From NCBI GenBank assembly GCA_023667265.1, contig JAMPAJ010000001.1:740897-801729 (forward strand): a stretch of 60,833 nucleotides of DNA, given 5' to 3'. Position 1 is the first letter of the stretch. Each line of letters starts with the position of its first letter. The DNA comes from Alistipes sp. Its GTDB lineage: Bacteria > Bacillota > Clostridia > Oscillospirales > Ruminococcaceae. Position numbers and translations under genes: made by a program. Shown one piece after another: positions 1 to 60,833 of this stretch. The notes below the pieces were generated by a model that saw only the letters and a list, made by a program, of their open reading frames with translations, did no database searches and was not told where the DNA came from.

Positions 1-57
1 CGAAGACGATACTTGGCTGGCGACGGCCTGGGAAATTATTTCAATGCCGGCACATGG
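1..57. other. Unassigned window edge
   Basis: This stretch precedes a strong rightward terminator, so it is probably the 3' end of a plus-strand gene cut by the window edge. All three plus frames are open here and end within or just after the terminator hairpin, so the frame cannot be chosen. No recognisable protein motif is present. Confidence 0.3.
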
Positions 58-90
58 AACTGCTACAGTTTAAACTGTAGCAGTTTTTTT
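58..90 (+). terminator. Intrinsic terminator
   Basis: A perfect hairpin with arms AACTGCTACAG and CTGTAGCAGTT is followed by a run of eight T. It ends whatever plus-strand gene enters from the left. Confidence 0.85.
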
Positions 91-116
91 ATGTCAGAAT
101 TACGTATAAATAAGTG

Positions 117-143
117 AAAAACGGACGCAGTGCGTCCGTTTTT
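117..143 (-). terminator. Bidirectional terminator after the GH10 gene
   Basis: The hairpin ACGGACGCA/TGCGTCCGT has A-tracts and T-tracts on both sides. It lies 18 bp past the stop codon of the minus-strand xylanase gene. Confidence 0.85.
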
Positions 144-160
144 GAAATTAGTAGACTTAA

Positions 161-2140
161 TTATACTGTCCATTCGTCCTCGATAACAATTTCAGGAAGC
201 GATCCAATCACCTTGGCATCGTACTTCTGAATTGCCAGCGCGTCGAGGGCTGTTACGCCGCTTCCGGGGTTGTAGCAGTCGGCATTTGCAGCCTGTTCTG
301 GCGTGAGTCCGTATTTATCTGCATTTCCGATAGCCTGGAGTATCTTCGTAGCATCGGCGATATCAATGACTCCGTCAGTGTTTGCGTCGCCCAGAAGAGT
401 TGCTTCAACGGGTGTGCCGGTATCTGCCTCTGTGGTTACAGGCGGAAGTGTCGTTACCGGAGGAGCTGTGGTCGTTGGGATGTCGGGGATCTCGCGTCCC
501 TCTATGATCGAATAGTATGCAGGCTTAGCCTTGTATTCCGCGTCGAAAAGCAGAGGATCTCTATTTGCACGCCAGCTCTGATCGTCGGTCACGCCCCAGA
601 AAACAACGGCTGAAATGCTGTCCTTCTGAGCGTAGATGCAATCCATGATCTCCTTGTAGTACTGAGCCTGCTGCTCGTGACTTTCAGCAGTTGGATGTTC
701 AGCGGTGGTAACGTCAAGCTCTGTGATCTGAATATCGAGACCGGTCTCGCAGAACTTGTCGAGAGCCTTCTTATACACGTTAACTGACGGGAAAGCGTCG
801 CTGCCGTTGCGCGCGTCAAGGTGTGACTGCATACCGATTCCGTCCAGAACGCCCTTCTCGTTAAGCTCCAGAGCCATTTCTATGATCTTATTTGTTTTGT
901 CGGTCATATACTCATTGTAGTCATTGTAGTACAGCTTGCAGCCCTCGGGAGCGTATTTTCTTGCGAATGTAAAAGCAGACTCGATAAACGAGTTGTCGCC
1001 GTAAACCTGTACCCAGGCGGAATTGCTTGAACCGCTTGAACCCTGCTCGCCGGGATTACGGGGCGTACCCTGGTCTGTCCACGCCTCGTTTACAACGTCG
1101 CAGGCATAGAAGTCGATATCGGGATACAGCTTTACCAGCTCCTCAAAATAAGCCTTGATATAGTTCTCCATACGCTGAGTCATCTTCTCGGGAGATACCC
1201 AGTCGCCGTTATTATCATAGCCCTCCTTGAAGAACCAGTCAGGAGTCTGGCTGTGCCATACAAGGGTGTGGATACGAACGGGAATATTATTTTTCTGGCA
1301 GTAGTTCAGGAAAGGCTTTGCTGCGCCAAAGGAAACCTGTGGAACAGTGTCATCGCCGGTCTCCTCGAAATAAGCCTGACAAGCGGACTGATTGAGTACA
1401 GCGTCGGGCTTCATTTCATTTCCGGCAGTAAGGGAGCCGCTGAAATGCTTCTGAATGAGATCCATAGTGGGCTTGGAGCTGAGGTTGTTGGGAGTAATTG
1501 CGTTGCCTATCTTGAATGCGTCGGCAAAGACGGCGCTGAGGGATGGGATATCCTGCTCAATTTCCTCTACGGGAACCTGAGAAACGACAAACTCGTCGAT
1601 ATAAATATCGTCCTGACCACCCTCGAAGTAAACGTAAACGTCGCTCTGCTCGTCGGTAAAGCTTACCTTAGTGAGGGGGAGAGTTACCCAGCCGTCCTCA
1701 GCCGGATAGTTGGACTGATTAAGGTTCTGCACCAGATTCTGATACTTCGTTTCGCCGTCAGAGGTGTTGTACTGGAAGCTGAAAATTGCGTTTGTGTAAT
1801 ATTTTCCCTTTATCTTAGCGCTGATATAATATTCGGTGTAAGGCTCGAGCTTGTCGTCCAGGCGGAAAGCAGGGCCGTTCCAGTCCTTGGAGCGTCCGCT
1901 GGCGAGCATAGAGCTGCTGCCGCTTGTGGCGTTGTCTGTGGAGACTGACAGCTGAGTTGTGTCGTTGTCGCCGCGGTTTGTGAAGTAGGAAACGTCGGCT
2001 TCATCCTCAAAATCGAAGGAATAAATGACCTTTCCGATGTCTGTTTCGCCGTCTGCCGCCATAGCGAATGGTGCAGCGGACACAGTAAGAGCAGCGGCGA
2101 GGAATCCGGTAGCCATTCTGCTTATGTGCTTTTTCTTCAT
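161..2140 (-). CDS. Secreted GH10 endo-1,4-beta-xylanase with N-terminal CBM22-like module and dockerin
   Basis: This 659-residue secreted enzyme should cleave internal beta-1,4 bonds of xylan at the cell surface. A signal peptide (about residues 1-28, ending AMA) is followed by a CBM22-like jelly roll (about 37-188), a GH10 barrel (about 197-547), a Thr/Pro linker (550-580) and a dockerin (581-650). The acid/base Glu lies in DVVNEAW (E352) and the nucleophile in ITELDV (E474). Dockerin loop 1 (DANTDGVIDIADA) is canonical; loop 2 is degenerate. I chose the ATG at 2140 because AAGGG lies 8-9 nt upstream of it but abuts the alternative ATG at 2149. The gene has its own promoter and terminator, so it is probably monocistronic. 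The family call is firm; the CBM family is inferred from fold-like features and position. Confidence 0.95.
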   Translation of the reverse strand: MKKKHISRMATGFLAAALTVSAAPFAMAADGETDIGKVIYSFDFEDEADVSYFTNRGDNDTTQLSVSTDNATSGSSSMLASGRSKDWNGPAFRLDDKLEPYTEYYISAKIKGKYYTNAIFSFQYNTSDGETKYQNLVQNLNQSNYPAEDGWVTLPLTKVSFTDEQSDVYVYFEGGQDDIYIDEFVVSQVPVEEIEQDIPSLSAVFADAFKIGNAITPNNLSSKPTMDLIQKHFSGSLTAGNEMKPDAVLNQSACQAYFEETGDDTVPQVSFGAAKPFLNYCQKNNIPVRIHTLVWHSQTPDWFFKEGYDNNGDWVSPEKMTQRMENYIKAYFEELVKLYPDIDFYACDVVNEAWTDQGTPRNPGEQGSSGSSNSAWVQVYGDNSFIESAFTFARKYAPEGCKLYYNDYNEYMTDKTNKIIEMALELNEKGVLDGIGMQSHLDARNGSDAFPSVNVYKKALDKFCETGLDIQITELDVTTAEHPTAESHEQQAQYYKEIMDCIYAQKDSISAVVFWGVTDDQSWRANRDPLLFDAEYKAKPAYYSIIEGREIPDIPTTTAPPVTTLPPVTTEADTGTPVEATLLGDANTDGVIDIADATKILQAIGNADKYGLTPEQAANADCYNPGSGVTALDALAIQKYDAKVIGSLPEIVIEDEWTV

Positions 2141-2189
2141 TGTGATCATCCCTTAAACTAAAATTTCAGGCAAGAAGCCCGTCACTATC

Positions 2190-2218
2190 ATTTTATCACA
2201 TTTTAGCACATAAGTCAA
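2190..2218 (-). promoter_or_regulatory. Promoter of the GH10 gene
   Basis: On the minus strand, TTGACT and TAAAAT are separated by exactly 17 nt, about 50 nt upstream of the xylanase start. Confidence 0.8.
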
Positions 2219-2280
2219 CTATATAACACAAATTTCACAATATTTGATCAGAATGGCGACAAAAGCAAGATTTGGTTATG

Positions 2281-2315
2281 AAAAAAGCGTCCCTCTTCAT
2301 AAAAGAGGGGCGCTT
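2281..2315 (-). terminator. Intrinsic terminator after the first GH9 gene
   Basis: Read on the minus strand, the hairpin AAGCGCCCCTC / GAGGGACGCTT is followed by a T-run. It is 36 bp past the stop of the GH9 gene. Confidence 0.8.
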
Positions 2316-2351
2316 GTAAATTTCTAAGAAGCTGTGTTCAGAGGGAAAGTC

Positions 2352-4925
2352 TTATTTCAGAGGCAGATCGGAAGCCTTGATAAGACCTGCGTCAAGCTGC
2401 TGAACCGTCAGTGAATCGGCAGCTGTAATGCCTGTGGGAGCGCATACATCAGCGTTCTTCAGACCCTGAGTCGAGATCTTATACTTATCGCCGTTGCCAA
2501 GGTACTGGAGAATGAGAGTTGCGTCTGCGATATCAACGATACCGTCGCAGTTTGCGTCGCCGTAGAGAAGATTTGTTGACGGAGCAGCTGTTGTGGGAGC
2601 GTCCGTCGTGGGAGGTGTAGATGTGCCCTCCTTGTGGAGAACTATCTTCTCAATTGTAACGCCGTCGCCGTGAGGCCAGAATACCATAGCCTTTACAGTA
2701 GAGCCTACATTTGAGGGGATCTCGTATTCGATCTCAACGACCTTGCTTGCGGGAACGGAAACGTTCTCGAAGTCTACCTGTTCCCAGGCAGAACCTGTCC
2801 AGGTGCCGAACGCGCCGGAAACGTTGTTGTCTGTGGAATTTACCTTGAGGTAGAGAGTTGCCGATTTTGCGCCGTTGGGTGAGAACTCAGCGTAGTTGTT
2901 TGTCTCGCCGTCGTCGCCCTTTTCTGTGCCTACTGACATATCGGCAGGGAGAAGTGTCACGTCGTTGCCCTGTGAAGGAGTCGTAGCAACAGCCTTTGTA
3001 GTTGTGGGGGTGTCCTTCTTTGTTGTAACAGCGGAGGTAACAACAGTCTGTGAAGCGTTGGGGTCGTATTTGTCAGTCTTTACAACGATAGAATCAATTG
3101 TAAATGTTCCGCAGTCTATCCACCAAACGCCGAATTTCAGCTCGCCGTCCGTGGTGTTGAAGATAGCGGCCTGGGATGCGGAAGGCTTCCAGGTGATGAT
3201 GCCCTTGCTTCCGCTGATAGTCTGTGACATATCTGTGGACTGTGTCCAGTAGTCGGGAGACTGATTTGTAGTAGAGCCGAATGCGCCCTCCCACTTTCCG
3301 ATATTTCCGGTAGCGGAGATATTTACCTCAACAGACTCAACTGTCTCGTCGAAGCTTACGCCGAGATCCTCCCACTTGAAGCCGATCATCTTATCGTCGG
3401 CAGGAAGCTGGCTGTAATCAATAGTCTTGTTGGGTGTTATCTCGTACTTTCCGGAAGAACCGGAAGGGTTCGGGTTTGGTGTAGGCTCAATAACAGTTCC
3501 GCCGCCTGCTTCGCCGTTGTAGATCTTTGTTACGCCGGGGATTGATGTAACAATTGTTGACTTAGAGCCTGTAAGCTCGTAAAGACCGGCAGCAGCGCCG
3601 ACGAGACCGGCGTTGTAGTCGATAGCTACCTCGTTGCAGACATAGTCGTTCATGTCGTCAACATAAGAGCCGTTTGCGTCGGTAGGACCGCCTACCAGCG
3701 CTCCAACGAGAAGCTTGGAGTTAGCGCCTACGGACTGGGGGTGATTTTCGCCGTTGAAATCTTCATATGAATTAAAGCCGGAAGCTGCTCTGTGGTGGGG
3801 ATTCTTTGCTGAATTGTCGGCAAAGCCCACGATGAAGCAGGTATTTGCCGGGTTAGAGCCTGTGAGGTAGTCCATCTGACCCTTAGCCCAGGTCGTGAAG
3901 TCGGCGGAGGAGTTCTTTGAAGCTACGAGAGCTGTGTACTGTAAGGAAGCGTTAAGACGCGCGCTTCCCCACTTGTCAAAGAAGGTGTAGCCGTTGGGAG
4001 TCTTGCTGTTGATCTCGCTCTGGATGTAGGAATTTACCTTGTTCCAGTTTCCGGTGATATGCGCATAAACGCAGGCAGCGCCGAGACCGCGGTTATCCCA
4101 GCTATCAGCCCAGCCCAGGTACTGTGTCTGCTTGGAAGCGCAGTCATTCTTGTAGGACTCGTCGTTTGTAGCGATGTAGAGCCAGCCGGCAGCGTTTGCC
4201 TGCTCGTCCGTACATCCGGATGAGCTGTAGAAGCCTGTAGGACCGTCAGATGCGACAACGTTGTACTGAGTTGAGAACTTGTAGAGAGCCTTAGCGTATT
4301 TCAGATCCTCCTCGTCTCCGAAGTTGATGTAGCTCAGAGCCAGGGAAGCCGCATAGTCGGCGGCAATATCTGACGCTCCTGCGGAAGTCCAGTACATCTT
4401 GCGCTTGCCCTGCTTGCTCTCCTGATTTTCGGGAGTGCCCCAGTAAGCGTGGTCAACATATCCGTCCTCTTTCTGGTAGAGAAAGCTTGAGACGGAGTCG
4501 CCGCTGAGCTTTGTAGAAGCCTTAAAGAAGTCGTTGAAGTGATCGGAAACGACCTTCAGGTGCTCTGCCTGACCTGTAGCGTTGTAAGCGTCCTTAAATT
4601 CGTAGAAGCTCCAGCCAAGCATTGACGCTGTAAAGCCCTGAGGAAGACCGAACATAGCGTGGTCGCCGGCGTCGTGGTATCCGCCCTTCACCTCGTCGCT
4701 TGTGTGGCAGTCGTCACGCCAGGAAAGAGCCGCGTGCTCGCCGACCTGATCGCCGCACATATTAGCGTCGTAGAAATAGAGGGAATACTGGAGAAGCTTT
4801 GCGTAATCGTCGGTGGCTGCTGCTGCGTTGAGAGAGGGTGCAGCTGCGGAGAATGAGCCTGCAACAGAAGCGGCAGCCATCATTCCGCTGAGAACCAGGG
4901 ACTTGATCTTGCTTAATTTGTTCAT
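2352..4925 (-). CDS. Secreted GH9 cellulase with two accessory modules and dockerin
   Basis: This 857-residue enzyme is a probable cellulosomal endoglucanase. Its order is signal peptide (about 1-37), GH9 catalytic domain (about 40-455), beta-rich module (about 492-618), Thr-rich linker, second beta-rich module (about 655-767), linker and dockerin (785-857). GH9 hallmarks are the DAGDH block (85-89), NPHHRAASG, and NEVAIDYNAG holding the catalytic acid E432. The two accessory modules look like carbohydrate-binding modules, possibly of a ruminococcal type; I cannot assign the family. The ATG at 4925 is preferred to the GTG at 4934; the ribosome site is weak for both. Dockerin loop 2 is degenerate and both loops hold a cysteine. 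The neighbouring GH9 gene at 5258 encodes the same catalytic family without accessory modules. Confidence 0.95.
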   Translation of the reverse strand: MNKLSKIKSLVLSGMMAAASVAGSFSAAAPSLNAAAATDDYAKLLQYSLYFYDANMCGDQVGEHAALSWRDDCHTSDEVKGGYHDAGDHAMFGLPQGFTASMLGWSFYEFKDAYNATGQAEHLKVVSDHFNDFFKASTKLSGDSVSSFLYQKEDGYVDHAYWGTPENQESKQGKRKMYWTSAGASDIAADYAASLALSYINFGDEEDLKYAKALYKFSTQYNVVASDGPTGFYSSSGCTDEQANAAGWLYIATNDESYKNDCASKQTQYLGWADSWDNRGLGAACVYAHITGNWNKVNSYIQSEINSKTPNGYTFFDKWGSARLNASLQYTALVASKNSSADFTTWAKGQMDYLTGSNPANTCFIVGFADNSAKNPHHRAASGFNSYEDFNGENHPQSVGANSKLLVGALVGGPTDANGSYVDDMNDYVCNEVAIDYNAGLVGAAAGLYELTGSKSTIVTSIPGVTKIYNGEAGGGTVIEPTPNPNPSGSSGKYEITPNKTIDYSQLPADDKMIGFKWEDLGVSFDETVESVEVNISATGNIGKWEGAFGSTTNQSPDYWTQSTDMSQTISGSKGIITWKPSASQAAIFNTTDGELKFGVWWIDCGTFTIDSIVVKTDKYDPNASQTVVTSAVTTKKDTPTTTKAVATTPSQGNDVTLLPADMSVGTEKGDDGETNNYAEFSPNGAKSATLYLKVNSTDNNVSGAFGTWTGSAWEQVDFENVSVPASKVVEIEYEIPSNVGSTVKAMVFWPHGDGVTIEKIVLHKEGTSTPPTTDAPTTAAPSTNLLYGDANCDGIVDIADATLILQYLGNGDKYKISTQGLKNADVCAPTGITAADSLTVQQLDAGLIKASDLPLK

Positions 4926-4989
4926 TATTATCACACTGCTTTCTTTATGGATTTCAAAGATGAGTATGCCTATAATACGTCATACCTAT

Positions 4990-5044
4990 ATTATACATAA
5001 TTTTTTAACATTTTTGGTTACACAATGGTTACACGAAGGTTACA
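4990..5044 (-). promoter_or_regulatory. Probable activator-dependent promoter of the first GH9 gene
   Basis: On the minus strand a TATAAT box (4990-4995) has no good -35 hexamer. Instead, three copies of TGTAACC (plus-strand GGTTACA at 5016, 5027 and 5038) are spaced exactly 11 bp apart and overlap and extend upstream of the -35 position. This is the usual layout of an activator-dependent promoter with direct-repeat binding sites on one face of the helix. The activator is not identified. Confidence 0.6.
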
Positions 5045-5192
5045 ATATTGTAAAAAGCACTGCTTTTTTCATAAATTCTACCTATTAAACTAAATTGCGA
5101 TGTATCTTTTATATAATATAACGGTAATTTTATTTTACAAAATATCATATCGGCTGCAAATATGTATAAATTGTTAATGAACGGTCGAAAAT

Positions 5193-5237
5193 AATATGCG
5201 GTGCAAATCTGATTTTACAGAAACTCACCGCATATTT
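5193..5237 (-). terminator. Probable terminator after the second GH9 gene
   Basis: An 11-bp perfect stem (AATATGCGGTG / CACCGCATATT) with a 22-nt loop is followed on the minus strand by ATTATTTTC. The large loop makes it atypical. The rest of the 332-bp interval 4926-5257 is AT-rich and holds only the promoter region of the first GH9 gene. Confidence 0.55.
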
Positions 5238-5257
5238 AATAATTATACTAATTTGAT

Positions 5258-7036
5258 TTAATCAAAAGTGGCGTGTGTCCCGATAGAATCAAGGGGAAGC
5301 TGATCGGGGGTTATCAGCTTTGCATCCAGCATCTGTATTACCAGGGAATCCGAAGCCGTCAGACCCTCGGGCTTGCAGACATCTGCATTCACCATGCCTG
5401 CCGGGCTGAGAGTGTACTTATCGCCGTTTCCGATGTACTGGAGGATCAGAGTCGCGTCTGCAATATCAACAATGCCGTCGCAGTTTGCATCGCCTAAGAG
5501 AACATCGGACAGCTCCGGCGCAGTTGTTGTGGTCGTTGTAACAGTCGTGGCAGCAGTAGTTGTCGTTGCAGTTGTCACCACAGGCGGAACGACCTCGCCG
5601 TTAGCGGCTGCGATCTCCTCGGGATAAACTGCGATATCGTCCGCGATTTCGGCAACAACGCTGCCTGTGCCGTATGCGCTGTACAGACCTACAGCTGCGC
5701 CTACAAGACCTACCTGATAGTCCAGGGCGACCTCGTTTGACGTAGCGTCCTTGGCGTCCAGCTTACGGAACGTGCTGAAATCAGTGCTTGTAGGGCCGCC
5801 GCAAAGGGCTCCGTAGAGTGTGTGGCTGCCGGGAATACTTGCATAGTCGCCGTTCCAGTTGTTGTATGCCGCCCAGTCGTCGCCTGCGTTGACATTTGAA
5901 GCTGCGCGGTGGTGGGGAGAGGTTGCGGAAACGTCGTTATATCCCACAACAAGACAGACGTTGGCGTTATTGTCGCCGAGGATCATGTTTGTCTGCTTTT
6001 TGCACCATTCGCTGAAATCCGCACCGCTTTCCGGGTGCTTTGAGGCGATGAGCGCGCAGGTCTGCATAAGGGTGTTATGGCGTGCGCTGCCCCAGGAGTT
6101 CATAACGTAGAACTGGTTCTGATTGCTGTTTACGACTCCGCGGATATAGTTGACGGGTTTGTCCCAGTTTCCGGTGATCTCGGCATTTATAATAGCCGCG
6201 CCGAGCCATACGCCGCCGTAATAATAGTCGTTTACCCAGTCGTTAGTGGTGCTGGTGTCCTTGCTGTTGGCGTCGAGATATTTCTGCTCATTCGTCGCCA
6301 GATACATCCAGCCGGCAGCCCAGGCGATATCGTCCTCTACGCTCTTGTCGGAGTAGGTCTGCTGATCGTAGGTCATTTTTCTGTTCTTTGCGGCAAATTC
6401 ATAGAGAGCCGTGGCATATTTCAAGTCCTCTTCGTTGCCGAAGTTGATGTAATTCTGTGCCAGCGCAGCCGCATACTGAGCCGCAGTATTGCTTGCGCCG
6501 TCGGTGGTGGAGTAATATTCATTATTTCCGCGTGCGCCCATAAGCTCGGGAGAACGCCATTTTCCATGGTCTGCGCCGTCGTCGCCGATCTCGTAAATGA
6601 AATTGGTAACATTTCCGCTGCCGTCAAGAGTAGTACACTGCTTGAAGAACAGGGCAAATTCGTCGGTGATATCCTTCAGGTGGGCGTATGTGCCGGTTTT
6701 CTGAAATTCGTCGGCGTATTCATAGTACAGCCAGCCCAGGGTCGAAGCTGTAAAGCCCTCTGTCAGACCGCAGATAATACCGTCTCCGGCGTCGTGGAAT
6801 CCGGAGGTGATAGTTGCGTGGGGATGACAGTCGCCGCGCCAGGAGATGTGAGTTTTTTCGCCTGCGCCTGTTCCGCAGTAGTTTGCATCGTAGAAATAGA
6901 GGGAATACTGGAGCAGACGCGCGTAGTTGTCCAGATCAAGGTCTGCCGCGGAGGTCGAGAGGGTAGTTCCTGCAGCAGAAGTAAAAGCCATCATAGCCGA
7001 GGCAGCCATGGCGGCGATTTTTTTTGTTATTTTCAT
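5258..7036 (-). CDS. Secreted GH9 cellulase with dockerin
   Basis: This 592-residue enzyme has a signal peptide (about 1-31), a GH9 catalytic domain (about 34-455), a Thr-rich linker (about 487-507) and a dockerin (about 510-580). The catalytic blocks are DAGDG, SPHHRAAS and SNEVALDYQVG with the catalytic acid E435. It should hydrolyse beta-1,4-glucan as part of a cellulosome. It has no carbohydrate-binding module, unlike the GH9 neighbour at 2352, so the pair may be complementary. The start at 7036 is chosen because AAAGGA lies about 10 nt upstream; the ATG at 7054 overlaps that ribosome site. Both dockerin loops contain a cysteine (DANCDG and DVCKP). A short tail follows the dockerin. Confidence 0.95.
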   Translation of the reverse strand: MKITKKIAAMAASAMMAFTSAAGTTLSTSAADLDLDNYARLLQYSLYFYDANYCGTGAGEKTHISWRGDCHPHATITSGFHDAGDGIICGLTEGFTASTLGWLYYEYADEFQKTGTYAHLKDITDEFALFFKQCTTLDGSGNVTNFIYEIGDDGADHGKWRSPELMGARGNNEYYSTTDGASNTAAQYAAALAQNYINFGNEEDLKYATALYEFAAKNRKMTYDQQTYSDKSVEDDIAWAAGWMYLATNEQKYLDANSKDTSTTNDWVNDYYYGGVWLGAAIINAEITGNWDKPVNYIRGVVNSNQNQFYVMNSWGSARHNTLMQTCALIASKHPESGADFSEWCKKQTNMILGDNNANVCLVVGYNDVSATSPHHRAASNVNAGDDWAAYNNWNGDYASIPGSHTLYGALCGGPTSTDFSTFRKLDAKDATSNEVALDYQVGLVGAAVGLYSAYGTGSVVAEIADDIAVYPEEIAAANGEVVPPVVTTATTTTAATTVTTTTTTAPELSDVLLGDANCDGIVDIADATLILQYIGNGDKYTLSPAGMVNADVCKPEGLTASDSLVIQMLDAKLITPDQLPLDSIGTHATFD

Positions 7037-7083
7037 AGAAAATCGTCCTTTCATCGGGAAAATCCGGTATATATATTAATATT

Positions 7084-7125
7084 GTATCACTAATTTGATA
7101 CATATTTGTTAACAAAATATGTACG
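7084..7125. promoter_or_regulatory. Two palindromic operator-like sites upstream of the second GH9 gene
   Basis: TGTATCA-6-TGATACA (7084-7103) is a perfect 7-bp inverted repeat. Immediately beside it, TACATATTT and AAATATGTA flank GTTAAC with one extra base (about 7101-7125). The sites are 48-90 bp upstream of the GH9 start, where the promoter should be; TACAAT-like -10 sequences overlap the first palindrome. I could not fix a unique promoter. Confidence 0.45.
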
Positions 7126-7248
7126 ATTGGCTGAAAAATGCAAAATTCGGCAAAAATATCAAATTTGAGAGGAAATTTTGGTTAGATTGGATAAATGGGA
7201 AGGGTTCTTTTGGTTATTGGGATTTCCTGGGGATATTTAAGGGGACGC

Positions 7249-7281
7249 GGCACATTGCCTCTTTGGAATCCCGGTGTTCGC
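7249..7281. repeat. Decayed fragment of the multi-hairpin repeat
   Basis: The segment reads like the last part of the element at 52450-52642: GCATTGCCCCTTTGG there, ACATTGCCTCTTTGG here, then both continue with CCCGGTGTT. Only the final hairpin arm and tail remain. It lies in the 357-bp gap 7037-7393, which otherwise holds only regulatory sites. Confidence 0.5.
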
Positions 7282-7336
7282 GCTTAGATTGTCGTTGATC
7301 GAAAAATTTCCGCGTGAAATATTCGTTGCGCAAATG

Positions 7337-7365
7337 TTGCAATTTTCAAGCTATTGTGATATAAT
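7337..7365 (+). promoter_or_regulatory. Promoter of rsmE
   Basis: TTGCAA and TATAAT are separated by 17 nt, 28 nt upstream of the rsmE start. The -35 and the start of the spacer (TTGCAATTTT) are shared with the promoters at 32678 and 41083. Confidence 0.85.
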
Positions 7366-7393
7366 GTCAATATACCTGCGAGGAGTGTGACAT

Positions 7394-8116
7394 ATGCCAA
7401 GATTTTTTGTTCAGAATATAAATGAAAACGACATTTTTCTTTCCGGGGAGGATGCCCGGCACATCGGAAGATCCCTCCGCATGAAGCCGGGCGAAAAGCT
7501 GACCGTCTGCTGTGGCGGCATAGATTACGACTGCGAAATTTCCCGGATCACCGGCGATATTGTCTGCCTCGGGCTTTTGGAGAAGCATCCGTGCCTTGCA
7601 GAGCCGACTGTAAACGTGACCCTTTTTCAGGCTGTTCCGAAGCTGGACAAGCTGGAATTTATAATCCGGAAATCCGTGGAGCTTGGTGTGAACCGCGTTG
7701 TCCCGGTACTGACGAGAAGATGCGTCTCGCGCCCGAAGGAGGCTGATTTTGAGAAGAAGCTGTCCCGGCTCAATAAAATTGCTTCCGAAGCCGCGATGCA
7801 GTCCGGACGCGGAATAATTCCGGAGGTCAGCGGCATAATGAGCTGGGACAGGGCTCTGAAGGAAGCGGCGGCTCTCGACAAGTGTCTGATGCTCTACGAG
7901 GGTGAAGGCGGCAAGCGGTTTTCGGAGGTGGAGCTTGACGGCGCGAAAAACATCGGACTTATCGTCGGCAGCGAGGGCGGCTTCGACGAATCCGAGGTCA
8001 ACGACGCTGTTTCCGCAGGCTCGGAACGCATCTGGCTGGGAAATCGTATACTTCGTTGTGAAACTGCACCAATTTCCGCCCTGTCAATTTTGATGTTTTT
8101 AACAAATAATGTGTAA
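7394..8116 (+). CDS. rsmE: 16S rRNA m3U1498 methyltransferase RsmE
   Basis: RsmE methylates N3 of U1498 in 16S rRNA using S-adenosylmethionine. The 240 residues match the family length. An N-terminal PUA-like part (MPRFFVQN, then EDARHIGRSLRM, about residues 1-70) is followed by a SPOUT methyltransferase domain whose knot motifs are visible as IGLIVGSEGGFDESE and LGNRILRCETAPISAL near the C-terminus. A GAGGAG ribosome site precedes the ATG. It sits alone behind its own promoter; the usual partner prmA is not in the window. Confidence 0.95.
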   Translation: MPRFFVQNINENDIFLSGEDARHIGRSLRMKPGEKLTVCCGGIDYDCEISRITGDIVCLGLLEKHPCLAEPTVNVTLFQAVPKLDKLEFIIRKSVELGVNRVVPVLTRRCVSRPKEADFEKKLSRLNKIASEAAMQSGRGIIPEVSGIMSWDRALKEAAALDKCLMLYEGEGGKRFSEVELDGAKNIGLIVGSEGGFDESEVNDAVSAGSERIWLGNRILRCETAPISALSILMFLTNNV

Positions 8117-8120
8117 ACGG

Positions 8121-8149
8121 TTGAAATTCTGGAAAAAGTATGTTATAAT
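8121..8149 (+). promoter_or_regulatory. Promoter of the small acidic membrane protein gene
   Basis: TTGAAA and TATAAT are separated by 17 nt. The promoter starts 5 bp after the rsmE stop codon and leaves a leader of about 120 nt before the start at 8276. Confidence 0.8.
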
Positions 8150-8275
8150 GTAATGTGTGACAGTACTGCGAAAAGCTGCCGAGCGGTTTTTCGCGGTCTG
8201 CCACTGATTATCGGAGTTGGTCGCAAGCGCTGCGGTAATGGCAAAATTAATTCTTGCGAAGAAAGAGGAATTAAA

Positions 8276-8524
8276 ATGAGTAAGTTTTTAACAGGTCTGT
8301 TTATCGCAGGCGCGGCTGTTGCAGCAGGCGTTGTGGTTTCAAAGGTTCTCAACAGCAAGAAGGCAAACGATGACTATGATGATTTTGACGATTTTGATGA
8401 ATTCGACGATATGGACGAACTGACAGACGAGGCTGCCGAGGCTCTCGAGGAGGCTGACGAGGTAGTTGAAGAAGCTGCCGAGGCAGTTGAGGAAGCTGAA
8501 GAAGAGGCTGCTGAGGAAGAATAA
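8276..8524 (+). CDS. Small acidic membrane-anchored protein, unknown function
   Basis: I do not recognise this 82-residue protein. It has one N-terminal hydrophobic segment (about residues 4-23), a short basic patch (SKKAN) and then a tail of almost only Asp, Glu and Ala, with repeats of the type EEADEVVEEAAEAVEEAEEE. The tail could be a charged helix or a polyanion facing the cytoplasm. The start is set by AGAGGA upstream of the ATG at 8276; the frame is open further upstream but has no better start. The gene has its own promoter and terminator, which supports it being real despite its low complexity. Confidence 0.75.
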   Translation: MSKFLTGLFIAGAAVAAGVVVSKVLNSKKANDDYDDFDDFDEFDDMDELTDEAAEALEEADEVVEEAAEAVEEAEEEAAEEE

Positions 8525-8531
8525 TTTTCCG

Positions 8532-8560
8532 GACATCCCGATTTTTTCGGGATGTCTTAA
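8532..8560 (+). terminator. Intrinsic terminator
   Basis: The hairpin GACATCCCG/CGGGATGTC has a loop of six bases and is followed by TTAATTTT. It lies 7 bp past the stop of the small acidic protein. Confidence 0.8.
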
Positions 8561-8616
8561 TTTTACGACTAATTACGGGGGGGATTTGTGCAATGTGCCG
8601 AAAAATAAAAAAACTA

Positions 8617-8645
8617 TTGACAAGCCGCACTGAATCTGGTATAAT
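8617..8645 (+). promoter_or_regulatory. Promoter of tRNA-Pro
   Basis: A consensus promoter, TTGACA and TATAAT with a 17-nt spacer, lies 43 nt upstream of the mature tRNA-Pro. Confidence 0.9.
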
Positions 8646-8687
8646 ATAAAAGCTGTCGAGAACAGTTGTTGAGCGGTCGGCAAATTC

Positions 8688-8764
8688 CGAGGCGTAGCTC
8701 AGTTTGGTAGAGTGCTTGCTTTGGGAGCAAGATGCCGCAGGTTCGAGTCCTGTCGCCTCGACCA
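8688..8764 (+). tRNA. tRNA-Pro (UGG)
   Basis: The acceptor stem CGAGGCG/CGCCTCG, an anticodon stem CTTGC/GCAAG, loop TTTGGGA with anticodon TGG at 8722-8724, the T-loop TTCGAGT and an encoded CCA end are all visible. Confidence 0.97.
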
Positions 8765-8818
8765 GAATATCCGCGAAAACGTGTTCGCAAATTTTTTCAA
8801 AAAAGTTTCAAAAAAAGC

Positions 8819-8847
8819 TTGACAAATGAAAAAAAGTGTGATATAAT
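8819..8847 (+). promoter_or_regulatory. Promoter of tRNA-Thr and probably tRNA-Tyr
   Basis: TTGACA and TATAAT are separated by 17 nt, 15 nt upstream of tRNA-Thr. No separate promoter is seen before tRNA-Tyr, so the two are probably cotranscribed. Confidence 0.9.
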
Positions 8848-8862
8848 TAATAAGTCAGTTAA

Positions 8863-8938
8863 GCTGGTGTAGCTCAGTTGGTAGAGCAGCTGATTTGTAA
8901 TCAGCAGGTCGGGGGTTCGAGTCCGTCCACCAGCTCCA
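8863..8938 (+). tRNA. tRNA-Thr (UGU)
   Basis: The acceptor stem GCTGGTG/CACCAGC, anticodon stem GCTGA/TCAGC, anticodon TGT at 8896-8898 and an encoded CCA are visible. The T-stem (GGGGG/CCGTC) contains a G-G mismatch, which is unusual but does not affect the identity. Confidence 0.95.
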
Positions 8939-8974
8939 TTTTACCGAAATTTCCGGTAAATAAAAAATAATAGT

Positions 8975-9060
8975 GGGAGAGTTCCCGAGTGGCCAAAGGG
9001 GGCAGACTGTAAATCTGTTGCTTTTCAGCTTCGGTGGTCCGAATCCACCCTCTCCCACCA
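8975..9060 (+). tRNA. tRNA-Tyr (GUA)
   Basis: The acceptor stem GGGAGAG/CTCTCCC, anticodon GTA at 9009-9011, a long variable arm typical of bacterial tRNA-Tyr, and an encoded CCA are visible. Confidence 0.96.
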
Positions 9061-9084
9061 GTTTCTTTAATAACCTCAGTAAAT

Positions 9085-9105
9085 TCCGCTTTGGCGGATT
9101 TTTTT
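9085..9105 (+). terminator. Terminator of the tRNA cluster
   Basis: The hairpin TCCGC/GCGGA is followed by seven T, 25 bp after tRNA-Tyr. Confidence 0.85.
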
Positions 9106-9185
9106 ATGCCCGGAAATAAAGCGCATTTGCCCGGAAATAATACTGTGTGTGAAGAAAAAATCGGCTTTTTTGACTAAGAACCTGG

Positions 9186-9233
9186 GGGCAACACCGCACG
9201 AAGCGCGTTTGACGACTTTGCACCGTGTTGCCC
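9186..9233 (+). repeat. GGCAAYACCGCAC inverted repeat, short copy (family 1)
   Basis: A 48-bp element with terminal arms GGGCAACAC and GTGTTGCCC. Its interior (GACGACTTTGCAC) is the reverse complement of the right part of the 174-bp copy at 44628-44801, so this looks like a shortened version of that element. It ends 35 bp before the typA start. Confidence 0.7.
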
Positions 9234-9268
9234 TGAGATCAATGCAGGCTCTGTTTGGAGGAATTATA

Positions 9269-11089
9269 ATGATAAGAGAAGATCTGAGAAACATCGCAAT
9301 TATTGCTCACGTTGACCACGGCAAGACCACTCTCGTGGACGAGATGCTTAAGCAGGGCGGAGTTTTCCGCGAAAACCAGACCGTTGCGGAGCGCGTTATG
9401 GACTCCAACGACATCGAACGTGAGCGCGGAATCACTATCCTGGCGAAAAATACATCCGTAATGTACAACGACATCAAAATAAACATCATCGACACTCCCG
9501 GACACGCGGATTTCGGCGGAGAGGTAGAGCGCGTCCTGGAAATGGTCGACGGCGTTCTGCTCCTTGTTGACGCCGCCGAGGGCCCTATGCCCCAGACTCG
9601 TTTCGTGCTTTCAAAGGCTCTGGAAATGGGACATAAGATAATCGTTGTCGTAAATAAGATAGACCGTCCCGACGCCCGTCTCGACGAGATCGGCGACGAG
9701 GTGCTGGAGCTTCTCCTTGACCTTGACGCAAGCGAGGAACAGCTTGAATCTCCTATCCTCTTCTGCTCCGGACGAAGCGGAACGGCTTCCCTCAGTCAGT
9801 ACGAGGCAGGCACGGATCTGAAGCCCCTTTTCGACACGATCATCAACTACATCGAGCCGCCGAAGGGTGAGGAGGAAGAGCCGCTGCAAATGCTCATCTC
9901 CTCTATCGACTATAACGAATATGTGGGCAGAATAGGTATCGGACGCATTGTCCGCGGCAATATCAAGGTCAATCAGCAGGTCACTGTCTGCGACTACACC
10001 GGTGCAAAGAAGAATTATAATTCCAAGATCGTTTCGCTTCTCCAGATACAGGGACTCCAGCGCGTTCCGGTAGATACTGCGAAAATGGGCGATATTGTGT
10101 GGATATCCGGTATCGACGGCATAACTATCGGCGATACTATCTGCGCCACAGATACTCCCGAGCCGCTGCCCTTCGTGAAGATAAGCGAGCCTACCGTCGA
10201 AATGACGTTCTCCGTAAACGACAGTCCCTTTGCCGGAAGAGAGGGCAAATTCGTCACATCGCGCCAGCTTCGCGAAAGGCTCTTCAAGGAGCTGCTGAAG
10301 GACGTTTCACTCCGCGTCGAGGAGACAGAGTCCACCGACTCGTTCAGAGTTGCAGGACGAGGCGAAATGCACCTGTCTATCCTCATCGAAAATATGCGCC
10401 GCGAGGGCTATGAGCTGGCTGTTTCAACTCCCCGTGTACTTTACAAGGAGGGCGAGGACGGCAGAAAGCTTGAGCCTGTCGAGCGCCTTGTTATCGACGT
10501 TCCCGAGGACTGCGTCGGCTCTGTTATGGAGAAAATGGGCACCCGTAAGGGCGAGCTTGTTTCCATGCACCCCCAGGGCAGCCGTATGAGGATAGAGTTT
10601 CTCGTTCCCGCAAGAGGTCTCTTCGGCTATAAGAGCGAATTTTTGACAGATACTAAGGGCGAGGGAATCATGAGCCATGTTTTCGAGGATTACCAGCCAT
10701 ACAAGGGCGACATCGACCGCAGAAGCACCGGTTCGCTTGTATCCTTTGAGACCGGCGAGGCTGTAACCTACGGTCTGTTTAACGCCCAGGAGCGCGGACA
10801 ACTCTTCATTCCTGCCGGAACGCCTGTATACGAGGGAATGATCGTCGGCGCGTCCCCGAAGACCGACGACCTTGTTGTAAACGTGTGCAAGAGAAAACAC
10901 CTGACAAATACGCGTGCCAGCGGAAGCGACGACGCACTCCGTCTCGTTCCCCACAGAATACTCAGCCTTGAGGACTGCCTGGAGTTCCTGGCTGACGACG
11001 AGCTGCTGGAGGTAACTCCCGAAAGCCTGAGAATCAGAAAGCGCATCCTCAGCAACAGCCAGCGAGCTAAGATGAGAGCGAAGGGCTAA
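9269..11089 (+). CDS. typA: Ribosome-associated GTPase TypA/BipA
   Basis: TypA is a translational GTPase related to EF-G that binds the ribosome and supports 50S assembly and stress growth. The 606 residues match the family. The G domain (about 1-195) has the P-loop AHVDHGKT (13-20), the switch II motif DTPGHAD and NKID. It is followed by a beta-barrel domain, two EF-G-like alpha/beta domains and the BipA-specific C-terminus ending in KRILSNSQRAKMRAKG. The ATG at 9269 has GGAGGAATT upstream and begins the conserved MIREDLRNIAI. The upstream open frame is only the repeat element and is not coding. Confidence 0.97.
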   Translation: MIREDLRNIAIIAHVDHGKTTLVDEMLKQGGVFRENQTVAERVMDSNDIERERGITILAKNTSVMYNDIKINIIDTPGHADFGGEVERVLEMVDGVLLLVDAAEGPMPQTRFVLSKALEMGHKIIVVVNKIDRPDARLDEIGDEVLELLLDLDASEEQLESPILFCSGRSGTASLSQYEAGTDLKPLFDTIINYIEPPKGEEEEPLQMLISSIDYNEYVGRIGIGRIVRGNIKVNQQVTVCDYTGAKKNYNSKIVSLLQIQGLQRVPVDTAKMGDIVWISGIDGITIGDTICATDTPEPLPFVKISEPTVEMTFSVNDSPFAGREGKFVTSRQLRERLFKELLKDVSLRVEETESTDSFRVAGRGEMHLSILIENMRREGYELAVSTPRVLYKEGEDGRKLEPVERLVIDVPEDCVGSVMEKMGTRKGELVSMHPQGSRMRIEFLVPARGLFGYKSEFLTDTKGEGIMSHVFEDYQPYKGDIDRRSTGSLVSFETGEAVTYGLFNAQERGQLFIPAGTPVYEGMIVGASPKTDDLVVNVCKRKHLTNTRASGSDDALRLVPHRILSLEDCLEFLADDELLEVTPESLRIRKRILSNSQRAKMRAKG

Positions 11090-11159
11090 GACAACACGCT
11101 AAATTTCATTCAATTTTCACAGTAAAATCATATTGCTCCTATATTCCGGAGGTATAATT

Positions 11160-11831
11160 ATGAAAACGAGAATTATTGCCGCTGCTGCGGTATCGACAGC
11201 CGTCCTTTTTACGGGCTGCGGAGATAAGGCTTCGGAAACTGCGGGATCTCCAGAGATTTCCGCGGTTGTCTCAGAGGAAGCTGCCGAGACAACGGAGCAG
11301 CCAACAGACCGCGTGCCTGTTATTGAGGAGTTCACTGATTTTGAGTACGAGATCATTGACGGAGCTGCGGTGATTACAAAATATACCGGAAGCTCCAGGG
11401 ACGTAGCTGTGCCCGGTGAGATAGACGGCGCACCTGTTTCAAAAATCGGATTTTACGCTTTTGAGGCGAAATTTCTGGTGGAGACCGTGACACTTCCGGA
11501 AAGCGTGACCTGCATTGACGAGTATGCCTTTATGGACTGCTCGTCGCTGAAAAGCATAAACATCCCCGAGGCTGTCACCGCTGTCGAAAGAGGCGCGTTC
11601 GTCGCCTGCACAAGCCTTGAAAGTCTGGATATCCCGGCAAATGTGGAGTACATCCGGCAGGAGGCGTTTACCGCCTGCGAGGGTCTGACTTCACTCACGG
11701 TAAACGCTCCCGATCTGGCGTATGAGGACTGGGGACTTGAAACGCTGCCGGAGCTTACGCTTTACGCACCGGCTGATTCCGCAGTTTTATCCTGGGCGCA
11801 GGAAATGGGACTGTCGGTATCGGCGCTATAG
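11160..11831 (+). CDS. Lipoprotein with BspA-type leucine-rich repeats
   Basis: This 223-residue lipoprotein has a signal sequence with lipobox LFTGC (lipidated C20), a Ser/Thr/Glu-rich spacer, and about four BspA/LRR_5-type repeats of the form AFxxCxSLxSIxIPxxVTxIxxxAF between about residues 90 and 190. Such repeats form a binding surface; the ligand is unknown. A GGAGG ribosome site precedes the ATG. It is the first gene of a three-lipoprotein operon with gaps of 8 and 11 bp. The protein at 15146 has the same repeat type but ends in a dockerin. Confidence 0.85.
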   Translation: MKTRIIAAAAVSTAVLFTGCGDKASETAGSPEISAVVSEEAAETTEQPTDRVPVIEEFTDFEYEIIDGAAVITKYTGSSRDVAVPGEIDGAPVSKIGFYAFEAKFLVETVTLPESVTCIDEYAFMDCSSLKSINIPEAVTAVERGAFVACTSLESLDIPANVEYIRQEAFTACEGLTSLTVNAPDLAYEDWGLETLPELTLYAPADSAVLSWAQEMGLSVSAL

Positions 11832-11839
11832 GAGGAATT

Positions 11840-12559
11840 ATGAATATATTGAAAATGGCGGCATTTCTCGCGGCTGCCTCTTGTCTTGTGAATACGGCAG
11901 GCTGCGGAAACGAAGAGAAAGCCGAAGCCAGCAAAACAACTACGGAAATAGGCGAGCTTATCACTCCGGCGGAGGACAGCGAGGACTATTCCCTTGGCTC
12001 ATACTATGAGGACGAGTCGGGAATAAAGCTCTATTTCGGCGACGATGCCGTTTCTCCGGACGTTGTTCAGGCGCTGAAAAATTATTTTATCGCGTTCCAG
12101 GACGAGGACTTCGACTCATATAAGGCTAATCTCGCCTCGGACTACGCGGAGCGGTACGACGCCTATTTGCAGGAAAATTACAGCTACGACCTGCGTCATT
12201 CCTTTGAGCTGCAATGCCAGTATCTCCGGGAGGATATGATAGCCGACATCTACGGCGGATACGATGCTGAAAACACGGAAAACTATACAGGAGACTTCAC
12301 CATAACGCGTATCCGTGTCGAAAGTCCCACGCTTAACGGCGAAGAGACGGTGGAAAGCCTTACAAAGGACTTTTTCTCTTATCTGGACAGCTCCTTTGAT
12401 ATGGATTATTACACCTTCGTTTCGGAGCAGGCGGACAGCCTTGAGTACGTGACATTTTTCGTTATGGCGGAGGGCGAGGACGGCGAGGAGCGTCTTATCG
12501 TCAGCGAAATGGACATTGTTTTTGCGGTCAAGGACGGAAAATACTATGCTTTCGGATAA
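11840..12559 (+). CDS. Lipoprotein of unknown function
   Basis: This 239-residue protein has a lipoprotein signal with lipobox NTAGC (C22). The mature part is acidic and rich in Tyr and Asp, with no motif I recognise. A middle segment (about residues 75-110) reads like a small alpha/beta protein in which FQDEDFDSY and related helices precede a beta-rich C-terminus ending DGKYYAFG. The next gene ends in a comparable DGEYYLF, so the two may be distant paralogues of an NTF2-like or DUF fold; this is inference. GAGGAATT overlaps the end of the previous gene, which suggests translational coupling. Confidence 0.8.
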   Translation: MNILKMAAFLAAASCLVNTAGCGNEEKAEASKTTTEIGELITPAEDSEDYSLGSYYEDESGIKLYFGDDAVSPDVVQALKNYFIAFQDEDFDSYKANLASDYAERYDAYLQENYSYDLRHSFELQCQYLREDMIADIYGGYDAENTENYTGDFTITRIRVESPTLNGEETVESLTKDFFSYLDSSFDMDYYTFVSEQADSLEYVTFFVMAEGEDGEERLIVSEMDIVFAVKDGKYYAFG

Positions 12560-12570
12560 GGAGTGAAAAT

Positions 12571-13266
12571 ATGAAAAAAATTATTGCTGCCGTGCTGGCT
12601 TCATTCATGGGCATTACGGCTTTCACAGCCTGCGGAGACAAGGAAGAGGGCGCTTCCGAAAGCGGTATGCTTGGCGCAGGCGGACAGGACATTCCCGAGG
12701 ACTATGTCGCTGACAGCGATGTGCTGGAGTACGGCGCTTCTGTTGTGGAGCTGAAACCGGCGACAAATGAAAATGTCAAGGTCATGATAAGCTTTGACAA
12801 GAGATATTTTTCCGAGGAGGAATACGGCGCGATCTACGCGGTCTCGGACTATATCGCCGCAATAAACGACAATGACCACGAGCTTATCGGCAAAGTTTTC
12901 TACGAAGGCTATCTGGACTATGCTGCCGACCAGACCGGAGTAGGTGATTCGGATGCTTATATCGACGCCTTTGAGGCCGATCTGGCAGAATCTCTGGGCG
13001 AGGGCTTCAATATAGATTACATTGATGTTTCCGCCTGCTACGATTCGGAGGACAGCGCGTCCGCAAGATATTTTGATTCGGTAGACGGTGTTCTGACGGA
13101 GCTTTCCGGCGAAGAGATACTGGACAAGGTGGATTACCGGAGAATGGTGGAGATCGGCGGGAATACGACATATAAATCGCCGACCGGCAGCTATATGTTC
13201 GTCAATCACGAGAGTCCGTTCATGCTCTGTGTATACAGGATCGACGGAGAGTATTATTTATTCTAA
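12571..13266 (+). CDS. Lipoprotein of unknown function
   Basis: This 231-residue protein has a lipoprotein signal with lipobox FTAC (C21) and a small GDKEEGASES linker. No domain is recognised. It has helices rich in Asp and Ala around residues 85-150 and a beta-type C-terminus with YRMVEIGG and CVYRIDGEYYLF. It is the last gene of the lipoprotein operon and ends just before a copy of the multi-hairpin repeat, whose first hairpin can serve as its terminator. Confidence 0.8.
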   Translation: MKKIIAAVLASFMGITAFTACGDKEEGASESGMLGAGGQDIPEDYVADSDVLEYGASVVELKPATNENVKVMISFDKRYFSEEEYGAIYAVSDYIAAINDNDHELIGKVFYEGYLDYAADQTGVGDSDAYIDAFEADLAESLGEGFNIDYIDVSACYDSEDSASARYFDSVDGVLTELSGEEILDKVDYRRMVEIGGNTTYKSPTGSYMFVNHESPFMLCVYRIDGEYYLF

Positions 13267-13294
13267 TCGTGAAAAAACAAAACCAGGAGTTTAT

Positions 13295-13489
13295 GAGGGA
13301 ACGCCCTCTCTTGCAGGGCGTTCCCTCTTTTCAAACAGTCCACCGGACTGTTTGAAAATTCACCCTTTGCGGAGCGCCTGAAGGCATCATCGACCTGCGG
13401 TCGATATGGGACTCTGTCCCAAACCCTGCCAGAGGCTCTGCCTCTGGACTCTGCAAAAGGGACATTGTCCCTTTTGAAACCCGGTGTTT
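13295..13489 (+). repeat. Multi-hairpin repeat, copy A (family 2)
   Basis: Six consecutive hairpins with loops of 3-7 nt fill the 195 bp. The arms are GAGGGAACGCCCT/AGGGCGTTCCCTC, TTTTCAAACAGTCC/GGACTGTTTGAAAA, ATCGAC/GTCGAT, TGGGAC/GTCCCA, CCAGAGGC/GCCTCTGG and CAAAAGGGAC/GTCCCTTTTG, ending in AAACCCGGTGTTT. Homologous copies lie at 52103-52296 (inverted) and 52450-52642. The first hairpin plus TTTT can terminate the lipoprotein operon. Confidence 0.85.
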
Positions 13490-13498
13490 ATCTACAGC

Positions 13499-13531
13499 AA
13501 AAAAGGTAGGGAGATCCATCCCTACCTTTTA
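13499..13531 (-). terminator. Terminator of guaB
   Basis: On the minus strand the hairpin AAGGTAGGG / CCCTACCTT is followed by TTTT, 8 bp past the guaB stop. Confidence 0.85.
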
Positions 13532-13539
13532 TTATTATC

Positions 13540-15093
<1,554 letters not shown>

Positions 15094-15095
15094 TT

Positions 15096-15124
15096 ATTAT
15101 ATCATTTTATTTCCCGATTGTCAA
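15096..15124 (-). promoter_or_regulatory. Promoter of guaB
   Basis: On the minus strand TTGACA and TATAAT are separated by exactly 17 nt. It begins 22 bp after the stop of the LRR/dockerin gene. Confidence 0.9.
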
Positions 15125-15145
15125 TATCAAAAACAAATCCGGATT

Positions 15146-16015
15146 TTATTCTGATTTTGTAGAAGTTGACAAATCAGAGTATATCACCAATATATCGGAG
15201 GCGTCAGAGGCGTCGGTCTTTCCGTCGCCGTTCATATCTCCGACGATTTTTTGTTTTTTCGTGAACATCGAGGGAACTCCGGTGGACAGCCTTGAATACT
15301 CCATCAGCACAAAGGAGGCGTCGGAGGCGTCTACCTTGCCGTTGCCGTCAACATCTCCGGCATTGTAATTATCCGGGTCGAGGAAATCTATTCCGGACTC
15401 CGCCGCATATTTTTCCGCAGCGCTTCCGGTCTTTCCCTGAATGAGAAAGCCGTGGACCGGAACTATCGAGCCTGAGTGAGGGTCAGCCTCGAAGCCGAGG
15501 GAGTTCGCGCCAAGCTCCGTCACCGTTTCCGGCAGCGTTATATCGAGCGAAGTGCAGCCGAAAAATGCGTCTGCGCCGATTTTCGCAAGCTTATGAGAAA
15601 GCTCCGCCGTTTCAAGTCCCGGACAGGCGAAAAAGCAGTCCTCCGGCACATTTGCGACGCCCTTTGCCGTAACCGATCTCAGAGCCGTGCAGCTCATGAA
15701 TGTGCCGCTGCCGATGCTCGTCACAGAGTCGGGGAAAACCGCCTCCTCCAGGGAAAGGCAGCCTGCGAAGGCGTTTTTTTCCACAGCCGTGACTCTGCTG
15801 CCGTTTATGGTCTCCGGCATGGTCAGCCTGACCAGCGCATCCGGGTTTTCCACGGAAATAACGGTAATAGTATTGCTGTCGCCGTTCAGGGCGTACTCGA
15901 AAATGACGCCGTCCTGCTCGTACACGTAATACGACTCATTTGCGGCATTTGCCGCTGCCGGAGCTGCGGTCAGGACTGCCGCTGCCGCAATTATACTTGT
16001 GATCTTAAATTTCAT
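15146..16015 (-). CDS. Secreted leucine-rich-repeat protein with C-terminal dockerin
   Basis: This 289-residue protein has a signal peptide (about 1-24, ending ANA), BspA-type leucine-rich repeats (about 55-190) and a dockerin (about 215-283). The two calcium loops DVDGNGKVDASDASFVL and DMNGDGKTDASDASDIL are both canonical, unlike those of the three cellulases. It therefore should be attached to a cohesin scaffold and act as a binding or structural component, not as an enzyme. The gene overlaps the amidohydrolase gene by 11 bp and has GGAAGGA upstream of its ATG, so it is the last gene of the fabD-aroE-aroK operon. That context is odd for a cell-surface protein. Confidence 0.88.
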   Translation of the reverse strand: MKFKITSIIAAAAVLTAAPAAANAANESYYVYEQDGVIFEYALNGDSNTITVISVENPDALVRLTMPETINGSRVTAVEKNAFAGCLSLEEAVFPDSVTSIGSGTFMSCTALRSVTAKGVANVPEDCFFACPGLETAELSHKLAKIGADAFFGCTSLDITLPETVTELGANSLGFEADPHSGSIVPVHGFLIQGKTGSAAEKYAAESGIDFLDPDNYNAGDVDGNGKVDASDASFVLMEYSRLSTGVPSMFTKKQKIVGDMNGDGKTDASDASDILVIYSDLSTSTKSE

Positions 16016-17177
16016 TTCTGACTATCCTTCCGCTTATCATTACGACCTCCGGCTCGGACATAATGTCCAGCGGATCGGCGTCTTTTTTGTATATCTGGAT
16101 ATCCGCGTCCATACCTGCCGCGATTCTGCCGACTCTGTCCTCTACGCCCAGTATCTCTGCCGCAGCGGAGGTAAGACACCGCAGAGCCGTTTCCCTGTCC
16201 AGTCCGCCCTTTACCGCAGCGGCGGCGGAAAGGGGAAGATACTGTATCGGAATTACGGTATGGTCGGTGCATATTGCCGTAAGTACGCCGTTTTTCGCAA
16301 GCTCGGCAGTATTTTTCAGTTCAAGCCCTCTCATCTCCGGCTTGCACCTGTCGCATATAACAGGGCCGCATATAACGGGGATTTCCTCCTCTGCAAGAAT
16401 ATCTGCGATCTTATATCCCTCCGTGCCGTGGATTATGACCGGGTCGAGGGAAAATTCCTTTGCGATGCGCATTGCCGTGCAAATGTCGTCGGCGCGGTGG
16501 CAGTGGAAGAAGGCTTTCTGCTTCCGCTCAAGCAGGGGCATGAGCGCCTCGCAGCGGATGTCGTATTCCGGCGGTTCGTAGTTCTCGTTGTCGGAGTAGT
16601 AGCTGTCCATATCGTGGGCGTATCTTTTCGCCTTGTACAGTCCCTCGCGGATAATCGCCGCCGTCGCCATTCTCGTGACCGGGGATTCGTCCCTGTCGTT
16701 ATATACACGCTTGGGATTTTCGCCAAGGGCAAATTTTATTCCGCAGCTTTTTATGACCATGTCGTCTATGCGTCTGCCGTCGGTTTTTATGGCGCATATT
16801 TCTCCGCCGCAGGCGTTTGCGCTTCCCGGACATGAAGCCGCAGAGGTTATGCCGCGCATTCTCGCCTCGGCAAAGCAGCGGTCGAAGGGATTTATGCCGT
16901 CAATGGCGCGCATCTGAGGAGTAAAGGGGTCGGAGGTCTCGTTGCAGTCGTCGCCCTCGAAATCCAGCCCGTCCTCGATGATGCCGAGGTGAGTGTGCGC
17001 GTCGATGAAGCCGGGGAGGAGAGTGCCGCCCTTCGCGTCGATAGCGTCCACGGGAACGATCTCCGGACAGCCCTCGCCGTATGCCTTTATAACGCCGTTT
17101 TCGGTCTCAAGCCAGCCGTTTTCCAGGGTCTCTCCTGCCTTGTTGAATGTCAGGATTTTCGCATTGTAGATCAGCAT
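16005..17177 (-). CDS. Metal-dependent amidohydrolase, imidazolonepropionase-related
   Basis: This 390-residue cytoplasmic protein belongs to the amidohydrolase superfamily. A small N-terminal beta-sandwich (about 1-50) leads into a metal-binding barrel with the first metal motif GFIDAHTHLG (about 55-64), further histidines in FFHCHRADD and VIIHGTEG, and the late Asp in AICTDHTVIP. The C-terminus returns to the sandwich (DADIQIYKKDADPL). The overall pattern is closest to imidazolonepropionase-like or N-acyl-amino-acid deacetylase-like members; the substrate cannot be named. It lies 12 bp from aroK and overlaps the LRR/dockerin gene. Confidence 0.85.
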   Translation of the reverse strand: MLIYNAKILTFNKAGETLENGWLETENGVIKAYGEGCPEIVPVDAIDAKGGTLLPGFIDAHTHLGIIEDGLDFEGDDCNETSDPFTPQMRAIDGINPFDRCFAEARMRGITSAASCPGSANACGGEICAIKTDGRRIDDMVIKSCGIKFALGENPKRVYNDRDESPVTRMATAAIIREGLYKAKRYAHDMDSYYSDNENYEPPEYDIRCEALMPLLERKQKAFFHCHRADDICTAMRIAKEFSLDPVIIHGTEGYKIADILAEEEIPVICGPVICDRCKPEMRGLELKNTAELAKNGVLTAICTDHTVIPIQYLPLSAAAAVKGGLDRETALRCLTSAAAEILGVEDRVGRIAAGMDADIQIYKKDADPLDIMSEPEVVMISGRIVRNEI

Positions 17178-17189
17178 ATGATCCTCCGC

Positions 17190-17687
17190 TCAAAGATTTT
17201 TCACAGCATCGACGATAAGCTCCGCAGTCTCCATGGGGCTGCCGTTTGCGTCAATGCGTATGGTGGAATGTTTCATGTATATTTCGTGGCGCGTATCGAA
17301 CCGCTGACGAAGCTCATCCTTAGTGGAGGATGCCGCAATGGGACGGTTTTTGTCGCCACGTATACGCTCGTAGCAGGTCTTGAAGTCCACGTCCAGGAAT
17401 ATCACCGCTCCCGCTTCAGCCGCCGCCTTTGCGGATTCGGGATTAAGCATCGCGCCTCCGCCGCAGGCAACGACAGTCTTTTTTCCGCAGAGTGCTCTTA
17501 TCACATCAGCCTCCGCGCTCCGGAAATAGGGCTCGCCCTTTTTCTCGAATATTTCGGGAATGCTCATTCTCTGCTCTTCCACGATGACCTCGTCGGAGTC
17601 GCAGAAGCCGCAGCCCAGCTTCTTTGCGGCAAGCTTTCCCACAGTAGTTTTTCCGCAGCCCATAAAGCCGCACAGAAATATAGTCAT
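17190..17687 (-). CDS. aroK: Shikimate kinase AroK
   Basis: AroK phosphorylates shikimate with ATP in aromatic amino-acid synthesis. The 165 residues show the P-loop GFMGCGKTT (7-15), the substrate-binding Asp in DSDEVI (about 31), the GGG motif in VVACGGGAML and the lid arginine in DKNRPIA. The length is normal. It sits between aroE and the amidohydrolase gene with short gaps, which supports a shikimate sub-operon. Confidence 0.96.
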   Translation of the reverse strand: MTIFLCGFMGCGKTTVGKLAAKKLGCGFCDSDEVIVEEQRMSIPEIFEKKGEPYFRSAEADVIRALCGKKTVVACGGGAMLNPESAKAAAEAGAVIFLDVDFKTCYERIRGDKNRPIAASSTKDELRQRFDTRHEIYMKHSTIRIDANGSPMETAELIVDAVKNL

Positions 17688-17703
17688 AGCAAATTTCCTC
17701 CGG

Positions 17704-18528
17704 TTATTTTACAGCGTCCTCGACCTCGGTGATGATAGCCGAGATGTCGGAGCTGTCAAATTCTCCGCCGTACCACAGCTCGTGAGCCTTTACAGCCTGG
17801 TAGACCAGCATTGCCGCTCCGCCCACAGCCGTTCTTCCGAGTCCGCGGAATTTCTTCATAAGCAGCGTTTCCTTGGGGTTGTAAATTACGTCGAAGCAGC
17901 TCAGGCAGTTTTCTATGACCTCGTCGGAAACGGGACAGGCGTCGATCTTCGGGAACATTCCGACGGGAGTCGCATTGATAAGCAGGTCGAACTTACCCTC
18001 GATCTCGGAAACAAGACAGATCCTTACGGACGCGCCGCCGCACTTTGAAAGTATCTCCGCCATAGCAAGCTGCGCCGTCCTGACGTCCTGGGGGATCACG
18101 GCGATAGTCAGCTCCGCGCCGTGGAGAGCCGCTTCAATAGCGATCATTCTTCCTACGCCGCCGCAGCCCAGAAGCAGGACTTTTCCGCTGAGAGGAAGAA
18201 GCTCCGCAGAACGGATAAAGCCGTCGCAGTCGGTGTTGTAGCCTGTCATCACGCCGTCGCAGTTTGCAACGCAGTTGACGGAGTTATATCTCAGTGCGCT
18301 TTCGCCGAGCTTGTCCGTCATGGGAATAACGGCTGTTTTATGGGGAATCGTAATGTTGAAGCCCTTCATCTCCCGGAGCGTCTGCTCCTTTGAAGCAAGC
18401 TCCTCCGGCGCGATGTCGATAAGCTCGTAGCTGTAGTCGGTAATGCCGCTGAGGGAGAAAAGCCGATTGTGTATCAGAGGCGACATGGAATGACCGAGAG
18501 GATGTCCGATAAGTCCGTATTTATCCAT
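17704..18528 (-). CDS. aroE: Shikimate dehydrogenase AroE
   Basis: AroE reduces 3-dehydroshikimate to shikimate with NADPH. The 274 residues show the substrate-binding start LIGHPLGHSMSPLIHN (about 5-20), the catalytic Lys in TIPHKTAV, the Rossmann motif GCGGVGRM and the closing region GGAAMLVYQAVKAHELW. It overlaps fabD by 8 bp and precedes aroK by 16 bp, so the three are one transcript. Confidence 0.96.
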   Translation of the reverse strand: MDKYGLIGHPLGHSMSPLIHNRLFSLSGITDYSYELIDIAPEELASKEQTLREMKGFNITIPHKTAVIPMTDKLGESALRYNSVNCVANCDGVMTGYNTDCDGFIRSAELLPLSGKVLLLGCGGVGRMIAIEAALHGAELTIAVIPQDVRTAQLAMAEILSKCGGASVRICLVSEIEGKFDLLINATPVGMFPKIDACPVSDEVIENCLSCFDVIYNPKETLLMKKFRGLGRTAVGGAAMLVYQAVKAHELWYGGEFDSSDISAIITEVEDAVK

Positions 18529-19444
18529 TTATAACAGCTCCTTCCAGCGACTCGAGTCCTGCGAGATTTTCAACGTTCATGGCGGTAACGCCTGTCAGAG
18601 TCTTTTTCACAAGTCCGGTAAGAGTCTTTCCGGGACCGAATTCGATAAATGTGTCTGCGCCGTCAGCCTGCATAGCGTTGAGCTCGGAGACGAATCTTAC
18701 AGGGGAAACGATGTGCTTTGCAAGAAGGGACGGCATATCGCTGAGATCGGTCAGCTCTCCGCCTGTCACATTCGAGTAGTATTTCACGCCGGGAGCTTTG
18801 AACTCAACGGTTTTTGCGGCTTCATAGAATTTATCGGCTGCGGATTGCATCAGCTTGCTGTGAAAAGCTCCTGCAACATTGAGAGCTACGACTCTCGCCT
18901 TTAATTCCGCAAATTTTTCGCTTACCTCAGCGATGCCCTCCGGAGTTCCGGCGATGACCGTCTGCATAGGAGAATTGTAGTTTACGGGTACGGCGTAGTT
19001 TGAAGCGGCTGCACATATTTCTTCGATTTTTTCGGGAGAAATCTTCATGACCGCAGCCATTGCGCCCTTATTTTCCGCAGCGGCAGTCTCCATAGCCTCG
19101 GCACGTGCCTTTATAAGACGGAATCCGTCCTCGGGAGTTACCATGCCGGATATGACGAGAGCGGCATATTCGCCAAGGGAATGACCTGCCACGCCCTGGA
19201 ACCCGAACCCCTTTTCCATAGCAGCCGTAATTGCCGCGAGAGAGGTCAGCATTATCGCCGGCTGGGCGTTGGAGGTTCTGGAAAGCTCCTCCATAGGGCT
19301 GTCGAAGCAGATTTTTTTCATGTCGCGTCCGAGAATATCGGATGCCATGTCGTAGAGGGCAGCCGCCTTTGGAAATGTCTCCGCGATGTCCCTTGCCATT
19401 CCGGGAGTCTGAGAACCCTGACCGGAAAAAAGTGAAATTATCAT
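18521..19444 (-). CDS. fabD: Malonyl-CoA:ACP transacylase FabD
   Basis: FabD moves malonyl from CoA to acyl carrier protein for fatty-acid elongation. The 307 residues show GQGSQTPGM at the N-terminus, the nucleophile S89 in GHSLGEYAAL and the catalytic His in GAFHSKLM. It is divergent from fabH across a 287-bp control region and heads the minus-strand operon fabD-aroE-aroK-amidohydrolase-LRR/dockerin. In many Firmicutes fabD lies inside the fab operon, so the split here is notable. The ribosome site is GAAAGGAAG. Confidence 0.96.
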   Translation of the reverse strand: MIISLFSGQGSQTPGMARDIAETFPKAAALYDMASDILGRDMKKICFDSPMEELSRTSNAQPAIMLTSLAAITAAMEKGFGFQGVAGHSLGEYAALVISGMVTPEDGFRLIKARAEAMETAAAENKGAMAAVMKISPEKIEEICAAASNYAVPVNYNSPMQTVIAGTPEGIAEVSEKFAELKARVVALNVAGAFHSKLMQSAADKFYEAAKTVEFKAPGVKYYSNVTGGELTDLSDMPSLLAKHIVSPVRFVSELNAMQADGADTFIEFGPGKTLTGLVKKTLTGVTAMNVENLAGLESLEGAVING

Positions 19445-19568
19445 GTTTTATCTTCCTTTCTGATATATAATTTTCAATAATCTTGCAATTAATCTGCCGG
19501 TGAATGTGCAATGTCTTGTTCAAATTGACGATTTTTTTGAATCGACTATTAAAATAGACAAAATAACC

Positions 19569-19607
19569 TTGCAAAATACCCGGAAATGATTTACAATATA
19601 TATTGTA
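19569..19607 (+). promoter_or_regulatory. Promoter and palindromic operator candidate of the fab operon
   Basis: TTGCAA (19569-19574) and TACAAT (19592-19597) are separated by 17 nt. A perfect 14-bp palindrome, ACAATATATATTGT (19594-19607), overlaps the -10 box and the start site. It could be the operator for a fatty-acid regulator. The rest of 19445-19731 is AT-rich and I could not fix the fabD promoter. Confidence 0.6.
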
Positions 19608-19731
19608 TAGTATTTTTTTCAGGATGTCTTTTCACCCTGCCATATATAACTATAACACATTTTTGTGAATATTACAACTGTTTTTTTGCGAATCAAAGAA
19701 AATCCGCAGAAAAATCTCAAAGGAGCAGCAA

Positions 19732-20718
19732 ATGGGCATTAACATTTTGGGCATGGGCAGCTATCTGCCGGAGCAGGTACTCACAAACGACGATTTCAAG
19801 AAATTCGTGGACACAAACGACGAATGGATAAGAACGAGAACGGGCATACAGTCGCGCCATATGAGCGGCTGGGAGCCGGTCTGGTATATGGCGAAGCAGG
19901 CGGCGCAGGCTGCCATAAGCAAGGCTGGCGTAGACCCCGATGACATCGGTCTCGTTATCTGCACCACCGTTACGCCGGATTTCCTTACGCCGAGTACCGC
20001 AAGCATAATCCAGTACGAGCTGGGGATCGGGAATGCGGCGGCTTTCGACCTGAACGCAGCCTGCTCGGGCTTCGCTTATATGCTGGACACTGCAAGAAGA
20101 TTCCTGGAGACCGACAACGGTCTGAAGTACGCCCTTGTTGTTTCAAGCGAGGCTCTGTCACGGTTCGTGGACTATGAGGACAGAGGCACCTGTATTCTCT
20201 TCGGCGACGGCGCGGCTGCTGCTGTGATCGAGAAAAGCGACAAGCTGTACTCTTCATTCCTCGGCTCTGACGGAAGCGGCGCAAGAAAGCTTTTCGCAAG
20301 AAACTGCGCTGTTGCGCCCCAGGTAAAGGTTGAGTCCGACTTCGACGACGGATTCCCGGAGAAGCCGATGCACCAGCTCTACCAGGACGGCAGAGAGGTC
20401 TATAAGTTCGCTGTAAAGGCTCTTCCGAGGGCGTTCAGCAATGCGGCGGGGAAGATAGGCGTTACAAGCGCCGATATCGACTGGTTCGTTCCGCATCAGG
20501 CGAATATCCGCATCATCGAGACAGCGGCGAAAAATTTAGGCGTTTCAACAGATAAATTCATCGTTACCGTAGACCATCACGGCAATACCTCCAGCGCGTC
20601 CATACCGCTGGCGCTCTGCGAGGCTATCGAAAGCGGAAAGGTCTGCCGCGGACAGAAGCTTGCTCTCGTAGGCTTCGGCGCAGGTCTGTCCTATGGAAGC
20701 GTAATAATCGAATACTAA
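19732..20718 (+). CDS. fabH: Beta-ketoacyl-ACP synthase III FabH
   Basis: FabH condenses a short acyl-CoA primer with malonyl-ACP and starts fatty-acid synthesis. The 328 residues show the active Cys in LNAACSGFAY (C111), the His in WFVPHQANIRI and the Asn in HHGNTSSAS, which complete the triad. It is the first gene of the ten-gene operon that runs to acpP. AAAGGAG lies 8 nt before the ATG. Confidence 0.97.
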   Translation: MGINILGMGSYLPEQVLTNDDFKKFVDTNDEWIRTRTGIQSRHMSGWEPVWYMAKQAAQAAISKAGVDPDDIGLVICTTVTPDFLTPSTASIIQYELGIGNAAAFDLNAACSGFAYMLDTARRFLETDNGLKYALVVSSEALSRFVDYEDRGTCILFGDGAAAAVIEKSDKLYSSFLGSDGSGARKLFARNCAVAPQVKVESDFDDGFPEKPMHQLYQDGREVYKFAVKALPRAFSNAAGKIGVTSADIDWFVPHQANIRIIETAAKNLGVSTDKFIVTVDHHGNTSSASIPLALCEAIESGKVCRGQKLALVGFGAGLSYGSVIIEY

Positions 20719-20731
20719 GGAGAAAAATCTT

Positions 20732-21658
20732 ATGAAAACTAAAATCACAGAACTGCTGGGATGTGAATATCCCGTTATCCAGGGCGGTATGGCATGGGTG
20801 GCTGAGCATACTCTTGCCGCTGCCGTATCAAACGCAGGCGGAATCGGTCTTATCGCCGGAGGAAGCGCGCCTATCGACTATCTCCGCGACCAGATACGCA
20901 AGTGCAAGGAGAAAACAGACAAGCCCTTCGGCGTGAACATTATGCTCATGAGCCCCAATGCCGACGATCTTGCACAGCTCTGCATCGACGAGGGCGTGGC
21001 TGTCGTAACTACCGGAGCAGGCAATCCGGCAAAGTTCATTCCGGCATGGAAGGAGGCTGGCATCAAGGTAATCCCCGTTATTCCCTCCGTTGCTCTCGCA
21101 AAGAGAATGGAGCGTGCAGGCGCGGACGCCGTTGTTGCCGAGGGTACTGAATCCGGCGGTCATATCGGCGAAAATACTACGATGTGCCTCGTTCCCCAGG
21201 TCGTTGACGCACTGGAGATCCCCGTTATCGCAGCCGGCGGAATCGCAGACGGCAGAGGAGTTGCCGCATCGTTCATGCTCGGAGCAGAAGGCGTACAGAT
21301 AGGCACACGCTTCCTGGCTTCCGAGGAGTGCCAGATACATCCCACCTTCAAGGAGCTCGTTGTCAAGGTCAAGGACACCGACAGCGTCGTTACAGGAAGA
21401 TATACAGGTCATCCCTGCCGCAATATCAAGACAAAGTTCTCCAAGAAGCTTGCAAGCGGCGAGCGCGACGGCTCTCTGACTCCCGACGAGTTCGAGGAGC
21501 TTACACTTGGATCGCTGAGAAAGGCTGTACAGGACGGCAATCTTGAGGAGGGCTCGTTCCTCTGCGGCGCTATCGCTGGAATGATAAGCGAGGTAAAGCC
21601 CTGTGAGGCTATCGTCAGGGAAATTATGGAGCAGGCTGAAAAGCTGCTGAAGATATAA
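20732..21658 (+). CDS. fabK: FMN-dependent enoyl-ACP reductase FabK
   Basis: FabK reduces trans-2-enoyl-ACP with NAD(P)H and FMN, the last step of each elongation cycle. The 308-residue protein has an FMN-binding barrel with YPVIQGGMAWVAEHTLAAAVSN at the start split over two strands, GTESGGHIGE and AAGGIADGRGV. It belongs to the same superfamily as nitronate monooxygenase; the position between fabH and fabG decides for FabK. No FabI-type reductase is in the window, so this is probably the main enoyl reductase. Confidence 0.94.
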   Translation: MKTKITELLGCEYPVIQGGMAWVAEHTLAAAVSNAGGIGLIAGGSAPIDYLRDQIRKCKEKTDKPFGVNIMLMSPNADDLAQLCIDEGVAVVTTGAGNPAKFIPAWKEAGIKVIPVIPSVALAKRMERAGADAVVAEGTESGGHIGENTTMCLVPQVVDALEIPVIAAGGIADGRGVAASFMLGAEGVQIGTRFLASEECQIHPTFKELVVKVKDTDSVVTGRYTGHPCRNIKTKFSKKLASGERDGSLTPDEFEELTLGSLRKAVQDGNLEEGSFLCGAIAGMISEVKPCEAIVREIMEQAEKLLKI

Positions 21659-21675
21659 TTATTACGGAGGTTTTT

Positions 21676-22416
21676 ATGGCTACAGCAATCATAACAGGCG
21701 CATCCCAGGGAATCGGCGCCTGCATCGCAAAGAGGCTGGCTAAGGACGGCTTCGACGTTGTTATCAATCACTATCCCAGCGACGGCGACAAGGAAAAGGC
21801 TCTTGCCGTTGCAGAGGAATGCCGCGGCTTCGGCGTAAAGGCTGAGTGCTATGCGGCTGACGTTTCAAAGTTCGACCAGTGCGAGGCTATGGTAAAGCAG
21901 GTCAAGGCTGATTTCGGCGGCATCGACGCTCTCGTCAACAATGCCGGCATTACAAAGGACGGACTCCTTGCCCGTATGAAGGAGGAGGATTACGACGCAG
22001 TCATCGCAGTCAACCAGAAGAGCGTTTACAATATGCTGAAGCACGTCTGCTCGGTAATGATGAAGCAGCGTCACGGCAGGATCGTCAACGTTTCATCGGT
22101 TGCTGGTCTTTACGGCAATCCCGGTCAGGTGAATTACTCCGCTTCAAAGGCGGCTATAGTCGGTATGACAAAGACCGTTGCAAAGGAGTTCGGCTCGCGC
22201 AATATCACCTGCAATGCAGTCGCTCCGGGCTTTATCCATACTCCTATGACAGACGTTCTGTCCGAGGAGCTGAGATCTAAAATGCTGGGCGCAGTGGCTC
22301 TCGGCAGATACGGCGAGCCGGAGGAGATCGCTTCCGTTGTAAGCTTCCTGGTATCCGACGACGCGTCCTATGTAACAGGTCAGGTCATCGAGATCTCCGG
22401 CGGACTTTCAATGTAA
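21676..22416 (+). CDS. fabG: 3-oxoacyl-ACP reductase FabG
   Basis: FabG reduces beta-ketoacyl-ACP with NADPH. The 246-residue short-chain dehydrogenase has the cofactor motif TGASQGIG, the NNAG motif, and the catalytic Ser-Tyr-Lys set in NVSSVAG and YSASKAA. The C-terminus YVTGQVIEISGGLSM is typical. ACGGAGG precedes the ATG, 17 bp after fabK. Confidence 0.97.
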   Translation: MATAIITGASQGIGACIAKRLAKDGFDVVINHYPSDGDKEKALAVAEECRGFGVKAECYAADVSKFDQCEAMVKQVKADFGGIDALVNNAGITKDGLLARMKEEDYDAVIAVNQKSVYNMLKHVCSVMMKQRHGRIVNVSSVAGLYGNPGQVNYSASKAAIVGMTKTVAKEFGSRNITCNAVAPGFIHTPMTDVLSEELRSKMLGAVALGRYGEPEEIASVVSFLVSDDASYVTGQVIEISGGLSM

Positions 22417-22451
22417 CGGACGACCAGAAAAATAAAAGGAAGAGAGAGTAT

Positions 22452-23708
22452 ATGAGCAGAAGAGTAGTTATAACCGGTCTCGGCGCGGTGACGCCTCTTG
22501 GTACAGGCGTTGAGAAGTTCTGGGACGGCATAAAGGCAAACAAGATAGGTTTCTCCTATATAGACGCTTTCGATACGGAGCGCACGGGAGTTAAGATCGC
22601 AGGCGTTGTCCGCGACTTTGACGAGACTGAATATTACGGCGTAAAGGGCTGCTTCGAGAAAAAAGAAGCAAGACATATGGAGCTTTTCACTAAGTATGCA
22701 GTCGTTGCGGCACACGAGGCTATGGTGGACGCAGGAACTGATTTCTCCGACATCGACCCTTACAGAGCTGGCGTTATCGTAGGCTCCGGAATCGGCGGCA
22801 TCGACCTGACGCTGTCGGAATACAGCAAATATCTGGAAAAGGGTCCTAACCGCGTTTCCGCATTTTATATCCCCATGATGATAAGTAATATGGCGGCAGG
22901 CACTATTTCTATGAAAACAAAATTCATGGGTGCAAACTACGACGTTTCCACAGCCTGCGCGTCTGCGACCCATTCTATCGGCGAGGCGTTCAGAAAGATC
23001 AAGGACGGCTATCTTGACGTATGTCTTGCCGGAGGAACGGAGAGCACGAATGTTGAATTCACATACGCCGGATTCGCAAATATGAAGGCTCTCACAAAGA
23101 GCGGCGACCTGGAAAGAGCCTCCATACCCTTCGATAAGGAGAGAAACGGCTTCGTTCTGGGCGAGGGCAGCGGAATCCTCGTGCTTGAGGAATACGAGCA
23201 CGCCAAGGCTCGCGGAGCTAAGATATATGCAGAGGTTGCCGGATACGGCGCTACCTGCGACGCATATCACATGACGTCGCCTATGCCTACGGGCGAGGCT
23301 GCCGGAATGGGTATGACCCTTGCGATGAACGAAGCGGGTCTTGCACCCTCGGAGATAGATTACATCAACGCTCACGGCACATCGACAGGTCTCAACGACA
23401 AGTACGAGACAGCGGCTATAAAGCTTGCCTTCGGCGACGACGCCAAGAACGTGAAGATAAATTCCACAAAGTCCATGACAGGTCATCTTCTCGGTGCGGC
23501 AGGCGCTGTAGAGGCTATCGTCTGCGCGAAGTCTATCCAGGAGGATCTTATCCATGCAACTGTCGGATATAAGGTTTCCGACGAGCTTTGCGACCTGGAC
23601 TACTGCGTAAACGGCAATGTTCAGCAGGAGGTAAACGCTGTCCTCTCCAATTCACTTGGCTTCGGCGGACATAATGCGACCCTCTGCTTCAGGAAGGTAA
23701 AGGATTAA
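22452..23708 (+). CDS. fabF: Beta-ketoacyl-ACP synthase II FabF
   Basis: FabF elongates acyl-ACP by two carbons from malonyl-ACP. The 418 residues show RRVVITGLGAVTPLG at the start, the active Cys in STACASATH (about residue 165), the two catalytic histidines in NAHGTSTGLND and TKSMTGHLLGAAG, and the closing SLGFGGHNATLCF. GGAAGAGAG precedes the ATG. Confidence 0.97.
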   Translation: MSRRVVITGLGAVTPLGTGVEKFWDGIKANKIGFSYIDAFDTERTGVKIAGVVRDFDETEYYGVKGCFEKKEARHMELFTKYAVVAAHEAMVDAGTDFSDIDPYRAGVIVGSGIGGIDLTLSEYSKYLEKGPNRVSAFYIPMMISNMAAGTISMKTKFMGANYDVSTACASATHSIGEAFRKIKDGYLDVCLAGGTESTNVEFTYAGFANMKALTKSGDLERASIPFDKERNGFVLGEGSGILVLEEYEHAKARGAKIYAEVAGYGATCDAYHMTSPMPTGEAAGMGMTLAMNEAGLAPSEIDYINAHGTSTGLNDKYETAAIKLAFGDDAKNVKINSTKSMTGHLLGAAGAVEAIVCAKSIQEDLIHATVGYKVSDELCDLDYCVNGNVQQEVNAVLSNSLGFGGHNATLCFRKVKD

Positions 23709-23720
23709 GGAGGTACGGCT

Positions 23721-24185
23721 ATGGATAAAATTTATGGTGTAAGCATGGAAAGCGTTGAGAAGCTGGCGGAGCTGGTTTCGGAAAATGAGCTTTCGGAAAT
23801 AACCCTGGAGCAGGACGGCTGCAGGATCACCGTCAAGGGAAAGAAATGCCCTCCGCCTCCTCCCATGATGCCTATGCCTGTGGGTATGCCGGCTGCTGCC
23901 GCTCCCGCAAGCGCTCCTGCCCCTGAGGCAAAGGCTGAAAAGGCTGTCGAGGGCAATGTGGTCAAGTCTCCTATCGTGGGAACGTTCTATCAGTCTCCCT
24001 CTCCCGACAAGCCGCCTTTCGTAAAGGTGGGCGACAAGGTGAAGAAGGGCGACGTTATTATGATAATCGAGTCCATGAAGCTGATGAACGAGGTGCAGTC
24101 CGAGTTCAGCGGCACAGTCGAGCGCATCCTTGTGACCGACGGTCAGGCTGTTGAGTTCGACCAGCCGATAATGATAATCAAGTAA
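23721..24185 (+). CDS. accB: Biotin carboxyl carrier protein AccB
   Basis: AccB carries biotin between the two half-reactions of acetyl-CoA carboxylase. The 154 residues have an N-terminal helical part, a Pro/Ala-rich linker (about 44-75) and a biotinyl domain with the attachment lysine K120 in IIESMKLMNEV. It is 12 bp behind fabF with TAAGGAGG as ribosome site. The 156 bp after it hold no gene but several hairpins. Confidence 0.96.
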   Translation: MDKIYGVSMESVEKLAELVSENELSEITLEQDGCRITVKGKKCPPPPPMMPMPVGMPAAAAPASAPAPEAKAEKAVEGNVVKSPIVGTFYQSPSPDKPPFVKVGDKVKKGDVIMIIESMKLMNEVQSEFSGTVERILVTDGQAVEFDQPIMIIK

Positions 24186-24187
24186 TA

Positions 24188-24330
24188 CTGATCCCTGAAA
24201 TCCGATAGACATCGGCTTTCAGGGAAACGCCTGCTGCGCAGGCCACAATCCTCTACGCCTCCTGCGGCGGATAAATTTCGATACTCATAGTCTGTCGAAA
24301 TTAAGAGGATCGGTATAAATACCGGACGAA
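24188..24330 (+). repeat. Hairpin-rich insertion inside the fab operon
   Basis: The spacer between accB and fabZ folds into successive hairpins: TCCCTGAAA/TTTCAGGGA, GCCTGC/GCAGGC, AATTTCGA/TCGAAATT enclosed by ATCCTCT/AGAGGAT, and CGGTAT/ATACCG. It has no open reading frame and no T-run. It looks like an inserted palindromic element or an intercistronic RNA structure. I found no second copy in this window. Confidence 0.55.
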
Positions 24331-24341
24331 AGGAGAATAAC

Positions 24342-24788
24342 ATGGCAGAGGTTTTAATGAATAAAGAGCAGATAATGGAGATAATTCCCCACCGCGACCC
24401 GTTCCTCCTCATTGACGAGGTACTGGAAATGGAAGTAGGCGTAAGGGTAAAGGCAAGAAAATATATCAAGGAGGACGAGTTCTGGTTCAAGGGTCATTTC
24501 CCCGACTATCCCGTAACTCCCGGCGTGCTCATGATAGAGATGCTTGCCCAGGCAGGAGCTGTATGTATGCTTTCAAAGCCTGAGTTCAAGGGCAAAATCG
24601 GTCTCTTCGGCGGTATCGACAAGGCAAAGTTCCGCAGACAGGTACTTCCCGGAGACGTGCTTGACCTGGAGGTCGAGATGATCCGGCAGAGAGGCCCTGT
24701 GGGGACGGGCAAGGCTCTTGCCTCCGTAAACGGAGAAAAGGCTGTTTCATGCGAGATAACCTTTGTTGTTGCCGACGGCGATAAATAA
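24342..24788 (+). CDS. fabZ: 3-hydroxyacyl-ACP dehydratase FabZ
   Basis: FabZ removes water from 3-hydroxyacyl-ACP. The 148-residue hot-dog protein has the catalytic His in IIPHRDPFLLIDEV and the catalytic Glu region GHFPDYPVTPGVLMIEMLAQ split over the active-site tunnel. GAAAGGAG precedes the ATG. It follows the hairpin-rich spacer but remains in the operon. Confidence 0.96.
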   Translation: MAEVLMNKEQIMEIIPHRDPFLLIDEVLEMEVGVRVKARKYIKEDEFWFKGHFPDYPVTPGVLMIEMLAQAGAVCMLSKPEFKGKIGLFGGIDKAKFRRQVLPGDVLDLEVEMIRQRGPVGTGKALASVNGEKAVSCEITFVVADGDK

Positions 24789-24821
24789 TAAGGACATCGC
24801 TCAAAAAGGAGTACAATATAA

Positions 24822-26171
24822 ATGTTCAAAAAGATTTTGATAGCAAACCGGGGCGAGATAGCAGTTCGTATCATCAGAGCCTGCCGGGAGCTGGGAGTCC
24901 GCAGCGTCGCCGTATATTCCACGGCTGACAGGGAATCGCTCCATGCGCAGATCGCCGACGAAGCGATCTGCATCGGACCTCCGGCAACAAAGGACAGCTA
25001 CCTGAACATGAACGCCGTTATCCAGGCTGCCGTGAACTGCGGCGCAGAGGCGATACACCCGGGCTTCGGATTTCTCTCCGAAAATGCGGAATTTGCGCGT
25101 CTATGCGAAAAAAGCGGCATCGTGTTCATAGGTCCGTCGTATAAGTCCATCGAAATGCTGGGCGACAAGGCTGCGGCAAAGGAGACTATGGCTGCGGCAG
25201 GAGTTCCGGTAATTCCCGGCTCAAAGGGCGCGGTCAGAAGCATGGACGAGGCTAAGAAGATTGCGGAGGAGTGCGGCTATCCCGTACTTGTAAAAGCATC
25301 TGCCGGAGGCGGCGGACGAGGCATCAGACGCGTTGACAAGGCGGAGGAGCTCGAAGCTCAGATCATCGCCGCTCAGCAGGAAGCGAAGAATTTCTTCGGC
25401 GACGATACCGTTTACATCGAAAAATTTCTTGTGAATCCCCATCATGTGGAGATACAGATAATGGCGGACAAAAAGGGGAATGTGATCTACCTCGGCGAGC
25501 GTGACTGTTCAATGCAGAGGCGCAACCAGAAGATACTTGAGGAGTGCCCCAGCCCGATCGTCAGCCCGGAGCTGCGCAAGCGCATGGGCAGGGCTGCTGT
25601 TACTGCGGCTAAGGAGTGCGGCTACTATAATGCCGGAACTATAGAATTTCTCGTGGATGAAAACCGGGATTTCTACTTCATGGAAATGAACACCCGTATT
25701 CAGGTCGAGCACCCCATAACCGAGGAGGTAACAGGCTTCGACCTGGTGAAGGCGCAGATAGAGGTCGCCTGCGGTCAGCCTCTGCGTATAAAGCAGAGCG
25801 ATGTCAGCCTTACAGGTCATGCCATAGAGTGCCGTATCAATGCGGAGAATCCTTCGCAGAATTTCCGCCCGTCACCGGGTACGATACGTGCGCTGTACGT
25901 CCCCGGCGGTCCGGGAATACGTATCGACGGCGCAGTTTACCAGGGCTATACCATTACGCCCTACTATGATTCCATGATAAGCAAGCTCATCGTTCACGGC
26001 GCAGACCGCGACGAGGCGATACGGAAGATGCGCTGGGCGCTTTCGGAGTTCATTGTGGACGGCGTGGATACAAATATCGACTTCCAGCTGGAAATAATCA
26101 AGCAGCCAGAATTTCTCAGCGGCAATTACGACAACGGCTTCCTTACAAGATACATGGAAGCTAAGAAATAG
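24822..26171 (+). CDS. accC: Acetyl-CoA carboxylase biotin carboxylase AccC
   Basis: AccC carboxylates biotin on AccB with bicarbonate and ATP. The 449 residues show the N-terminal ILIANRGEIAVRIIRA, an ATP-grasp core with the glycine-rich KASAGGGGRGIR, the metal-binding EMNTRIQVEHPITE and the C-terminal cap. AAAAAGGAG precedes the ATG. Confidence 0.97.
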   Translation: MFKKILIANRGEIAVRIIRACRELGVRSVAVYSTADRESLHAQIADEAICIGPPATKDSYLNMNAVIQAAVNCGAEAIHPGFGFLSENAEFARLCEKSGIVFIGPSYKSIEMLGDKAAAKETMAAAGVPVIPGSKGAVRSMDEAKKIAEECGYPVLVKASAGGGGRGIRRVDKAEELEAQIIAAQQEAKNFFGDDTVYIEKFLVNPHHVEIQIMADKKGNVIYLGERDCSMQRRNQKILEECPSPIVSPELRKRMGRAAVTAAKECGYYNAGTIEFLVDENRDFYFMEMNTRIQVEHPITEEVTGFDLVKAQIEVACGQPLRIKQSDVSLTGHAIECRINAENPSQNFRPSPGTIRALYVPGGPGIRIDGAVYQGYTITPYYDSMISKLIVHGADRDEAIRKMRWALSEFIVDGVDTNIDFQLEIIKQPEFLSGNYDNGFLTRYMEAKK

Positions 26172-26183
26172 GCGGTGAACCAG

Positions 26184-27026
26184 ATGTTTGAAGACTTTTT
26201 TAACGTTGTCAAGCTTCGCTTCAACGGCGGAAGCGAAGAGCCTGCGCCTACCTATAAATGCCCCAGATGTCAGGGAACATATCCGCTGGCGCGGTATGAG
26301 GAGCTGTATAAGGTCTGCCCCGAGTGCAATTACCACGGCAGACTGACCGCTCAGGAGCGTATAAAGATAATCGCCGACAAGGGCAGCTTCCGAGAGTTTG
26401 ACGCGGAAATGGAGAGCTGCGATCCTATAAATTTCCCCAACTATAACGAAAAGCAGGAGGAGCTCCGGGAGTCCACAGGACTTAAAGACGCCATTGTCAC
26501 CGGAGAGGCAGCTATCCGCGGTATCCCGGCTGTTATCGGCATTATGGATTCGCGATACATGATGGCTTCCATGGGCAGCGTGGTAGGCGAGAAGATCGCC
26601 CGCGCCTTTGAGTATGCCACGGAAAAGGGACTGCCGGTGATAATGTTTACGGCTTCCGGCGGAGCGCGTATGCAGGAGGGTATCGTGTCCCTGATGCAGA
26701 TGGCTAAGACTGCCGGAGCGGTGCAGTATCACAGCAACGCAGGAGGACTGTATATAACCGTCCTGACCGACCCCACAACAGGCGGAGTTACCGCGAGCTT
26801 TGCATCCCTTGGCGACATTATCATTGCAGAGCCGAAAATTCTCATCGGCTTCGCAGGAAGACGCGTCATCGAGGGCACAATGCGCCAGAAGCTTCCGGAT
26901 GATTTCCAGCTTGCGGAGTTCATGCAGGACAAGGGCTTCGTTGACATGATAGTGGAGCGGAAACGGCTTCGCGCTACACTTGCAAATCTGCTGAGTCTCC
27001 ACGGCTACAGCAAAAAGGAGGTCTGA
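26184..27026 (+). CDS. accD: Acetyl-CoA carboxylase carboxyltransferase beta subunit AccD
   Basis: AccD with AccA transfers carboxyl from biotin to acetyl-CoA to give malonyl-CoA. The 280 residues have an N-terminal zinc ribbon (YKCPRCQ and [11 protein letters not shown], four cysteines) and a crotonase-like domain with [12 protein letters not shown] and [13 protein letters not shown] chose the ATG at 26184, since GGCGGTG lies before it; an in-frame GTG at 26175 is the alternative. The gap to accC is 12 bp. Confidence 0.96.
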
Positions 27027-27029
27027 ATC

Positions 27030-27836
27030 TTGGATAACCAGAAAACAGCTTGGGAAAGCCTGGCTCTTGTCCATATCAAGGGCAGACCTACCGTAAGAGA
27101 CTATATTCCGCTTATTTTTACGGATTTTTACGAAATGCACGGCGACCGCCACTACGGCGACGACCACGCCATTATCGGCGGCGTTGCGCGGCTTGACGGC
27201 AGACCGGTCACAATAATCGCACAGGTAAAGGGTCGCGATCTCCAGGAGAATAAGGACTGCAATTTTGCAATGCCGCTTCCGGAGGGCTACAGAAAGGCTC
27301 TGCGCCTTGCGAAGCAGGCTGAAAAGTTCCACAGACCTGTTATATGCTTCATAGACACCCCCGGCGCACACGCCGGCATGGAGGCTGAGGAGCGCGGTCA
27401 GGGCGAGGCTATCGCCAAGAATATCGCGGAGTTCATGACATTGAGAACGCCGATCGTCTCCGTAGTTCTGGGAGAGGCAGGAAGCGGCGGTGCGCTTGCC
27501 CTCGGCGTATGCGACGAGCTTGCAATGCTTGAAAATGCACAGTATTCCGTAGTGTCGCCCCAGGGCTTCGCAAGTATTCTCTGGAAGGACGCTTCGAGAG
27601 CGGAGGAAGCGTGCAATATCATGCAGGTCACGGCGGCTGATATGATTCGTCTCGGCGTTGCAGAGGCGGTAATTGAAGAGCCGATCGGAGGAGCACATAA
27701 CGATTTAGACAAAATTTCCGAAAATATTAAAGAATATTTGGCAGGTAAAATTGAAGAAAAATGCGAAAAAGATATTGACGTTTTGCTAAAAGAACGGTAT
27801 ACTAAGTTTAGAAAGATCGGTGAGTTCACGGAATGA
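27030..27836 (+). CDS. accA: Acetyl-CoA carboxylase carboxyltransferase alpha subunit AccA
   Basis: AccA is the partner of AccD. The 268 residues show the crotonase-like core with FIDTPGAHAGMEAEERGQGEA split around the acyl-CoA site, VLGEAGSGGALALG and SVVSPQGFASILWKD. The start codon is TTG with AAAGGAGG upstream, 3 bp after the accD stop. It is somewhat shorter than the E. coli protein because the N-terminal helical part is reduced, which is common in Firmicutes. Confidence 0.96.
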   Translation: MDNQKTAWESLALVHIKGRPTVRDYIPLIFTDFYEMHGDRHYGDDHAIIGGVARLDGRPVTIIAQVKGRDLQENKDCNFAMPLPEGYRKALRLAKQAEKFHRPVICFIDTPGAHAGMEAEERGQGEAIAKNIAEFMTLRTPIVSVVLGEAGSGGALALGVCDELAMLENAQYSVVSPQGFASILWKDASRAEEACNIMQVTAADMIRLGVAEAVIEEPIGGAHNDLDKISENIKEYLAGKIEEKCEKDIDVLLKERYTKFRKIGEFTE

Positions 27837-27889
27837 TCCGGTTTTAGAAATAATCCACAAAAGGAAATCAAAAGACGGAGGTATTATTT

Positions 27890-28126
27890 ATGGTTTTCAA
27901 CAAAGTTAAGGAGCTTATCGTAGATCAGCTTGGCGCAGAGGAAGATGCAGTAACAATGGAAGCAAGCATTCAGGACGACCTGGGCGCAGATTCACTGGAC
28001 ATCGTTGACCTTATCCAGAGCATCGAGGACGAGTACGATCTCTCAATTCCCGACGAGGCTGTTGAGTCTATCAAGACAGTTGGCGACATCGTTAACTACA
28101 TCGAGAAGAACACAGACGCTGAGTGA
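27890..28126 (+). CDS. acpP: Acyl carrier protein AcpP
   Basis: AcpP carries the growing acyl chain on a phosphopantetheine arm. The 78 residues show the attachment serine S35 in [11 protein letters not shown]. It is the last gene of the fab/acc operon, with ACGGAGG upstream and an intrinsic terminator 28 bp after the stop. Confidence 0.97.
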
Positions 28127-28154
28127 TTCTTACTAAACGTAATCTCTAAAGCGA

Positions 28155-28184
28155 AACGGAGAGCACATATGCTCTCCGTTTTTT
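28155..28184 (+). terminator. Terminator of the fab/acc operon
   Basis: The hairpin AACGGAGAGC/GCTCTCCGTT has the loop ACATAT and is followed by six T. Confidence 0.92.
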
Positions 28185-28283
28185 ATTTTCATTTATTTGA
28201 TAGTTTCCGTAGATTGTTCGAGATGAATTTTCGCCAAGTTGAAAAATAGTCTTTTGAAAAGCGTGAATTTAGTTATATTTATG

Positions 28284-28311
28284 TTGACTTTTTAAAAAAA
28301 TATGGTATAAT
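28284..28311 (+). promoter_or_regulatory. Promoter of the zinc-ribbon gene
   Basis: TTGACT and TATAAT are separated by 16 nt in a strongly AT-rich stretch, 40 nt before the start at 28351. Confidence 0.8.
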
Positions 28312-28350
28312 TTATAAAACAATTTTTATGCTTATGGAGGAAAGGAAAAA

Positions 28351-28614
28351 ATGTCTATAAAATTAATAGCTATAAAATGCCCCAGTTGTAATGCGAATTT
28401 AGAAATGGAAAAGGGCAGAACGGAGATGTTCTGCATATATTGCGGTACAAAGGTTATGCTATCGAATGACAACGAACGTATTTACCGTCGTATTGATGAT
28501 GCTGAAATTCTAAAACAGAAAAATAAAAAATTACAATTAATACTTGAAGATAAAGAAAAAAATCGTAAAGATAAAAGGAAAGAAAGTCAGAAGAAAGGCG
28601 CGAGTATTTATTGA
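28351..28614 (+). CDS. Zinc-ribbon protein, probable N-terminal part of a split gene
   Basis: The 87 residues contain a zinc ribbon (IKCPSCNANLEM and MFCIYCGTKV, four cysteines at about 10, 13, 29 and 32) and a Lys/Glu-rich coiled-coil segment. Base composition and codon use (AAA, TTA, ATA) are much more AT-rich than in the neighbours, which suggests transfer. From memory of this kind of clostridial protein, the ribbon is usually followed in the same chain by a membrane segment and a PASTA-like domain. Exactly those parts are encoded in the next, -1 shifted frame, which overlaps this gene by 4 bp. It is therefore likely one protein broken by a frameshift, or a translationally coupled pair. 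AAAGGA-type ribosome sequence precedes the ATG. Confidence 0.7.
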   Translation: MSIKLIAIKCPSCNANLEMEKGRTEMFCIYCGTKVMLSNDNERIYRRIDDAEILKQKNKKLQLILEDKEKNRKDKRKESQKKGASIY

Positions 28615-28940
28615 TCTTTATACCAATATTATTATTCCTAATACCTTTAGCAATGCTTTATGTGCCTGATTTTGTTGGAGATATAAAGGAGAAAATTGCC
28701 ATAAATGATGGAAAACTTTCAGCAGGTTATTATAAGGATTATAAGGGAGAGAACTATCAGAAAGCTCTTATAACACTTGAATCGATAGGGTTTACCAACA
28801 TTAAGGAAATTGATTTGGAAGATGAAGGATTTTTAAAAAAGGACGGTGATGTTGTGTCAATTTCTATTAATGGTAATGAATATTTTGTATCAAGCGATTA
28901 TTTTGAAAAAGACGTACCAATCGTTATAACTTATCATTGA
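28611..28940 (+). CDS. Membrane segment plus PASTA-like domain, probable C-terminal part of the split gene
   Basis: The 109 residues start with a hydrophobic segment (about 2-20) and end in a PASTA-like beta/alpha unit (KGENYQKALITLESIGFTNI and a final VPIVITYH). PASTA-like units bind cell-wall material in other proteins; here the role is unknown. The only start codon near the overlap is TTG at 28611, which shares bases with the stop of the preceding gene. The frame is open back to 28575, so a -1 shift within 28575-28611 would fuse the two parts. The composition is as AT-rich as the upstream part. Confidence 0.6.
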   Translation: MIFIPILLFLIPLAMLYVPDFVGDIKEKIAINDGKLSAGYYKDYKGENYQKALITLESIGFTNIKEIDLEDEGFLKKDGDVVSISINGNEYFVSSDYFEKDVPIVITYH

Positions 28941-29024
28941 TTTTACACAAGAATAGATATTTCACAAGAATGTATATATCTTCGTTGGGTAGAAAAAACT
29001 TGTTTTTTATATCCTGAATGAAAA

Positions 29025-29056
29025 GAAAAGGCAGGGAAAACATCCCTGCCTTTTTA
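29025..29056 (-). terminator. Terminator of the 2-oxoacid oxidoreductase operon
   Basis: The hairpin AAAGGCAGGG/CCCTGCCTTT has A- and T-tracts on both sides and so can act in both directions. It lies 16 bp past the minus-strand gamma subunit gene. Confidence 0.88.
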
Positions 29057-29071
29057 TAATATTGCTATTTT

Positions 29072-29605
29072 TTACGAATTCATTCCCAGCTCTACAGCCT
29101 TGAAATTGTTCTCGATAAGCTTTGCCTTAGCCGGAGGAACGATCTTCTCGATCGCCTTTTTGAAGGTGTCGAGGGTGAAAAGATTGGTTTCCTTTAAAAG
29201 CTTTCCGAGGAGAATGATATTTGAGCCGCCTTTCAGCTCGTTATCGTCGGCAAGCTGCGATGAGGGAACGGCATAAAGCTCGATATCCGTCCGCGTGCAG
29301 TCGTTTTCGATAAGAGTGCTGTCATAGAACACCTTTCCGCCGGGTCTTACGTCAGCGGTGAACTTGTCGAAGGAGGGCTGGTTCATAGCCACCAGAATAT
29401 CCGGTGTCAGTACAAGAGGAGAGCCGATGGGTTCGTCGGAAATGCAGACGGAGCAGTTAGCCGTGCCTCCGCGCATCTCAGGACCATACGAGGGAAGCCA
29501 GGAAAGCTCCTTGCTGTCCATAAGTCCGCAGTAGGCAAGGATCTTTCCGGCGAAGAGTACGCCCTGTCCGCCGAAGCCTGCCAAAAGTATCTCAGTTGCT
29601 GCCAT
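29072..29605 (-). CDS. 2-oxoacid:ferredoxin oxidoreductase, gamma subunit
   Basis: The 177 residues belong to the gamma domain of the POR/KOR/VOR family, with the diagnostic start ILLAGFGGQGVLFAGKILA and PSYGPEMRGGTANC. The complex decarboxylates a 2-oxoacid to acyl-CoA and passes electrons to ferredoxin. It is last in the operon ATPase-ferredoxin-alpha-beta-gamma, and its ATG overlaps the beta stop by one base (TAATG). The substrate (branched-chain 2-oxoacid, 2-oxoglutarate or other) cannot be read from the sequence; the set looks most like the VorB-type enzymes. Confidence 0.92.
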   Translation of the reverse strand: MAATEILLAGFGGQGVLFAGKILAYCGLMDSKELSWLPSYGPEMRGGTANCSVCISDEPIGSPLVLTPDILVAMNQPSFDKFTADVRPGGKVFYDSTLIENDCTRTDIELYAVPSSQLADDNELKGGSNIILLGKLLKETNLFTLDTFKKAIEKIVPPAKAKLIENNFKAVELGMNS

Positions 29606-30360
29606 TACTTATTGCCCTCCTCTTCTGTAGTATCCTTGTAAACGCCGAGAGGATAATAGGGTATCATCTCGTCCTGGAGACGCTTGATAGCCTCTGTAGG
29701 CGTAAGTCCCCAGTTTGTGGGGCAGGTTGAAAGAACCTCAACTATAGAGAAGCCCTTCTTTGCCTTCTGATTCTCGAAAGCCTTTCTGATAGCCTTCTTT
29801 GTCTCGCGGATATGGGGAACTGTATCAACAGCAACACGGTGAGCATAAGCCGTACCTGTAAGGGTAGAAAGCATCTCGCAGACTCTTACGGGATAGCCGG
29901 CAAGCTGCGGATCGCGTCCGAAAGGAGTTGTCTGCGTCACCTGACCCGGAAGGGTCGTAGGAGCCATCTGACCGCCCGTCATGCCATAGATAGTGTTGTT
30001 GATAAATATAATAACGATATTTTCGCCTCTTGTTGCGGAATGGACTGTCTCGGCAGTACCGATAGCGGCAAGGTCGCCGTCGCCCTGATATGTAAAGACG
30101 AATTTATCGGGATTTGTACGCTTCACGCCTGTAGCGACAGCCGGAGCTCTTCCGTGGGGCGCTTCGATCATGTCGCAGCCGAAGTAGTCATACGCCATAA
30201 CCGAGCAGCCAACGGGGCATACGCCGATAGTGTCGCCCTCGATACCCATTTCGTCCAGCACCTCGCAGATAAGTCTGTGAACTATGCCGTGGGTACAGCC
30301 GGGGCAATAGTGAAGCGGAACATCAAGGAGCGATTTTGGTCTTTCAAATACAACAGCCAT
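29605..30360 (-). CDS. 2-oxoacid:ferredoxin oxidoreductase, beta (TPP-binding) subunit
   Basis: The 251-residue subunit binds thiamine diphosphate: the motif runs YQGDGDLAAIGTAE with Asn further on in FINNTIYGMTGGQ. Cysteines in YCPGCTHG and VCPVGCS are family positions near the iron-sulfur cluster. The subunit pairs with alpha to form the catalytic site. Start and stop overlap its neighbours by single bases (TAATG), which implies coupled translation. Confidence 0.94.
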   Translation of the reverse strand: MAVVFERPKSLLDVPLHYCPGCTHGIVHRLICEVLDEMGIEGDTIGVCPVGCSVMAYDYFGCDMIEAPHGRAPAVATGVKRTNPDKFVFTYQGDGDLAAIGTAETVHSATRGENIVIIFINNTIYGMTGGQMAPTTLPGQVTQTTPFGRDPQLAGYPVRVCEMLSTLTGTAYAHRVAVDTVPHIRETKKAIRKAFENQKAKKGFSIVEVLSTCPTNWGLTPTEAIKRLQDEMIPYYPLGVYKDTTEEEGNK

Positions 30361-31427
30361 TACTCTGCACCTCCGACTTTTTTGATCTCTGCCAGAACCT
30401 CGGCAGGAGTGGGGATAACGCCGCCTGTACGTCCGTAAAATTCAACGGGCTTCGAGCAGTTTATCGCAAGCCTGATATCGTCGATCATCTGACCCATAGA
30501 CATCTCAACGCTCAGGAGCTTCTTTGCATTTTTAGCAGCCTCGTTGATCTCCTTTACCGGGAAGGGCCATAGTGTCTTCGGACGGAAAAGTCCAGCCTTT
30601 ATGCCCTGGGCTCTTGCCTCGTTAACGGCGGATTTTACAACTCTTGCCGTTGCTCCGAATGCGCAGAGGAGGATATCGCAGTCCTCGGTAAGATACAGCT
30701 CAGCGTCGGTTTCCTCAGCCTTTATGGCGTCATATTTCTTGAAACGCGCCGTAACTGAATCCTCCAGCTCGTCCGGCTTTAAGTAGAGAGAATTGATTAT
30801 GTGATGCTCGCGGCTCTTTCCGTGACCGTTTGCAGCCCAGCCGCTTTTATCGTGGGCATTTGCGCTGATCTCCGGGAAGGAAACAGGCTCCATCATCTGA
30901 CCGAGGAGACCGTCGGCTAAGATCATAGCCGGTACGCGGTACTGGTCAGCCTTATCGAATGCCTTTACGACCATGTCGACCATTTCCTGGACGGAAGCGG
31001 GCGCGAACACGAGGATGTGGAAATCGCCGTGACCCATAGCCTTTGTAGCCTGCCAGTAGTCCGCCTGTGAGGGCTGGATACCGCCAAGTCCCGGGCCGCC
31101 GCGCTGCACGTTGATGATAACGGCAGGAACGTCAGATCCGGCAAGATAGGAGATTCCCTCGCTTTTCAGGGAAAGTCCCGGAGATGATGACGACGTCATG
31201 GCGCGGACGCCTGTGGAGGCTGCACCGAGAACCATGTTTATGGCAGCGATCTCGGACTCAGCCTGCAAAAATACGCCGCCAGCCTTGTGCATACGCTTTG
31301 CCATATATGCGGCAAGCTCTGTCTGAGGTGTGATAGGGTAACCAAAGAAGCACTTGCAGCCGGCTCTTATAGCCGCCTCGGCGAGAGCTTCGTTGCCCTT
31401 CATAAGGTTTCTTTCCAAGGTTTTCAT
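30360..31427 (-). CDS. vorB: 2-oxoacid:ferredoxin oxidoreductase, alpha subunit (VorB type)
   Basis: The 355-residue alpha subunit shows MKGNEALAEAAIRAGCKCFFGYPITPQTE split over its first strand and helix, ESEIAAINMVLGAA, TSSSSPGLSLKSEG and NVQRGGPGLGGIQPSQADY. This order and spacing are those of proteins usually named VorB (3-methyl-2-oxobutanoate dehydrogenase). The start is uncertain: the ATG at 31427 directly follows AAAGGA, while the ATG at 31403 has only a weak site. The longer open frame upstream runs through a repeat hairpin and is not coding. Confidence 0.9.
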   Translation of the reverse strand: MKTLERNLMKGNEALAEAAIRAGCKCFFGYPITPQTELAAYMAKRMHKAGGVFLQAESEIAAINMVLGAASTGVRAMTSSSSPGLSLKSEGISYLAGSDVPAVIINVQRGGPGLGGIQPSQADYWQATKAMGHGDFHILVFAPASVQEMVDMVVKAFDKADQYRVPAMILADGLLGQMMEPVSFPEISANAHDKSGWAANGHGKSREHHIINSLYLKPDELEDSVTARFKKYDAIKAEETDAELYLTEDCDILLCAFGATARVVKSAVNEARAQGIKAGLFRPKTLWPFPVKEINEAAKNAKKLLSVEMSMGQMIDDIRLAINCSKPVEFYGRTGGVIPTPAEVLAEIKKVGGAE

Positions 31428-31440
31428 TCCTTTCTGTATC

Positions 31441-31473
31441 GGCAATACCGCATAATTCCGATGCGGCGCTGCC
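31441..31473 (-). repeat. GGCAAYACCGCAC hairpin element (family 1), intercistronic copy
   Basis: On the minus strand GGCAGCGCCGCAT pairs with ATGCGGTATTGCC through a 7-nt loop with G-U pairs. It lies between the ferredoxin and alpha subunit genes, 14 bp before the alpha start. Confidence 0.65.
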
Positions 31474-31478
31474 AAAAA

Positions 31479-31685
31479 TTATTTTTCAATTATAATGGCA
31501 CAGTCAGGGCACATCGTTGCGCACATGGCGCAGCTGATGCAGGCGTCCTGGTCGGTGCAGACTGCGTAAAAATAGCCCTTCTTATTACGTTTTTCCTTTT
31601 GCAGGGCGACTATTTTCTTCGGGCAGGCGGTCGTGCATAGTCCGCAGCCCTTGCAGCGTTCTGTGATAACGGTCATTTTAGTCAT
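31479..31685 (-). CDS. Ferredoxin-type delta subunit of 2-oxoacid:ferredoxin oxidoreductase
   Basis: The 68 residues hold two classical 4Fe-4S motifs, CKGCGLCTTACP and CISCAMCATMCP, so it moves electrons from the catalytic subunits to free ferredoxin. It precedes the alpha gene in the operon as is usual for four-subunit enzymes. The ATG at 31685 has AAGGTGG 8 nt upstream; an in-frame GTG at 31697 overlaps that site. Confidence 0.93.
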   Translation of the reverse strand: MTKMTVITERCKGCGLCTTACPKKIVALQKEKRNKKGYFYAVCTDQDACISCAMCATMCPDCAIIIEK

Positions 31686-31729
31686 ATTTTTCACCACCTT
31701 TTCACCGGCTGGATTTTATTACTATAATT

Positions 31730-32410
31730 CTATAATTCCCACAGCGGCTTTACATAGACCTTTATGGGAAGAATATGCTTCTGATCTGCAGCTTCCGCAA
31801 GGCTGCACAGCTCCTCGGGATATGTTGTCCATTTAAGGGGCAGATCTGTTTTTACCGCAACGGCATTTGCGAAATCCGCCGACTGTGCAATTATATCCGC
31901 CGTTGTCTCAGCTCCCAGGTTGGTATTGTTGACAACAGCGGTATGCTTCATGCGGGACGCGGTTTCGATCTCGTACATCAGCTCAACAGCGGCATCTGCG
32001 GTCTCCGTAAGGCTGCGCCGCTGGTTTATGACATACAGCATCTCCGGCTTTTCCTCGGCGGAATTAAGAGCCCCGGCGTATCTGCCAAGGGCGAAAGCTC
32101 CGGCGTCGTCGCCGCCAACGTCGATTATCAGGCAGCCGCCATTAGCTGTGACCTCATGGGCGAGCTCGGCGATGTCGAACTGTACAGAGGGAACGTCAAG
32201 ATTGCTGTTGGCGAAGTCTGGAGCAATAAGCCTTATTCCCCGGCTTTCAAAGAGCTGCCGGAAATCGGCTGTTCTGAAATAGGGATTTACCAGGTCAAGG
32301 TCAACGACTGTGACGCCGGGAAATTTTTCCGCAGCCATCAGAGCGAGGTTGACGGAGAGATTTGTCTTTCCCGTGCCGTAATGTCCGGTAACGACAGTAA
32401 TTTTCTTCAA
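31730..32410 (-). CDS. P-loop ATPase of the ParA/MinD-like type, linked to the oxidoreductase operon
   Basis: The 226 residues start LKKITVVTGHYGTGKTNLSVN, with a Walker A motif GHYGTGKTN, a switch-like VVDLDLVNPYFRTAD and a Walker B-like LIIDVGGDDAG. It belongs to the SIMIBI class (ParA, MinD, CooC, ArsA). CooC-like members load metal clusters, so a role in maturing the neighbouring iron-sulfur enzyme is possible but is inference from context. The start is a TTG at 32410 with AAAGG about 9 nt upstream; a GTG at 32419 is the alternative. It is the first gene of the operon. Confidence 0.8.
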   Translation of the reverse strand: MKKITVVTGHYGTGKTNLSVNLALMAAEKFPGVTVVDLDLVNPYFRTADFRQLFESRGIRLIAPDFANSNLDVPSVQFDIAELAHEVTANGGCLIIDVGGDDAGAFALGRYAGALNSAEEKPEMLYVINQRRSLTETADAAVELMYEIETASRMKHTAVVNNTNLGAETTADIIAQSADFANAVAVKTDLPLKWTTYPEELCSLAEAADQKHILPIKVYVKPLWEL

Positions 32411-32447
32411 ATTCTTCACACCTTTCAGCGGAACAAAACTGCTCCAA

Positions 32448-32482
32448 GGGCAATGCCTCACGAAGATCGTGCGGCGCTGTCC
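32448..32482 (-). repeat. GGCAAYACCGCAC hairpin element (family 1), leader copy
   Basis: On the minus strand GGACAGCGCCGCACGA pairs with TCGTGAGGCATTGCCC. It begins at the expected transcription start of the promoter at 32490-32518, so the operon mRNA would start with this hairpin. Confidence 0.65.
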
Positions 32483-32489
32483 AATATAT

Positions 32490-32518
32490 ATTATAGCACT
32501 TTTCCGGAATAATTGCAA
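32490..32518 (-). promoter_or_regulatory. Promoter of the ATPase/2-oxoacid oxidoreductase operon
   Basis: On the minus strand TTGCAA and TATAAT are separated by 17 nt. The expected start site falls at about 32483, directly at the hairpin element. Confidence 0.85.
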
Positions 32519-32587
32519 TAGTAAGAAAAGATTATGTTGAATATTGCGAGTTAGGCGATGCGAACAAATTGAAATATACCTGATATT

Positions 32588-32614
32588 GTAGGGACACGGC
32601 ACTCCGTGTCCCTG
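32588..32614. repeat. Isolated palindrome in the divergent spacer
   Basis: GTAGGGACACGG and CCGTGTCCCTGC flank the loop CACT, giving a near-perfect 12-bp stem without a T-run. It lies in the 349-bp gap between the divergent ATPase and GH95 genes, which otherwise holds the two promoters and the leader hairpin. Confidence 0.6.
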
Positions 32615-32677
32615 CATATATAAGGTTTAACCAAATATATTCTGAAAATTGATTTCCGTGAATTTGTTCCGCGTGGG

Positions 32678-32706
32678 TTGCAATTTTGCAGTTTATATGA
32701 TATAAT
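32678..32706 (+). promoter_or_regulatory. Promoter of the GH95-GH26 operon
   Basis: TTGCAA and TATAAT are separated by 17 nt. The sequence from -35 to -10 is nearly the same as in the YfhO promoter at 41083 (TTGCAATTTT, CAG, TTATATG). Confidence 0.85.
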
Positions 32707-32759
32707 AAAAATGTATACGCATTTGATATTATTTGAATTATTACCTACAGGAGGCATTT

Positions 32760-35075
32760 ATGTCTGAAACTTTGTTAAAATACAACGCGCCTGCCGAGAA
32801 CTTCAACGAGGCGCTTCCCGTCGGCAACGGCAGAATAGGCGGAATGATATTCGGCGGTGCGGCTCAGGAGCTCATCCGGCTGAACGAGGATTCCGTCTGG
32901 TCGGGAGGACCTCGTCACCGCATAAATCCCGACGCGAAAGAGGGACTTGAAGAGGTACGTCAGCTTATAAAGAACGGCGATATCCCGGCTGCGGAAAAGA
33001 CGGCTTTCGAGAAGATGCAGGGCGTAAGCCCCAACAGCCGCCATTATATGCCTCTTGGCGATCTGAATATCAGCATGAGCCTTGACGGCAAAGCGCGCAA
33101 TTATTCCCGCAGACTTGACGTTGCACAGGCTGTTTCCACAGTTGATTTTACAGTAGAGGGCAAAACCTACACCAGAACGGTTTTCTGCTCCGCTCCCGAC
33201 CAGGTCATGGTGGTGGGCGTGACCTGCGATACGCCCGGCAGCGTTACGCTGGAATGTGGTCTTGACGGCAGAGACGACTATTACGACGACAACCGTCCCA
33301 ACAGCCCACGGTCTGTGCTCTACACCGGCGGCACTGGAAGCCGCGACGGCATCTTCTTTGCAGCTTGCCTGGCTGGAAAGGCTGAGGGCGGCGAGCTGCG
33401 CACAGTCGGCGGAAAGCTCTCGGTCAGAAATGCAGATTCGGTTATGCTGGTTCTCTCCGTCCGTACAAGCTTTTACAGTGAAAATTACATCGAGTCCGCC
33501 GAGGTGGACGCTGAAATGGCTCTGGACTGCGATTTTGACGAGCTTCTTTTCCGCCACGTCAGCGACTATCGGGAGCTTTTCGATCGCGTAGAGCTGAATT
33601 TAGCCGACAACAGCGGCGAGAATCTCTCCGAAATGACCACAGACAGGCGGATCTTCCGGCTTAAAGGCGACCAGCTTGACAGCACCGACTGCGAGCGGCT
33701 CATCCATGACAACAAGCTTATCGAGCTTTATTTTAACTTCGGACGCTATCTCATGATCTCCGCAAGCCGTGCCGGAACGCAGCCTATGAACCTTCAGGGA
33801 ATCTGGAACGAGGATATGTGGCCTGCATGGGGCTCGAGATATACCGTGAATATCAACACGGAGATGAACTACTGGTGCGCCGAAAGCTGCAATCTCTCCG
33901 AGTGCCACCTGCCGCTTTTCGACCTGCTGGAGCGCGTCTGCGAGAAAGGCAGGATAACCGCCCGCGAGATGTACGGTATCGACAAGGGCTTCGTCTGCCA
34001 CCACAACACTGATATCTGGGGAGATACTGCGCCCCAGGATATGTGGGTGCCTGCCACTATCTGGGTCACGGGCGGAGCATGGCTTGCCCTGCATATTTTC
34101 GAGCACTACGAGTATACCCTTGACAAGGAATTTCTGGCTGAAAAATATCACATAATGAAAGAGGCTGCGGAGTTCTTCACGGAATTTCTCATTGAGGACG
34201 GCGAGGGTCGTCTTGTGACCTGCCCGTCTGTTTCGCCGGAGAATACTTACCTGACGAAGGACGGCGTAAAGGGCTGTCTCTGTATGGGACCCTCAATGGA
34301 TTCCCAGATAATCACAGTCCTTTTCAGCGACGTCATAAAGGCTGCCGGGATACTCGGAAGGGATGAGGAGCTTGCGGAGAAGCTGAAGGGGCTTCTTGAG
34401 CGGCTTCCCCAGCCGAAAATAGGCAAGTACGGTCAGATACAGGAATGGGCTGAGGACTACGACGAGGTTGAAATAGGTCACCGCCATATTTCGCAGCTTT
34501 TCGCGCTTCATCCGGCTGATATCATCACGCCGTCAAAAACGCCGAAGCTTGCGGACGCGGCAAGAGCTACACTTGTGCGGCGGCTCATTCACGGCGGCGG
34601 TCATACGGGCTGGAGCTGCGCATGGATCACCAATATGTGGGCGCGGCTCTATGACGGCAATATGGTCTATGAGAATCTGAAAAAGCTTCTGACCCATTCC
34701 ACAAGCCCGAATCTTCTGGATATGCATCCGCCGTTCCAGATAGACGGTAATTTCGGCGGAACTGCGGCGATCGCGGAGGCTCTTTTGCAGAGTACAGCCG
34801 GAGAGCTGGTGCTTCTCCCGGCTCTTCCACAGGAATGGCAGCAGGGCAGCGTCCGGGGACTCCGGGGCAAGGGCGGCTTTACGGTAGACATTGAATGGAA
34901 GTCCGGAAAGCTCAGCTCGGCAGCGATATATTCGGAGTCCGGAGGAGAATGTCGACTCCGCACAAACTGTGTGGCAAGCATAATCTGCGACGGCGAAAGC
35001 GTCGGCTCACGCATCGAGGACGGCGTAATAATCTTTAACACTCAGCCGGAGACAAGGTATACTGTCAAGGCGTAA
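32760..35075 (+). CDS. GH95 alpha-L-fucosidase/galactosidase-type glycosidase
   Basis: This 771-residue enzyme should remove alpha-1,2-linked L-fucose or L-galactose from plant or host glycans. Family marks are the start [31 protein letters not shown], the (alpha/alpha)6 barrel motifs [16 protein letters not shown] and NINTEMNYW, and the closing [16 protein letters not shown] and LLPALPQEW. There is no signal peptide, so it acts in the cytoplasm on imported oligosaccharides. ACAGGAGG precedes the ATG at 32760. The next gene is a GH26 lipoprotein, which suggests a hemicellulose locus (xyloglucan or mannan side chains). Confidence 0.93.
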
Positions 35076-35084
35076 GGAGCAATA

Positions 35085-36848
35085 ATGTTAAAAAAACTGA
35101 TTTCTGTATTAAGCGCGGCTGCCATATGCCTGACGGCGGTCACAGCCTGCGGAGATAAAAAGAAAAAGGAAATTTCCGACGGGGATATCGTCATAAACGA
35201 GGTCGAGCCGGACACCACGGCGGCATCGGAGACCGGAATGGAAATTCCGGCGGAGACTTACCCGGATTACCCCATATCCTACCCGGAAATTGAAAAAAAG
35301 CGGACGGGCGATCTCTATGAAGCCGAGGATGCCTGGATGACGGAGGATCTGCGTGTCGACGCGCCTGTTTCCGTGGAAAATACGACGAATACGGACTCCG
35401 GAGATGGCACGGCTCAGCCTAAGAAAAAATTCAGCGGCGACGGCTATGTCACCGGATTCAGTCCTACGGGAAGCTCATTTGTGCTGTTCGAGGCGGAAAT
35501 TCCCACGAACCAGCACTACGACCTGTCGTTCAGCATTTCCTCCACCCGTCTCATCGACTGCCGGGTGACGGTGAACGGCGAGGAGATAAGTACCTTCAAG
35601 ACCATGAATGACGGCGAGTTTACGCTTATCACCCTGTACGGAGTTTTCCTTACGGAGGGTACGGCGCAGATAGAGCTTCGTCCTCTTGCCGGAAATATCA
35701 AGCTGGACTATATGAAGATCGCAAATAATACGTCTCTCAGCTCTATCCGCTACGACGCGGAGGGCAAGCCGGTCAACGAGGAAGCCGGGGAGTCTGCAAA
35801 GGAGCTGCTGGAATTTCTGACGGAGGTTTACGGAAAATACACCCTGACCGGACAATTTGCATCGGACGAGACAAACGGGGAGCTGGAGCTGATTTTCCAG
35901 ACTACCGGAAAATACCCGGCTATCCGGTTCTCGGCGATGCACAACACCGGAAGCTCCTTCGACAGCACCTTCAAGGACATTGACGCCTGCGCCGAGTGGT
36001 ACAGAAGGGGCGGCGTCGTTGGTCTTATGTGGTACTGGGACGCTCCGTCGGATTCTCCGTCGGTCTACGCTTCGGAGACGGATTTCAAGCTTTCCGACGC
36101 CGTTACGGATATCGACATTGCGAATATGACTCAGGAGGAGATCCGCGGACTTTTTGCCGAGGGTAAAATTTCGGAGCAGTGCTACGGCCTTATCCTGGAC
36201 ATCGACAATATGGCAGGACAGCTCATGTCTCTGAAAAACAAGGGCGTGCCTGTGTTGTGGAGACCTCTTCACGAGGGCAGCGGCGAATGGTTCTGGTGGG
36301 GCGCAAGCGGCGCTGACGCCTATAAATGGCTGTGGGATCTGATGTACCGCCGCTTTACGGAATATTTCATGCTGGACAACCTCATCTGGATATGGAATGG
36401 TCAGAGCGAGGATACCCTTGTTGACCCGGCGACCTTCGACATCGCCTCCCTGGACATTTACCTTGAAAAGGATAAGACCTACGGAAGCCGTTATGAGCAA
36501 TTTCTTGCTCTGCAAAAGCTGGTCGGCAGGAATAAGCTCCTTGCCCTCAGCGAGTGCAGTACGCTTCCGGACATTGACACCTCGTTCCGCGACAATGCGG
36601 TGTGGTCGTTTTTCGGCTTGTGGTACGGCAGGTACCTTTGCGGTGAGGACGGAGGATTTTCCGAGGAATTTACGAAAAGGGACGATTTTGTCCACGTTTA
36701 CAACTCCGACGGCGCGCTGACTCTTGACGAATATATAAAGCTGCGGAACGGCGAGGAGCTTGTACCGGAGTACGACGAGACTGTTACTACTGCGGCAAAG
36801 CCCGTCACGACAACAGCTGCGGCGACAACGACCGCGGCTGCACCATAA
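35085..36848 (+). CDS. GH26 lipoprotein, probable beta-mannanase with CBM35-like module
   Basis: The 587 residues begin with a lipoprotein signal (lipobox VTAC, C22). A CBM35/CBM6-like beta-sandwich (about 75-212, starting LYEAEDAWM and closing KLDYMKIA) precedes a GH26 barrel (about 235-545). The acid/base Glu is E397 in LWRPLHEGSGEWFWWG and the nucleophile is E490 in LALSECSTLPD. A Thr/Ala-rich tail follows. Anchored outside the membrane, it probably cuts mannan or glucomannan for uptake. It is 9 bp behind the GH95 gene and in the same operon. Confidence 0.93.
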   Translation: MLKKLISVLSAAAICLTAVTACGDKKKKEISDGDIVINEVEPDTTAASETGMEIPAETYPDYPISYPEIEKKRTGDLYEAEDAWMTEDLRVDAPVSVENTTNTDSGDGTAQPKKKFSGDGYVTGFSPTGSSFVLFEAEIPTNQHYDLSFSISSTRLIDCRVTVNGEEISTFKTMNDGEFTLITLYGVFLTEGTAQIELRPLAGNIKLDYMKIANNTSLSSIRYDAEGKPVNEEAGESAKELLEFLTEVYGKYTLTGQFASDETNGELELIFQTTGKYPAIRFSAMHNTGSSFDSTFKDIDACAEWYRRGGVVGLMWYWDAPSDSPSVYASETDFKLSDAVTDIDIANMTQEEIRGLFAEGKISEQCYGLILDIDNMAGQLMSLKNKGVPVLWRPLHEGSGEWFWWGASGADAYKWLWDLMYRRFTEYFMLDNLIWIWNGQSEDTLVDPATFDIASLDIYLEKDKTYGSRYEQFLALQKLVGRNKLLALSECSTLPDIDTSFRDNAVWSFFGLWYGRYLCGEDGGFSEEFTKRDDFVHVYNSDGALTLDEYIKLRNGEELVPEYDETVTTAAKPVTTTAAATTTAAAP

Positions 36849-36870
36849 TTTTCAACATTTGGAGGTGACA

Positions 36871-38190
36871 GTGTTGAAAACCGAACAAAAAATAAAGATC
36901 AATATTTCAAGAGACCAGCTGGAGCTGACTGAAAAAATGCGGAACGCCGTTATCGACCGGGAGGTGCGGACGGTTAGCTTCAAGATCTTCGGGACGCTCA
37001 TTCTCACGCCGTTTTCCGAAAAAGAGGATATTTTCCTGCTCATGGAGAAAGAATTTCCGGAGTTGTCCACGGATAAGGCAGATTTTGCACAGCTCCGGTT
37101 GCTTGCGGAGGAAGAGGCTGCCGGAGCAAAGGAAAAAAAATGCTCGCCTGCGCTGGCGAGGATATATGAAATAATCGGCAAAAAATGCCATGCTGATCGG
37201 GAGATACTGGAAAGGGCGATGGAGCGCGAGTGCCAGCTGCTGCTGAAGCTTTGCTTTCCCCGGAATTTCGGAAAAATGCTCTTCGGAGAGGCTGTCTCTG
37301 CCCGGAAAAAAATAATCGTCACCGCGGACACAGTCTATCCCAGGGACGTGGTTATAAAGCTTCTGGAGAGCTGCGGCTGCGTCGGGTACAGCACCTTGCT
37401 CATCACAAATGAATTGGATATCCAGGAGACCAGAAATCTGGCTGTATACCGCAAAATTGCCGACAAGGCAGGCTGCTCCGCGTCAAAGCTGCTTCACATT
37501 GGCGGCGACGTTGAAGCGGACGTGGAAATTCCGGTAATGAACGGCTCGCGTGCGCTGCTTATGACCGATGTTATGCTGTCGCTGAACCGTTCCGGGCGTA
37601 TGTACGGATGGCTGCGGTCGGAGCTGGTATATGATTTCGACAGGGCGGAGTGCCTTGGAATACACGGTATACTGGGACTTTACGCCGCCTACGTCTTTGA
37701 TATCCCGCGGCAGAAGCTGCCCCAGAGCGATTTCTGCGGAAGTCCCTATTATCTGGGTGCGCTGGTCTGCGGCTCGCTGATTTTGGGCGATGCTCCGGAG
37801 GCAGAGGGATTCCAGGCGAGGCTTGCGGAGAGCATGGGCAAAAATGACGAAATGAAGCGAGGCGGCGAGGATATGGCGGCGCTTTTCGCTGCACATTTTG
37901 ACGACCTTGCAGAGGAGCTGAGCCGTGAGGGCTTCACACTTCCGCTGAAATTCCTGGCGGAGCACGGTATGCCCGTGGACAGGCAGCTTTTCGGAGCGCT
38001 TTTGTCGGAATCGGAGATGAAAGTCTGGGCAAAGACTGCTGCGGCGTCCGAAGCGGATGTGGTCAGGGAAAAGAAGCGTGAGAAAAACGCAATGGAGCGG
38101 CTTGCGGACAAGATGTTTCCCCCGGGCACAAGGGTGCGGAATATTGCGGATAATATTATGATAAAGCTGAAAGGCGGAAGCAGGCTGTAA
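36871..38190 (+). CDS. HAD-superfamily pseudoenzyme, unknown function
   Basis: The 439-residue protein has a HAD-like N-terminal half. Where active HAD proteins of this type read SFDIFDTLI, it reads SFKIFGTLI: both motif I aspartates, including the nucleophile, are replaced (K38 and G41). Later motifs remain: IVTADTVYPRD resembles motif II, and LLHIGGDVEADVEIP resembles motif IV. The C-terminal half is helical and not recognised. It is probably a binding or regulatory protein, possibly linked to glycan handling because it is the third gene of the GH95-GH26 operon. The start is GTG at 36871 or TTG at 36874, both behind GGAGG. A terminator follows. Confidence 0.8.
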   Translation: MLKTEQKIKINISRDQLELTEKMRNAVIDREVRTVSFKIFGTLILTPFSEKEDIFLLMEKEFPELSTDKADFAQLRLLAEEEAAGAKEKKCSPALARIYEIIGKKCHADREILERAMERECQLLLKLCFPRNFGKMLFGEAVSARKKIIVTADTVYPRDVVIKLLESCGCVGYSTLLITNELDIQETRNLAVYRKIADKAGCSASKLLHIGGDVEADVEIPVMNGSRALLMTDVMLSLNRSGRMYGWLRSELVYDFDRAECLGIHGILGLYAAYVFDIPRQKLPQSDFCGSPYYLGALVCGSLILGDAPEAEGFQARLAESMGKNDEMKRGGEDMAALFAAHFDDLAEELSREGFTLPLKFLAEHGMPVDRQLFGALLSESEMKVWAKTAAASEADVVREKKREKNAMERLADKMFPPGTRVRNIADNIMIKLKGGSRL

Positions 38191-38211
38191 CGATCGATAT
38201 TAAAAGAAAAT

Positions 38212-38252
38212 TCAAGCCCCGAGGTAATTCTTGATAATTACTTCGGGGCTTG
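38212..38252. terminator. Bidirectional terminator
   Basis: AAGCCCCGAGGTAATT and AATTACTTCGGGGCTT form a long stem with a short loop; T-rich sequence follows on the plus side. It lies between two convergent genes and can end both. Confidence 0.85.
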
Positions 38253-38269
38253 TTGTTCTCATCAGCCGC

Positions 38270-39175
38270 CTATCCAAAGCAGGCAACCTCTGCATATTCA
38301 TAGTCGTTTGTGCAGAAAGTGAAATTCGCCATAGCGTAAATTTCGCCGTCGACTACTTCGTATTTTACCTCATAGCTGTAGTCGGTTATAGCGTCATAAC
38401 TGCCCGCCTTGCTGTCGACTTCTTCGGCGATATATTCATCTATCTGAGCCTTGTAGTAATCTACGTCCACGTTTTCCTCAGGCTCATAGTACGTAACGTC
38501 CATAATGCGTAGCTGGAACGAATTGGAAAAATCCATTTCTACGAAAACTTCCTTGCCCTCCGGATTTTTTCCGGTGACAATATACAAATACGGAGAATAC
38601 TCGCTGACCTCCATATCAGAAACGATGTCGGTGGAAGCCTCTGCCGCCTCAAGTGAAATTTTCATCATTTCAGCCTCGTGACCCACAGCCGCTTTGGCAG
38701 CCGCTTCACGATTGTCGCGGCTCTCGCAAATATCGTCAGAGATAGCATCCCGATTAAAGAATTTTCTGAACCTTCCGTCCTTATCGAAGTAAAAAGCTCT
38801 GCCGTCAGTGTTCAGATAAAGATCGTAATAAAGCGGCTCAGGAAGATAATAGTGATAAAACCCATCCTGATGCGATTTTCCCACATATGTCAGATCAGAG
38901 GTATCGAAAATATCGCTTTCTCTGATACTCTCATAAGCGTTTCTCCGACACTGCGCCTGTCTTACAACACCGGAATCTTTTTCGAGATTATATAAAGGAG
39001 CTTTACGTTTAAGATACTCCTCCATTTCACTGCTAAGCGTGATTTTCTCTTCAACGGCAACAAGATTTTCATCAGACGAATCGTTCAGAGAAAATCCGAC
39101 CTGCTCACCGCTTTCCTTTCCGCAGCCAGCAAGAGCAAAAATCGTAACAAACAACAAAGCAATAATCTTTTTCAT
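38270..39175 (-). CDS. Lipoprotein of unknown function, cotranscribed with the CHAT-like gene
   Basis: The 301-residue protein has a lipoprotein signal with lipobox ALAGC (C18). The mature part is acidic, with a helical stretch (about 45-85), a Tyr-rich beta stretch (HQDGFYHYYLPEPLYYD), and a C-terminal half rich in beta-strands that ends in NFTFCTNDYEYAEVACFG. I recognise no domain. It starts 9 bp after the CHAT-like gene, and its ribosome site overlaps that gene's stop. Base use is more AT-rich than in the fab or cellulase genes, as for its partner. It could be a substrate or surface partner of the protease, but nothing in the sequence proves this. Confidence 0.75.
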   Translation of the reverse strand: MKKIIALLFVTIFALAGCGKESGEQVGFSLNDSSDENLVAVEEKITLSSEMEEYLKRKAPLYNLEKDSGVVRQAQCRRNAYESIRESDIFDTSDLTYVGKSHQDGFYHYYLPEPLYYDLYLNTDGRAFYFDKDGRFRKFFNRDAISDDICESRDNREAAAKAAVGHEAEMMKISLEAAEASTDIVSDMEVSEYSPYLYIVTGKNPEGKEVFVEMDFSNSFQLRIMDVTYYEPEENVDVDYYKAQIDEYIAEEVDSKAGSYDAITDYSYEVKYEVVDGEIYAMANFTFCTNDYEYAEVACFG

Positions 39176-39184
39176 AATAGCACC

Positions 39185-40126
39185 TCAATTCATATTAAAC
39201 GAGAAATCCATGTAACCGAGGGTTACACGATTGTGAACATTTGCAGGACTTGCACTGTCCATAACATTACCAAATCTCTTGCGTGCTTCGTCTAACGCTT
39301 TTGTTAACGTCATATTTGGGTCACTTGCCATAAGTTGAAAAACAATTTCAAAATATCTTTCTCCGCCTGCTACTTCATTAGCAAATCCAGTTACACAATT
39401 CGCTCCGGATTCATATGCAACTTCAACAAGACTTCGTCTGTCAGCGGCGTCCTCGGCGCTGTGGCAGCTGATAAAGACAATGTAACTATTGCTGTTCGCA
39501 ATAGGGCTGACGGCTTGAGAGCGATATTGACCGCTCGGAACATTTTCTGAGTACATTCTTGCACCGACAGGCTGACTTATAGATATAAATCCCGGTCCTC
39601 CGTGTCCGTGATAAACAGTAATGCGGTTGACTCCCGTTGTAACATACGGCTGATTCCAATGCGGAAGATCGACTCGTTCTGTATCATATCCCATTTGCCG
39701 CATATAATCGACGCAATTGTCAACCATTCCGTTATGTGTGTCATCTAAATCATCTGCCGTAAGGAAATACGACGCGTGTCCGGACGACGCCGGCTCAAAG
39801 AACCAATAGCACCTGTGCGTCAACTGTGCCTCCAGCACGACCTTGCCCTGATTAACGCACAAATATCGTCCGGTTTTCCTGCTCTTGATGTAATGTCCCT
39901 GCAAAGTTGAATACACATCAAAAATAACACTTGAATCAGTATAACTGGTGGTGGTGAACGAAAGCTGGTTTGAATCCGATACAGTCAGGCGATAGGAATT
40001 AGAAAGCGTGGAGCACGTAAAAGTAATCGCATTATAGCCGTTAGTGCCAAGATAGAAAATCTGATTTGCATTGCCGTTCTGCCTTGAAGTACAGCTAAAG
40101 CTGCCGTTATACGACATATACTTCAA
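39185..40126 (-). CDS. CHAT-like (clan CD) cysteine-protease candidate with N-terminal beta-trefoil-like domain
   Basis: The 313 residues divide into a beta-trefoil or ricin-like N-terminus (about 1-112, with YIKSRKTGRYLCV and VVLEAQLTHRCYWFFEP) and a caspase-fold C-terminus (about 120-300). The latter has ITVYHGHGGPG with the likely catalytic H175, YIVFISCHSAED with the likely catalytic C221, then VEVAYESGANCVTGF and MTLTKALDEARKRF, which follow the usual CHAT order (Ala-Gly-Ala strand, then the helix with ALxxAR). No signal peptide is seen. The first start codon is a TTG at 40126 without a well-placed ribosome site, and the frame stays open upstream with domain-like sequence, so the 5' end may be damaged or begin at a rare codon. 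The assignment is by motif only. Confidence 0.65.
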   Translation of the reverse strand: MKYMSYNGSFSCTSRQNGNANQIFYLGTNGYNAITFTCSTLSNSYRLTVSDSNQLSFTTTSYTDSSVIFDVYSTLQGHYIKSRKTGRYLCVNQGKVVLEAQLTHRCYWFFEPASSGHASYFLTADDLDDTHNGMVDNCVDYMRQMGYDTERVDLPHWNQPYVTTGVNRITVYHGHGGPGFISISQPVGARMYSENVPSGQYRSQAVSPIANSNSYIVFISCHSAEDAADRRSLVEVAYESGANCVTGFANEVAGGERYFEIVFQLMASDPNMTLTKALDEARKRFGNVMDSASPANVHNRVTLGYMDFSFNMN

Positions 40127-40229
40127 TGTGTCTGCATTTTTCAGACGATAATAACCTCCATCTCCGTAGAGAGCTTAAAATTGCCTTTGCGTGTGAAGTG
40201 CCGAGAGTCATAAAAGATATCTTTTCTAT

Positions 40230-40258
40230 ATTATACCAATATATATTATTTATGTCAA
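40230..40258 (-). promoter_or_regulatory. Promoter of the CHAT-like/lipoprotein operon
   Basis: On the minus strand TTGACA and TATAAT are separated by 17 nt, about 100 nt upstream of the annotated start. Confidence 0.88.
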
Positions 40259-40326
40259 CAGTTGTTACAAATTGTAATTGTTTTTGTGAGTTATTATATA
40301 TCGAACTGCTCTGAATTGTAACTTCT

Positions 40327-40355
40327 CACAAAAAAGGACTGCGTTTGCAGTCCTT
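40327..40355 (-). terminator. Terminator after the PutP remnant
   Basis: On the minus strand the hairpin AAGGACTGC / GCAGTCCTT is followed by TTTT, 37 bp past the remnant. Confidence 0.85.
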
Positions 40356-40391
40356 CAGCCTATCTGAATATCAGCTGTTTTTTGTGCTTTT

Positions 40392-40817
40392 TTATTCTTT
40401 CATCTCAGCCGCAACAGCCTCGAACTCCTCGATAATTTCCTTTTCGGGAGCTTTAGTTGCAAGGGAGACGATGACGTTTACAAGCAGTCCCGCAACGAAT
40501 GCCGGGAGAAGCTCGTAGATACCGAATACGCTGGGAAGCGTGCCCTTTGCCGCCATATCAGCGATAACGAACTTCCAGAAGAATACCATTGCCGCGCCGC
40601 CCGTAAGATAAGCGACTCCCGGGAGACCCATAAGCAGCCAGCTGCTCATGTCCGAAGCCTCCGCGCTCATAGCGGTGACGATAGGGCCAAGCTTTCGTCC
40701 GCCAAGGTAGAAATCGCCGACGTTGGAGTTTTTCTTTGAGAAAACGACTCCGATGATCACCATCATAGCCAGATAAGCTATAATGGTGATCATGATGATG
40801 ATTGTTGATGTACTCAT
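40392..40817 (-). pseudogene. putP: PutP-type sodium:proline symporter with large in-frame internal deletion
   Basis: Full PutP proteins have about 500 residues and 13 membrane segments. These 141 residues start as a normal PutP N-terminus (a membrane segment, GDFYLGGRKLGPIVTAMSAE, SSWLLMGLPGVAYLTG). They continue directly as the C-terminus (MVFFWKF, IYELLPAFVAGLLVNVIVSL, then an acidic tail). About 350 residues are missing with the frame kept, near residue 75. The gene keeps a ribosome site (TAGGAG) and a terminator. It cannot be a working transporter; recent deletion or an assembly collapse are both possible. Confidence 0.82.
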
Positions 40818-40997
40818 TTGCACGCTCCTATAATTTGTTTCTACATTTACTATTATAAACGATTTTTAACAATACGTCAATAATATTTCCAAATTTCTTC
40901 AATATTTTTCTGAATTTTCTCTCTGAGCAAAAAAATTCCCTGAATCCTTGCAAAAACATTATATATCGTATAAGCAGCGAGCCGCTGCCGGCGATTT

Positions 40998-41082
40998 CGC
41001 GGTGGGGCAGCCCCCACGGGCAATTCACGTGACTGTTCATTCCTCACTGATTTATTATCAGACAAAATTTTCTACGCGGCTG
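40998..41082 (+). repeat. CACGTG switch-like module, single copy upstream of the YfhO gene (family 3)
   Basis: GTGGGG (41002) is followed by CCCCAC (41012), CACGTG (41026) and CCTCAC (41042). Both C-rich hexamers can pair with the first arm. Similarity to the units at 60403-60833 continues through GCGGCTGTTGC into the promoter at 41083. The 408-bp gap 40818-41225 holds only this module, the promoter and leader hairpins; a weaker TATAAG box at about 40969 precedes the module. Confidence 0.65.
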
Positions 41083-41111
41083 TTGCAATTTTCCAGGTTA
41101 TATGGTATAAT
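41083..41111 (+). promoter_or_regulatory. Promoter of the YfhO-family gene
   Basis: TTGCAA and TATAAT are separated by 17 nt. The start site would be near 41118, so the ATG at 41115 cannot be the start codon. Confidence 0.85.
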
Positions 41112-41167
41112 ATAATGGATAATGGAGTTGTAGGCTCTTTTTTTGCTGAAAATTCCATAATGATAAA

Positions 41168-41212
41168 GGCAGCGCCGTATAAAGCTGCCGTAAAAATTCG
41201 GGAGATCCCGAA
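41168..41212 (+). promoter_or_regulatory. Two leader hairpins of the YfhO-family mRNA
   Basis: GGCAGC/GCTGCC (41168-41189) and TTCGGGA/TCCCGAA (41197-41212) form two stems in the roughly 108-nt leader. The second ends next to the ribosome site AAAGGAGG. The first resembles the GGCAGCGCCG arm of repeat family 1. Confidence 0.5.
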
Positions 41213-41225
41213 AGGAGGAACAAAA

Positions 41226-44200
41226 TTGGCAGCAGCTAAAGCTATCAGCAAGAAGCCGTCCTATGCCGTGGAATACGGCAGCGCGGCAAAAACAAAGTGG
41301 AAGCCGCTATACTATGCGGCGGCATTTCTCATTCCCGCCTTGCTGGTTTTTATCTCTTACGTTATCTTCGGAGTATATCCCTTCGGAGAACGTTCGGTGC
41401 TGACCCTCGATCTGAACGGTCAGTACGTCTACTACTTCGAGAATATCCGCAAGTCCTTCTGGGAGGGCGAAAGCCTTCTTTACAGCTGGTCGAGAAATCT
41501 CTCCGGCGGCTATCAGGGCGTAATAGGATATTACCTCGCAAGTCCGTTCACGTTTATCGTCATACTCCTGCCGCGTAAGCTTATCGTGGAGGCACTTATG
41601 CTCATGCAGCTATGCAAGATAGGAGCCTGCGGACTGACCTTCGCGGTATTTGCCCAGAAGTCAAAGGGCGTGAAGCCGCTTAATTCCGTGATCTTCGGTA
41701 CGATGTACGCGCTTTCCGCTTTCATGGTCATCCAGCTCATCGACCCCATGTGGCTGGACGGCCCGATCTTCCTGCCGCTCATTATACTCGGCGTGGAATA
41801 TCTGGTCGACGACGGCAGAAAGCTGAACTACATCATCCCCACGGCGCTGATGTTCATTGCCAATTTCTACATCGGCTTCATGGTAGCCATGTTCGTGGCG
41901 CTGTATTTCGTCTACTATGTATTTTTCGGCACGAACAGAAAATTCAGGAACGTCAGCGACCACCTGAAGGTCTGGGGAAGAATGATACTTGCAACGGCAG
42001 TCGTGCTCATGTGCAGCTACATCATGATAATGCCCGTATACAACGCCCTTGCTCTTGGTAAGTTCGACTTCTCCGTGCCGGACTACAGCTTCAAGACCAT
42101 GTTCAATCCGGTTGAGCTGCTGCCGACCCTTATGCCGAATCAGTACTACTCCGTCAACGTTGACGAGGGTACGAGAATGTACGGCAGACCGGAGATATAC
42201 TGCGGCGTGCTGGCTCTGGTACTTGCACCGCTGTACTTCTGCAACAGGAAGATAAGCCGGAACAAGAAGATCGGCAGCGGACTGCTCCTCTTCGTTATGT
42301 TCTTCTGTATGTGGATAAAGCCGCTGAACATGATGTGGCACGGCGGACAAGACCCGAACTGGCTGCCCTACCGCTACTCGTTTATCGTGTCGTTTATCCT
42401 CGTGGCTATGGCGGCGGAGGTCTTCGCTAATCTTGAAGATTACAAAATGAGCCTGAAGGTCCCTGCGGCTGTATTCGGAGGCATCGCTGTTCTGGCGTTC
42501 ATGTTCAGCACCATGATGCCCTCCTTCAACTATAACGAGGAAAAGTACAAATATGTCGCCACAGCGCCATATACTGATTCAGTGCAGATAAACGGAGAAA
42601 CGAAAAACCATCTTTTCCTGGGAACTATAGTTTTCGGACTTATCCTTGCCGGACTCTACCTCTATCTCGTCTACCTCATGAGCCACGCAAAGAGCCGGAA
42701 ACAGAAAAACGTCATTTCTCTCATCCTCGCCGGAATCGTTATCTTCGAGGCAGGCTATAATACCTTCGATACTATTTTCAAGATCGACAAGGAGGTCTAC
42801 TACTCCTCAAAGGCTTCATACAACGAGATAATGTCCGCCCCGGAGGTCATGGATGAACTGGAGAAGATCGACAGCGGCTTCTACAGAAGCGAAAAGACCT
42901 TTTTCAGAAACTCCAACGATAACCAGGCATACGGCATCAAGGGAATCTCCCATTCGAGCTCGGTCATGAACGCGCGTATAATCAAGTTTATCGAAACTCT
43001 GGGTTATTCAACAAAAAGCTACGAGACCAGATACGACGGAAATACGCCGATAGCGGACTCGCTGCTCGGAATCAGATATGTCCTTGACGATCCGCTTCTT
43101 ACTGCGGACAGCAATAAGAAGCTTCTCAGCCCCTATTACCAGAAGATAGGCTCGACTACCTATCAGAGGGAAAAGGAGCAGCGTGCCGTTGACATTTACG
43201 AGAATCCGGACGCTCTGCCGATAGGCTTTATGGCTGACGACGATATTCTTCGCCTCAGCTTCCTCGGCAATGACAATCCTTTCAACAGCATGAATAACTT
43301 CCTCAGCTCCATGACGGGAAATACTCCCAGCTATGAGGGCGCTCTCCAGCCGAAGGAGTATTTCTACCGGGCAGCCACAGGACAGTACACCGTTCACAAC
43401 GCAGGCGATCAGTACGAGCCTTCCTCCGACCCCAACAAAATGGAGGTCGTTCTTAACGAGTGCTACGAGACGGATTATGCCGGACAGCACTGCTACAACG
43501 CCAATGCCGGAGCGGTTGACCCGACGGTAAGAGTTCATATCACAGCGCAGTCCTCCGACTACCTGTATATGTACCTTAAATCCGATAATCCCAAGAAGTG
43601 CAATCTCTGGGTATCTACGGAGAAAAACGCTGAAACAGGCGAGTTTGAAAATTTCAAGGGCTACGGCTCTTACTATGACGGATATGATTACTCTATCGTA
43701 AATCTCGGTTCGTTCGAGCCCGGTACTGAGCTTGAGATACGTCTTACTATCCTCCAGCAGGACAAGAGCGGCGCAAACGAGTATATCATGATAAGAGATT
43801 TCCAGTTCTACCACTTCAACTACGATATGTTCCATGAGGACATCCAGACGCTTCAGGAAAGCCCCTGGGAGCTCGATATGGACAAGACCACAGGCTCTCA
43901 CCTTGTGGGCGAGGTCGACGCTAAGGAGGGACAGGTGTTCTATACGTCTATTCCCTACGAGCCGGGCTGGACTATCAAGGTCGACGGCAAAAAGGTCGAG
44001 CCGGCATATATCGACGAAAAACCGGAGGAAGGCGGCGTGAGCATAGTTTACAACGATCCGGAGGCGGCAGAGGGAAGCGTGGTCGTTCTCAATGCCTTCT
44101 GGGGAATCAAACTTTCCGAGGGTCGCCATACCGTTGAGATGAGCTACTCTCCTCCCGGATTCAAGGCTGGCGTAGTTCTGCTTGTACTGGGAATAGGCGT

Positions 44201-44561
44201 GCTTGTGCTCTTCTATATGTACGACAGAAAGAACAATAAGGTGCTCATCGACAGAATAAAGGCGCGCGAGGCGAAGAAAAACGGTCTGACCGCCGAGCCT
44301 GTGCAGGAAAAGAAAAAGGTGCAGATAATCAAGTCGAAGGGCGCTGTCGCGGAGGTCGAGCTGAACGGCAAAAAGCCTGAAAAGGAAAGCGATGATGCAG
44401 AAGAACCGGCAAAGCAGGAGGCAAGCTCCGATAAGCCGGAGGAGAAGAAGCTCTCCGAAGCGAAGAAGCCTGAACCAAAGAAGAATCAGCAGGCGAACGC
44501 CGCAAAAAAGCCAAATAACGGCGGAAAAAAGAAGAATAATCACAAAAAGAAGAAAAAATAA
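41226..44561 (+). CDS. YfhO-family multi-spanning membrane protein
   Basis: The 1111-residue protein has about 12-14 membrane segments, mainly in residues 30-530, with the family start FGERSVLTLDLNGQYVYYFE, WLDGPIFLPLIILGVEYLV and DPNWLPYRYSF. A large outside domain with beta strands (YEPGWTIKVDGKKVE) follows, then a last membrane segment (about 1010-1030) and an unusual Lys/Glu/Pro/Ala-rich cytoplasmic tail of about 80 residues ending in poly-Lys. YfhO proteins are GT-C-like and act in cell-wall or teichoic-acid glycosylation in Bacillus. The start is the TTG at 41226 with AAAGGAGG 8 nt upstream; upstream in-frame ATGs lack such a site. Confidence 0.88.
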   Translation: MAAAKAISKKPSYAVEYGSAAKTKWKPLYYAAAFLIPALLVFISYVIFGVYPFGERSVLTLDLNGQYVYYFENIRKSFWEGESLLYSWSRNLSGGYQGVIGYYLASPFTFIVILLPRKLIVEALMLMQLCKIGACGLTFAVFAQKSKGVKPLNSVIFGTMYALSAFMVIQLIDPMWLDGPIFLPLIILGVEYLVDDGRKLNYIIPTALMFIANFYIGFMVAMFVALYFVYYVFFGTNRKFRNVSDHLKVWGRMILATAVVLMCSYIMIMPVYNALALGKFDFSVPDYSFKTMFNPVELLPTLMPNQYYSVNVDEGTRMYGRPEIYCGVLALVLAPLYFCNRKISRNKKIGSGLLLFVMFFCMWIKPLNMMWHGGQDPNWLPYRYSFIVSFILVAMAAEVFANLEDYKMSLKVPAAVFGGIAVLAFMFSTMMPSFNYNEEKYKYVATAPYTDSVQINGETKNHLFLGTIVFGLILAGLYLYLVYLMSHAKSRKQKNVISLILAGIVIFEAGYNTFDTIFKIDKEVYYSSKASYNEIMSAPEVMDELEKIDSGFYRSEKTFFRNSNDNQAYGIKGISHSSSVMNARIIKFIETLGYSTKSYETRYDGNTPIADSLLGIRYVLDDPLLTADSNKKLLSPYYQKIGSTTYQREKEQRAVDIYENPDALPIGFMADDDILRLSFLGNDNPFNSMNNFLSSMTGNTPSYEGALQPKEYFYRAATGQYTVHNAGDQYEPSSDPNKMEVVLNECYETDYAGQHCYNANAGAVDPTVRVHITAQSSDYLYMYLKSDNPKKCNLWVSTEKNAETGEFENFKGYGSYYDGYDYSIVNLGSFEPGTELEIRLTILQQDKSGANEYIMIRDFQFYHFNYDMFHEDIQTLQESPWELDMDKTTGSHLVGEVDAKEGQVFYTSIPYEPGWTIKVDGKKVEPAYIDEKPEEGGVSIVYNDPEAAEGSVVVLNAFWGIKLSEGRHTVEMSYSPPGFKAGVVLLVLGIGVLVLFYMYDRKNNKVLIDRIKAREAKKNGLTAEPVQEKKKVQIIKSKGAVAEVELNGKKPEKESDDAEEPAKQEASSDKPEEKKLSEAKKPEPKKNQQANAAKKPNNGGKKKNNHKKKKK

Positions 44562-44585
44562 GAGCTTGTTCTGATATGTTTACTG

Positions 44586-44625
44586 AAAGCTGCTGCGGTG
44601 TCTGGAACTGTGGCAGCTTTTTTTC
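44586..44625 (+). terminator. Terminator of the YfhO-family gene
   Basis: AAAGCTGC and GCAGCTTT form a stem with a 19-nt loop, followed by TTTTT. Confidence 0.8.
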
Positions 44626-44627
44626 TT

Positions 44628-44801
44628 GGGCAATACCGCACGAAGATTGCGCGTCAGATGCGCAGTCAGATTTTTCGTCAGATTGCATAAAAACGACGCA
44701 GGCATACTGCCGTATGTCAAGGAGTTTTTGTGTAAGATGACGGAAAATATGCAAGCAGATGGCGTGCAAAGTCGTCAGACGTGCTTTGTGCGGTGTTGCC
44801 C
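44628..44801. repeat. GGCAAYACCGCAC inverted-repeat element, long copy (family 1, MITE-like)
   Basis: A 174-bp element with terminal arms GGGCAATACCGCAC and GTGCGGTGTTGCCC. Its right part (GTGCAAAGTCGTCAGACG, written on the plus strand) matches the reverse complement of the short copy at 9186-9233. The interior is non-coding. The right end abuts the -35 box of the next promoter (TTGCCC then TTGACA). Confidence 0.75.
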
Positions 44802-44830
44802 TTGACATATTTTTCAATATATAATATAAT
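44802..44830 (+). promoter_or_regulatory. Promoter of the GH-A-like/ispD/ispF operon
   Basis: TTGACA and TATAAT are separated by 17 nt, 33 nt upstream of the start at 44864. It begins at the last base of the repeat element. Confidence 0.9.
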
Positions 44831-44863
44831 ATTAATATGCAATTATCGAAAGGAGTTCATATT

Positions 44864-46306
44864 ATGGACAGGCTTTATAAGATCACTATGGGTAAGGCGA
44901 TGTGCGCTGTCGATTTAGGCGACGGCAGCGAACGCGGCGAATACGTTAACCAGGATTATATTCTGAGAAAGCTGGGCAGACCTCACCGCAGTATCTCCCT
45001 CATGTACTGCTACTACCCTCTGGACGAGCAGTTCCCGGCAAGAATTTCCGAGGCGATGAAGGACGCCGACGTTTCGTTCCAGTGGGACTATCCCTATGAC
45101 GATTATTTTCCCTATACAGGCGGCGTCAACGGCAATACCGAGGGCGAGCCCTTTCAGCAGATGCGCGATGTGCGCCGCCACGGTCAGGACGTCACCCTGA
45201 CTCTTACTATCGACCCGCACGTTACCGACGAAATGCTGGCTGCTATCGGAGAGGATCTGAAACCATTCGGCAGACTGATGCTCCGTATAAACCATGAAGC
45301 GACGGGCAACTGGTTCTCGTTCAATAAGCGCGCCACATATCAGGAGGTGGCTGATTTTTACTGCCGTGCTTCGCGTATAATCAAGGAACACGCGCCTAAC
45401 GTAAGAACTATCCTCTGCATAGGCGGAGTTGAGGATCTTTCAAAGGACGAGATCGTCATGGAAAAGGAGTTCTCACAGGCTGTAAGGGAGACGGATATCT
45501 GGTCGGTGGACAAGTATATGTCTCTCCACTGGGGCTGGCCCTTCGACGTTGCAGAGCCGGGCGGAACGTCCCACAGCAGAAGCGCGGTGAAGGATACCTA
45601 CGATATGACAAAGGCAAGCTATGAGCGGTATAAGTACATATGCGGCGGCGCTGAGAAGCCTATGGTAATGTCAGAGTTCAACTCCGACGGCGACGTTACA
45701 GGCGCATATGAGCAGGCGGAAATGGTGAAGCTTTTCTGCGATATGCTCAAAGAGGACAGCGATAGGTGGTTCGACGGCTTTACATTCTATCAGTTCCGCG
45801 ACCGGGGAAGACTGGGGCTGGAGATCGAAGACCCCAACAATCCGGACGTAGGCATCGAGCAGCCTGTTTTGCAGACCTATAAGGAGATAATCCACGACGA
45901 CTGGTTCAAGCCAACCATAACTCAGGGCGATGAGATAAACCTCCCCGTTACACTCCGCTGGGGAGGCGCAGAGGACGCCGAGGGAATCGCAATCCCGCTT
46001 CATTTTGAGAAAAATCCTCATTTCTGCGAGCTGGTATTCGAGGATGACTCAAATCTTATGATAGAGCTGAACGGAATGTGGTTCTACAAGTCCCCGAAGG
46101 CAAAGACCATCGACCTTATGTCCGCATTTTTTGAGAAGCCTCTGGATGGCGCGGCAGATATGACGCTTAAAATTTTCGCTCCTCCTGCAACGGGCGAAAA
46201 CGATCTTTCGGCTGAGGACGGGCTGATGAATTATTATTATACCCTGGAAAGACTGCCGAAAATACGTATTCTTACGTCTCCGGTAGAGCCGAGCAAGGAT
46301 AAGTGA
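44864..46306 (+). CDS. Clan GH-A-like glycoside hydrolase candidate, family unassigned
   Basis: The 480-residue protein looks like a TIM-barrel hydrolase (about 1-340) followed by a beta-sandwich (about 345-470). LMLRINHEATGNWFSF has the position and form of the acid/base Glu (E145), as in GH26/GH39-type enzymes, and KPMVMSEFNSDG that of the nucleophile (E271). No signal peptide is seen, so it would act in the cytoplasm. The substrate is unknown. GAAAGGAG precedes the ATG at 44864. It is 18 bp upstream of ispD and shares its transcript, an unexpected pairing with isoprenoid synthesis. Confidence 0.7.
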   Translation: MDRLYKITMGKAMCAVDLGDGSERGEYVNQDYILRKLGRPHRSISLMYCYYPLDEQFPARISEAMKDADVSFQWDYPYDDYFPYTGGVNGNTEGEPFQQMRDVRRHGQDVTLTLTIDPHVTDEMLAAIGEDLKPFGRLMLRINHEATGNWFSFNKRATYQEVADFYCRASRIIKEHAPNVRTILCIGGVEDLSKDEIVMEKEFSQAVRETDIWSVDKYMSLHWGWPFDVAEPGGTSHSRSAVKDTYDMTKASYERYKYICGGAEKPMVMSEFNSDGDVTGAYEQAEMVKLFCDMLKEDSDRWFDGFTFYQFRDRGRLGLEIEDPNNPDVGIEQPVLQTYKEIIHDDWFKPTITQGDEINLPVTLRWGGAEDAEGIAIPLHFEKNPHFCELVFEDDSNLMIELNGMWFYKSPKAKTIDLMSAFFEKPLDGAADMTLKIFAPPATGENDLSAEDGLMNYYYTLERLPKIRILTSPVEPSKDK

Positions 46307-46324
46307 TAAGGGGAACGGAGTATA

Positions 46325-47005
46325 ATGAAAATATCAGCAGTAATCGCCTGCGGCGGAAATTCTTCACGTATGGGCGGTGTAAATAAAATTCTCCTGCCTC
46401 TGGGCGGCAGTACCGTCATAGGACATACTCTGCTTGCCTTTGAACGCTGCGAAAGCGTGGCGGAGATCGTAGTTGTCGCAAGAGAAGCCGATATTCCGGC
46501 AATTAAGGCAGAGGCGGAAAAATCCGGGATCACAAAGCTGAAGGAGTGCGTCACAGGCGGTGCGACGCGGCAGGAAAGCGTGTTCAACGGCGTCCGCAGA
46601 CTTTCGGCAGATACCGGGCTTGTCGCCGTCCACGACGGAGCTCGTCCGCTTATACGCAGCGAATTTATCGAAAAAGCGGCAAAGGATGCATCTGTTTTCG
46701 GAGGCGCAGCCGTGGGAGTTCCGGTAAAGGATACGATAAAAATGGTAGACGACGGTCTGATAATCGACACGCCGCCGAGAAACAAGCTGTACATCACCCA
46801 GACTCCGCAGATCTTCAAGCGCAGGCTGTACTTCGAGGGCATCGACTTCGCCCTGGAGCACGAGCTGGATTTCACCGACGACTGCCAGCTTGTGGAAGCG
46901 ATAGGCGGCAAGGTCTACATGACAGAGGGCGACTATACCAACATCAAGATAACAACTCCCGAGGATATCGAACTTGCGGAGACGCTTCTGAGGTGTCGGA
47001 AATAA
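46325..47005 (+). CDS. ispD: 2-C-methyl-D-erythritol 4-phosphate cytidylyltransferase IspD
   Basis: IspD joins MEP and CTP in the non-mevalonate isoprenoid pathway. The 226 residues show the nucleotide-binding start [13 protein letters not shown] with [19 protein letters not shown] and [11 protein letters not shown]. The usual first alanines of the signature are replaced by CGG, which is tolerated in the family. It is followed 16 bp later by ispF. Confidence 0.96.
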
Positions 47006-47021
47006 ACCGGGAGGAAAAATT

Positions 47022-47501
47022 ATGTTCAGAATAGGTCACGGATACGACGTACACAGACTTACAGAGGGCAGAAGGCTCATACTCGGAGGAGTGGATATTC
47101 CCCATGATACCGGACTTTTAGGGCACTCCGACGCAGATGTGCTGCTTCACGCCGTTATGGACGCAATGCTCGGGGCTCTCGCCCTTGGGGACATCGGAAA
47201 GCATTTTCCCGATACCGACGAGGAGTATCGGGGCGCGGACAGCCTGAAGCTGCTGAAGCGAGTGGCTGAGATATGCCGTGAGGAGGGCTATACAGTTGGA
47301 AATATAGACGCAACGGTCATTGCTCAGGCGCCTAAGCTTGCGTCTCATATCCAGGCGATGCGCGAAAATATCGCAGAAGCCTGCGGCTGTCAGGTCTCGC
47401 GGATAAGCGTAAAGGCGACAACCGAGGAGAAGCTTGGCTTTACCGGCGAAAAGCTGGGTATTTCGGCTCATGCTGTAGCCCTTATGACAACTGCTAAATG
47501 A
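47022..47501 (+). CDS. ispF: 2-C-methyl-D-erythritol 2,4-cyclodiphosphate synthase IspF
   Basis: IspF closes the cyclodiphosphate in the MEP pathway. The 159 residues show the metal-binding [37 protein letters not shown] and [13 protein letters not shown]. The gene lies directly after ispD and overlaps the next gene by 4 bp (ATGA). Confidence 0.97.
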
Positions 47502-49312
47502 GAAAAAGATTTTTAAGTCCGGCAGGGACTTTTATCCGGGCGCTGCCGCATTTTATAGCCTTTGAGCTTATATATAAGCTACTGCTGCTTTCCCTGGGCG
47601 CGCCGCTGCTGATGCTGCTTCTGCGGATAACAATGAAGGCGGCGAACGTGAACTACATCTCCGACGAGCACGTCTGGGTATATCTGAAAAATCCGGCGAC
47701 TATAGCTGTTCTGCTGCTTTTTCTGCTGTTCGTAGCCGTATGCTCTCTTGTAGAAATGGCGGCGCTTACCGCCTGCTTTTCCTGTTTCGGAAAAGGTCGG
47801 AGGCTGACTGTTCCGGGAATGTTCCGCAGCGGCTGGGAAGCTCTGAAAAAGACGTTTCACGGCGGATTTTCGGGATTCCTTAGATTTGCCGCCTTTATGC
47901 CGCTTATACAGTTCACCTTGTCCTCCGGCGTGTTTATGATGCCGCTGCTTCCGCTTCTGCGTTCGGCATGCCGGTCGCTTGATATAAGCGGAGGGATAGC
48001 CGTTGCCGTATATGTTCTTCTTGAGCTGATGCTCCTTATGAGCCTTATCAGCTCCTGCTACAGCCTGCATTATCTCATACTGACAAAACGCAGCTTTAAC
48101 GAGGCTATCCGGGAAAGCAAGCGCGTAAACCGGGGAAAGCGGCTTGAACACGCCGTTTCCGTTGTTGCCTGGGGCGTGTTTATGCTTGCAGCTGCCGCGC
48201 TTATCACATTTCTGGTAAGCTTTGTAGTGCTGCTTTTCATAAAGGGCTTCGGACACCCGAGAAAAGCGCTTATATCTTCAATGAAGGTGATGCGGTATGC
48301 GGCTGACGTTTTTGCCGCCATTGCGTCGTTTCTGGCAGCTCCGGCAGTTATGTGCAAGCTTACGTGCAGCTTCTTCGACGAGGTTTCCGGCGAGGAACTT
48401 ACCATGCCGGAAAGAGGCACGAAAAAATCCGGCAGATTAAAAAGCGCCGCAGTCATGATGACGCTTATCTTCATAACCGGGATGCTGAACGTTTCCTACC
48501 TGAACGGCGTGTACAGGGGAAATATCAGCCTTAACGTGGGAATACTCTCCCGGACGCAGATAACGGCGCACCGGGGATTTTCCGCAATTGCGCCTGAGAA
48601 TACAATGTACGCCTTTCGGGAGGCTGTGGACATCGGCTCGGACTATATCGAGCTTGACGTGCAGCTTTCCGCCGACGGAGAGGTGGTGGTCATACACGAT
48701 TCAAAGGTAGACCGGACTACCGACGGCACGGGAAAGGTCGAGAATATGACCTGTGCCGAGCTACAGGAGCTTACGGCTGCGTACAGGTACAGCAAGGACG
48801 AGGTCTATTACGATGCTAAAATACCGCTGCTTTCGGAGGTGCTGGAGGAGGTCGGCGACGATATTCTGCTGAATATCGAGATAAAGGACGCCGGGAATAC
48901 TGCGCTGACTGCGGAAAAAACGGTTGAACTTGTCCGGGAATACGGACTTGAGAGCGCCTGTTATATAACGTCGTTTTCGTATAATGTGCTGAAAAAGGTC
49001 AAGGAGCTTGAACCTAAGATAAAGACCGGACTTATCGCGAACACGGCTGCCACGGCGTTTACCAGGCTGGAAAACATTGACGCTATAAGCATAAATTATC
49101 TTATGGCAAGTCCCTCGGTCATTAACACGGCGCACCAGAACGGCAAGCGTGTTTTCGTCTGGACGGTGGACAGCGAGGACGATATGAAAAAGATGATCGC
49201 CATGGGAGTTGACAATATCATCACAAACAGACCTGACAGAGCGGCAAAGCTTGTGTATTCGCGGAATATCGGCAGCTGGGTGCTGAATCTGCTGGAGACT
49301 ATTTTCACATAA
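47498..49312 (+). CDS. Membrane-bound glycerophosphodiester phosphodiesterase
   Basis: The 604 residues have an N-terminal half with about 6-7 membrane segments (residues 15-330) and a C-terminal GDPD barrel (about 350-590). The GDPD part shows [37 protein letters not shown] and NIEIKDAG, which hold the catalytic histidines and metal-binding acids. It should cleave glycerophosphodiesters, freeing glycerol 3-phosphate from lipid or teichoic-acid headgroups. The ATG overlaps the ispF stop, so translation is coupled. A weak AAAGGGCG/CGCTTTT hairpin after the stop may terminate the operon. Confidence 0.93.
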
Positions 49313-49462
49313 AAAGGGCGCTTTGCTATGAAACGCTTTTAATTCTTTTTTCGTTAACATATAAACTGCAAATTTAACTGTCAGCCTTTTATTTTGTAAT
49401 TGGTATTTATTACATTAAAATATATCCTAAAAATTGATTTCCATGAGTTTGCAAAAAATCTC

Positions 49463-49491
49463 TTGACAACAGCGGAAAAATGTGATAAGAT
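49463..49491 (+). promoter_or_regulatory. Promoter of the thrS T-box transcript
   Basis: TTGACA and TAAGAT are separated by 17 nt, just upstream of the T-box leader. Confidence 0.85.
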
Positions 49492-49496
49492 AAGAG

Positions 49497-49727
49497 TATA
49501 TCAAAACGTTGAAGAGGAAGGCTTGTTCCGGGTGATCCTTTCAGAGAGCCGTGCTGCTGCGATACGGCAGGGTCTGGAATGTTGGCATACCGCCTCGGAG
49601 TGCGCCTAATAAGCGCCGGCTTGCCGCCGTTATATGGCATTTGAGGTGCGTGTTTACGCATGAATCAGGGTGGAACCACGGTCATTACCGTCCCTTGTGC
49701 TGCTTTTTGGCTGCATAAGGGACTTTT
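49497..49727 (+). ncRNA. T-box leader (threonine) controlling thrS
   Basis: The leader contains the T-box consensus AGGGTGGAACCACG (49667-49680), a Stem I beginning GTTGAAGAGGAAGGC, an AGAGAG element, and the terminator at 49690-49727. The specifier is most likely ACC at 49589-49591, which fits threonine and the downstream thrS. Uncharged tRNA-Thr would stabilise the antiterminator and allow transcription. The exact specifier is by position and context, not folding. Confidence 0.9.
49690..49727 (+). terminator. Regulated terminator of the T-box
   Basis: GTCCCTT and AAGGGAC enclose an inner stem and are followed by TTTTTT. The competing antiterminator uses the T-box sequence just upstream. 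Confidence 0.88.
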
Positions 49728-49745
49728 TTGTTTGGAGGTGAAAAA

Positions 49746-50123
49746 ATGAGCAATATCAGATACAACGAGGAGCAGGAGGCTTACGAGCTGCCATATAAGC
49801 TATGGGAGAATAGTATAATCGTCCGCTTTTATACGGATTCAGAGGAGAATATACTTGACAATCTCAGTGAAATAGCCGTGAAGCTGGAGACCATAAACGG
49901 CAGCAAAAAACGCCTTGCCCGTATGATCGCCGACGAGGGGATATACGAGGGAGCAGGGGAGACCCTGGCGAAGGAGCTGGTTATGAACAGCATTTATGTG
50001 GATATTGACGAAGGAGAAATTGTGGTCTGCTTCGTTGTTTCAAGCAGTGACGGCTATATGAAGCCTCAGAATGTGGAGCTGTACGGCAGCGACCTGGAAA
50101 TTACCGGGGAAGCAAGTTACTGA
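49746..50123 (+). CDS. Small conserved-looking cytoplasmic protein, unknown function, in the thrS transcript
   Basis: The 125 residues have no signal or membrane segment. The predicted pattern is beta-strand, helix (LDNLSEIAVKLETI), Lys/Arg-rich turn (GSKKRLARMIADEG), helix, then beta strands (SIYVDIDEGEIVVCFVVSSS). I do not recognise the family. It has a strong ribosome site (GGAGG) 9 nt before the ATG and lies directly after the T-box terminator, 25 bp before thrS. It is therefore controlled by threonine supply together with thrS. Confidence 0.8.
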   Translation: MSNIRYNEEQEAYELPYKLWENSIIVRFYTDSEENILDNLSEIAVKLETINGSKKRLARMIADEGIYEGAGETLAKELVMNSIYVDIDEGEIVVCFVVSSSDGYMKPQNVELYGSDLEITGEASY

Positions 50124-50148
50124 CAAATTATATTAAGGAGTGTTAAAA

Positions 50149-52095
50149 ATGATAGAATTAAAGCTTAAAGACGGAAGCGTCCGCCAGATCGAAGCAGCTC
50201 AGCCTGCCGCAGAAATTATCAAGGGAATCGGCATGGGTCTGTACAAGGCAGCCTGCTGCGTAAAGATCAACGGAGAGGTGAAGGATCTCCGCACTGTTGT
50301 TGACGGAAGCTGCGATTTCGAGGTCTGCACATTTGACTCAACAGAGGGAAAAAAGACATTCTGGCACACAGCGTCCCATATTCTGGCGCAGGCTGTAAAG
50401 CGTCTCTATCCCAATGCCAAGCTGGCTATAGGTCCGGCTATCGACAACGGCTTCTACTATGATTTCGACCTGGAGAAGCCCTTTACTCCCGAGGAGCTGG
50501 AGAAGATCGAGGCTGAAATGAAGAAGATCGTCAAGGAGGGTCTCGCTCTGGAGCAGTTCGAGCTGTCCCCGGAGGACGCGATCGCAAAGCTTAAGGAAAT
50601 GGACGAGCCATATAAGGTCGAGCTGTGCGAGGAGCACGCAGGCAAGGGCGAGCCTATCTCGTTCTATAAGCAGGGCGAGTTTGTCGATCTCTGTGCAGGT
50701 CCTCATCTTATGACTACAGCTCCGGTAAAGGCGTTCAGGCTTCTGTCATGCACAGGTGCGTACTGGAGAGGCTCGGAGAAGAACAAGATGCTGTCACGTG
50801 TATATGCGACGGCTTATCCCAAGGCAGCCGAGCTGGAAGCCGATCTGAAACAGCGCGAGGAAGCAAAGCTTCGCGACCACAACAAGCTCGGACGCGAGCT
50901 GGAGTTCTTTACAACAGTTGACTGCGTCGGACAGGGTCTGCCTATCATTCTTCCCAAGGGCGCAAGAGTTATCCAGACGCTCCAGAGATGGGTCGAGGAT
51001 GTGGAGCAGAAGCACGGATATCTGCTGACAAAAACTCCCTATCTGGCAAAGAGAGAGCTGTATAAGATCTCGGGACACTGGGATCACTACCTTGACGGTA
51101 TGTTCATTCTGGGCGACCCCAACGACGAGGAGCACGAGTGTTTCGCACTCCGCCCCATGACCTGCCCGTTCCAGTATCAGGTCTACCTGAACAGACAGAG
51201 AAGCTACCGCGATCTGCCTATGCGGCTGGGCGAGACCTCAACTCTGTTCAGAAAAGAGGATTCCGGCGAGATGCACGGTCTTATCCGTGTACGTCAGTTC
51301 ACGATCTCAGAGGGACATCTGGTGCTCCGTCCCGACCAGCTCGAGGAGGAGTTCAAGGATTGTCTGGAGCTGGCAAAGGAGATGCTGGGAACAGTCGGCT
51401 TGCTTGAGGACTGCACATTCCGCTTCTCACAGTGGGATCCTGCAAATCCCAAGAATAAGTATGAGGGAACAGCTGAACAGTGGGAAGAGGCTCAGTCGGT
51501 TATGGCGAAGATACTCGACCACCTGGGCGTAGAGTACACCATAGGCATTGACGAGGCTGCATTCTATGGTCCAAAGCTGGATATCCAGTATAAGAACGTT
51601 TACGGCAAGGAGGATACCCTTGTTACGATCCAGATAGATATGCTTCTGGCGCAGAAATTCGGCATGGAGTACGTTGACGCAGACGGAACTAAGAAGATGC
51701 CCTATATTATCCACAGAACGTCTCTGGGCTGCTATGAGCGTACACTTGCGTACATGATCGAGAAGTATGCAGGAGCATTTCCTCTGTGGCTTGCTCCGGA
51801 GCAGGTGCGCATAGTTCCTGTTGCAGATCGTCACCTTGACTATTGCCGTGAGCTTATGGCGAAGCTTGAAGCCGCAAATATCCGCTGCTCTATCGACGAC
51901 CGTGCGGAGAAGGTCGGAAAGAAGATACGTGATGCACGTCTGGAAAAGCTGCCTGTCTGGGTAACAGTAGGAGACAAGGAGCTGGAGAACAGCACGGTTT
52001 CCGTAACATCCAGAAGAGAGGGCGATCTTGGAGCGATGACACAGGCAGAGCTTATTGTAAAGCTGCTTGATGATATTGCTAATAAGGTAAGATGA
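50149..52095 (+). CDS. thrS: Threonyl-tRNA synthetase ThrS
   Basis: ThrS charges tRNA-Thr with threonine. The 648 residues show the N-terminal TGS domain (1-60), the editing domain with HTASHILAQAVKRLYP, the catalytic core with RPMTCPFQYQVY (zinc-binding Cys), LPMRLGETSTLFRKEDSGEM in pieces, and the anticodon domain starting LAPEQVRIVPV. AAGGAG precedes the ATG at 50149. Control is by the T-box upstream. Confidence 0.98.
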   Translation: MIELKLKDGSVRQIEAAQPAAEIIKGIGMGLYKAACCVKINGEVKDLRTVVDGSCDFEVCTFDSTEGKKTFWHTASHILAQAVKRLYPNAKLAIGPAIDNGFYYDFDLEKPFTPEELEKIEAEMKKIVKEGLALEQFELSPEDAIAKLKEMDEPYKVELCEEHAGKGEPISFYKQGEFVDLCAGPHLMTTAPVKAFRLLSCTGAYWRGSEKNKMLSRVYATAYPKAAELEADLKQREEAKLRDHNKLGRELEFFTTVDCVGQGLPIILPKGARVIQTLQRWVEDVEQKHGYLLTKTPYLAKRELYKISGHWDHYLDGMFILGDPNDEEHECFALRPMTCPFQYQVYLNRQRSYRDLPMRLGETSTLFRKEDSGEMHGLIRVRQFTISEGHLVLRPDQLEEEFKDCLELAKEMLGTVGLLEDCTFRFSQWDPANPKNKYEGTAEQWEEAQSVMAKILDHLGVEYTIGIDEAAFYGPKLDIQYKNVYGKEDTLVTIQIDMLLAQKFGMEYVDADGTKKMPYIIHRTSLGCYERTLAYMIEKYAGAFPLWLAPEQVRIVPVADRHLDYCRELMAKLEAANIRCSIDDRAEKVGKKIRDARLEKLPVWVTVGDKELENSTVSVTSRREGDLGAMTQAELIVKLLDDIANKVR

Positions 52096-52102
52096 CGGTG
52101 AC

Positions 52103-52296
52103 AAACACCGGGTTTCAAAAGGGGCAATGACCCTTTTGCGAAGTCCAGAGGCAGAGCCTCTGGCGAGGTATGGAGCAGAGCTCCATATCGACGGAACGTC
52201 GATGATGCCTTTAGGCGCTCCGCAAAGGGTGAATTTTGTAACAGTCCGGTGGACTGTTACAAAAGAGGGAACGCCCTGCAAGAGAGGGCGTTCCCT
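52103..52296 (-). repeat. Multi-hairpin repeat, copy B (family 2, inverted)
   Basis: The same six-hairpin element as at 13295, read in the opposite direction: CAAAAGGGGC/GACCCTTTTG, CCAGAGGC/GCCTCTGG, TGGAGC/GCTCCA, ATCGAC/GTCGAT, TAACAGTCC/GGACTGTTA and GGGAACGCCCT/AGGGCGTTCCC. Several stems differ from copy A by paired changes. It begins 8 bp after the thrS stop. Confidence 0.85.
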
Positions 52297-52297
52297 T

Positions 52298-52343
52298 GTG
52301 GGGCTGCCCCCACGAGCGATTCACGTGACCGTTCGTACCCCAC
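52298..52343 (+). repeat. CACGTG switch-like element beside copy B (family 3)
   Basis: GTGGGG (52298), CCCCAC (52308), CACGTG (52322) and a second CCCCAC (52338) have the same spacing as at 41002. It directly adjoins the multi-hairpin repeat. A TATAAT box lies at 52380-52385, but its -35 is poor. Confidence 0.65.
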
Positions 52344-52388
52344 TAATATTTTGTGCTGACGTAGATATGCCGCGAGCGATATAATTTT

Positions 52389-52417
52389 CCTCCCCAAATA
52401 AAAGGGGAGGATTTTTT
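52389..52417 (+). terminator. Terminator downstream of thrS
   Basis: CCTCCCC and GGGGAGG with the loop AAATAAAA are followed by ATTTTTT. It ends transcripts that read through copy B. Confidence 0.88.
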
Positions 52418-52449
52418 CTGTTTTTTTGAATTTGCAGTGAAAATATTAG

Positions 52450-52642
52450 GGGACGCTCTCTCTTGCAGAGCGTCCCCTCTTTCAAAACAGTCCACTGGAC
52501 TGTTTTGAAATTCACCCCTTGCAGGGCGCCTAAAGTATATCATTGACCTACGGTCAATATGGGACTCTGTCCCATACCCTGCCAAAGGCGTCGCCTCTGG
52601 ACACTACCAAAGGAGCATTGCCCCTTTGGAAACCCGGTGTTG
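52450..52642 (+). repeat. Multi-hairpin repeat, copy C (family 2)
   Basis: Same order and direction as copy A. The stems are GGGACGCTCT/AGAGCGTCCC, TTCAAAACAGTCC/GGACTGTTTTGAA, ATTGACC/GGTCAAT, TGGGAC/GTCCCA, CCAAAGGC/GCCTCTGG and CCAAAGGAGC/GCCCCTTTGG. It lies 26 bp beyond the stop of the minus-strand glycosyltransferase gene. Confidence 0.85.
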
Positions 52643-52668
52643 TCGGCTTCGCCGACTTAAAAGCTGTA

Positions 52669-53676
52669 TTATTCACCTTTTTTATCTTCATTCTCAATGT
52701 CTCCGAGCATTTCAGCCCCGAGATCATTAAGAAAATCCGCCACAATAAACCTTGGACGCTGTTTCACCTCGGAGTATATCTTTCCGACATATTCGCCGAT
52801 GATACCAAGCGCAAGAAGCTGCAATCCACCGATAAACCATATCGCGCACATGGTGCTCGACCAGCCGAGTTCGCTGCATCCGGCGATCTTCACTATGAGC
52901 GCCCATATAATGGCGAAAATGCTCACAATGGACATTATAACGCCGGTAGAGGTGATGAGCTTCAGCGGCTTTGTGCTGAAGGACGTGATACCGTTTATGG
53001 CAAAGGAAAGCATTTTTTTCAGAGGATATTTGCTCTCTCCGGCAAAACGCTCCGCTCTTTCGTAATACACATTGCAGCTCTGGAAGCCGATAAGGGGCAC
53101 CATACCGCGGAGGAACAGATTTACCTCCCGGAAATTGGCAAGCTCCTGCAAAACGCGGCTGCTCATGAGACGGAAATCAGCGTGGTTATAGACCACGTCC
53201 GCGCCCATGATCTTCATGAACTTGTAGAAGCCCTCCGCTGTGAATTTCTTGAAAAAGGTGTCGGTTTTCCGCGCGCTTCGCACGCCGTAGACCACCTGGT
53301 TGCCCTCATGGTATCTGATGACCATTTCGTCAATGGCGTTTATGTCGTCCTGCAGGTCGGCGTCCATTGTGATAGCCATGCTGCAAATGTCCTTCACAGT
53401 CATGAGACCCGCGAGGACTGCGTTCTGATGACCGCTGTTCTTTGCCAGATTTATGCCTGAGAAAAACAGCGGATCGGCAGCGTGAAGCTCCTGGATAATG
53501 CTCCAGGTCTTGTCCCTTGAGCCGTCGTTTACGAAGACTACGCGGCTGTTCCGGGAGATGAGCTCACGCTCCATAAGCGATATATATTTTTCCTTGAGCC
53601 GTTTTGCCGTCTCGTGGAGTACCTCCTCCTCGTTGTAGCAGGGAACGACCATATACAGAGTTTTTTCGTCAGTCAT
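52669..53676 (-). CDS. GT2 polyprenyl-phosphate glycosyltransferase, GtrB/DPM1-like
   Basis: The 335 residues have a GT-A catalytic domain (about 1-225) with VPCYNEEEVL, VNDGSRDKTW and the metal-binding DADLQDD, followed by two membrane segments (about 238-264 and 274-298). Such enzymes attach a sugar from a nucleotide donor to a polyprenyl phosphate on the inner membrane face for later glycan modification. The sugar cannot be told. The gene is 14 bp downstream of the signal-peptidase-like gene in one operon. Confidence 0.92.
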   Translation of the reverse strand: MTDEKTLYMVVPCYNEEEVLHETAKRLKEKYISLMERELISRNSRVVFVNDGSRDKTWSIIQELHAADPLFFSGINLAKNSGHQNAVLAGLMTVKDICSMAITMDADLQDDINAIDEMVIRYHEGNQVVYGVRSARKTDTFFKKFTAEGFYKFMKIMGADVVYNHADFRLMSSRVLQELANFREVNLFLRGMVPLIGFQSCNVYYERAERFAGESKYPLKKMLSFAINGITSFSTKPLKLITSTGVIMSIVSIFAIIWALIVKIAGCSELGWSSTMCAIWFIGGLQLLALGIIGEYVGKIYSEVKQRPRFIVADFLNDLGAEMLGDIENEDKKGE

Positions 53677-53690
53677 AATTTTCCCCTCGC

Positions 53691-54836
53691 TCAGAGCTTG
53701 TTTTTCTGATCCTCGATCATTTTCAGCAGATCGTCAACGGACATATCCGACGGGCTTTTCTTTGAGGCGGAGGATCTGCTCTTTCCTAAAATGTCTGAAA
53801 TATCGGGAGAGCTTGATCTTTTCGGAGCTGCCTTCGGTGCGGCTGTTCTGCTTTCGGAAGCACCTCTTGAAAGCTCGGCGACCTGTGCCTTTGAGAGAAC
53901 GCCGGTGTTGTCGGAAATTCTTGTAAAGGACGCTGTGTTGCCGCCCTCGGCCTCGGCGGTCTTTCTGAGCATTTCTTCTCTCAGGGCGTCCGCCGTGGGA
54001 ACGGCAGATGTCTGCATACCGGGATTTCTTGCGGCAAATGCCGACTCGGCAGAAGTGCCCTTCTGAGCCTTGAACTGCATTGTACGTTCTTTTTCACGCT
54101 GATAGGGAGAATCGGGATTCACCTGCTTCTGGGAGAAATTCTCCGCAATGGACATTTTCTTTCTCTCAAGCTCGGGCTTTACGCCGATGTCGGAATCGGG
54201 CTCGTAAAGCGGATCGTTATTTTTAGCTCTGCCGTTATCCTCGTCGTTTTCATCCTCGTCCTCGTCGTACTCGTAGAAGTCGTATCCGTCGCTGTCCTCG
54301 CTGTGCTTCGAGCGTGCAACTGCGGAAATAATGAAGATAAGGAGAAGCAGTGCAGGTACAGCCAGGAGCACGATGATGCCTGTCATGCTTTTTGCAAACG
54401 TAATGAAGCGTCCCAGCTCCAGGCTCTCAGGATAGCCTGTGCAGACAGCCGCGATGCTGCTTTTTGTGATCGCGCCGGAGCTGTCCTCGTGGAGAGAATC
54501 CTTTGTGTAGTAAGCCTGCGCGCCGTTGTCGGCCTCGGAAATAACTGTGATGCTTCTGAGGCAGAGCTTTTCCGGGTTATCGGCAGGGTAGCAGAGGACG
54601 ATATCTCCGGTGTTTATAGTGATGCCCTCCGCGTCCTTGGCAATGAGAGCGGCGCCGGTAGTAATATCGCCGGCCATGGGGTTATCGTCGCCCACGAGAT
54701 AGATATGTCTGCCGAAGAGCGCCGGAGTTTTTCCGCCGGAGAATAAAATATTTGCTCCTGCGGATACTATAACAGCGGCGATGCAAATAATTGTCACCAG
54801 CAGCTTCAGGAACGAAAATCTCTTTTTCTTTTCCAT
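53691..54836 (-). CDS. Signal-peptidase-I-like membrane protein lacking the catalytic residues, with long disordered tail
   Basis: The 381 residues start with a membrane segment (about 9-31) and a beta-rich outer domain (about 35-145) whose pattern follows SipW-type (S26B) signal peptidases: TINTGDIVLCYP, a YYTKDS turn, and ITFAKSMTGIIVLLAVPALLLL as the last membrane segment. The place of the usual SGSMEP is taken by GDDNPMAGD, with no serine nucleophile, and the usual His-Arg is replaced by CLRSI. It is thus probably not a peptidase. The cytoplasmic tail (about 175-381) is very acidic at first (DEDEDENDEDN), then Ser/Ala/Lys-rich. Its cotranscription with a GT2 enzyme hints at an envelope role. 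Confidence 0.72.
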   Translation of the reverse strand: MEKKKRFSFLKLLVTIICIAAVIVSAGANILFSGGKTPALFGRHIYLVGDDNPMAGDITTGAALIAKDAEGITINTGDIVLCYPADNPEKLCLRSITVISEADNGAQAYYTKDSLHEDSSGAITKSSIAAVCTGYPESLELGRFITFAKSMTGIIVLLAVPALLLLIFIISAVARSKHSEDSDGYDFYEYDEDEDENDEDNGRAKNNDPLYEPDSDIGVKPELERKKMSIAENFSQKQVNPDSPYQREKERTMQFKAQKGTSAESAFAARNPGMQTSAVPTADALREEMLRKTAEAEGGNTASFTRISDNTGVLSKAQVAELSRGASESRTAAPKAAPKRSSSPDISDILGKSRSSASKKSPSDMSVDDLLKMIEDQKNKL

Positions 54837-54941
54837 TTTTGTGATTCCTTTCTGAATTTGTTTTTTCTGAGCTGCCGTTTTTTCTCTCTCTTCGGCGGCT
54901 CCAACCGAAGCGCGGTCTCTGCGCTTCGTATATTACTTCTT

Positions 54942-54970
54942 ATTATACCACATAATAATAAATATTTCAA
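54942..54970 (-). promoter_or_regulatory. Promoter of the signal-peptidase-like/GT2 operon
   Basis: On the minus strand TTGAAA and TATAAT are separated by 17 nt. A leader of about 100 nt follows and holds the stem CGAAGCG/CGCTTCG (about 54909-54928). The 512-bp gap 54837-55348 otherwise holds only AT-rich DNA and the glgP promoter. Confidence 0.82.
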
Positions 54971-55179
54971 ATGTTTTTTGCGTTTTTTTGAAAGTTTTAT
55001 TATTTAATTTATTAATCTGCTTTTTAACAGCTCTGTACTTGTGGTAATTCACAAAAAATCCGCGTAAAAAACCGCATATTAGTTATATTGCACAACGCAC
55101 GAGATTGCTTTTAGTTAAAATGCAGTCTCTTTTCAGTAAAATGTAAATTCCGTTGAGAAATATTTGTGAAATTATACAA

Positions 55180-55208
55180 TTGAAAAAAAATGCGAAATGT
55201 GGTAGAAT
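55180..55208 (+). promoter_or_regulatory. Promoter of glgP
   Basis: TTGAAA and TAGAAT are separated by 17 nt. The leader of about 135 nt contains a small stem, CCCT/AGGG, around 55217-55231. Confidence 0.75.
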
Positions 55209-55348
55209 AGTACTATACCCTGTGTACAAGGGATAACGGCGGCTTTTCGCGTATTTGCGGAAAATGTGTTTTTGTCGCATTGGAATATTCCCTTGGAATT
55301 ATACACATAGTTTAAACGCCGCATACTCGGCAGATAGGAGATTTTATT

Positions 55349-57754
55349 ATGTCAACATCCAAGACTCAGATCCTTGACAAGATCAAAGAGGACTTCCCGA
55401 AAAAGCTCCAGGCTCTTTACAGCGTAACTCCCGAGGAGGCTTCCGATAAGCAGGTCTATCAGGTTCTTTCTTCCGTCATCGTTGATATTCTCGGTGCGAA
55501 AAGACAGAGCTTCATCAACCATACTCATTCTGTAGGCGGAAAGCAGATCTACTACCTCTCAATGGAATTTCTTATGGGCCGCTCACTTAAAACAAGCATC
55601 TACAACCTCGGCATCGCAGACGAAGTACGCGCGATGCTGAAGAAGCACACTATCAATATGGACAAGGTATTCGAGCACGAGCCGGACGCAGGTCTCGGCA
55701 ACGGCGGTCTCGGACGTCTTGCCGCCTGCTATCTCGACGGTCTCGCTACAACAGGCTTCCCGGCAATGGGCTACTCCCTGTGCTACGAGTACGGTATTTT
55801 CCAGCAGAAGCTGGAGGACGGCTGGCAGACCGAGCTTCCCGACAACTGGCTCCCTGGCGGCAGCGTATGGCTCGTTCCCAAGCCCGAGCTTGCGATCGAA
55901 GTTCACTTCGAGGGCGATCTCCAGGAGTACTGGGACAATCAGTACCACTACATCTCCCATGTAAACTACAATACAGTTGTTGCAACACCCTATGATATGT
56001 ACGTTTCCGGCTACGGCGGCGAGGGCGTTTCCGTTCTCCGTCTCTGGTCGGCTAAGGCTCCCAGCTTCAATATGGCTGACTTCAACGAGGGCAACTACGC
56101 AAAGGCTCTTGCACAGAATGCAACTGCAAACGCTATCTCCAAGATACTCTACCCCAACGACAACCACGCCGAGGGAAAGAGCCTCCGTCTGAGACAGCAG
56201 TACTTCCTCTGCGCAGCTTCTATCGGAGATATCGTAAACAGCCACATGATGGTCTACGGCACACTTGAAAACCTTGCGGAAAAGGTAGCTATCCACATCA
56301 ACGACACTCACCCGACGCTGGCTATCCCCGAGCTTATGCGCGTTCTGCTTGACGACTGTGGCTACGGCTGGGATCAGGCATGGGATATCGTTACAAAGAC
56401 CTTCGCCTACACTAACCACACCGTTATGGCTGAGGCTCTGGAGAAGTGGGACGTTAACCTTGTAAAACACGTTATCCCGAGAATTTTCTCTATCATTGTT
56501 GAGATAAACAACCGCTACTGCCAGTCTCTCATGGAGAAGAACGGCGGAGACAGCGCAAAGACAACACGTATGTCCATCATCAAGGACAACATGATCCACA
56601 TGGCGACTCTCTGCGTTGCGGCTTCTCATAGTGTAAACGGCGTATCCAAGCTTCATTCCGAGATCATCAAGGAGTCGGTATTCCATGAGGAGTACGAGAA
56701 TACGCCTTATAAGTTCAAGAATGTAACAAACGGCATCGCATACAGAAGATGGCTTTATCAGTCCAACCCCGGTCTTACAAAGCTGCTCTCCGACACTATC
56801 GGCGACAAGTTCATCAAGGACGGAGCTGAGCTTATCAGATTCAGGGATTTCCAGGACGATGCGACTGTTCTTCAGAAGCTTTCCGATGTAAAGCAGGAGA
56901 ACAAGAAGAAGTTCGCAAAGTATGTCAAGGCGCAGAGCGGCATCGTTCTGGACACAGACAGAATTTTCGACGTACAGGTAAAGCGTCTCCACGAGTATAA
57001 GAGACAGCACCTGAACGTTATGAATATCCTTGCCGATTACGCATATCTGCTCGGCAACCCCGACGCGCCCTTTACTCCCAAGACATATATCTTTGCTGCA
57101 AAGGCTGCTCCCGGCTACTACCTTGCAAAGCAGATCATCAAGATGATATGGGCGATTTCTGAGGAGATCAGAAAGAATCCAAAGATCAGCCAGAAGCTCC
57201 AGGTCGTATTCCTGGAGAACTACTGCGTAACTCTGTCCGAGCACCTTATGCCGGCTTCCGATATTTCTGAGCAGATCTCTCTTGCCGGAACAGAGGCTTC
57301 CGGTACGGGCAATATGAAGTTCATGCTCAACGGCGCGGTAACGCTTGGTACTCTCGACGGAGCTAATATCGAGATCAAGGAGGCAGCCGGCGACGACAAT
57401 ATCGTTATCTTCGGCATGACGACTCCCGAGGTAAACGCTCTCAAGGCAAGAGGCTATAATCCTAACGAGTACTTCAACAACGACGGCAGGATCAAGGACG
57501 CTATCGAGCGTATGTACCACGGAATCAACGGCTGTACCTTCAACGACGTTGCAAACTCCCTCAAGGATCGCGACCCCTATATGGTTCTTGCTGATTTCGA
57601 CAGCTACAGAAGGGCACAGGCATATATCACCGAGTGCTACAACGACAGGATGAAGTGGGCTAAGATGTCTCTGAACAACATTGCCGGCGCAGGAATTTTC
57701 TCCGCAGACCGCGCAGTTACAGAGTATGCCGACAACATCTGGCACCTGAGATAA
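55349..57754 (+). CDS. glgP: Glycogen/maltodextrin phosphorylase
   Basis: The enzyme releases glucose 1-phosphate from alpha-1,4-glucans using inorganic phosphate and pyridoxal phosphate. The 801 residues match the family. Marks are EPDAGLGNGGLGRLAACYLD split around the glucan site, HINDTHPTLAIPELMR, VKRLHEYKRQHLN and the PLP site EASGTGNMKFMLNGA with the Schiff-base lysine. TAGGAG precedes the ATG. The next gene is a GH13 enzyme, so the pair should work on storage glucan or imported maltodextrin. Confidence 0.97.
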   Translation: MSTSKTQILDKIKEDFPKKLQALYSVTPEEASDKQVYQVLSSVIVDILGAKRQSFINHTHSVGGKQIYYLSMEFLMGRSLKTSIYNLGIADEVRAMLKKHTINMDKVFEHEPDAGLGNGGLGRLAACYLDGLATTGFPAMGYSLCYEYGIFQQKLEDGWQTELPDNWLPGGSVWLVPKPELAIEVHFEGDLQEYWDNQYHYISHVNYNTVVATPYDMYVSGYGGEGVSVLRLWSAKAPSFNMADFNEGNYAKALAQNATANAISKILYPNDNHAEGKSLRLRQQYFLCAASIGDIVNSHMMVYGTLENLAEKVAIHINDTHPTLAIPELMRVLLDDCGYGWDQAWDIVTKTFAYTNHTVMAEALEKWDVNLVKHVIPRIFSIIVEINNRYCQSLMEKNGGDSAKTTRMSIIKDNMIHMATLCVAASHSVNGVSKLHSEIIKESVFHEEYENTPYKFKNVTNGIAYRRWLYQSNPGLTKLLSDTIGDKFIKDGAELIRFRDFQDDATVLQKLSDVKQENKKKFAKYVKAQSGIVLDTDRIFDVQVKRLHEYKRQHLNVMNILADYAYLLGNPDAPFTPKTYIFAAKAAPGYYLAKQIIKMIWAISEEIRKNPKISQKLQVVFLENYCVTLSEHLMPASDISEQISLAGTEASGTGNMKFMLNGAVTLGTLDGANIEIKEAAGDDNIVIFGMTTPEVNALKARGYNPNEYFNNDGRIKDAIERMYHGINGCTFNDVANSLKDRDPYMVLADFDSYRRAQAYITECYNDRMKWAKMSLNNIAGAGIFSADRAVTEYADNIWHLR

Positions 57755-57848
57755 GATCGCTTTACAAAATTCCCCTCTCAGAAATGGGAGGGGAAATGTT
57801 TGCAACCAGAAAAAGCACAAAAATATTGTCGAATTGGAGAGAAATATT

Positions 57849-59735
57849 ATGAAACCTATCTATGATACATGGAATCTTGGCTATAAGTCGGTTTTCGGCG
57901 CGGTCAGACAGTTCGAGACCTGCCGCTTTTCTATCCGGCTCTCAAAGGATATAAGACCTGATTTTCCGCCTGTTATCGTTCTTTTCCGGACAGGCTTCAA
58001 GGAGCGCTTTCTGCCGATGAGCGTTTCCGCCGAGGAGGAGGACTGCTTCGTCTACAGCTGCGAGTTTACGCCGAGATACAGCGATGTTCACTACTACTAC
58101 TTCTCATACACCAGCGGCGGCACGCGTCACTATATCAAGCGCGTCAACTGCCATGAGGGCGCGGAGACCGAAGGAGGTCTTTTCCAGCTCACGGTATACG
58201 CCCACGACTACGAGACTCCGGATTTTCTCAAGGGCGGCGTTATGTACCAGATCTTCCCCGACCGCTTCTGCAGGAGCGGCAAGCCCAAGGAGAATATTCC
58301 GGAGGGCAGAGTTCTCCGGGAGGACTGGGAGGGTACGCCCTGGTATAAGCCCGATCACAACGGTCACGTGTGGAACAACGACTACTTCGGCGGAGATTTT
58401 GCCGGAATACAGTCAAAGCTGAAATACCTGAGCAGCCTCGGCGTTACCTGCATCTACCTGAATCCTATTTTCGAGTCCCACGAGAACCACCGTTACAACA
58501 CTGCCGACTACCGGAACGCCGATCCGCTTCTCGGTACGAACGACGAGTTCGCAGAGCTGTGTGCCGAGGCGAAAAAGTACGGCATATCGGTGATTCTCGA
58601 CGGCGTTTTCTCCCATACCGGAGCTGACAGCCGCTACTTCAACAAGTTCGGACGCTATAAGGACGAGCCCGGCGCATATCAGTCAAAGGACAGCAAATAT
58701 TATAACTGGTATTCCTTTATCAACTACCCCAACGAGTATGAGGCATGGTGGGGTATCGACACTCTGCCGAATGTATGGGAGAATAACGAAGACTACACGG
58801 AGTTTATCTGCGGCGAGGAGGGCGTGCTGAAATACTGGCTTGACAAGGGCGCGGCAGGCTTCCGTCTCGACGTTGCGGACGAGCTTCCCGACCAGTTCCT
58901 GAACAATCTGAGAAAGTGCGTAAAGAGCTACGGCAAGGATAAAATAGTTATCGGCGAGGTCTGGGAGGACGCGTCCAACAAGGAGAGCTACGGCGTGAAG
59001 AGACGCTATCTCCTGGGAGATCAGCTCGATTCCGTTATGAACTATCCTTTCCGGGAGGCGATAATCAGCTTCGTCAAGGGCGGTCAGGTCAGGGATTTCA
59101 TCTACTCTATAATGACTATCCTGGAGAATTATCCTCAGCCCTCCATCGACGTGCTGATGAATTTCGTGTCCACTCACGACATTGAGAGGGCAATAAACCG
59201 CCTTGCAGGCGACTACTGCGACGACAAGAGCAAGGACTGGATGGCAGAGCGCTATCTCACTCCGGAGCAGTATGCTCAGGGAAAGAATATGCTGAAGGTG
59301 GCGATGGCTCTGATGTTCTTCCTCCCCGGCGTTCCCAGTATCTACTACGGCGACGAGGCAGGACTCCAGGGCTATAAGGACCCGTTCAACCGCAGGTGCT
59401 ACCCCTGGGGCAAGGAGGATCAGGAGCTTATCAGCTTCGTTTCGGAGCTCAGCCGCGTAAGAAAGTCCATCCCCAACATGAAGAGCGGCAGGACATATTT
59501 TGTCATCAACGACGGACAGACTATCGACGAGCGGCTTGTCGGCTTTACAAGACAGGGCATGGAAGATTATATCGTATTCGTAAACCGCTCCGGCGACGAG
59601 GTAACGGTAAGCGAGCTGTCGTCAAAGCTCGGACGCTTTAAGGACTTCAAGCCCTTCAACGGCAGCTATGAAAACGATACCCTCACAGTTGCGCCCTACG
59701 GCTATGCGATCATACGCGCGACTTTTGTGAAATAA
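57849..59735 (+). CDS. GH13 alpha-glucanase, neopullulanase/cyclomaltodextrinase-like
   Basis: The 628-residue enzyme has an N-terminal beta-sandwich (about 1-125) and a GH13 barrel with VMYQIFPDRF, DGVFSHTG, GFRLDVADE (nucleophile D341), VIGEVWED (acid/base E370) and NFVSTHDIER (D444), then a C-terminal beta domain. There is no signal peptide. It would hydrolyse alpha-1,4/1,6 bonds in maltodextrins, cyclodextrins or pullulan-type chains next to GlgP. The ATG at 57849 has GGAGAG upstream. The 94-bp gap to glgP holds a TTCCCCTC/GAGGGGAA hairpin without a T-run, so the two may still share a transcript. Confidence 0.94.
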   Translation: MKPIYDTWNLGYKSVFGAVRQFETCRFSIRLSKDIRPDFPPVIVLFRTGFKERFLPMSVSAEEEDCFVYSCEFTPRYSDVHYYYFSYTSGGTRHYIKRVNCHEGAETEGGLFQLTVYAHDYETPDFLKGGVMYQIFPDRFCRSGKPKENIPEGRVLREDWEGTPWYKPDHNGHVWNNDYFGGDFAGIQSKLKYLSSLGVTCIYLNPIFESHENHRYNTADYRNADPLLGTNDEFAELCAEAKKYGISVILDGVFSHTGADSRYFNKFGRYKDEPGAYQSKDSKYYNWYSFINYPNEYEAWWGIDTLPNVWENNEDYTEFICGEEGVLKYWLDKGAAGFRLDVADELPDQFLNNLRKCVKSYGKDKIVIGEVWEDASNKESYGVKRRYLLGDQLDSVMNYPFREAIISFVKGGQVRDFIYSIMTILENYPQPSIDVLMNFVSTHDIERAINRLAGDYCDDKSKDWMAERYLTPEQYAQGKNMLKVAMALMFFLPGVPSIYYGDEAGLQGYKDPFNRRCYPWGKEDQELISFVSELSRVRKSIPNMKSGRTYFVINDGQTIDERLVGFTRQGMEDYIVFVNRSGDEVTVSELSSKLGRFKDFKPFNGSYENDTLTVAPYGYAIIRATFVK

Positions 59736-59910
59736 TTTTTCGGAATATGTATTTTTTAAGATTATTTTAAGAAAAGGGTAATATAATATGAGAGGATCAA
59801 GGAGACGGGTTTACAGAGTCCCTCTCCAAACAAATCCCCCAATTCCCCTTCTATATTTATTGGGGCAGCGCTGTTGGTTTTGTGCTGCGCTGCCCGTGAT
59901 CTCTTCTGAC

Positions 59911-59942
59911 AGTACCTGTTCATTTCAGGTACTTTTTCTTTT
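59911..59942 (+). terminator. Terminator of the glgP/GH13 operon
   Basis: AGTACCTG and CAGGTACT with the loop TTCATTT are followed by TTTTCTTTTT. Confidence 0.88.
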
Positions 59943-59955
59943 TGCGGTGTTGCTC

Positions 59956-60297
59956 TTACAGCCCGAAGCTGATAGAAAGCGCGGTATTCACCTTGTCCAT
60001 GGAGTTGAGGTCGAGCTCTCCCATTTTTTCGCCGAGCCGCTTTTTGTCGATAGTGCGTATCTGCTCCAGAAGGACGATGCTGTCCCTGGTGAGACCGCAG
60101 TTATCCGCTTTCACCTCGATATGTGTGGGAAGGCGGCTTTTGTCGTGACGGCTCGTTATAGCTGCGGCGATGACTGTGGGACTGTGCCTGTTTCCAACGT
60201 CGTTCTGGACGATAAGTACCGGACGTACTCCGCCCTGTTCCGAACCTACAACAGGGCTGAGGTCGGCGTAATATATTTCTCCTCTTTTAACGGACAT
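59956..60297 (-). CDS. mazF: MazF/EndoA-type mRNA interferase toxin
   Basis: The 113 residues match PemK/MazF toxins, which cut single-stranded mRNA at short motifs: KRGEIYYADLSPVVGSEQGGVRPVLIVQND over the first two strands (in order), VIAAAITSR and LLEQIRTIDKKRL. AAAGGAG precedes the ATG. In most genomes a small antitoxin gene lies directly upstream; here the 105 bp upstream hold no open frame and then a tandem array begins. The antitoxin must be elsewhere or lost. Confidence 0.94.
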   Translation of the reverse strand: MSVKRGEIYYADLSPVVGSEQGGVRPVLIVQNDVGNRHSPTVIAAAITSRHDKSRLPTHIEVKADNCGLTRDSIVLLEQIRTIDKKRLGEKMGELDLNSMDKVNTALSISFGL

Positions 60298-60402
60298 AAT
60301 AAAAACTCCTTTCGGTTTTGTGCTGCCTATATTATTGAACCTTTTTTCGGAAATATACAGGTTTTATTTGTATGCTGATGAAATCTTGGTGCGATTTTGG
60401 GT

Positions 60403-60833
60403 GGCGGGCCCCGCCGACAATTCACGTGACCGCGAGTACCTCGCTTATTTTTTTTGTAAAGAAAATTATTTCCGCGGCTGTTGCTTTTTTGCAGACAATG
60501 TGCTATAAGCGGGGAGTCCCCGCCGACAATTCACGTGACCGCGAGTACCTCGCTTGTTTTTTGTAAATAAAATTATTTCCGCGGCTGTTGCCTTTTTGCA
60601 GACAATGTGCTATAAGCGGAGAGTCCCCGCCGACAATTCACGTGACCGCGAGTACCTCGCTTATTTTTTTTGTAAAGAAAATTATTTCCGCGGCTGTTGC
60701 TTTTTTGCAGACAATGTGCTATAAGCGGGGAGTCCCCGCCGACAATTCACGTGACCGCGAGTACCTCGCTTATTTTTTTTGTAAAGAAAATTATTTCCGC
60801 GGCTGTTGCTTTTTTGCAGACAATGTGCTATAA
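60403..60833 (+). repeat. Tandem array of 107-109-bp promoter/hairpin units (family 3)
   Basis: Four units begin at about 60409, 60518, 60625 and 60734 (steps of 109, 107 and 109 bp); the last is cut by the window end. Each carries a GC-rich palindrome (GCGGGGAGTCCCCGC), AATTCACGTGACC, a short stem GCGAG/CTCGC followed by a T-run, and a promoter-like TTGCTT or TTGCCT with TATAAG 17 nt later. Units are nearly identical, so the array is recent or kept uniform. No coding function is credible, because the 109-bp step shifts the frame in each unit. Confidence 0.85.

Follow-up and report, generated by a model that had tools for sequence, protein, structure and literature searches.

A tandem promoter array at ldh as a probable local amplification of a dispersed, hairpin-headed Ruminococcus repeat

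Introduction

REP and REPIN sequences are short imperfect palindromes that occur in many copies, often at gene ends, in association with RAYT (Y1-type) transposases, and IS200/IS605-derived elements transpose as single strands without target duplication and possess subterminal hairpins. Putative mobile promoters form a class that its founding studies, reportedly those of Matus-Garcia et al. 2012 and van Passel et al. 2014, are said to have defined by sequence reuse alone. In excerpts of other reports, they appear as near-identical promoter-bearing sequences of about 50-150 bp located before unrelated genes (cited in PMC8049555, PMC4596501). The BrickBuilt MITEs of Porphyromonas gingivalis are, in the excerpted description, dispersed elements with internal tandem repeats that vary between strains, and were proposed to be mobile promoters; their repeats measure 23 nt and lie inside the MITE, whereas the tandem unit reported here is the whole promoter-bearing element (PMC4596501).

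By analogy, the closest known system in action is that of the Correia elements (CREE) of Neisseria. According to the excerpted account, CREE of the 'Black promoter' type are short non-coding repeats of about 100-150 bp, present in about 120-250 copies per genome, many of them 5' of genes; the end nearer the gene supplies a -35 and part of a -10, which insertion completes, the elements are bounded by terminal inverted repeats, and the duplicated target is mostly TA (PMC2649163). Here, we describe an array of promoter-bearing units upstream of ldh in a genome deposited as Alistipes sp. (G000), together with the repeat family to which it belongs. A narrow open-access literature search returned, by title, no description of such a Ruminococcus repeat, which we do not take as absence from print.

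Results

The array lies at the right end of the analysed window, a stretch of 60,833 nucleotides (contig JAMPAJ010000001.1). Sequence reading placed it at 60403-60833 with a period of 107-109 bp, and TRF reported a tandem array at 60409-60833 (period 109, 3.9 copies, 96% matches, score 808, the highest among five TRF rows in the window), confirming the four near-identical units of 107-109 bp, and their coordinates, that a sequence-only reading had proposed. In each unit, a palindrome is followed by AATTCACGTGACC, by a GCGAG/CTCGC stem and its T-run, and by TTGCTT (or TTGCCT)-17-TATAA; CACGTG and the GCGAG-TAC-CTCGC stem with its T-run are present in all four, and all units lie on the forward strand.

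Unit 1 (60403-60508; from sequence, TRF and the terminator scan) comprises a truncated palindrome (60403-60415), CACGTG (60423-60428), a terminator-like stem (60432-60444) and a promoter with TTGCTT at 60481-60486, a 17-nt spacer and TATAA at 60504-60508. Unit 2 (107 bp, 60509-60615; from sequence) begins at a TATAA/GCGG junction with the hairpin GCGGGGAGTCCCCGC (60509-60523), followed by CACGTG (60532-60537), the stem (60541-60553), TTGCCT (60588-60593) and TATAA (60611-60615). Unit 3 (109 bp, 60616-60724; from sequence and TRF) carries the hairpin GCGGAGAGTCCCCGC (60616-60630), CACGTG (60639-60644), the stem (60648-60660), TTGCTT (60697-60702) and TATAA (60720-60724), and unit 4 (109 bp, 60725-60833; from sequence) has its hairpin at 60725-60739, CACGTG at 60748-60753, the stem at 60757-60769, TTGCTT at 60806-60811 and TATAA at 60829-60833. 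The truncated first palindrome has no TATAA before it; its loop region is lost and GGCGGGCCCCGCC remains. The first copies at metG and in a congener genome (G077) likewise look shortened.

A strict sigma-70 scan did not call the array promoters, since TTGCTT fits TTGACA poorly, and found a single site, on the opposite strand. The putative array promoters are instead supported by a TG-extended -10, by conservation throughout the genome and by their position ahead of genes.

The sequence-only reading had the array running off the right edge of the window. It does end in the fourth TATAA, but the edge meets a 100-N scaffold gap (L021 531-630), beyond which come a last half-unit ending in TATAAT, TATAATATAATATG and, 72 nt past the TATAA, the start of ldh. 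This gene (G000:C11:801957-802913, outside the window) encodes a lactate/malate dehydrogenase-type protein of 318 codons with Pfam Ldh_1_N and Ldh_1_C domains, and a HydF-like GTPase gene, identified by reading, lies 3' of it. Given the four units in the window and the half-unit past the gap, at least five promoters face ldh. Of the three readings proposed from the sequence alone, the evidence supports that of an array of promoters directed at the next gene past the window edge: it ends in a TATAAT 72 nt ahead of ldh, and relatives carry a single promoter at this position. The divergent left neighbour is a PemK/MazF-like toxin gene (59956-60297, reverse strand; PF02452, E 2.8e-36), and reading of the flank in a sister genome, G018, shows this neighbourhood left of ldh there as well. 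That the array is an assembly artefact at a scaffold end, as its contact with the gap might indicate, is most improbable: the units are not identical, as copies of one contig end would be expected to be, the register is kept across the gap, and the same kind of array occurs mid-contig elsewhere and in other species.

A genome-wide search, which the earlier reading had recommended making with one unit, was run with the array DNA and yielded 46 dispersed matches in G000, revealing a repeat family. Models were built from 36 promoter and 36 hairpin stretches, drawn from 0.4 Mb of contig C11 and the window, together 460 kb, and from further loci. At E<=1e-3, the 44-nt promoter model gave at least 131 matches in the genome (150 of 2,104 candidates scored) and the 28-nt hairpin model at least 91 (150 of 1,515 candidates scored); at E<=10, these numbers were at least 148 and 142, respectively. 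The 131 promoter matches listed form at least 98 clusters. The hairpin retains pairing through two-sided change (22 such cells versus 5.3 in shuffles), in a set preselected at >=5/6 pairs, which biases the percentage paired and does not force the variety of pair types.

The usual unit measures 92-94 bp. It opens with a hairpin that has a 6-bp stem (GCGGnn-AGC-nnCCGC), continues with the conserved foot YGGCAATTTCGCG and an AT-rich middle part, and closes with TTCCGCG and TTGCAA-17-TATAA. Its architecture is fixed: 25 of the 31 promoter-promoter distances below 300 bp equal 92-94 bp, and 25 of the 91 listed hairpins start exactly 0 nt past a promoter TATAA, with none at 1-3 nt. A same-strand promoter follows within 250 bp downstream in 52/91 hairpins, and an opposite-strand promoter lies within 250 bp of one. 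Among 67 promoter matches in the loci examined, the base after TATAA is T in 49, and a new hairpin follows in 18 (17 called and one GCAG variant). As in the excerpted account of CREE, the unit therefore has a -35 and an incomplete, TATAA end; unlike those elements, it is headed by a hairpin and commonly forms head-to-tail arrays at exact spacing (PMC2649163). Nor were terminal inverted repeats such as those of CREE found (PMC2649163): the end-to-end inverted score of 20 units averaged 3.75-4.00 versus 3.22-3.72 when shuffled, with 3.0 for the ldh unit.

Terminal promoters of the family mostly precede genes. A ribosome-binding site and an open reading frame of >=80 aa were found within 300 nt downstream of 41 of the 50 terminal promoters (one of the 50 is the GCAG variant and actually internal), compared with 146 among 449 other TATAAT sites; for 15 of the 50, an open reading frame also starts on the upstream side. 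One unit site (L118) follows a gene end rather than a promoter. In this placement of similar promoters at unrelated genes, across the clusters described above, the family resembles putative mobile promoters as that class is reportedly defined.

A second dispersed module shares the hairpin and continues with a foot YGGCRATTCACGTGACC and a GCGAG/CTCGC-like stem. This CACGTG module occurs in 31 copies beyond the array in the loci examined, some of them directly after stop codons, and 17 of the 31 are terminator-like. The two modules are distinct: CACGTG is found in 0/20 units of 92-94 bp, and a terminator-like stem in 1/20. The ldh unit is a hybrid in which the CACGTG module precedes the family promoter. 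Over its -10 part it has AATGTGnTATAA, the sequence also seen in the native G018 ldh promoter, whereas other family copies mostly have TATATGnTATAA. We infer that the element became linked to the -10 of the original ldh promoter and was afterwards amplified locally.

Both modules recur within the window on the forward strand. At 40974-41110, TATAA is followed directly by a hairpin, a second hairpin, a CACGTGAC module and a family promoter ending in TATAAT before a gene; a single family promoter without a preceding hairpin unit, also ending in TATAAT before a gene, lies at 32662-32705; and a diverged hairpin with a CACGTGAC module and no family promoter lies at 52302-52374 (nhmmer E 0.001). A second, longer dispersed repeat, AAAGGGACGGTTGTCCCTTTT...CAGAGGCAGAGCCTCTGG...GGGGTGAATT..., adjoins the CACGTG module at about 52130-52500 in the window and at L005, L014 and L015. 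The hairpin-foot core was seen in one IMG/VR contig (L320 3813-3831), and named genomes scanned for the exact pattern gave no match to the CACGTG core.

The separation of the modules bears on two readings of the array's purpose that had been raised from its sequence. In the form considered here, the first holds that each unit is a small-RNA gene whose product, stable and about 49 nt long, stops at the GCGAG/CTCGC stem and T-run, the number of units setting the dose. The terminator scan found four array stems in L021 60-800 versus 1.0 +/- 1.1 in shuffles, and terminator-like stems recur in more than half of the CACGTG-module copies outside the array, as counted above. Assuming a start about 7 nt past the -10, the predicted inner-unit RNA spans about 49 nt (60732-60780), and its fold is slightly more stable than those of shuffled sequences (-8.3 kcal/mol, z -2.01). 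The earlier proposal of a short RNA of about 50-60 nt per unit holds with respect to the stem and T-run, but the predicted start falls within the palindrome, so that the RNA would be about 49 nt and lack that hairpin. Against an RNA as the purpose of the array stand this start inside the palindrome, the near-absence of terminator-like stems from the 92-94 bp units, and the four-promoter array of the congener genome G062, which has no such stems between promoters on the array strand. An Rfam search of the window at gathering scores found three tRNAs only, with neither the array nor the other window copies matching a family. Overall, we regard the small-RNA reading as unlikely.

The second reading, extended here from decoys to operators, holds that the CACGTG sites bind a regulator, either titrating it or controlling ldh. 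Every array unit indeed contains CACGTG, and AATTCACGTGAC is well conserved in the 31 other module copies of the loci examined and in a G018 copy (L044). Yet the motif belongs to a separately dispersed module, is missing from all 20 units of 92-94 bp and, by reading, from 15 listed units of other species, and the module often sits at gene ends without a nearby promoter (L005, L014), for which a REP-like spread is better suited than an operator. A decoy or operator role is accordingly very improbable. The CACGTG module resembles REP/REPIN in being a short imperfect palindrome in many copies, often at gene ends. By contrast, the promoter unit forms direct repeats rather than paired inverted hairpins.

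The closest ldh relatives are all named Ruminococcus, the nearest being JAGBGT010000008.1 with 97% identity over ldh. The ldh of G018 has a single promoter and no array, and none of the ldh stretches examined, from 14 of the 53 named ldh loci and 4 of the 30 genome loci, shows one. We extended the comparison to the 23 tandem sites of G000, seven of which have an ortholog in the 1,226,704 G018 bases compared; one of the 23, L035, was placed about 15 nt off and gave no match. At all seven, G018 lacks the hairpin unit and has TATAAT at the unit's right edge, with BLAST homology resuming 1-28 nt downstream, in line with the -10 completion reported for CREE (PMC2649163, in excerpt). Presence and absence at orthologous genes is also a trait that, by the reported definition, the family shares with putative mobile promoters. 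At L097 and L117, the upstream G000 promoter reads as the ortholog of the native G018 promoter, so that the unit has the look of a clean insertion that separated TATAA from its T. At four other sites (L006, L019, L068 and L099), the native G018 -35 region is unrecognisable in G000; replacement is there as possible as clean insertion, and later decay is a further possibility. In a wider set of 15 sites, 10 showed a G018 TATAAT in line with the -10 of the family, as did L089 by eye; the exceptions were L004 (TAAAAT), L022 (shifted), and L012 and L016 (not aligned). A MITE-like repeat with ends GGCAACACCGCACAAAGA and TCTGTGCGGTGTTGCC was also seen at promoters, its presence differing between the sister genomes (G018 L255, L275, L305; G000 L012).

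The junctions were further examined for traces of target duplication. In the 23 promoter pairs that flank one unit, the base before TATAA is common to 83% versus 30% with permuted partners. In the 14 pairs below 85% identity, it is common to 79% (11/14, differing in 3/14) versus 31% (0/10,000 permutations), and these diverged pairs show no clear excess over permuted partners at -18..-11 (0.64 versus 0.59), nor at -28..-19 or -44..-29. As the TATG ahead of that base is conserved everywhere, a duplicated stretch would be at least 6 and at most about 10 bp, and the shared base looks like a 6-10 bp target duplication ending in TATAA. Such a duplication, including NTATAA, would be longer than the TA given for CREE in the excerpted source (PMC2649163). 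A long target duplication of the whole 28-nt promoter was considered and rejected, given the lack of within-pair excess at -28..-19. Set against the traits of IS200/IS605 elements, the unit has both a hairpin at its left end and this duplication-like signal.

In 9 of the 23 pairs, the flanking copies are at least 85% identical over 44 nt, and such near-identical pairs, for example at ldh, point to later local duplication. A plain tandem duplication of the ldh promoter by slippage or recombination, with no mobile element and with likeness elsewhere reflecting a shared promoter style, would account for these pairs and for the retention of AATGTGnTATAA, the native sister sequence. It would not account for a hairpin-first unit at many unrelated genes, for a 0-nt junction in 25 of 25 adjacent cases, or for the absence of the unit from G018 at every comparable site, and we consider it quite improbable. 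Amplification of a dispersed element thus remains the preferred reading of the array.

Among 100 genomes of the genus, including G000, promoter-model matches were present in 76 and hairpin-model matches in 45 at E<=1e-3. Native ldh promoters of kin also show TTGCnATTTT...TGnTATAAT, and TTGCnATTTT and TGnTATAAT are partly a general promoter style of the genus; because of this shared style, the promoter-model matches in other species overstate kinship, and the notion that all promoter matches are mobile was rejected. Head-to-tail units with TATAA directly followed by the GC hairpin occur in G114, G062, G010, G068, G112, G111, G083, G098 and G123, while the junction is TATA in G009 and ATGA in G077, at a gene end instead of a promoter, in a listing with rows from 11 of 16 loci that was prefiltered for ATAA, TATA or ATGA before the hairpin. 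Unfiltered, in loci outside G000, TATAA precedes 12 of 35 hairpins and CACCA, the tRNA gene end, 6 of 35. Hairpins of congeners lie directly 3' of the CCA end of tRNA genes (L044, L050 and others), and L004 lies near a tRNA. In L155 (G077:C12:63024 region), three head-to-tail hairpin units, the first shortened, occupy about 1455-1690 at a gene 3' end, where the repeated tail is not a promoter.

No Y1/RAYT transposase (PF01797) was found in G000 at E<=1e-3 or at E<=10, in a genome that is 96.3% complete, so that its absence is not certain; no mobilising transposase was identified for the promoter repeat in G000. In this respect, the family again departs from REP/REPIN, and the comparison with IS200/IS605 elements stays mixed. 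A Y1 transposase is present in 37 of the 100 genus genomes, and three congeners (G099:C55:9019, G034:C12:9116, G094:C71:6793) have weak Y1_Tnp-like frames, 184-219 aa long, at a distance of a few kb from ldh.

Discussion

In summary, the array at ldh probably arose when a dispersed Ruminococcus repeat, headed by a hairpin and carrying a promoter, was amplified locally in tandem. Fixed architecture, the -10 junction, empty sites in the sister genome and tandem arrays across the genus take this repeat beyond the likenesses by which putative mobile promoters are recognised. The array, the family, its junctions and the sister-site comparison are direct observations; from them, we infer that the units are transcribed and mobile, and that their route was insertion with a 6-10 bp duplication followed by unequal recombination.

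The proposed mechanism is as follows. A unit would land directly after the TATAA of an existing promoter, its own right end being TATAA, and the landing would duplicate the -10 end of the target promoter. The leftover T would re-complete TATAAT, and the downstream gene would therefore keep its -10 in place while the element's right end supplies a new -35. The gene would in this way gain a new upstream promoter half, and repeated copies would generate promoter arrays. At ldh, the element would have been joined to the native -10 and subsequently amplified on site. The last copy most likely drives ldh mRNA, since the inner promoters each precede a terminator-like stem. Transcripts from these inner promoters would be short and end at the next T-run, so that the inner promoters are more likely to be by-products or to serve fine-tuning than to be the source of ldh mRNA.

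On a broader proposition we are evenly divided, namely that the family constitutes an undescribed class of miniature mobile element: hairpin-headed and without terminal inverted repeats, it would take the -10 box as its target with a duplication of about 6-10 bp ending in TATAA, spare the promoter and add a -35, would have rewired about 100 promoters in one genome, and would form tandem promoter arrays, such as the one at ldh, in which the number of copies could tune expression.

An insertion close to a gene usually breaks or blurs its regulation. If the proposition is true, a repeat that targets the -10 and rebuilds the box on both sides would amount to a nearly harmless promoter swap, and would offer a clean system for studying how promoters spread and turn over. 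The size of the family and its differences between sister species would allow the replacement of promoters, and the consequences for expression, to be compared gene by gene. With its array, ldh is an example of a gene, central to fermentation in a gut bacterium, for which the number of promoters may vary.
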